Part shown: positions 1 through 21,666 of the stretch, piece by piece
Numbering within the stretch: the first letter of the stretch is position 1
How the letters are laid out: every line of letters begins with the position of its first letter
Source of the DNA: a virus
Reading direction: 5' to 3' (one strand)
Length of the DNA: 21,666 nucleotides
IMG/VR virus record: IMGVR_UViG_3300036770_001859
Coordinates: 1-21,666 of that record
The notes under the pieces: model-generated
Database searches by the model: none
What the model saw: only the letters and a program-made list of their open reading frames with translations
What the model was told of the DNA's origin: nothing
Made by a program: the position numbers and the translations under genes

Positions 1-1
1 G

Positions 2-466
2 TTAGGCGGCTTAATATTCTTTCGCAAAGAATATGTAGATCAAGATACAGTTGTATACAGTGATAACTATCGCGTAGTAGATGATAAGAATATAGCTAAG
101 CCTACACTAGGGTTGCGCAGACTGCAAATTGGCGACAGCTTATATCCTATAGGCACAGCTATCTACTTCTTACAAGACGTAATAAAATTAGCAAAAAGTA
201 CTACATGGTTTATAGACAGCCACGGACAACTATTTCAACATAAAAAAACCAGGCGCGCCAAGCTGCAAACACACAGGCTAAAACAAGTTTTCCCTGTGCA
301 AGGCATTGGGTGTGTTTTAGAGGTTGAGGGTCTGGCAGAACGTTTTAAAAGCCTACAAGTACCACAAGACGATGAAATATATGCTGGTATACTTAGTTAT
401 AGCGGCAGAAACTTATTATATGGATTTTACAGTGAGCCAATTAAACCTACTTGGAGAAAAGTGTGA
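2..466 (+). CDS. Phage protein of unknown function (5' end beyond window)
   Basis: The reading frame is open from base 2, so the gene starts before the window. A TTG at 113 is only an internal codon. At least 154 residues are present and end at the TGA at 464-466. The visible protein mixes hydrophobic and basic stretches (RRAKLQTHRLKQ in the middle) and has no signal peptide or obvious transmembrane helix. I see no catalytic motif. The stop overlaps the GTG start of the helicase gene (GTGA), so the two are probably co-translated. The position suggests a DNA-metabolism accessory role, but that rests on neighbourhood only. Confidence 0.75.
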   Translation, partial: LGGLIFFRKEYVDQDTVVYSDNYRVVDDKNIAKPTLGLRRLQIGDSLYPIGTAIYFLQDVIKLAKSTTWFIDSHGQLFQHKKTRRAKLQTHRLKQVFPVQGIGCVLEVEGLAERFKSLQVPQDDEIYAGILSYSGRNLLYGFYSEPIKPTWRKV

Positions 467-1755
467 AAGCTATTATTAGCAACAGAATCTACATGGATAA
501 TCCAGGTAGTGCTGCTAGTAAATTTATTATGAATACACTTACTTATAAAATTCATAAAAATACTGGATCAAAGAAATTTGTTAGTGTAGAAACTATTAAA
601 AACTATAAAACTTATACAGGTGGCATGATTAGTGTGCCGCAAGGTAGATTAGACTTAATACCAGAAGGCTATAATATAGTAGATAAGCGCACTAACAATC
701 CTGTGCCATTTCCCACAGCTAGATATGCGCTTAGACCAGATCAGCAAGAAATCTACGATCAAGTTACAGATACTTGCTTTATTAACGCGTTAGTTGGCTG
801 GGGAAAGACATTTACTGCTTTGCACATCGCACGCAAATGGGGACAAAAAACACTAGTAATAACTCATACTACGGCACTACGCGACCAGTGGTATGAAGAA
901 ATTGAGGCATTATTTGGTATCAGTCCTGGCGTTATAGGCAGTGGTAATTTTGACGTAGAAGATCATTTTATTGTAGTAGGCAATGTACAAAGCATAGTAA
1001 AAAATCTAGCTAAGATTAACAAAGAATTCGGCGCAATAATCTTAGACGAAGCGCACCACTGTCCTGCCACAACATTTAGTCAAACTATTGACAGTTTTCA
1101 CGCTAGATATAGATTGGCACTTAGCGGTACAATGCAGCGTAAAGATGGTAAGCATGTGCTATTTCAAGATTATTTTGGTACAACAGTATTTAAGCCAGAA
1201 CAAGCTAATACTATTAATCCTGTAGTACATCTAGTAAAAAGTAATATTACTCTAAAACCAAATGTATCTTGGGTAGAAAAAATTAATGAACTAACGCAGA
1301 GCGACTACTATAGAAAATTTATTAGTGCACTAGCTACTTACCACATACAACATGGACATAGCGTACTTGTTGTAGCAGATCGTGTAGAATTTTTGGAGAA
1401 AGTAAAAGAATATGTCGGAGAAACGTGTTTGTTGGTTACTGGCGACACCAGCTTTGAAGAACGGCAATATGCCAAAGAACAAATCCTCAGCAAACAAAAA
1501 ATGTGCATTGCTGGTAGCCGTCAAATCTTCAGCGAAGGAATCTCAATCAACATACTCAGCTGTGTTATACTAGCAGTACCAATGAGCAATGACAGTTTAC
1601 TAGAACAAATTGTAGGGCGCATTATGCGACCGCATCCTGGCAAACTAAATCCTATAGTAGTAGATATTCAATTTAGCGGCTGGGCCGATAAAAAACAAAA
1701 TACTGATCGTTTAGGCCTGTATATGAAAAAAGGCTGGGAAACTATATCGGTATAG
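463..1755 (+). CDS. uvsW: UvsW-like superfamily 2 DNA/RNA helicase
   Basis: An ATP-dependent SF2 helicase of 430 residues. Counting from the GTG at 463, a Q-motif-like segment (LRPDQQEIYDQV) lies at about 90-101, Walker A (VGWGKT) at 111-116, the DEAH box at 195-198, motif III (SGT) at 221-223 and motif VI (QIVGRIMRP) at 382-390. In T4, UvsW unwinds R-loops, regresses forks and drives branch migration, and helps switch from origin-dependent to recombination-dependent replication. The GTG start is chosen over an in-frame TTG at 451 because GGAG at 453-456 sits six bases ahead of GTG and the GTG overlaps the upstream stop. Neighbours gp32, gp46 and gp47 support a recombination role. The assignment to UvsW rather than a generic SF2 helicase is by similarity and context. 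Confidence 0.87.
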   Translation: MKAIISNRIYMDNPGSAASKFIMNTLTYKIHKNTGSKKFVSVETIKNYKTYTGGMISVPQGRLDLIPEGYNIVDKRTNNPVPFPTARYALRPDQQEIYDQVTDTCFINALVGWGKTFTALHIARKWGQKTLVITHTTALRDQWYEEIEALFGISPGVIGSGNFDVEDHFIVVGNVQSIVKNLAKINKEFGAIILDEAHHCPATTFSQTIDSFHARYRLALSGTMQRKDGKHVLFQDYFGTTVFKPEQANTINPVVHLVKSNITLKPNVSWVEKINELTQSDYYRKFISALATYHIQHGHSVLVVADRVEFLEKVKEYVGETCLLVTGDTSFEERQYAKEQILSKQKMCIAGSRQIFSEGISINILSCVILAVPMSNDSLLEQIVGRIMRPHPGKLNPIVVDIQFSGWADKKQNTDRLGLYMKKGWETISV

Positions 1756-1765
1756 AATTTTTAAC

Positions 1766-1794
1766 TTGCAGTAGTGTATGTATTGTGTTATAAT
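1766..1794 (+). promoter_or_regulatory. Candidate sigma70 promoter, possibly giving a leaderless mRNA
   Basis: A TTGCAG -35 box (1766-1771), a 17-bp spacer and a perfect TATAAT -10 box (1789-1794). The expected start of transcription is about 1800-1802, which coincides with the tandem ATG codons at 1797 and 1800. The promoter lies in the 41-base gap after the helicase stop. No Shine-Dalgarno sequence precedes the ATGs, which fits either a leaderless transcript starting at ATG 1800 or a chance match. It would drive the 120-aa gene and gp32. Confidence 0.6.
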
Positions 1795-1796
1795 AT

Positions 1797-2159
1797 ATGA
1801 TGAATCAAAGAAAAAGTTTCCGCTTCGACCTTAGTAAACTAGAGCAACAGGCTAAGGGCAATGCAATAAAATTAGTTGAATTACTAGAAGATTACTATAA
1901 AGGATTTAATCTAGGATTAGGCGGAGGCAGTAGTTTTTTAACCAGTCCTGGACAACTTTTCTTTGATCGTAACACAGATATACTATTTAAATCGCAGTAT
2001 ATACAACTAGCGGCACGTAGAAGTTATCAGCAGTACAGAGATTTAGGTTACACCTATTTAGACTTAAGTTACTATCCAGACCTAAAAATCGACGCAATAA
2101 AATACAATCCGCTATTAACAATTAACAACAACAAATTATATTTCAAATACGAGGAATAA
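1797..2159 (+). CDS. Hypothetical phage protein, 120 aa
   Basis: I do not recognise this protein. It starts at tandem ATGs (1797 and 1800) and ends with TAA directly abutting the ATG of the gp32-like gene. The N-terminal 35 residues are charged and probably helical (FDLSKLEQQAKGNAIKLVEL), followed by a Gly-rich turn (LGLGGGSS) and a Tyr-rich C-terminal half. There is no signal peptide or membrane helix. A 17-bp-spaced sigma70-like promoter sits directly ahead, and no ribosome binding site is visible. Its place between the UvsW-like helicase and the single-strand binding protein suggests a replication or recombination accessory role. That is inference only. Confidence 0.75.
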   Translation: MMNQRKSFRFDLSKLEQQAKGNAIKLVELLEDYYKGFNLGLGGGSSFLTSPGQLFFDRNTDILFKSQYIQLAARRSYQQYRDLGYTYLDLSYYPDLKIDAIKYNPLLTINNNKLYFKYEE

Positions 2160-2798
2160 ATGGCACTTAGCTTTAAACAAACTAAAGGTAAAGCAGCTAC
2201 AAACAAAGTAGAAACTTATGAATACAAAGATGGTGAAAACACTGTTAGATTAGTTGGCGGAGTTTTGCCACGTTATATTTACTGGATTAAAGGCACAAAC
2301 AATAAAGATATTCCTGTTGAGTGCTTGGCCTTTAGTCGTGAAAAAGAGAAATTTGACAATCTAGAAAAAGATCATATGCCTGATTATTTTCCAGATCTAA
2401 AATGCAGCTGGAGCTATTCTATTAACTGTATTGATCCTAAAGATGGTAAAGTTAAGGCGCTTAATCTTAAAAAGAAGTTGTTTGAACAAATTCTTACAGC
2501 AGCAGAAGATTTAGGTGATCCTACTGACTATGATACAGGCTGGGATGTAGTATTTAAGCGTCAAAAAACTGGCCCACTTGCATTTAATGTCGAATATACA
2601 CTACAAGTATTACGTTGCAAGCCTCGTGCTCTAACACCAGCGGAACGAGCAGCTGCAGATAGTGCACAAAACATTGACGACAAGTTTCCAAGACCTACAG
2701 CAGATGAAGTCAAAGCTCTACTAGAAAAGGTTACTAGCCAGCAAGATGAAGATGGCGGTGATGAGTCAGAGCAAGAAGCTATCAAAGAATTAGGTTAA
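2160..2798 (+). CDS. 32: gp32-like single-stranded DNA-binding protein
   Basis: A T4 gp32-type ssDNA-binding protein, 212 residues (T4 gp32 is about 300). Such proteins coat single-stranded DNA during replication, recombination and repair and recruit partners through an acidic tail. Visible features are a basic N-terminus (KQTKGKAATNK), a central aromatic core containing the YFPDLKCSWSY segment, and a strongly acidic C-terminal tail at about 195-208 (QDEDGGDESEQE). C55, H72, C82 and C90 could correspond to the gp32 zinc site, but I could not align them with certainty. GAGGA at 2151-2155 precedes the ATG. A hairpin terminator follows immediately, which would let this abundant protein be transcribed at a higher level than the downstream nuclease genes. 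Confidence 0.85.
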   Translation: MALSFKQTKGKAATNKVETYEYKDGENTVRLVGGVLPRYIYWIKGTNNKDIPVECLAFSREKEKFDNLEKDHMPDYFPDLKCSWSYSINCIDPKDGKVKALNLKKKLFEQILTAAEDLGDPTDYDTGWDVVFKRQKTGPLAFNVEYTLQVLRCKPRALTPAERAAADSAQNIDDKFPRPTADEVKALLEKVTSQQDEDGGDESEQEAIKELG

Positions 2799-2802
2799 CA
2801 TG

Positions 2803-2840
2803 TGGCCCAGTAATTTCGGTTACTGGGCCATTCTATTTTT
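2803..2840 (+). terminator. Rho-independent terminator after gp32
   Basis: A perfect 11-bp inverted repeat (TGGCCCAGTAA at 2803-2813 pairing with TTACTGGGCCA at 2820-2830), a six-base loop (TTTCGG) and a T-rich tail (TTCTATTTTT). The sbcD-like start codon is only ten bases past the end of the tail. No promoter fits in between, so the downstream genes probably depend on read-through, or on a promoter inside gene 32 that I cannot see. Confidence 0.92.
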
Positions 2841-2849
2841 GAGACTACA

Positions 2850-3809
2850 ATGAAAGTACTATTTACAGCAGATATACACATAAAGCTAGGTCAGAAAAAT
2901 GTACCACAAGATTGGGCTAGAAATAGATACAATTTATTGTGGCAACAACTGGCCGAACACCAAACTAAAGCTGACTTACTTGTTATAGGCGGCGATGTAT
3001 TTGATAAATTGCCTAGCATGGAAGAGTTGGAAATTTACTTTGACTTAATCAATCATTGTAATATTAACACAATAATCTATAGTGGCAATCACGAAGCAGT
3101 AAAAAAGTCTACAACCTTTATGACTAATTTAGCTAAGGCTACTAATCGTATGAATCGTCGGGTGATTATAGTAGACGATTTTTACAGCGACTATGGTATT
3201 GAATTTGTACCATATAATAAACTACGAGAGTTTGAACAAAACAATCCTTGGCCTGAAGGCGGCGAAATATTGTGCACACATGTTCGAGGAGCTATTCCGC
3301 CACATGTAACACCTGAAGTAGATTTAAAAATTTTTAGTGGCTGGGACGTTGTCTTAGCCGGAGATCTACATAGCTATGAAAATTGTCAACTCAATATTCT
3401 TTATCCAGGTAGCCCTGTTACTACCAGTTTTCATCGCCATCCGGTTGACACAGGTGTAATCTTACTAGATACAGATACACTAAAACATAGTTGGATTAAG
3501 CTAGAACTACCACAACTTATACGCAAAACTGTTGGTGCTAGCGACCCTAAACCGCCAACCGATTATCATCATACAATTTATCAAGTTGAGGGTGACCTGC
3601 AAGAGTTGGGCGAGCTAGAAGATAATGAGTTAATTGACCGCAAAGTAATTAAACGTACTAGTGATGTACAGCTTATGCTCGATAGTGAGATGAACTTAAT
3701 TGAAGAAGTGCGTGAATACTTACGCTATATACTAGCACTACCTGAGGAAACTATAGAGCGTGCTGCGGTTGAGGTGCAAAATAACCTAGATAAGATTGAA
3801 AGTGAATGA
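2850..3809 (+). CDS. sbcD: SbcD/gp47-like recombination nuclease subunit
   Basis: A calcineurin-like metallophosphoesterase, the nuclease subunit of the SbcCD / T4 gp46-gp47 (Mre11-Rad50) complex that resects double-strand ends. It has 319 residues; T4 gp47 is about 340. All metal-binding motifs are visible: D8 and H10 (ADIH), D49 (GGDVFD), N80 and H81 (GNHE), H144 (CTHV) and D172/H174 (GDLH). The region after about 230 is probably the capping and partner-binding part. The start at 2850 has a weak GAG at 2841-2843. The stop overlaps the sbcC-like start by four bases (ATGA), typical for subunits made in equal amounts. It lies just after a hairpin terminator. Confidence 0.93.
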   Translation: MKVLFTADIHIKLGQKNVPQDWARNRYNLLWQQLAEHQTKADLLVIGGDVFDKLPSMEELEIYFDLINHCNINTIIYSGNHEAVKKSTTFMTNLAKATNRMNRRVIIVDDFYSDYGIEFVPYNKLREFEQNNPWPEGGEILCTHVRGAIPPHVTPEVDLKIFSGWDVVLAGDLHSYENCQLNILYPGSPVTTSFHRHPVDTGVILLDTDTLKHSWIKLELPQLIRKTVGASDPKPPTDYHHTIYQVEGDLQELGELEDNELIDRKVIKRTSDVQLMLDSEMNLIEEVREYLRYILALPEETIERAAVEVQNNLDKIESE

Positions 3810-5605
3810 TAACAATTAAAGAATTACGTTGGAGCAATTGCTTTAGTTATGGTGCAGACAATACTATTAACTTTGTAAAAGCTCCGCTTACACAATTGGT
3901 TGGTAAAAACGGACACGGTAAAAGCAGCGTAGCACTTATCTTAGAAGAAGTGCTGTATAATAAAAATAGTAAGGGTATTAAAAAAGCTGATATTCTTAAC
4001 CGTTATATAAAAGATAAAAGTTATACCATTGAATTAGATCTAGAACGTGATGGCAATGACTATACTATAAAGTGCGTTCGTGGTGCACAGCAAACAGTTA
4101 AATTACTAAAAAATGGTATAGATATTAGCGCACATACAGCTACACAAACCTATAAAATCATAGAAGATATAGTAGGCATAGATCACAAGAGCTTTGCACA
4201 AATTGTTTATCAAAGCAATGCTAGCAGCCTAGAGTTCTTAACAAGTGCTGATACCGCACGAAAAAAGTTTCTTATTGAAATCCTAAACCTGACCAAATAT
4301 ACTAGGGCAGGCGAAGTGTTTAAAGAACATAGTGTTGAATTAGGCAAAGAGATTAGTGCTTGTCAGGCTAAAATTACTACTGTCAATAACTGGTTAGATA
4401 AATATGAAAAAAGTGATCTAACCACTAAAACCCTAAGGCCAGTAGAAACCCTAGACGACAGTTTAGGCAAGCGTGTAGCAGAACTTGAGCTAGAAATAGC
4501 CAATGTAGACAAAACTAATCGCAAGATTAATCAAAACAATACCTATATTGAACAGCTAGCCGCTATAAATATAACTAATATACCTGAGCCAGTAGACACT
4601 AAACGTATCAAAGAATGTGAACAAGAAGCAACCACACTAGCTAAAACTATTAAAGACAGCGAACAATTTATAGCCAAGTTAAATAAATTGCATGGCGTTT
4701 GCCCTACTTGTTTTAGTGCTATTGATGAAACCAAAGTACAACAACTAGTTAATGAGCACAGGGCCATTATAGATCGTGCTACTGGTGAAAGTGTTGCGTG
4801 TAGCCTAAACTTTGGTGTACTCAGTGAAAAGCATAAAGAACACCTAGAGGCGGTTAAGCGTCAAGAGCAGTGGGAAAAGCTGCACCTATTAATAGATCGC
4901 GAACTACCTAACAAGGTACTAGATAAAAATGAATTACAAGATCAATACAATCTACTGGCTAGAACTTTACAAGAAACTCAACAGCGAATTAAAATTGCCG
5001 AAGAACATAATACCAAGGCTCAACAACATAATAGTCGTGTAGAGACTATCAAGCAGCAATTACAGGAAATGAGCGAGGAGCTGGAGGAGCACAGCTTTCA
5101 GCTTAAGATTATGAACGAGCGCATGAGTATACTACAAGTACTCACTAAAACGTTTTCAACAACTGGGTTAGTTGCCTATAAGATAGAGTGTTTAGTAAAG
5201 GATTTGGAAGATATTACTAATCGCTATTTAGTAGATCTAAGCGACGGCAGATTTCAAATTGCCTTTAAGGTAAATACTAGCGATAAGCTCAATGTTGTAA
5301 TTACTGATAACGGCCGCGATATTGATATTAATGCGCTTAGTGGTGGCGAAAAGGCTCGTGTAAATGTGGCTACACTATTAGCTATACGCAAGTTAATGCA
5401 AACTCTTAGTGCTAGTAGAATTAATTTATTAATCTTAGATGAAACTGTAGAAGCATTAGATGTAGACGGAAAAGAGAAATTAGTAGAAGTGCTGCTACGC
5501 GAAGAGCACCTAAATACATTTCTAGTTAGCCATGGTTTTAGCCACCCACTATTGGAAAAAGTAAATGTTATCAAGCGTAGTAACATATCTCGTATTGAGG
5601 GATAA
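3806..5605 (+). CDS. sbcC: SbcC/gp46-like recombination ATPase (Rad50 family)
   Basis: A 599-residue SMC-like ATPase that partners the SbcD/gp47 nuclease; T4 gp46 is 560 residues. Walker A (GKNGHGKS) is at 33-40, followed by two coiled-coil arms flanking a zinc hook CPTC at 299-302, the ABC signature LSGGEKAR at 511-518, and Walker B LLILDE at 541-546 with a D-loop (ALD) shortly after. These motifs in this order define the family. The complex resects DNA ends for recombination-dependent replication and host DNA use. The ATG overlaps the sbcD-like stop (ATGA), giving translational coupling. Confidence 0.94.
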   Translation: MITIKELRWSNCFSYGADNTINFVKAPLTQLVGKNGHGKSSVALILEEVLYNKNSKGIKKADILNRYIKDKSYTIELDLERDGNDYTIKCVRGAQQTVKLLKNGIDISAHTATQTYKIIEDIVGIDHKSFAQIVYQSNASSLEFLTSADTARKKFLIEILNLTKYTRAGEVFKEHSVELGKEISACQAKITTVNNWLDKYEKSDLTTKTLRPVETLDDSLGKRVAELELEIANVDKTNRKINQNNTYIEQLAAINITNIPEPVDTKRIKECEQEATTLAKTIKDSEQFIAKLNKLHGVCPTCFSAIDETKVQQLVNEHRAIIDRATGESVACSLNFGVLSEKHKEHLEAVKRQEQWEKLHLLIDRELPNKVLDKNELQDQYNLLARTLQETQQRIKIAEEHNTKAQQHNSRVETIKQQLQEMSEELEEHSFQLKIMNERMSILQVLTKTFSTTGLVAYKIECLVKDLEDITNRYLVDLSDGRFQIAFKVNTSDKLNVVITDNGRDIDINALSGGEKARVNVATLLAIRKLMQTLSASRINLLILDETVEALDVDGKEKLVEVLLREEHLNTFLVSHGFSHPLLEKVNVIKRSNISRIEG

Positions 5606-5606
5606 T

Positions 5607-5792
5607 ATGAGCAAAAAGCATTATGAGAAGATTATGAGTAAACGTCAAAAACGTTCACAAAAAGTAGCTGATATGCTAGAGCAGCTAGACCTTGACGATC
5701 AAAAACCTAAGTTGTTGTATACAGATGAGCTTGGTAAAATTGACTGGGATAGGTTAGCTAAACACATACGTGAGGCTACTAGTGGTAGATAG
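5607..5792 (+). CDS. Small basic hypothetical protein, 61 aa
   Basis: A small protein with a strongly basic N-terminal half (KRQKRSQKVADML) and an acidic stretch (EQLDLDDQ) before a mixed C-terminus. I chose ATG 5607 because GAGGGA at 5597-5602 lies at ideal spacing. An in-frame codon at 5565 inside the sbcC-like gene is not a credible start. It sits between gp46 and the resolvase-like nuclease and overlaps the latter's start. A DNA-binding accessory role is possible from charge and context alone; no family recognised. Confidence 0.75.
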   Translation: MSKKHYEKIMSKRQKRSQKVADMLEQLDLDDQKPKLLYTDELGKIDWDRLAKHIREATSGR

Positions 5793-6243
5793 TCGGCAAA
5801 AAGGTGCACGCACTGAAACACTAGCACGTGATATGTTGCGTAAGCATACTGGATTAAATTGGGAACGAGTACCTGGATCAGGTGCTCTTGACCCTAAACA
5901 TCAGCTTAAGGGCGACCTTTATGTACCTGGGCAAACTAATAGATTTTGTGTGGAAGTGAAAGGTTATGCGGAAGACCATATTAATAGTGGATTGCTAACG
6001 CATAAAACTCCACAGCTAATTGAGTGGTGGCAACAAACACAGCGTCAAGCCACACAAGTAGATAAATTACCACTACTTATATTCAAACATGATCGCAGTA
6101 AATTGTTTGTGGCTACTGTAGTATTTGACGATGATGCACTACTTGAAAAACGCTGGCTAATGTATAATGCCGACGATTATGAGTTTTATATTTTCCTCTT
6201 AGAAGATTGGCTTAACATAAGCACGATCAAATTTGTATCTTGA
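5782..6243 (+). CDS. Holliday-junction-resolvase-like PDDEXK nuclease
   Basis: About 153 residues from the GTG at 5782, chosen because TGAGG at 5771-5775 precedes it by six bases; GTG 5770 is an alternative start. The PDDEXK nuclease core is visible in order: GARTE (Glu), the VPGSGALD segment, KGDLYV (Asp), then FCVEVKGY (the E-x-K pair). The same layout is seen in archaeal Hjc-type resolvases and related phage nucleases. The likely role is cutting branched DNA made during recombination-dependent replication. It overlaps the preceding 61-aa gene by 11 bases and its stop TGA lies inside the -35 box of the next promoter. A different structure-specific endonuclease of the same fold is possible. 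Confidence 0.75.
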   Translation: MVDSRQKGARTETLARDMLRKHTGLNWERVPGSGALDPKHQLKGDLYVPGQTNRFCVEVKGYAEDHINSGLLTHKTPQLIEWWQQTQRQATQVDKLPLLIFKHDRSKLFVATVVFDDDALLEKRWLMYNADDYEFYIFLLEDWLNISTIKFVS

Positions 6244-6268
6244 CACGGCTTATCAACAGTGATATAAT
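6240..6268 (+). promoter_or_regulatory. Consensus sigma70 promoter ahead of the exonuclease gene
   Basis: A perfect TTGACA (6240-6245), a 17-bp spacer and a perfect TATAAT (6263-6268). Transcription should start near 6275, about 19 bases ahead of ATG 6294. The -35 box contains the TGA stop of the resolvase-like gene. The match implies strong early expression by unmodified host RNA polymerase. It also shows that an apparent TTG start at 6240 is not the real start of the exonuclease. Confidence 0.85.
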
Positions 6269-6293
6269 AATAGATTACACTCTAAAAAATGAT

Positions 6294-7136
6294 ATGAAAC
6301 CTTTCAAACAATTTGAAACAACCGAAAACACCTTGATGATAGTCGATGCACTTAATCTTGCTTTTCGCTATAAACATAGCGGGGCTAGAGATTTTGCAGA
6401 GGATTACTTACGCACTGTTGAAAGCCTAAAAAAGAGTTATAAAGCCAAGTGGGTTATCATAGCAGCAGATCAAGGGTCTAGCAGCTATCGCAAAGCTATT
6501 TATCCACTATACAAACAAAATCGTAAAGATAAGTATGAACAGCAAACTGAAGCTGAACGCTTAGAGTTTGAATTATTCTTTGAAGATTTTACAGCTACAC
6601 TAGAACTGTTAGGTGAGCACTATCCAGTATTACGTTTTCAAGGTGTTGAGGCAGATGATATTGCTGCGTATATTGTTGGTAAAAAGCGTAGGTTGGGAGT
6701 TGACGAAATTTGGTTGATGAGTAGTGATAAAGATTGGGACCTATTAATTAAACCTGGCGTAGGAAGATTTAGCTATGTTACTAGAAAAGAAGTTACGTGG
6801 GATAACTGGAATGATCACTACGCATTTGAACCTGAACAATATATATCGGTTAAGTGTCTTATGGGTGATAGTGGTGATAATGTCCCTGGTATCGCTGGCG
6901 TTGGACCTAAACGTGCTCAGCAACTTGTTGAAGAGTATGGCACTACCTGGGATATTATTAATAGTATTCCTCTACATGGTCGTTACAAATATATTGCCGA
7001 AATTAACGAAAACAAAAAACAATTAGAGCTTAACTATCAACTTATGGACCTTGTTACCTATTGTAAGGATGCAATAGGTACTGAGAATTGTAAACAAATT
7101 GACGATATTTTACAACTATGTCTTACACACCAATAG
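6294..7136 (+). CDS. rnh: 5'-3' exonuclease / RNase H (T4 Rnh, flap nuclease family)
   Basis: A 280-residue PIN-like 5' nuclease that removes RNA primers and 5' flaps from lagging-strand DNA. The acidic metal ligands are visible: D18 (VDALN), D59, E119/D121/D122 (VEADD), D145/D147 (SSDKDWD) and D192/D195 (GDSGDN). A helix-three-turn-helix DNA-binding motif (VPGIAGVGPKRAQQL) lies at about 197-211. ATG 6294 is preferred over an in-frame TTG at 6240 because the consensus promoter occupies 6240-6268 and transcription would begin after the TTG. No clear Shine-Dalgarno is visible. The 3' end overlaps the protease gene by 19 bases. Confidence 0.92.
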   Translation: MKPFKQFETTENTLMIVDALNLAFRYKHSGARDFAEDYLRTVESLKKSYKAKWVIIAADQGSSSYRKAIYPLYKQNRKDKYEQQTEAERLEFELFFEDFTATLELLGEHYPVLRFQGVEADDIAAYIVGKKRRLGVDEIWLMSSDKDWDLLIKPGVGRFSYVTRKEVTWDNWNDHYAFEPEQYISVKCLMGDSGDNVPGIAGVGPKRAQQLVEEYGTTWDIINSIPLHGRYKYIAEINENKKQLELNYQLMDLVTYCKDAIGTENCKQIDDILQLCLTHQ

Positions 7137-8323
7137 TAGTAAATGTAGACGAAATTACTGACTATCACGACGATGCAGTAGCCCTAGCATTTCAAAATTT
7201 AGCTCCAGTTGGTGTTCTATACGCAACTGTGGATAGACGCTACGATCCAAAAGATAATAAAACATTAACAGTAGAAGAAAGCGCTGCTAAACTAATAGGT
7301 TTTGCCGATGTAATTAACTGGAGTTTTAGTAAAATGGAGTGGACTAGTCATTATGACTACTCTAACACAGTAATAAAACAAGGTTACTTAAAAAATACAG
7401 CATTTACTACTAGTGCTGGTAATCAAGGAGAAGGTTTTGTTTATGGATATAACCCAGAAACCGGTATTTCAACATATCCTGGCTGGGGGCGTATTGCCAA
7501 GTATCAAAGTACTCCCTATGATTTTACCATAGGAGCTATAGATACTTTTGATTGGAAATATCCAGAGAGTACTAGTGATGATCCTGATAACTATAAAAAA
7601 GTAGCAAAATTTGAATTAGCTACTTTCAGCGAAGTTACACCTAAATTTGTAGATTTTTATACGCAAGGTGATGGTGGAACTAGTTATGCAGCCCCTAGAG
7701 TTGCTGGAATGATTGCACATATAAAGCAGTATAATCCCAACTATAATCTTAATGAAATTAGAACTATTTTAGAACGTAATAGTAAATATTTAACATTTGA
7801 ACGAGACGGTAATACATGGGTAGCTCAAGTATTAGATCCTTGGAATATGCAAACTAATATGATCAGAGACGGTAGAGCCGGTAAAAGTATTAATATGTTT
7901 ACTGATGGTATTACAGAAAGCGATTATACCTGGACATTTGACCCAAAACATATAATAGATCAAAAAACCAAAGTTGAAGCACTGTTTGAAGTATTTAGTG
8001 CCAGAAATCCTAGTCAGGAAATATTTAATACTTGGATGGATATTGTTGATAAAAATAAATTAACCGTAGCAGAAGCTGTTAATGCATATGTTAAATCAGC
8101 ATTATTTGGTAGCCTAGATGCTATGCCTAAAGATGTAGACTCTAAAGTACCATTAATTGAAAGAGTGCAAGGTCTTTATCATCTAGGACTAGACAGAGAG
8201 CCGACACTAGAAGAAACTGTCGTGGCAATAGATCACTACAGTGCAACTGGTGAAAATTTCAAGCAACTTATAGTAGACTTTGTTGGATACTATAACATAG
8301 ATTTAAGCACACAAACATGGTAA
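7118..8323 (+). CDS. Subtilisin-like serine protease (S8) with C-terminal helical repeats
   Basis: A 401-residue protein with two hallmark S8 blocks: TTSAGNQG (oxyanion Asn102) and GGTSYAAPRVAG (nucleophile Ser189), plus FTIGAID at 136-142, a strand usual in subtilases. The N-terminus is very short. YHDDAVALAF (His17) looks like a divergent HGTxVA block, and D11 or D15 is the only candidate Asp, far closer to His than the 30 or so residues in subtilisin. There is no signal peptide or propeptide, so it is probably cytoplasmic. Two repeats at about 284-330 and 345-390 (LYHLGLDREPTLEE) resemble DUF4214. The ATG overlaps the exonuclease end by 19 bases and has no ribosome binding site. A protease between replication nuclease and dUTPase is unexpected. 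The substrate is unknown and activity is unproven. Confidence 0.8.
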   Translation: MSYTPIVVNVDEITDYHDDAVALAFQNLAPVGVLYATVDRRYDPKDNKTLTVEESAAKLIGFADVINWSFSKMEWTSHYDYSNTVIKQGYLKNTAFTTSAGNQGEGFVYGYNPETGISTYPGWGRIAKYQSTPYDFTIGAIDTFDWKYPESTSDDPDNYKKVAKFELATFSEVTPKFVDFYTQGDGGTSYAAPRVAGMIAHIKQYNPNYNLNEIRTILERNSKYLTFERDGNTWVAQVLDPWNMQTNMIRDGRAGKSINMFTDGITESDYTWTFDPKHIIDQKTKVEALFEVFSARNPSQEIFNTWMDIVDKNKLTVAEAVNAYVKSALFGSLDAMPKDVDSKVPLIERVQGLYHLGLDREPTLEETVVAIDHYSATGENFKQLIVDFVGYYNIDLSTQTW

Positions 8324-8333
8324 CCTAAACAAA

Positions 8334-8819
8334 ATGAAACAAAACACAGAATTTTTCAATATTAACAAAACCTATGACCACGTTCGTGATGCTGTGGTTA
8401 AGCAAGTAGTAGAGTGTCGTGTAGACAATGCAGCATATCTACCAAAACGTGCTAATACTACAGATGCAGGTGCAGATTTACGCAGCACTGAAAAATGTGA
8501 AATCTATCCTGGCGAAACAAAATTGATTGATACTGGTGTAGCGGTCAAAATTCCACAGGGCTTCGGCGGGTTTGTATTTAACAGATCGGGACAAGGTAAA
8601 AACGGAATTATTGTGCTTAATGGCGTAGGCGTTATTGACAGTGATTATCGTGGAAATATAAAAATCGCACTAAAAAATATTAGTGAAAATAGATACCAAA
8701 TAGAGGTTGGTGATAGAATTGCACAACTGGTTATCTTACCAGTTATCTTATGCGATTTTGTTGACAGCTGGAATGATACAGAACGTGGTACTGGAGGATT
8801 CGGTAGCACAGGAAAATAG
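8334..8819 (+). CDS. dut: dUTPase (trimeric dUTP diphosphatase)
   Basis: Hydrolyses dUTP to dUMP and pyrophosphate, keeping uracil out of phage DNA and feeding dTMP synthesis. It has 161 residues with all five trimeric dUTPase motifs: AGADLRS (45-51), NRSGQG (83-88), NGVGVIDSDYRG (96-107), GDRIAQLVI (127-135) and the C-terminal RGTGGFGSTG (151-160). About 25 N-terminal residues precede the usual fold. No Shine-Dalgarno is seen ahead of ATG 8334. The stop TAG overlaps the AGGAG of the ribonucleotide reductase gene, so the two nucleotide-metabolism genes are coupled. Confidence 0.96.
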   Translation: MKQNTEFFNINKTYDHVRDAVVKQVVECRVDNAAYLPKRANTTDAGADLRSTEKCEIYPGETKLIDTGVAVKIPQGFGGFVFNRSGQGKNGIIVLNGVGVIDSDYRGNIKIALKNISENRYQIEVGDRIAQLVILPVILCDFVDSWNDTERGTGGFGSTGK

Positions 8820-8827
8820 GAGTAACT

Positions 8828-10792
8828 ATGCAAGTAAGTACACGAGCACAAGTCATTACACGAAGAACATATAATAGACCCACCAGTGATGACGGTAAAC
8901 AATTTGAAACATGGGCACAAACAGTTAGACGAGTGCGTGATCACCAACACTGGTTGTGGGAGCGTATGGTAGGTCGTCAACTATATTTTAATGAAGTAGC
9001 AGAATTAGAACAGCTAGAACAGTTAATGCTAGCTAGAAAAGTATTGATGAGTGGGCGTACACTATGGCTAGGTGGTACTCAAGTCGCACAAACACGTGAA
9101 GCAAGTCAATTTAACTGTAGTTTTACACAAGTAGAAACAGTATATGATGTAGTTGACGTATTATGGTTACTACTTCAAGGATGTGGTGTGGGCTTCAAAC
9201 CCATTGTAGGTACACTAAATGGATTCTCAAAACCAATCAAAAATATTCAAGTTGTTAAAAGTCAACGAACAGCTAAGGGTGGACTTGAACACAATGTTGA
9301 AACCTGGGATGCAACCACAAAAACTTGGACAATACAAGTTGGAGACAGTGCAGAGGCTTGGGCTAAATCTATCGGCAAGCTCCTTGCTGGCAAGTACCCT
9401 GCTGATACTCTTGTGCTTGATTTTAGTCAGCTCAGACCTGCTGGGGAAAGGTTAAAAGGATATGGATGGATTAGCAGTGGTGACAGCGCTATCTCAAAAG
9501 CTTATGTTGCAATTGCCAACATACTTAATGGTAGGGCTGATAGCCTTCTCACTAGGATGGATATTCTTGATATTGTTAATCATCTCGGAACGATCCTGTC
9601 CAGTCGTAGAAGTGCTGAAATCGCTCTTTTCGACTATGGTCAACCGGAGTGGGAAGAATTTGCCGTAGCTAAAAAGGACTTTTGGCTGTATGGTCGTGAA
9701 CATCGCCAACAGTCTAATAATAGCTTAGTATTCAAGGAAAAACCAACACGCCAAGAGCTAAAGCATATATTTAATCTTATGCAAGAGGCTGGTGGCAGTG
9801 AACCAGGATTTATTAATGAACAAGAAGCTCTTAGACGTGCTCCGTGGTTTAAAGGAGCAAATCCTTGTGTCGAAATCTTATTGGGGAACAAAAGCTTCTG
9901 TAACCTTACAGAAACGGACATCTCCAAGTTTAAAGGTGACACTGCCGGACTACACGATGCGATCAGACTGGCTGCCAGGGCTAATTATCGTCAAACCTGT
10001 GTTAACCTTAAAGACGGGATCTTACAAGAAGCATGGCACCTTAACAACTATTTCCTACGTCTCTGCGGGGTTGGTTTAACAGGCATTGCAATGCGTCCTG
10101 ATATGAATAGCTACGACTATGAATACCTTAAGCGCACAGCGACTAGTGCTGCTATTAGCATGGCTGACGAACTAGGGCTACCACGTCCTAAGAACGTTAC
10201 CTGTGTTAAGCCGTCGGGAACGCTGTCAAAGATCATGGATTGTACTGAAGGTGTACACAAGCCACTAGGCAAGTACATTTTCAATAATGTGCAATTTAGT
10301 ACATATGATCCAATGATTCCATTATTACGCGAAGCCAACTACAAAGTAATTAATCATCCTACAGACCCAACTGGTGTACTAGTAACGTTTCCTGTTGAAT
10401 GGAAAGATGTGCCGTTTCATAAAGAAAACGGCAAAGAAGTAAATCTTGAAAGTGCAGTTTATCAACTAGAACGATATAAATTATTACAAACTAGTTGGAC
10501 GCAGCAAAATACATCGGTAACAATTAGCTATGACCCTAGTGAAGTATCGGAGATTATTGACTGGCTGTTAAATAACTGGGACTGTTATGTGGGTGTAAGT
10601 TTTATCTATAGAACCGATCCTACTAAAACTGCTAAAGACTTAGGTTATCTCTACTTACCGCAGGAAGTTGTAGACGAGTACACATTTAAACAATATGTAC
10701 AAGATCTAAAGCCTGTTAGTTTGGAAAGTGCTAATAGTTTTGACGAGTTATTAGATGACGAATGTGCAACTGGAGTTTGTCCAGTAAAATAA
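8828..10792 (+). CDS. nrdJ: Class II (B12-dependent) monomeric ribonucleotide reductase
   Basis: Reduces ribonucleotides (probably triphosphates) to deoxyribonucleotides using adenosylcobalamin. It has 654 residues; the Lactobacillus leichmannii enzyme is 739. Key residues line up with that enzyme: the Cys97 (FNCSF) and Cys358 (FCNL) redox pair, Cys347 as radical cysteine within NPCVEI with Asn345 and Glu349, and a C-terminal reductant pair CATGVC (Cys646/Cys651). The 11-residue C347-C358 and five-residue C646-C651 spacings match. VKPSGTLSKIMD is the conserved PSGTxS-type loop. AGGAG at 8818-8822 precedes the ATG. As no second subunit is needed, the phage can make dNTPs with or without oxygen but depends on host cobalamin. 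Confidence 0.94.
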   Translation: MQVSTRAQVITRRTYNRPTSDDGKQFETWAQTVRRVRDHQHWLWERMVGRQLYFNEVAELEQLEQLMLARKVLMSGRTLWLGGTQVAQTREASQFNCSFTQVETVYDVVDVLWLLLQGCGVGFKPIVGTLNGFSKPIKNIQVVKSQRTAKGGLEHNVETWDATTKTWTIQVGDSAEAWAKSIGKLLAGKYPADTLVLDFSQLRPAGERLKGYGWISSGDSAISKAYVAIANILNGRADSLLTRMDILDIVNHLGTILSSRRSAEIALFDYGQPEWEEFAVAKKDFWLYGREHRQQSNNSLVFKEKPTRQELKHIFNLMQEAGGSEPGFINEQEALRRAPWFKGANPCVEILLGNKSFCNLTETDISKFKGDTAGLHDAIRLAARANYRQTCVNLKDGILQEAWHLNNYFLRLCGVGLTGIAMRPDMNSYDYEYLKRTATSAAISMADELGLPRPKNVTCVKPSGTLSKIMDCTEGVHKPLGKYIFNNVQFSTYDPMIPLLREANYKVINHPTDPTGVLVTFPVEWKDVPFHKENGKEVNLESAVYQLERYKLLQTSWTQQNTSVTISYDPSEVSEIIDWLLNNWDCYVGVSFIYRTDPTKTAKDLGYLYLPQEVVDEYTFKQYVQDLKPVSLESANSFDELLDDECATGVCPVK

Positions 10793-10836
10793 AGCGGTAA
10801 ATAAAATCTTATAAATATGGGGTACAAGAAAATAAC

Positions 10837-11016
10837 ATGGAAAATAAAGAACTTACATTTAATTTAACAGTAGAAGAAGCAAATACTATACTTATAGCAT
10901 TACAAGAAATGCCAGCTAAAGTAGCTAATCCACTTACAGCCAAACTTCAGCAGCAAGCTAAACCGCAATTGCCAAAAGCAGAAAACGAAGTGCCTAACTT
11001 AGAAACTGTTAGTTAA
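10837..11016 (+). CDS. Small conserved-looking phage protein, 59 aa
   Basis: A short open frame from ATG 10837 to TAA 11014-11016, in the only sizeable gap on the left arm. The N-terminal half is amphipathic (LTFNLTVEEANTILIALQEMPAK) followed by a Gln-rich segment (LQQQAKPQLPK). Small proteins with this LTVEEAN..L..L pattern are, from memory, common in phages, but no function is known to me. There is no strong ribosome binding site. A convergent terminator begins five bases after its stop, so it closes the plus-strand operon. Confidence 0.75.
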   Translation: MENKELTFNLTVEEANTILIALQEMPAKVANPLTAKLQQQAKPQLPKAENEVPNLETVS

Positions 11017-11020
11017 TAAA

Positions 11021-11057
11021 AAAGCCCAGTAGATTGCTCTACTGGGCTTTTTGTTTT
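11021..11057. terminator. Bidirectional terminator between convergent operons
   Basis: A perfect 13-bp inverted repeat (AAAGCCCAGTAGA at 11021-11033 pairing with TCTACTGGGCTTT at 11038-11050) around a TTGC loop. Plus-strand transcripts run into TTTTTGTTTT. Minus-strand transcripts run into a T-rich stretch complementary to AATAAAAAA before the stem. It sits exactly between the last plus-strand stop (11016) and the last minus-strand stop (11056-11058), so it ends both operons. Confidence 0.93.
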
Positions 11058-11691
11058 ATAGTGGAGTATCTTCGTTGCTGTCCTCAACATCAACAGTGTT
11101 ATCATCATCCATGCTGTCCAATTCGCTAAATACATTTATTAGTATATCACGATATGGTTGCTCTACTTGATGTAAGTCTACTAAGTATACGTCTAAGTGA
11201 TCGTTTCGTAATAATTCAGCATGATACATAAATTGGCCAAACGCTTCCAATTCTTCGCTGATATTTTCATTGGCGTAATTTTCTAGTACTTGTGCAGCTA
11301 TCATCCGAATAGGCTTAGGTATTAAACCCTTTTCAGTTAATTTTACTAGTTGCAGTGCTTTACCTTCACGCTCACGCATAATTTGATTGCGCTTGGCTGT
11401 ACTCCAACTATAACCACCATCTCCGCCCCAAAGATCCCAGGCTACGCGACCTTTACTAGGAAAACCTTCTTCTCCACTGCGGAAACCAGTAGCTTGTTTA
11501 TCTGGTTCGTGACGACTGAAAAAGCTGTACATACGTAATACTGTACTAGCACTTAGTGGTTCACGATCTTTTAATTGATTGGCTCTGGCTAAGCCAACTA
11601 GTGTTCCACCAGCTTTTCCTTCACTTTTCCACTTTAGTGCTCGCCTGGCAGCACTAGCCATACCACTTGTTGGTTTATATGTTTTAGCCAT
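11056..11691 (-). CDS. Conserved phage protein of unknown function, 211 aa
   Basis: The N-terminal 100 residues have a striking conserved-looking pattern: MASAARRALKWK (11-22), GGTLVGLARANQL (28-40), TVLRMYSFFSRHE (50-62), GEEGFPSKGRVAWDLWGGD (73-91) and YSWS. I recall similar blocks in other phages but not a proven function. Basic and aromatic residues suggest nucleic acid or protein binding. The middle is helical and the C-terminal 25 residues are very acidic (DSMDDDNTVDVEDSNED). AGGA lies ahead of the ATG and a terminator follows. It is the last gene of the minus-strand operon, directly after the cyclase gene. Confidence 0.8.
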   Translation of the reverse strand: MAKTYKPTSGMASAARRALKWKSEGKAGGTLVGLARANQLKDREPLSASTVLRMYSFFSRHEPDKQATGFRSGEEGFPSKGRVAWDLWGGDGGYSWSTAKRNQIMREREGKALQLVKLTEKGLIPKPIRMIAAQVLENYANENISEELEAFGQFMYHAELLRNDHLDVYLVDLHQVEQPYRDILINVFSELDSMDDDNTVDVEDSNEDTPL

Positions 11692-11702
11692 TCCAGTTCC
11701 TA

Positions 11703-12929
11703 TTATCTCATACGATTATCATCAATAAACTTTATTTCATCAACTAGTGCATCTGCATCAGTTTTATAATTATTAAAATCACTCTTACTTATAGTCTTGT
11801 TAAGTTCTTCTAATAAACGCTGTGCCTCACTATTATGTTGAGCACGGGCTGCGTATAACCAACGAAATGCATTTTTCTTATCACCTGTTTGCGTATAGTA
11901 TTTTGCCAAGCTTAACATAGCCGGCACATTACGCTGCATAGCACTTTCTCGAAGATCACCTATAACACTCTCTATCTCACCTTGACTGCTTAGTGGATCG
12001 TCAAAAACCATAGCTGCTAATTTTTGACTTGCCAGCTCATTAACTTTAGCAGCATGCCGCAAAAATTGCATAGCTAAACTATGACTGTCCGACTTAACCA
12101 ACTCTACTATTTTTAGTGCAACATCACTAGTTACCTTTTGATGTATTTCTCTAAAAACAGCGTAAACATACGGTTTAAGCTGTTCAGGAACAGCGTCTTT
12201 TTGTAATAAGTTTACTAGTTCATCTAACGCCTTTTGATCGCCCTTGTGGGTTCTCCACATTAATATTCGTGTGGCCGCATCATATCTACCATCATGCTTA
12301 AAAGTTATAGCATCATTAAGAGTACGATTTCTTGCCGCTTGGTCATTAGTTACTGCACCAATTAGTTCATTATGACTTTTAGTATTTGTTATTGGTTTTT
12401 TCGTTGCTTTATTTAAGTGTGGATTAGGCTCACAACCTACTATATCAACACTCCAAATCTCCATAGGCTCTACATTTTTAAACTCTTGAACACCACGACT
12501 AATAAATTTAAGGTCTTTTATTTTTGAATTAACTAGTCTATATACGGCGTCAGTCATTGTTACGCCACCATAATCAGCTAAGCTTTCAGTACGAGCAGCT
12601 AAATTAACAGCATCTCCCATTAAATTAGTACCATAAATCCATACTTCACCTACATGTATGCCTATACGCCAACGAAGTCCATTGTTTAGTTTATATAATC
12701 TATGCTGCATTTCAGTGGCAAAGCGCACAGCATCAACAGCACTGGCAAACTCTACGAGCACACTATCTCCACCTGTGTTAAATAGCCTGCCTTTATAAGC
12801 ACCTATTAGCGGATCAATGACTGCACGACAAACATCTAGTTTAGCTAATGTTCCTATTTCATCACGTTGCATTTCTGTGCTGTAGCCAATAACATCACTG
12901 CAAATTATTGTGGCTAATTTAGTTTGCAT
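11703..12929 (-). CDS. Class III nucleotidyl cyclase with Sel1/TPR-like repeats
   Basis: A 408-residue protein. Residues 1-165 form a class III adenylate/guanylate cyclase homology domain: CSDVIGYS (metal ligand D12), FNTGGDSVLVEF (metal ligand D55), WRIGIHVGEV (88-96) and GDAVNLAART, giving the transition-state residues N109 and R113. The base-recognition Lys and Asp of adenylate cyclases appear as N51 and N102, so the substrate (ATP or GTP) cannot be called. After a linker, residues 200-395 are helical with Sel1/TPR-like repeats (AMLSLAKYYTQTGDKKNAFRW), probably a partner-binding platform. There is no signal peptide or membrane segment. The start overlaps the upstream 62-aa membrane protein gene by 11 bases, so the two may work together. 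A cyclic nucleotide product is inferred. Confidence 0.88.
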   Translation of the reverse strand: MQTKLATIICSDVIGYSTEMQRDEIGTLAKLDVCRAVIDPLIGAYKGRLFNTGGDSVLVEFASAVDAVRFATEMQHRLYKLNNGLRWRIGIHVGEVWIYGTNLMGDAVNLAARTESLADYGGVTMTDAVYRLVNSKIKDLKFISRGVQEFKNVEPMEIWSVDIVGCEPNPHLNKATKKPITNTKSHNELIGAVTNDQAARNRTLNDAITFKHDGRYDAATRILMWRTHKGDQKALDELVNLLQKDAVPEQLKPYVYAVFREIHQKVTSDVALKIVELVKSDSHSLAMQFLRHAAKVNELASQKLAAMVFDDPLSSQGEIESVIGDLRESAMQRNVPAMLSLAKYYTQTGDKKNAFRWLYAARAQHNSEAQRLLEELNKTISKSDFNNYKTDADALVDEIKFIDDNRMR

Positions 12930-13107
12930 GTTGTTTTACGTCTTTTATTAGTTTATTAACCTGATCCCAAAGTGCAGTAATTTGTCTGTCATAATTTTTT
13001 TCTAAGTAATCTAACCTAACTTTAATTGTAACAGCATAGGCAGCTATGGCAACTATTCCAGCACCTAAAAACCATAATTTACCTACGGCATCTGTAACAG
13101 TTTCCAT
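12919..13107 (-). CDS. Small single-pass membrane protein, 62 aa
   Basis: One transmembrane helix (LWFLGAGIVAIAAYAVTI, about 11-28) followed by a cytoplasmic-type charged helix likely to form a coiled coil (KVRLDYLEKNYDRQITALWDQVNKLIKDVK). GGGAG precedes the ATG with good spacing. It overlaps the start of the cyclase gene by 11 bases. The size and topology would fit a holin-like, antiholin-like or membrane-adaptor protein. A role in tethering or sensing for the cyclase is possible from the overlap but unsupported otherwise. Confidence 0.8.
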   Translation of the reverse strand: METVTDAVGKLWFLGAGIVAIAAYAVTIKVRLDYLEKNYDRQITALWDQVNKLIKDVKQHAN

Positions 13108-13117
13108 AGCTATCTCC

Positions 13118-13801
13118 CTATTTATATGCTAAAATTATTTGTTTACATAATTTACTGCGAACAATATCTTCATCACGAAATCTAACAATTTCAATACCTT
13201 CAATACCTTCAAGCCTATTAGTAGCGTCTAGTAATCCACTATTGCTAATGTCACTTTGCTCTTGATCGCCGCTAATTATTATTTTACAGTTTTTTCCAAT
13301 GCGTGACAAGATCATTTTCATCTCATCTCTAGTAGCATTTTGTGCTTCGTCGAGTAGGACCATACAATCTTCAAAAGTAGTTCCACGCATAAATCCTAGC
13401 GGTTTAGGTACTATTTGATTTTTATTTAGTGCATACTCGTAAAATCCGCGTCCTAAACTGTTAGTAAAGATTTGATCAAATGGTTCTAGGTATGGTGCAT
13501 ATTTTTCTTCTAGTGTGCCTGGTAAGAAACCTAGTCCTCGCCCAGTTTCTATATTAGGTCTTGTTAGTATAATCTTTTTAACACGTCGGTGAAATAATTC
13601 ACCGGCTGCATATGTTGCTGCAATATAGGTCTTGCCAGTGCCTGCGCTGCCTATACCAAAGATTATACTATTTTCATGAATGGCCCGTAAATATTCGCCT
13701 TGAATATAATTAAGTGGTTTTACATTTTCAAAGCCTATTTCCAGGGGAACAACGTTATCACGTTGTACGCTGCGTAATTTTTTAGCACTGCTTTTGGCCA
13801 T
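13118..13801 (-). CDS. phoH: PhoH-like ATPase
   Basis: A P-loop ATPase of the PhoH family, 227 residues, shorter than E. coli PhoH (about 350) but in the phage range. Walker A GSAGTGKT is at 51-58, followed by ILTRPNIETGRGLGFLPG (78-95), Walker B VLLDEAQNA (148-156), the sensor segment ISGDQEQSD and the C-terminal FRDEDIVRS. These blocks define the family. PhoH genes are very common in aquatic phages; proposed roles include RNA handling or phosphate-stress response, but none is firmly proven in phages. It lies within the run of exported-protein genes and its last codons abut the 62-aa membrane protein gene. Confidence 0.94.
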   Translation of the reverse strand: MAKSSAKKLRSVQRDNVVPLEIGFENVKPLNYIQGEYLRAIHENSIIFGIGSAGTGKTYIAATYAAGELFHRRVKKIILTRPNIETGRGLGFLPGTLEEKYAPYLEPFDQIFTNSLGRGFYEYALNKNQIVPKPLGFMRGTTFEDCMVLLDEAQNATRDEMKMILSRIGKNCKIIISGDQEQSDISNSGLLDATNRLEGIEGIEIVRFRDEDIVRSKLCKQIILAYK

Positions 13802-13823
13802 ATTATAGTCCTAATAGTTAAAG

Positions 13824-14126
13824 TTACTTTTTATCTGGTACTTTATGCCCGTCTAATTTTTCATGAACCTTAACTTCTTTACATACCTGCTCTGGCTTAC
13901 CATCTTTGCCAATAACAGGCTTACCATTCTTTACTTTATCAATACAAGCTTTTTCCTTTTTAGCTTCTTCTTTTTTAGCAGGAGCCTTTTCTTCTTTCTT
14001 AGCTGGCTCGTCTTTTTTAGCTTCGGCTTTAGCTGGTGCTTTTTCTTCTTTTTTAACTGGATCAGCAGCTAGTGCTGGTTGCAGTAATAATGCTGAAGCT
14101 ACAAATGCTAATAAAATTTTAGTCAT
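13824..14126 (-). CDS. Secreted Lys/Glu/Ala/Pro-rich protein, 100 aa
   Basis: A clear Sec signal peptide (residues 1-20, LLAFVASALLLQPALA, with an Ala-x-Ala cleavage site) followed by imperfect repeats of K/E/A/P blocks (VKKEEKAPAKAEAKKDEP, then EEKAPAKKEEAKKEK) and a C-terminal part with two cysteines (CIDKVKNGKP, VCKEVKVHEK). The mature protein is periplasmic, very charged and probably extended or disordered. AGGAA precedes the ATG. It sits between the holin-like gene and phoH. A role in the envelope, such as bridging peptidoglycan or binding a periplasmic partner, is a guess from composition and location. Confidence 0.8.
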   Translation of the reverse strand: MTKILLAFVASALLLQPALAADPVKKEEKAPAKAEAKKDEPAKKEEKAPAKKEEAKKEKACIDKVKNGKPVIGKDGKPEQVCKEVKVHEKLDGHKVPDKK

Positions 14127-14137
14127 ATAGTTTCCTA

Positions 14138-14584
14138 TTATAGTTCTGGAAATGGTTGTTGCGGTGGTGCGGCTTTGCCGCCAAACCCAACAGTTACTTG
14201 GTTGCCACCAATTGATGGGGCTATGCTTATACTACCGTTATTACCTAGGGTAACAGTTGGCATAGGTGTTGGGCTTGGTGGCTTATCCCAACCTTTGTTT
14301 GCAGCTTGTAGGGCTGCTTTTTGAGCATCCTTATCGCCACTGGCTAACATAATACCACTAAGTGTACCTGTTAAAAAAGTAGCAATAGGAATAATCAATT
14401 CAAAAAACTTATTATCTACAGGACTCATTCCATTCATAGGCTGAGTTACAAATATTAAACTGTAGAGTACTACGAATACAATACCAAATAGTGTTAGCGC
14501 TAATACCATACCTATAAAAAACTTGAGCCTGGCCATTAACTCGTCTTCAGTATAACGCGGGCCTTCCCATAGGTCTTTAATCAT
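14138..14584 (-). CDS. Two-TM membrane protein, holin candidate
   Basis: 148 residues with two strong hydrophobic helices (about 22-47, KFFIGMVLALTLFGIVFVVL, and about 62-82, FELIIPIATFLTGTLSGIML), a short loop between them, and a Pro/Gly-rich soluble C-terminus (PPSPTPMPTVTLGNNG). The charged N-terminus and two-helix topology fit class II holins, though the C-terminal tail is long for one. Its ATG overlaps the stop of the 71-aa lipoprotein gene (ATGA). It lies about 4 kb downstream of the endolysin in the same operon, so a holin role is plausible but not shown. Confidence 0.75.
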   Translation of the reverse strand: MIKDLWEGPRYTEDELMARLKFFIGMVLALTLFGIVFVVLYSLIFVTQPMNGMSPVDNKFFELIIPIATFLTGTLSGIMLASGDKDAQKAALQAANKGWDKPPSPTPMPTVTLGNNGSISIAPSIGGNQVTVGFGGKAAPPQQPFPEL

Positions 14585-14796
14585 TTACAATCCTTTACTG
14601 GTGCTTGAGCTGGTTGCTTATTGCCAGCAATTAGTTTATCTTTTTCATAAGGCGTCAGATCTTCAGGACAAGTTCCGTTTGCACTGCAATAAGGTTTTTT
14701 ACAAACTTTATGTTCCCAGTTATCTGGATTTTGACACGGGTATCTGTAGACGTCACTACAACCAGCTAACAGTACTGTTAGTAATAATATTCGCAT
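14581..14796 (-). CDS. Small Cys-rich lipoprotein, 71 aa
   Basis: A short signal with a lipobox (LLAGC, lipidated Cys13) and five more cysteines in the mature part (21, 32, 37, 43, 70), suggesting disulphide bonds in the periplasm. The middle segment (YRYPCQNPDNWEHKVCKKPYC) looks like a compact Cys-knot-type module. AGGTG lies ahead of the ATG. Its stop overlaps the holin-like start by four bases. Phage lipoproteins of this type may act in lysis or superinfection exclusion; which one cannot be told here. Confidence 0.82.
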   Translation of the reverse strand: MRILLLTVLLAGCSDVYRYPCQNPDNWEHKVCKKPYCSANGTCPEDLTPYEKDKLIAGNKQPAQAPVKDCK

Positions 14797-14803
14797 TGGT
14801 CAC

Positions 14804-15457
14804 CTACTTATTAGCTAGTGGATTATCTAGTGCTTTCTTTAAGTCCTCGTTAATCTTACGATCAAGAGCTTTGAGCTTAGCATCTACTTCACGATTATTA
14901 GCAGCAATAGCTTTAGCATTATCTGCACTCATCTTGTTCATTTCTTTAGTAGCACTATTAAGTGCTTGATCAGCCGCCTTTTGTATAGATCTAACTTCTA
15001 CCTTAATCTCCTGCACAGTTTTATCTATTTCACGTTGTTGAGTCTTATTACTAGTTTCCACACTTTCTACAACTTTTTCTAGTCTACGTATATCAGTCTT
15101 AAGATCATTTTTAATATCACGAGTATATTCTGCCGTTTTATCGCTGCCTTCTTGCACAGCCTTAGCAGTTTTTGTAGAATTCTCTTCAATAACTGCAAGT
15201 CGTTTGTCAAACTCACTAAAATCTGGACTTACATATTCAGCAATTTTCTTTTTCATGCCTATGTAGTCTTTATAGACTTCAAAAGCACCGTATAATGCGC
15301 CTAGTACACTGCTTAAAATTGTGGCCGCAACCATTAGTTTAGCTGGAGTAAAATCATATCCACCTACGCTAATAACGGTATCTTTACTAGCATATTTTTT
15401 AGCGGCAGCTTCAAGTTCGTCGACTTTTTTATCTAAGTTGACTTTTTCTTCACTCAT
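14804..15457 (-). CDS. Membrane-anchored coiled-coil protein, 217 aa
   Basis: One hydrophobic helix (LMVAATILSSVLGALYGAFEVY, about 41-62) preceded by a charged N-terminus and followed by some 140 residues of nearly continuous coiled coil rich in K, E, D, A and T (for example DIRRLEKVVESVETSNKTQ). There are no cysteines. The layout suggests an inner-membrane protein with a long rod on one side. The stop of the 32-aa microprotein gene overlaps its start (ATGAGTGA). AGGA lies ahead of the ATG. It could be a spanin-like or structural envelope protein, but a dedicated spanin pair is already present at 19.5-20.1 kb. Confidence 0.8.
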   Translation of the reverse strand: MSEEKVNLDKKVDELEAAAKKYASKDTVISVGGYDFTPAKLMVAATILSSVLGALYGAFEVYKDYIGMKKKIAEYVSPDFSEFDKRLAVIEENSTKTAKAVQEGSDKTAEYTRDIKNDLKTDIRRLEKVVESVETSNKTQQREIDKTVQEIKVEVRSIQKAADQALNSATKEMNKMSADNAKAIAANNREVDAKLKALDRKINEDLKKALDNPLANK

Positions 15458-15548
15458 CTTTTTTCCTATACGTAGCTAGAATCCACAAAAACATAATAAA
15501 ACATAGCACATGAAATAGTGCTAAATAATTATCATTACCAACTTCCAT
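15450..15548 (-). CDS. 32-aa membrane microprotein
   Basis: A tiny gene starting at ATG 15548, with AGGAG six bases ahead, ending with TGA at 15452-15450 that overlaps the next gene's ATG. The product has a short acidic N-terminus (MEVGNDNYL), one hydrophobic helix (LALFHVLCFIMFLWILATY) and a charged tail (RKKDE). The strong ribosome binding site, the tight fit between neighbours and the coding overlap argue it is real despite its size. Single-pass microproteins of this kind in phages are often holins, antiholins or membrane regulators; its role is unknown. Confidence 0.7.
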   Translation of the reverse strand: MEVGNDNYLALFHVLCFIMFLWILATYRKKDE

Positions 15549-15550
15549 GA

Positions 15551-17335
15551 CTATCTCCTGTATTGTTGATCTATCATTTCTTGGTGTTTTGCGTCTTGGC
15601 CTAGGCTACGCAAGGCACGCACATTATCCACTGTGCGTTGACCACGATAGATTTCTCGTGGTTGATAAAAAGCTATTTCTCGTATAGCTAAGTTTTGATA
15701 TGCGTCAAAGCCTGCTGGCACACGAGCAATTTGACTGATACTAATTCCACCTGCAATATCATTGTCCTGTGTGTTAGGTTTTACACTAGGGCCAGCAAAT
15801 ACCGCAGTTTGAGTAGGTAGTTGCTGTGCGTTTACTGCATCATTAAGTGGATTAGTTCTATCAATCAGGGCTGCTGCTACTGTACTAGACTGCATATCTA
15901 CAGCAGGTATTTCCACTGTAGGAGCTCTAACTGGTTCTGCCACTGTGATAGTTTCTACCACAGGTACAGGTTGACTTGGGACTGCCAGTGTTTGCACGGG
16001 TATGCTCACAAGTTGTGGATCTGTGTTGATTTTTGCAGGTTCAATTAGATTGTAATTTGTTTGAGTATTTGGCTGATTAACAACTATCGGCTCAGGAGCA
16101 CGAAATAGTGGCATTTGAGTTTGTGTTAAGGTATCATTATCTGTGGTAAGGATTTGTGTGGCTAAGCGTGGTTGACCTGGTAGAAGCGAAACTATAATAC
16201 TAGTAGTCTGTGTGGGAGCTACTAACAATTGATCTAGTGTACTTATTTCAGATGCAGTATCGGATTTTGTTGAAGTATCCCTTACTTGATTTGATCTTGT
16301 TTGATTAGTTATGCTTTGAGCTAGTGTACTTATTGTAGCTGTTTGAGTTACTACAGTTTGTTCTAGAGTACCCTCTCTAGCAACAGCACTGTCTGTAGAA
16401 TCTGCCAAACTGGTACGCACACGAGGAAGTGTAGGTGTTGGCTGATTTATCATAGATATAGTAGAACTGCTACTGCTCGTAGTACTAGATGCTGCTGCGG
16501 TTTCTGTTTCCTGTGCGAATTGTTCTTGTCTCGCTGTTAACTTTACCACAGCACTGGTCATTGCAGGTAATGATATAGATGGTGCAAAACTTGTAGTTGC
16601 TGCTATGATAGGTGTAATAGCGGCACTAGAGTCTTGTGCTTGATAAGCAGGACTGGCTATGGCTTTTAAAAATCCGGGACAGTCTGTGCTGTGTAGTGGA
16701 TTTACCACACAAGGATCTGGTTGATAACGGAGACTAAAACTTACATTCGTTATTTCTGGACCATATGGTCCTAGCCAATAATTATTGTCTTTACCCATAA
16801 ACCCATACAGTATGGTTCCTAGATCTTCTCCCCTACGCTCTTTGCTAAATGTACCTGTCCAGGCAAAGTTTGTCCAATCGTGTATGTAGTTTAAGTTATA
16901 ACTTTGTGCCTCTATCCATTGACCACCTTTGCTGTACATTTGCACATAGGCTGACAGTTGGTCTTGTCTAGCATCATCCCAGTAGTTACCATTTTTACTC
17001 ATCCAATTAAATTGGAATCCTGTTACCATTAAACCAATACCAGAATAAGGCAGCACATCTGCCATGGCTCTAGCTTGATGCAGCTCAGTAAAACTATAAC
17101 TAAAATTTATAGAACCATCCGGTCTTACATATGGAATACCCCCTGGACTACAGTTAGGATCACCACTTTTCCAGCAAGTAAGCTCAGGGACTGAATAGCC
17201 GTTGGTCCAAGTGCTGCCCACAAGATTTCCGGTATTACTAACTTGACTGTGAGCTATAACAACCCATCCACAAAGTATAATTATTAAAAATACAATAAAT
17301 CCGCGAGTATGCTTATAACCGTAATTGGGCTCCAT
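15551..17335 (-). CDS. Large secreted or anchored Ser/Thr-rich phage protein, 594 aa
   Basis: An N-terminal signal or anchor helix (FIVFLIIILCGWVVIAHS, about 13-30). Residues 31-210 form an aromatic, probably beta-rich domain (WTNGYSVPELTCWKSGDPNC, INFSYSFTELHQA, GKDNNYWLGPYGPEITNVSFSLRY) that recurs, as I recall, in uncultured aquatic phages. A 260-residue low-complexity Ser/Thr/Gln/Val linker follows. The C-terminal 60 residues (VPAGFDAYQNLAIREIAFY, REIYRGQRTVDNVRALRSLG) look conserved and end in QQYRR. The function is unknown; it probably works in the host envelope or outside it. The start overlaps the upstream stop by one base (TAATG) with only a distant AAGG. Confidence 0.82.
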   Translation of the reverse strand: MEPNYGYKHTRGFIVFLIIILCGWVVIAHSQVSNTGNLVGSTWTNGYSVPELTCWKSGDPNCSPGGIPYVRPDGSINFSYSFTELHQARAMADVLPYSGIGLMVTGFQFNWMSKNGNYWDDARQDQLSAYVQMYSKGGQWIEAQSYNLNYIHDWTNFAWTGTFSKERRGEDLGTILYGFMGKDNNYWLGPYGPEITNVSFSLRYQPDPCVVNPLHSTDCPGFLKAIASPAYQAQDSSAAITPIIAATTSFAPSISLPAMTSAVVKLTARQEQFAQETETAAASSTTSSSSSTISMINQPTPTLPRVRTSLADSTDSAVAREGTLEQTVVTQTATISTLAQSITNQTRSNQVRDTSTKSDTASEISTLDQLLVAPTQTTSIIVSLLPGQPRLATQILTTDNDTLTQTQMPLFRAPEPIVVNQPNTQTNYNLIEPAKINTDPQLVSIPVQTLAVPSQPVPVVETITVAEPVRAPTVEIPAVDMQSSTVAAALIDRTNPLNDAVNAQQLPTQTAVFAGPSVKPNTQDNDIAGGISISQIARVPAGFDAYQNLAIREIAFYQPREIYRGQRTVDNVRALRSLGQDAKHQEMIDQQYRR

Positions 17336-18822
17336 TAGCGTCTATACCTTATACGATCTTCATAAGAATCTTCTACTAGTGCCAATTTTTCAATTGGATC
17401 AGGTATTAAATGTGGGCTTTTTTCCCATAATTCTTTGGCCTGATCACCAATTTTGCCTTCTATAGGGCATGGCGTGCCTGCTGCCATCATAGCGTCCCAT
17501 ACTCTACGATCTTGACACATAGTAGCAACTGCTGCTACTTTCATACCCATATCGTAAAGTGTCTTACTTAGACGTAGTCTTTCGCAATTCAAATCTCGTT
17601 GGGTTGCGCCAAAGCTAACTCCTAATACTTGCGTTTGTGCTGCTCCACTTACGCCAGTTACACATAAATCTTGTCCCATGCTCATCATAGCAGGTGCAAC
17701 TGCTGTAGGAGGTGGTTGTTTGATAGTTTGCGTAATTCTAGTATCGTTAATATTGCGATTAGTCATATCGCCAGTCTGTATATTATTATTTACATTTTGG
17801 CTGGTTGACGTACTGCTGTTAGTATTTACGTTAGTATTTTTGTTATCAGTTCCACCACTCTGTACTGTACGCACAGTTTGATCACCAGTATTTACGTTAT
17901 TGTTAGTATTAACATTAGTACTTGTACTATCACTAGTACTGGTATTCACATTGTTGTTGGTGTTAGTATTATTAGTGGTAGCTGTGCTTGTTGAAGTGTT
18001 GATATTACGATTGGTCATATCACCAGTGTTAATATTATTATTAGTATTAACATTTGTGCTATTACTAGTACTAGTATTTACATTGTTGTTATTATAAGTC
18101 ATTGTACCAGTATTGATATTCTGATTTACATTGTTACTGGTAGTGACATTGTTGTTGTTATATGTCACAGTGCCTGACATGATATTACGATTGGTATTAT
18201 CATTAGTTGATGTTGTAGTGTTTACATTATTGTTGTTATAAGTTACTGTGCCACTTTGAACATTACGAATAGTTTGATCGCCAATATTGTTGTTAGTGTT
18301 TATGTTAGTATTAGTAGTTCCACCACTCATAATCGTTGTATTTGTATTGTTCGATGTAGTGGTATTAGTGTTTTGATTGATATTGGTTACTGTACCACTT
18401 TGCACATTGTTGTTGGTGTAGGTTACACTACCACTCATAACATTATTATTAGTAACTGTACCACTTTGTATATTGTTGTTAGTATTAATGTTGGTATTAG
18501 TACTTGTATTAGTATTAGTGTTTTGATTAATGTTGGTTAGTGTACCGCTCTGTACATTGTTATTAGTATAAGTTACACTACCACTCATAACATTATTATT
18601 AGTAACTGTACCACTTTGAATATTGTTATTTGTATTGGTACTGGTACTATTAGTGGTTGTAGTGTTATTGGTAGTCACATTGCTAGTACTATTACTAGTA
18701 CTATTAGTATCAACTAAACTAGTACTAGTATATCCACCCTGATTAATTAATGTTTGCTGCGCTAGGCTATTGTTTGTTAAGCCAAATAATAAAGCTGTTA
18801 TAAAGGCTAATACTTTTCTCAT
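17335..18822 (-). CDS. Secreted Asn/Thr/Ser-rich repeat protein, 495 aa
   Basis: A Sec signal peptide (AFITALLFGLTNNSLA, cleaved near residue 21). Residues 35-350 are almost entirely N, T, S, V and G, built from recurring NNN-V/I-x-S/T-G-x-V/M-T units (NNNVMSGSVTYT, NNNVQSGTVT). This is the pattern of a beta-solenoid or fibre, or of an aggregation-prone sheet. The C-terminal 120 residues form a normal-composition domain with cysteines (QDLCVTGVSG, DLNCERLRLSKTLYDMG, TMCQDRR, GTPCPIEGKIG) ending in RYRR. AGGAG precedes the ATG. DNA-level 150-nt repeats show recent expansion. A surface, adhesive or envelope-shielding role is a guess from composition. Confidence 0.85.
   Translation of the reverse strand: MRKVLAFITALLFGLTNNSLAQQTLINQGGYTSTSLVDTNSTSNSTSNVTTNNTTTTNSTSTNTNNNIQSGTVTNNNVMSGSVTYTNNNVQSGTLTNINQNTNTNTSTNTNINTNNNIQSGTVTNNNVMSGSVTYTNNNVQSGTVTNINQNTNTTTSNNTNTTIMSGGTTNTNINTNNNIGDQTIRNVQSGTVTYNNNNVNTTTSTNDNTNRNIMSGTVTYNNNNVTTSNNVNQNINTGTMTYNNNNVNTSTSNSTNVNTNNNINTGDMTNRNINTSTSTATTNNTNTNNNVNTSTSDSTSTNVNTNNNVNTGDQTVRTVQSGGTDNKNTNVNTNSSTSTSQNVNNNIQTGDMTNRNINDTRITQTIKQPPPTAVAPAMMSMGQDLCVTGVSGAAQTQVLGVSFGATQRDLNCERLRLSKTLYDMGMKVAAVATMCQDRRVWDAMMAAGTPCPIEGKIGDQAKELWEKSPHLIPDPIEKLALVEDSYEDRIRYRR
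18422..18618 (-). repeat. Direct repeats, 150-nt period, in the Asn/Thr-rich gene
   Basis: A perfect 47-nt copy at 18422-18468 recurs at 18572-18618, exactly 150 bases (50 codons) apart. The sequence between is also similar. The shared segment encodes the NNNIQSGTVT / NNNVMSGSVT units. Less exact copies extend to about 17750. Perfect identity over a codon-aligned period points to recent duplication or recombination within the gene. Confidence 0.9.
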
Positions 18823-18842
18823 ATTAGTCTCCTTAGACTAAA

Positions 18843-19457
18843 TTAGTGGCTTAGTATATGTAAACAATGCTCGTAATGCTTTTGTCTATCCTCTAGGCCA
18901 ATTGTTCCGCCATTAATACGTTTTGTAAGTGTGAATATATCACGCTTGTCCGCCCATTGATTCAAATTGTTACTTTCCCAAAACCAGCAGGCACTTTGTG
19001 CAGCACCTTCAAAGGTTTCCATATATTCGCTAGCCTCTTCGGGACTAATCTGTAGACTAGCTGCAAACCAGCTGTAGTTATCTCGACCAGTTACCTGTAT
19101 CAGGCCACGCCCACAAAACTTATAGCCATCGCCAGATTCCTCAGGACCATTGCCCATGCGGTTAGCATACACACGATTAGCAATCTTTTGTGGTTGCTTT
19201 TCGTATTGCTGTGCCAATGCATCTGTGGGAAAATACTTGGGAAATACCTTGCGTAGGCTTTGCCAGCGATAGTTTAAGTTTTCCTTGATAAACACAAAAC
19301 CACCCGACTCATGTGCACACTGTGCTAAAAAGGCAGCTATACGATCTGGTGTATTTATTTCATATTGTGGTAATAATTGTTCTAGTGCAGTATGCCAGTA
19401 ACTAACATATTGATTTTTTGGTATAACTTGCTTTAGTTGATCTAGTGTAAGTTCCAC
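18843..19457 (-). CDS. GH19-type endolysin (chitinase-like lysozyme)
   Basis: A 204-residue glycoside hydrolase family 19 enzyme that cuts peptidoglycan glycan strands for lysis. Visible family motifs are FLAQCAHESGGF (catalytic Glu in HESGG), ANRMGNGPEESGDGYKFCGRGLIQVTGR (split here: YANRMGNGPEESGDG, then YKFCGRGLIQVTGR) and LTKRINGGTIG. It has no signal peptide, so it needs a holin to cross the membrane. The start is GTG at 19457, one base into the upstream TAG, with AGGAG five bases ahead. It follows the two spanin genes directly, forming a lysis cassette. Confidence 0.94.
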   Translation of the reverse strand: MELTLDQLKQVIPKNQYVSYWHTALEQLLPQYEINTPDRIAAFLAQCAHESGGFVFIKENLNYRWQSLRKVFPKYFPTDALAQQYEKQPQKIANRVYANRMGNGPEESGDGYKFCGRGLIQVTGRDNYSWFAASLQISPEEASEYMETFEGAAQSACWFWESNNLNQWADKRDIFTLTKRINGGTIGLEDRQKHYEHCLHILSH

Positions 19458-19717
19458 TACTGCTCCTTATTAAATATTTTCTGCTGTGTTGTATACCACT
19501 CTATCCAACTACTATTATTACCACTACATATATGATACTGCATATAGTTATCTACAACTATTTTTGTTAATTCACTTAGTTGAGCCCCTTCAGGTACTGT
19601 TTTAAGTGATTGACATTGCTCTAATAAAGGTTTTGGTGCTTCAGGAAAACGTTGCTTAACTGGTACTGCAGTTGCGCATCCAGCTAGTAATAGCGTTAAT
19701 AATAAAATATATTTCAT
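19457..19717 (-). CDS. Outer-membrane spanin lipoprotein (Rz1-like)
   Basis: 86 residues with a lipobox (LLAGC, Cys14) and a short, partly proline-bearing mature part (VPVKQRFPEAPKPLLEQC), as expected for an o-spanin that sits in the outer membrane and binds the i-spanin across the periplasm to fuse the two membranes at the end of lysis. Its ATG overlaps the stop of the i-spanin-like gene by four bases (ATGA), and its stop overlaps the endolysin GTG. Assignment rests on lipobox, size and position; spanins diverge too much for motif proof. Confidence 0.8.
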   Translation of the reverse strand: MKYILLLTLLLAGCATAVPVKQRFPEAPKPLLEQCQSLKTVPEGAQLSELTKIVVDNYMQYHICSGNNSSWIEWYTTQQKIFNKEQ

Positions 19718-20124
19718 TGTTTTGCTGCCTTGTTATGTGCCTCTATAACAGGTTCTGGTACTTTACAAGTGTCGTCATATTTAACAACTTCACGATCTAC
19801 ATATTTAACTATTTCATTACCTTGTACACGTACAAGCTCACGTTTAGTAACCACACGTTCAACAATCTTTGTATTTTCTTTAGCACTGGCTGCTTCAGCT
19901 ACAGCAATTTTAGCTTCTACTTCTTTAACCTTAGCTAACCAGTAATTATTATTCCAGTTTGCACCTATTAAAAACAAACTAACTGAAAATACAGGTATAG
20001 ATACGTAGTGTACTAGTTGTCTATAAGGTACTATAGTTAAATATTTTGTAACAAAAAATACTGCAAGCGATAGTGTTGCTACAAGAGGAAAAAACCAATC
20101 CGGCAGAAAACTTAATAAAAACAT
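19714..20124 (-). CDS. Inner-membrane spanin (Rz-like), 136 aa
   Basis: Two hydrophobic segments (about 8-27, PDWFFPLVATLSLAVFFVTK, and about 39-56, VSIPVFSVSLFLIGANW), then a periplasmic-type coiled-coil helix (KVKEVEAKIAVAEAASAKENTK) and a Val/Lys/Asp-rich stretch (ERVVTKRELVRVQ) ending near a single cysteine (DDTCKVPEP). Classical Rz has one membrane helix, so the two here are slightly unusual. The overlap with the lipoprotein gene and the endolysin next door support an i-spanin role. AAAGG lies ahead of the ATG. Confidence 0.77.
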   Translation of the reverse strand: MFLLSFLPDWFFPLVATLSLAVFFVTKYLTIVPYRQLVHYVSIPVFSVSLFLIGANWNNNYWLAKVKEVEAKIAVAEAASAKENTKIVERVVTKRELVRVQGNEIVKYVDREVVKYDDTCKVPEPVIEAHNKAAKQ

Positions 20125-20125
20125 A

Positions 20126-21666
20126 CTAAACCTTTAATAAAAAATGTTCAAGATTTGTTTTTAACCTAATGTCGTCGGGACTTAATTCTACTGCACTAAT
20201 TCCATACTTAACTGCTTCACTATATAAACCTAAATTATAACTACTAATAGCAGCTAAATCATGTGGCTTACTTGTCCATACTTCTGGGTCGCAAGTATAT
20301 ACAAGTTGTTTGTCTGTAATAGTTAGTGCCATAGTACTAGCATAGTAACACTCTCTCCACTTTTCTTTCATATAGCAGCTCATAGCGAGATCTACCCAAG
20401 GTTCGCGTGTGTTTGGTGCTTCTGCACATGCTTGCCTATACCAACGTAGTGCTTGATCGCCTTCACCTAAACTGTCATAACTTTTGCCTAACAATCTCAT
20501 AGCATAACACCGTTCATTACTCCAATCACTGCCTGGCATTTTTAAATAGCTGTTTAGTGCTAATATAGCTTCTTGCCATAGGCTATAAAAGGTTAACTCG
20601 CGTGCAAAATAAAAAGCATTGCGCGGACAGTGTGGATCTTCTTTTACTGCTAGTCGTAGTAAATCTAAATATTGTCCACGACTTTTAGTAGGATCAGGGT
20701 GATGTGACACTAATAATTTATCAGTTTGTGCATATCTTTCTTGTAGTCTACCATCTGGCCTAGGATATTCATGAACTGGGTGGTGCCAGTGGTAGCCGTG
20801 TCGATGATGTATTTTTTCATAGTAAAATAAGATATTATGGCCCCAGTCAAACTTATAGCGCAGTCTAGTAGTTTCAGGCATCCATACGCGCTCAATTTCT
20901 TCTCGCCAGCCTGGTTCTAGTACTTCGTCTAAGTCTAAACTAATACATACGTCATAGTCACCTGGTATAAGATTAAGCGCAGTATCACGTGCTTTGTCAA
21001 ATCTCCATGGTTTTACACTAATGTTATATACTTGAGCACCGCAATCTTTAGCATAAGCTACAGTGTTATCAGTGCTACCAGTATCAGCTATTAGTACAAG
21101 ATCCGCTTCACTGCTAGAATTGCAAAATCTGTGTACAAATTCTTGCTCATTTTTACTAATAGCATAAACGCAAATCTTAAGCGGTTTGCGATAAACAAAT
21201 ACACCTATTTCACCTTGTATATAATATTGCCATGGACTACCAAAGTAACTAACAAATTCTTCTAGTGACCAGTTATCTGTTACATGCTTTTCATGTGGAT
21301 TGCCGTCAAACTCATCTTGGGGATAATAACCTAGGGGTATACTAACAATAACATAGCGGGAATGTTTACACTTTTCAAGCAGTGTTAGTGCTTGTTCTTT
21401 AGTCATATGTTCTAGTACGTCGCCTAATATAACTAAATCATACACTTCTATGTCTATGTTACGCGCATCTGCACAAATAACTTTATCATATAAACTGTGT
21501 AAATTAAACTTTTCTATATTCGGCTGCCAAATTTCCACAGCAGTCCAGTGTTGTAGTGGTTGCTTAAAACTAGCATAAGTTCCGCTACCACTACCAATAT
21601 CTAGTACTGTTTTAGGATTGATTTGATTAATTAATTGTGATATATATTCTTTGCCATTAGAACTTG
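20126..21666 (-). CDS. Methyltransferase-glycosyltransferase-TPR fusion (5' end beyond window)
   Basis: The frame is open to the right edge of the window; a GTG at 21538 is internal. The partial N-terminus holds a class I SAM-dependent methyltransferase: motif I VLDIGSGSGTYA just inside the window edge and DLVILGDVLEHM further on. Next comes a family 2 glycosyltransferase with IADTGSTDNTVAYAKD and the DxD-type CISLDLDEVLEPGW metal site, followed by a His-rich segment (HHRHGYHWHHPVHEYP) and C-terminal TPR-like helices (CYAMRLLGKSYDSLGEGDQA, ALRWYRQACAEAPNT). It may modify tail fibres, capsid or host surface glycans; the acceptor is unknown. It is upstream of the lysis cassette with a one-base gap. 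Confidence 0.87.
   Translation of the reverse strand, partial: SSNGKEYISQLINQINPKTVLDIGSGSGTYASFKQPLQHWTAVEIWQPNIEKFNLHSLYDKVICADARNIDIEVYDLVILGDVLEHMTKEQALTLLEKCKHSRYVIVSIPLGYYPQDEFDGNPHEKHVTDNWSLEEFVSYFGSPWQYYIQGEIGVFVYRKPLKICVYAISKNEQEFVHRFCNSSSEADLVLIADTGSTDNTVAYAKDCGAQVYNISVKPWRFDKARDTALNLIPGDYDVCISLDLDEVLEPGWREEIERVWMPETTRLRYKFDWGHNILFYYEKIHHRHGYHWHHPVHEYPRPDGRLQERYAQTDKLLVSHHPDPTKSRGQYLDLLRLAVKEDPHCPRNAFYFARELTFYSLWQEAILALNSYLKMPGSDWSNERCYAMRLLGKSYDSLGEGDQALRWYRQACAEAPNTREPWVDLAMSCYMKEKWRECYYASTMALTITDKQLVYTCDPEVWTSKPHDLAAISSYNLGLYSEAVKYGISAVELSPDDIRLKTNLEHFLLKV

Follow-up and report, generated by a model that had tools for sequence, protein, structure and literature searches.

What does a phage do with a signalling enzyme of bacterial type? 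The question is posed by an open reading frame of 408 amino acids (11703–12929, minus strand, ATG start) in an IMG/VR virus record of 21,666 bases, referred to here as the window. The encoded protein is an intact, probably active class III nucleotidyl cyclase, whose C-terminal domain is Sel1/TPR-like.

Domain structure and active site of the cyclase

The Guanylate_cyc family PF00211 matches the 408-residue protein with 32.3 bits against a cut-off of 21.9 (E 9.6e-8), the NCBIfam model LipJ matches it at E 1.5e-14, and its nearest PDB sequence is 3mr7 (E 3.5e-22). AlphaFold2 produced a model with a pLDDT of 87, for which the best fold match found by Foldseek is the cyclase domain of Rv1900c (TM 0.87 by target length, rmsd 2.0 Å). 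Profile and model comparison therefore both identify the class III fold that had been proposed from sequence alone, and the predicted secondary structure together with Foldseek delimits the cyclase domain to residues 1 to 161 (12447–12929, minus strand).

The same sequence-only reading had named D12 and D55 as metal aspartates, N109 and R113 as the transition-state pair, and N51 and N102 as occupants of the Lys/Asp positions that recognise the base. Our alignment agrees exactly on all six. D12 (12894–12896), D55 (12765–12767) and N109 with R113 (12591–12605; all minus strand) are present and invariant in the aligned full-length viral copies, and 19 aligned sequences show no change at any of these four positions or at N51. 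Where the base-recognition lysine would stand, every full-length viral copy has Asn (N51; 12777–12779, minus strand), as do cellular N-type relatives. N102 (12624–12626, minus strand), at the aspartate position, is replaced by Asp only in L052, L053, L055, L058 and L070 among 44 full-length loci (L055 being the same contig as L017). Since the pattern used for the genome scan fixed N51 and left N102 free, the agreement at N102 is unbiased.

The protein thus carries neither the Lys/Asp pair for adenine nor a Glu/Cys-type pair for guanine, its combination being Asn/Asn, with Asn/Asp in a few viral loci. The base-reading pair governs substrate choice and not membership of class III. As judged from the residues, the nucleotide made cannot be read from N51 and N102, a pair that would leave base preference undecided. 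Rv1900c (LipJ) of Mycobacterium tuberculosis is an active adenylyl cyclase despite the replacement of Lys by Asn at the first of these positions. Beyond that replacement it resembles the window protein in fold and in the LipJ profile match, and differs from it in carrying its own hydrolase domain in place of a Sel1/TPR-like one and an Asp at the second position (PDB 1ybt, 1ybu).

The cyclase domain is followed by a helical-repeat domain at residues 186 to 408 (11706–12374, minus strand), delimited by AlphaFold2, Foldseek and the alignment. Folded alone, this part is all helical with a pLDDT of 93, and in the alignment it closes with a conserved DFNN(Y/F)KTDADALVDEIKF helix. No Pfam repeat family passes its cut-off in the window cyclase. 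The top Foldseek matches nevertheless agree on Sel1/TPR solenoids, including LpnE and AlgK, at scores that are weak though consistent (best E-value 1.2e-3), which bears out the Sel1/TPR-like platform suggested earlier.

Distribution, selection and bacterial relatives

The family was found on at least 50 viral contigs, the largest of 399,796 bases; two scans of viral contigs returned 26 and 50 loci, mostly on the same contigs. Pairwise comparison gives dN/dS values of 0.04–0.09 for the gene as a whole and low values for each domain separately, the C-terminal domain being conserved at least as well as the cyclase domain in most pairs. Approximately 50 viral loci under such constraint exclude a chance open reading frame, and purifying selection together with the intact active site argues for catalysis. 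Many uncultured aquatic phages thus carry a signalling enzyme of bacterial type that is probably active and should produce a cyclic nucleotide.

The earlier remark on the small number of phages with such an enzyme is correct for catalogued phages, in which 50,697 records gave zero matches at E≤1e-5, and fails for IMG/VR, in which a generic class III cyclase profile matches at least 533 stretches. Among the latter are more divergent members of the same architecture (L205, L206, L207 and L227). No PHROG family matches the window cyclase, and other phage cyclases are already present among viral structure models. In the literature found by searches on phage-carried cyclases, a study reporting a cyclase in pelagiphages (PMC9599517) was alone clearly relevant. 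The enzyme class, the bacterial architecture and the existence of phage cyclases are therefore already known; as far as our searches show, the size and spread of the family and its repeated placement within or close to lysis cassettes, including a clean pair of operons with and without it, are new.

A maximum-likelihood tree built from the cyclase domain groups all 32 viral rows in a single clade (100/99) that adjoins two full-length Burkholderiaceae-type proteins, L078 and L199, an exact placement that is tentative given the long branches. Both have the two-domain architecture and the C-terminal helix motif of the phage proteins, and both differ in being chromosomal. L078 is about 35% identical and carries the N/N pair; L199 has an N/D pair. 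The L078 contig encodes FlhB and RpoN, so we rejected the possibility that it derives from a phage, and the gene directly after its cyclase encodes a PF00027 cyclic-nucleotide-binding (CNB) protein (1.2e-19). An N/N pair is also found in alphaproteobacterial TPR cyclases. The Asn pair was thus inherited and is not a phage innovation: base-recognition residues that had been described as altered in the phage are shared with bacterial TPR cyclases, and a phage-specific shift of base specificity is rejected. A survey of 300 Burkholderiaceae genomes gave a match at E≤1e-40 in one, the query genome itself, indicating that such bacterial relatives are rare.

Sequence comparisons suggest that the phages acquired the cyclase from a bacterium, most likely a Burkholderiales-type host. 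This assignment draws on two genes and two comparison groups. The second gene encodes HemF, a coproporphyrinogen III oxidase (L035:2978–3859, PF01218 2.8e-123), which lies a few genes from the cyclase and is also present in L008, L036, L038 and L065. In the L035 phages, HemF shares 61% identity with Burkholderiaceae proteins and at most about 50% with those of Alphaproteobacteria over comparable lengths, values that agree with putative Burkholderiales-type hosts for this phage group.

Gene neighbourhood and lysis cassettes

The cyclase sits on several phage backbones that are unrelated to one another. One, the window type, encodes class II RNR, PhoH and SbcCD; a T4-like type encodes polB, UvsX and DnaB (L009, L012 and L024); L008, L035 and L036 form a HemF/DnaB group; and there are further groups with a lysozyme (L053) or an adjacent terminase (L067).

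In the window, the following neighbours share the minus strand with the cyclase. Directly downstream lies a gene for 211 amino acids of unassigned function (11056–11691, phrog_2859 1.2e-31), and upstream lies a gene for a 62-residue protein with a single transmembrane segment and a coiled coil, cl1 (12919–13107), directly preceded by a PhoH-like ATPase (13118–13801, PF02562 6.5e-67). Genes for small membrane proteins or lipoproteins that are found repeatedly around the cyclase (cl3, cl2 and cl5; 14138–15457) are followed by two large predicted secreted proteins, cl4 and cl6 (15551–18822). A GH19-like endolysin and an Rz-like spanin (18843–19717; phrog_181 3.4e-75 and phrog_456 6.6e-7) lie approximately 6 kb upstream of the cyclase. 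No known RNA element was found in the window. The adjacent secreted-protein genes (17335–18822 and 15551–17335) recur with the cyclase in many loci. The C-terminal domain of cl6 is common to Pelagibacter and Roseobacter phages, and the protein that bears it also has long Asn/Thr/Ser-rich repeats; its partner has no match in catalogued phages. A DUF4337 membrane protein, cl7 (L007:8659–9195 and relatives, 1.4e-30), was observed around the cyclase in 13 loci.

The last 11 nt of cl1 overlap the start of the cyclase gene. This overlap, correctly noted before, had been taken as a hint of a two-part, membrane-linked signalling unit, and a search for the same gene pair speaks against that proposal. 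The 62-residue protein is encoded near the cyclase in 26 of the 36 loci compared, in three arrangements; cl1 is missing from several cyclase-bearing lineages, and the cyclase is missing from 48 of 80 cl1 loci. We therefore rejected a dedicated pair, and an obligate unit of the two is unlikely. Moreover, a phage lysozyme lies within 2 kb of cl1 in 39 of the 42 cyclase-less loci with enough sequence, which makes cl1 a lysis-cassette protein independent of the cyclase. An 11-nt overlap of the cyclase start is also made by cl25 (L012:9568–10011, L007 and L009), a transmembrane coiled-coil protein unrelated to cl1, a consequence of the conserved M(E/Q)TK start codons of the cyclase, which provide a stop in the other frame.

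The relationship to lysis genes is most evident in a pair of cassettes. In L053 and L017 the order is cl1, cl58, the holin-like cl59, cyclase, lysozyme; in L166 and L189 it is cl1, cl58, cl59, lysozyme, with the cyclase absent. Between L053 and L166 the proteins are 82% (cl58), 94% (cl59) and 81% (lysozyme) identical, and DNA similarity runs on at both sides. Whether or not the cyclase is present, the beginning of the lysozyme gene shares 4 bp with the gene ahead of it. In this one lineage, then, the cyclase is an extra cistron in an operon that is otherwise colinear, placed after the holin-like gene and before the lysozyme. The lysozyme assignment is secure (PF00959 1.1e-27), and cl59 matches holin family phrog_3427 weakly (1.6e-4). 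Over the wider set, 13 of 32 loci have an endolysin belonging to one of three types sought, at 0.4–7.7 kb from the cyclase; in the other 19, none of the three lies within the stretches examined, and no lysis gene could be recognised beside the cyclase in the lineage with HemF. Some lineages thus clearly place the cyclase in the lysis region, while in others such a position is not evident. Its retention in or near the lysis set by some of the phages hints at a chemical signal that they may send late in infection.

Candidate roles for a late cyclic-nucleotide signal

The reading that we favour, at a probability of roughly one half, is that of a host-derived, late-expressed cyclase acting as a homodimer whose product addresses receptors of the host. 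The gene would probably be transcribed together with the late, lysis-region genes, and the homodimer would make a 3',5'-cyclic nucleotide from a purine nucleoside triphosphate (ATP or GTP). The Sel1/TPR-like half may dock the enzyme to another protein or allow regulation through it, the partner possibly being a small membrane coiled-coil protein encoded beside the cyclase. The signal would most likely reach CNB proteins of the host late in infection, gene position alone pointing to late action. A search of 20 viral records that carry the cyclase revealed no PF00027 domain, so that a phage-encoded receptor of this kind was set aside and the receptor is probably the host's; most of these viral records are fragments, however, from which a phage receptor, or one without PF00027, could be missed.

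Position in the lysis region can also be taken as function. The product, or the protein itself docked through its Sel1/TPR-like domain to holin-like coiled-coil membrane proteins, might delay or trigger lysis, a possibility that we regard as doubtful. The insertion of the cyclase between holin-like gene and lysozyme is in keeping with it, as are its repeated neighbours, namely cl1, with its lysis-cassette association in 39 of 42 cyclase-less loci, and the transmembrane coiled-coil genes cl16, cl18 and cl25. Against this, a place in a late operon may provide late expression and nothing more, related phages lyse without the enzyme, 19 of the 32 loci lack all three endolysin types searched for, and the holin role of cl1 and cl59 is itself conjectural, given the weak phrog_3427 match. 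Somewhat less probable still is a self-regulated lysis operon, in which the late signal of a cyclase docked at the membrane to holin-like coiled-coil proteins would set the timing of lysis or, as the cell bursts, warn neighbouring cells or phages. The position could equally be incidental, with raised cAMP or cGMP altering host catabolism, motility or biofilm through CRP/CNB regulators; we hold this to be about as unlikely as an effect on lysis timing. The CNB gene beside the bacterial sister L078 speaks for such steering, which also has a precedent in Xanthomonas campestris, where XC_0250 has been shown experimentally to supply cGMP to the CNB protein XC_0249 (PMC3770947). XC_0250 resembles the phage protein in joining a class III cyclase to a TPR region, and its CNB effector gene is linked as at the bacterial sister gene L078; it differs in its 886 residues, in Leu/Ala as transition-state residues and in being a demonstrated guanylate cyclase (PMC3770947). 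A pelagiphage adenylate cyclase located in a curli secretion module and reported as an auxiliary gene (PMC9599517) lends further weight to metabolic steering, yet a late position leaves little time for metabolic change and the window module lacks curli genes. CsgG, CsgF and curlin-repeat Pfam matches were absent from window genes 11056–18822 and from the L009 homologues of cl4 and cl6, and the window cyclase has no match in catalogued pelagiphages. We thus rejected a pelagiphage-like curli module, though the cl6 C-terminal domain is common to both.

Two further explanations appear improbable. Were the cyclase fold a non-catalytic relic within a scaffold or virion-associated factor, the conservation of the C-terminal domain, at least equal to that of the cyclase domain in most pairs, and the many neighbours predicted to be membrane or secreted proteins would be accommodated; against it stand strong purifying selection on the cyclase domain and, in all full-length copies, invariant metal aspartates together with an invariant Asn/Arg pair and the motifs around them. 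Slightly less credible again is a factor for anti-defence or superinfection exclusion, whose product would confuse or prime a cyclic-nucleotide defence such as Pycsar; the sequence-only reading had envisaged interference with defences of this kind. PycC enzymes do belong to the class III cyclases (PMC11224242), and a PycC model gives a weak, partial match to the window cyclase (8e-4). This match covers residues 67–137, the generic cyclase core only; the best match of the protein is generic and Rv1900c/3mr7-like, Pycsar effector models found nothing among 7 window ORFs, and PF00027 proteins occur in 0 of 20 phage records. A phage-made Pycsar signal would in any case be expected to trigger abortive infection. 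A Pycsar identity or role is thus unsupported.

If the enzyme is active as predicted, the host-directed signal that we favour would constitute a widespread route by which phages deliver a second messenger to the host. Work so far has concerned the opposite direction, namely the degradation of host messengers by anti-CBASS and anti-Pycsar nucleases (PMC9117128). L053 and L166 form a natural pair for comparing a lysis operon that has the signalling enzyme with one that lacks it, which makes the timing or signalling of lysis by cyclic nucleotides directly testable.

Phage class III cyclases are also found in another architecture. The protein encoded at L207:813–2867, likewise a phage class III cyclase, differs from the window protein in carrying the membrane sensor CHASE2, and its gene lies directly upstream of a Sel1/TPR-type cyclase, so that two different cyclases adjoin on this 109-kb viral contig.
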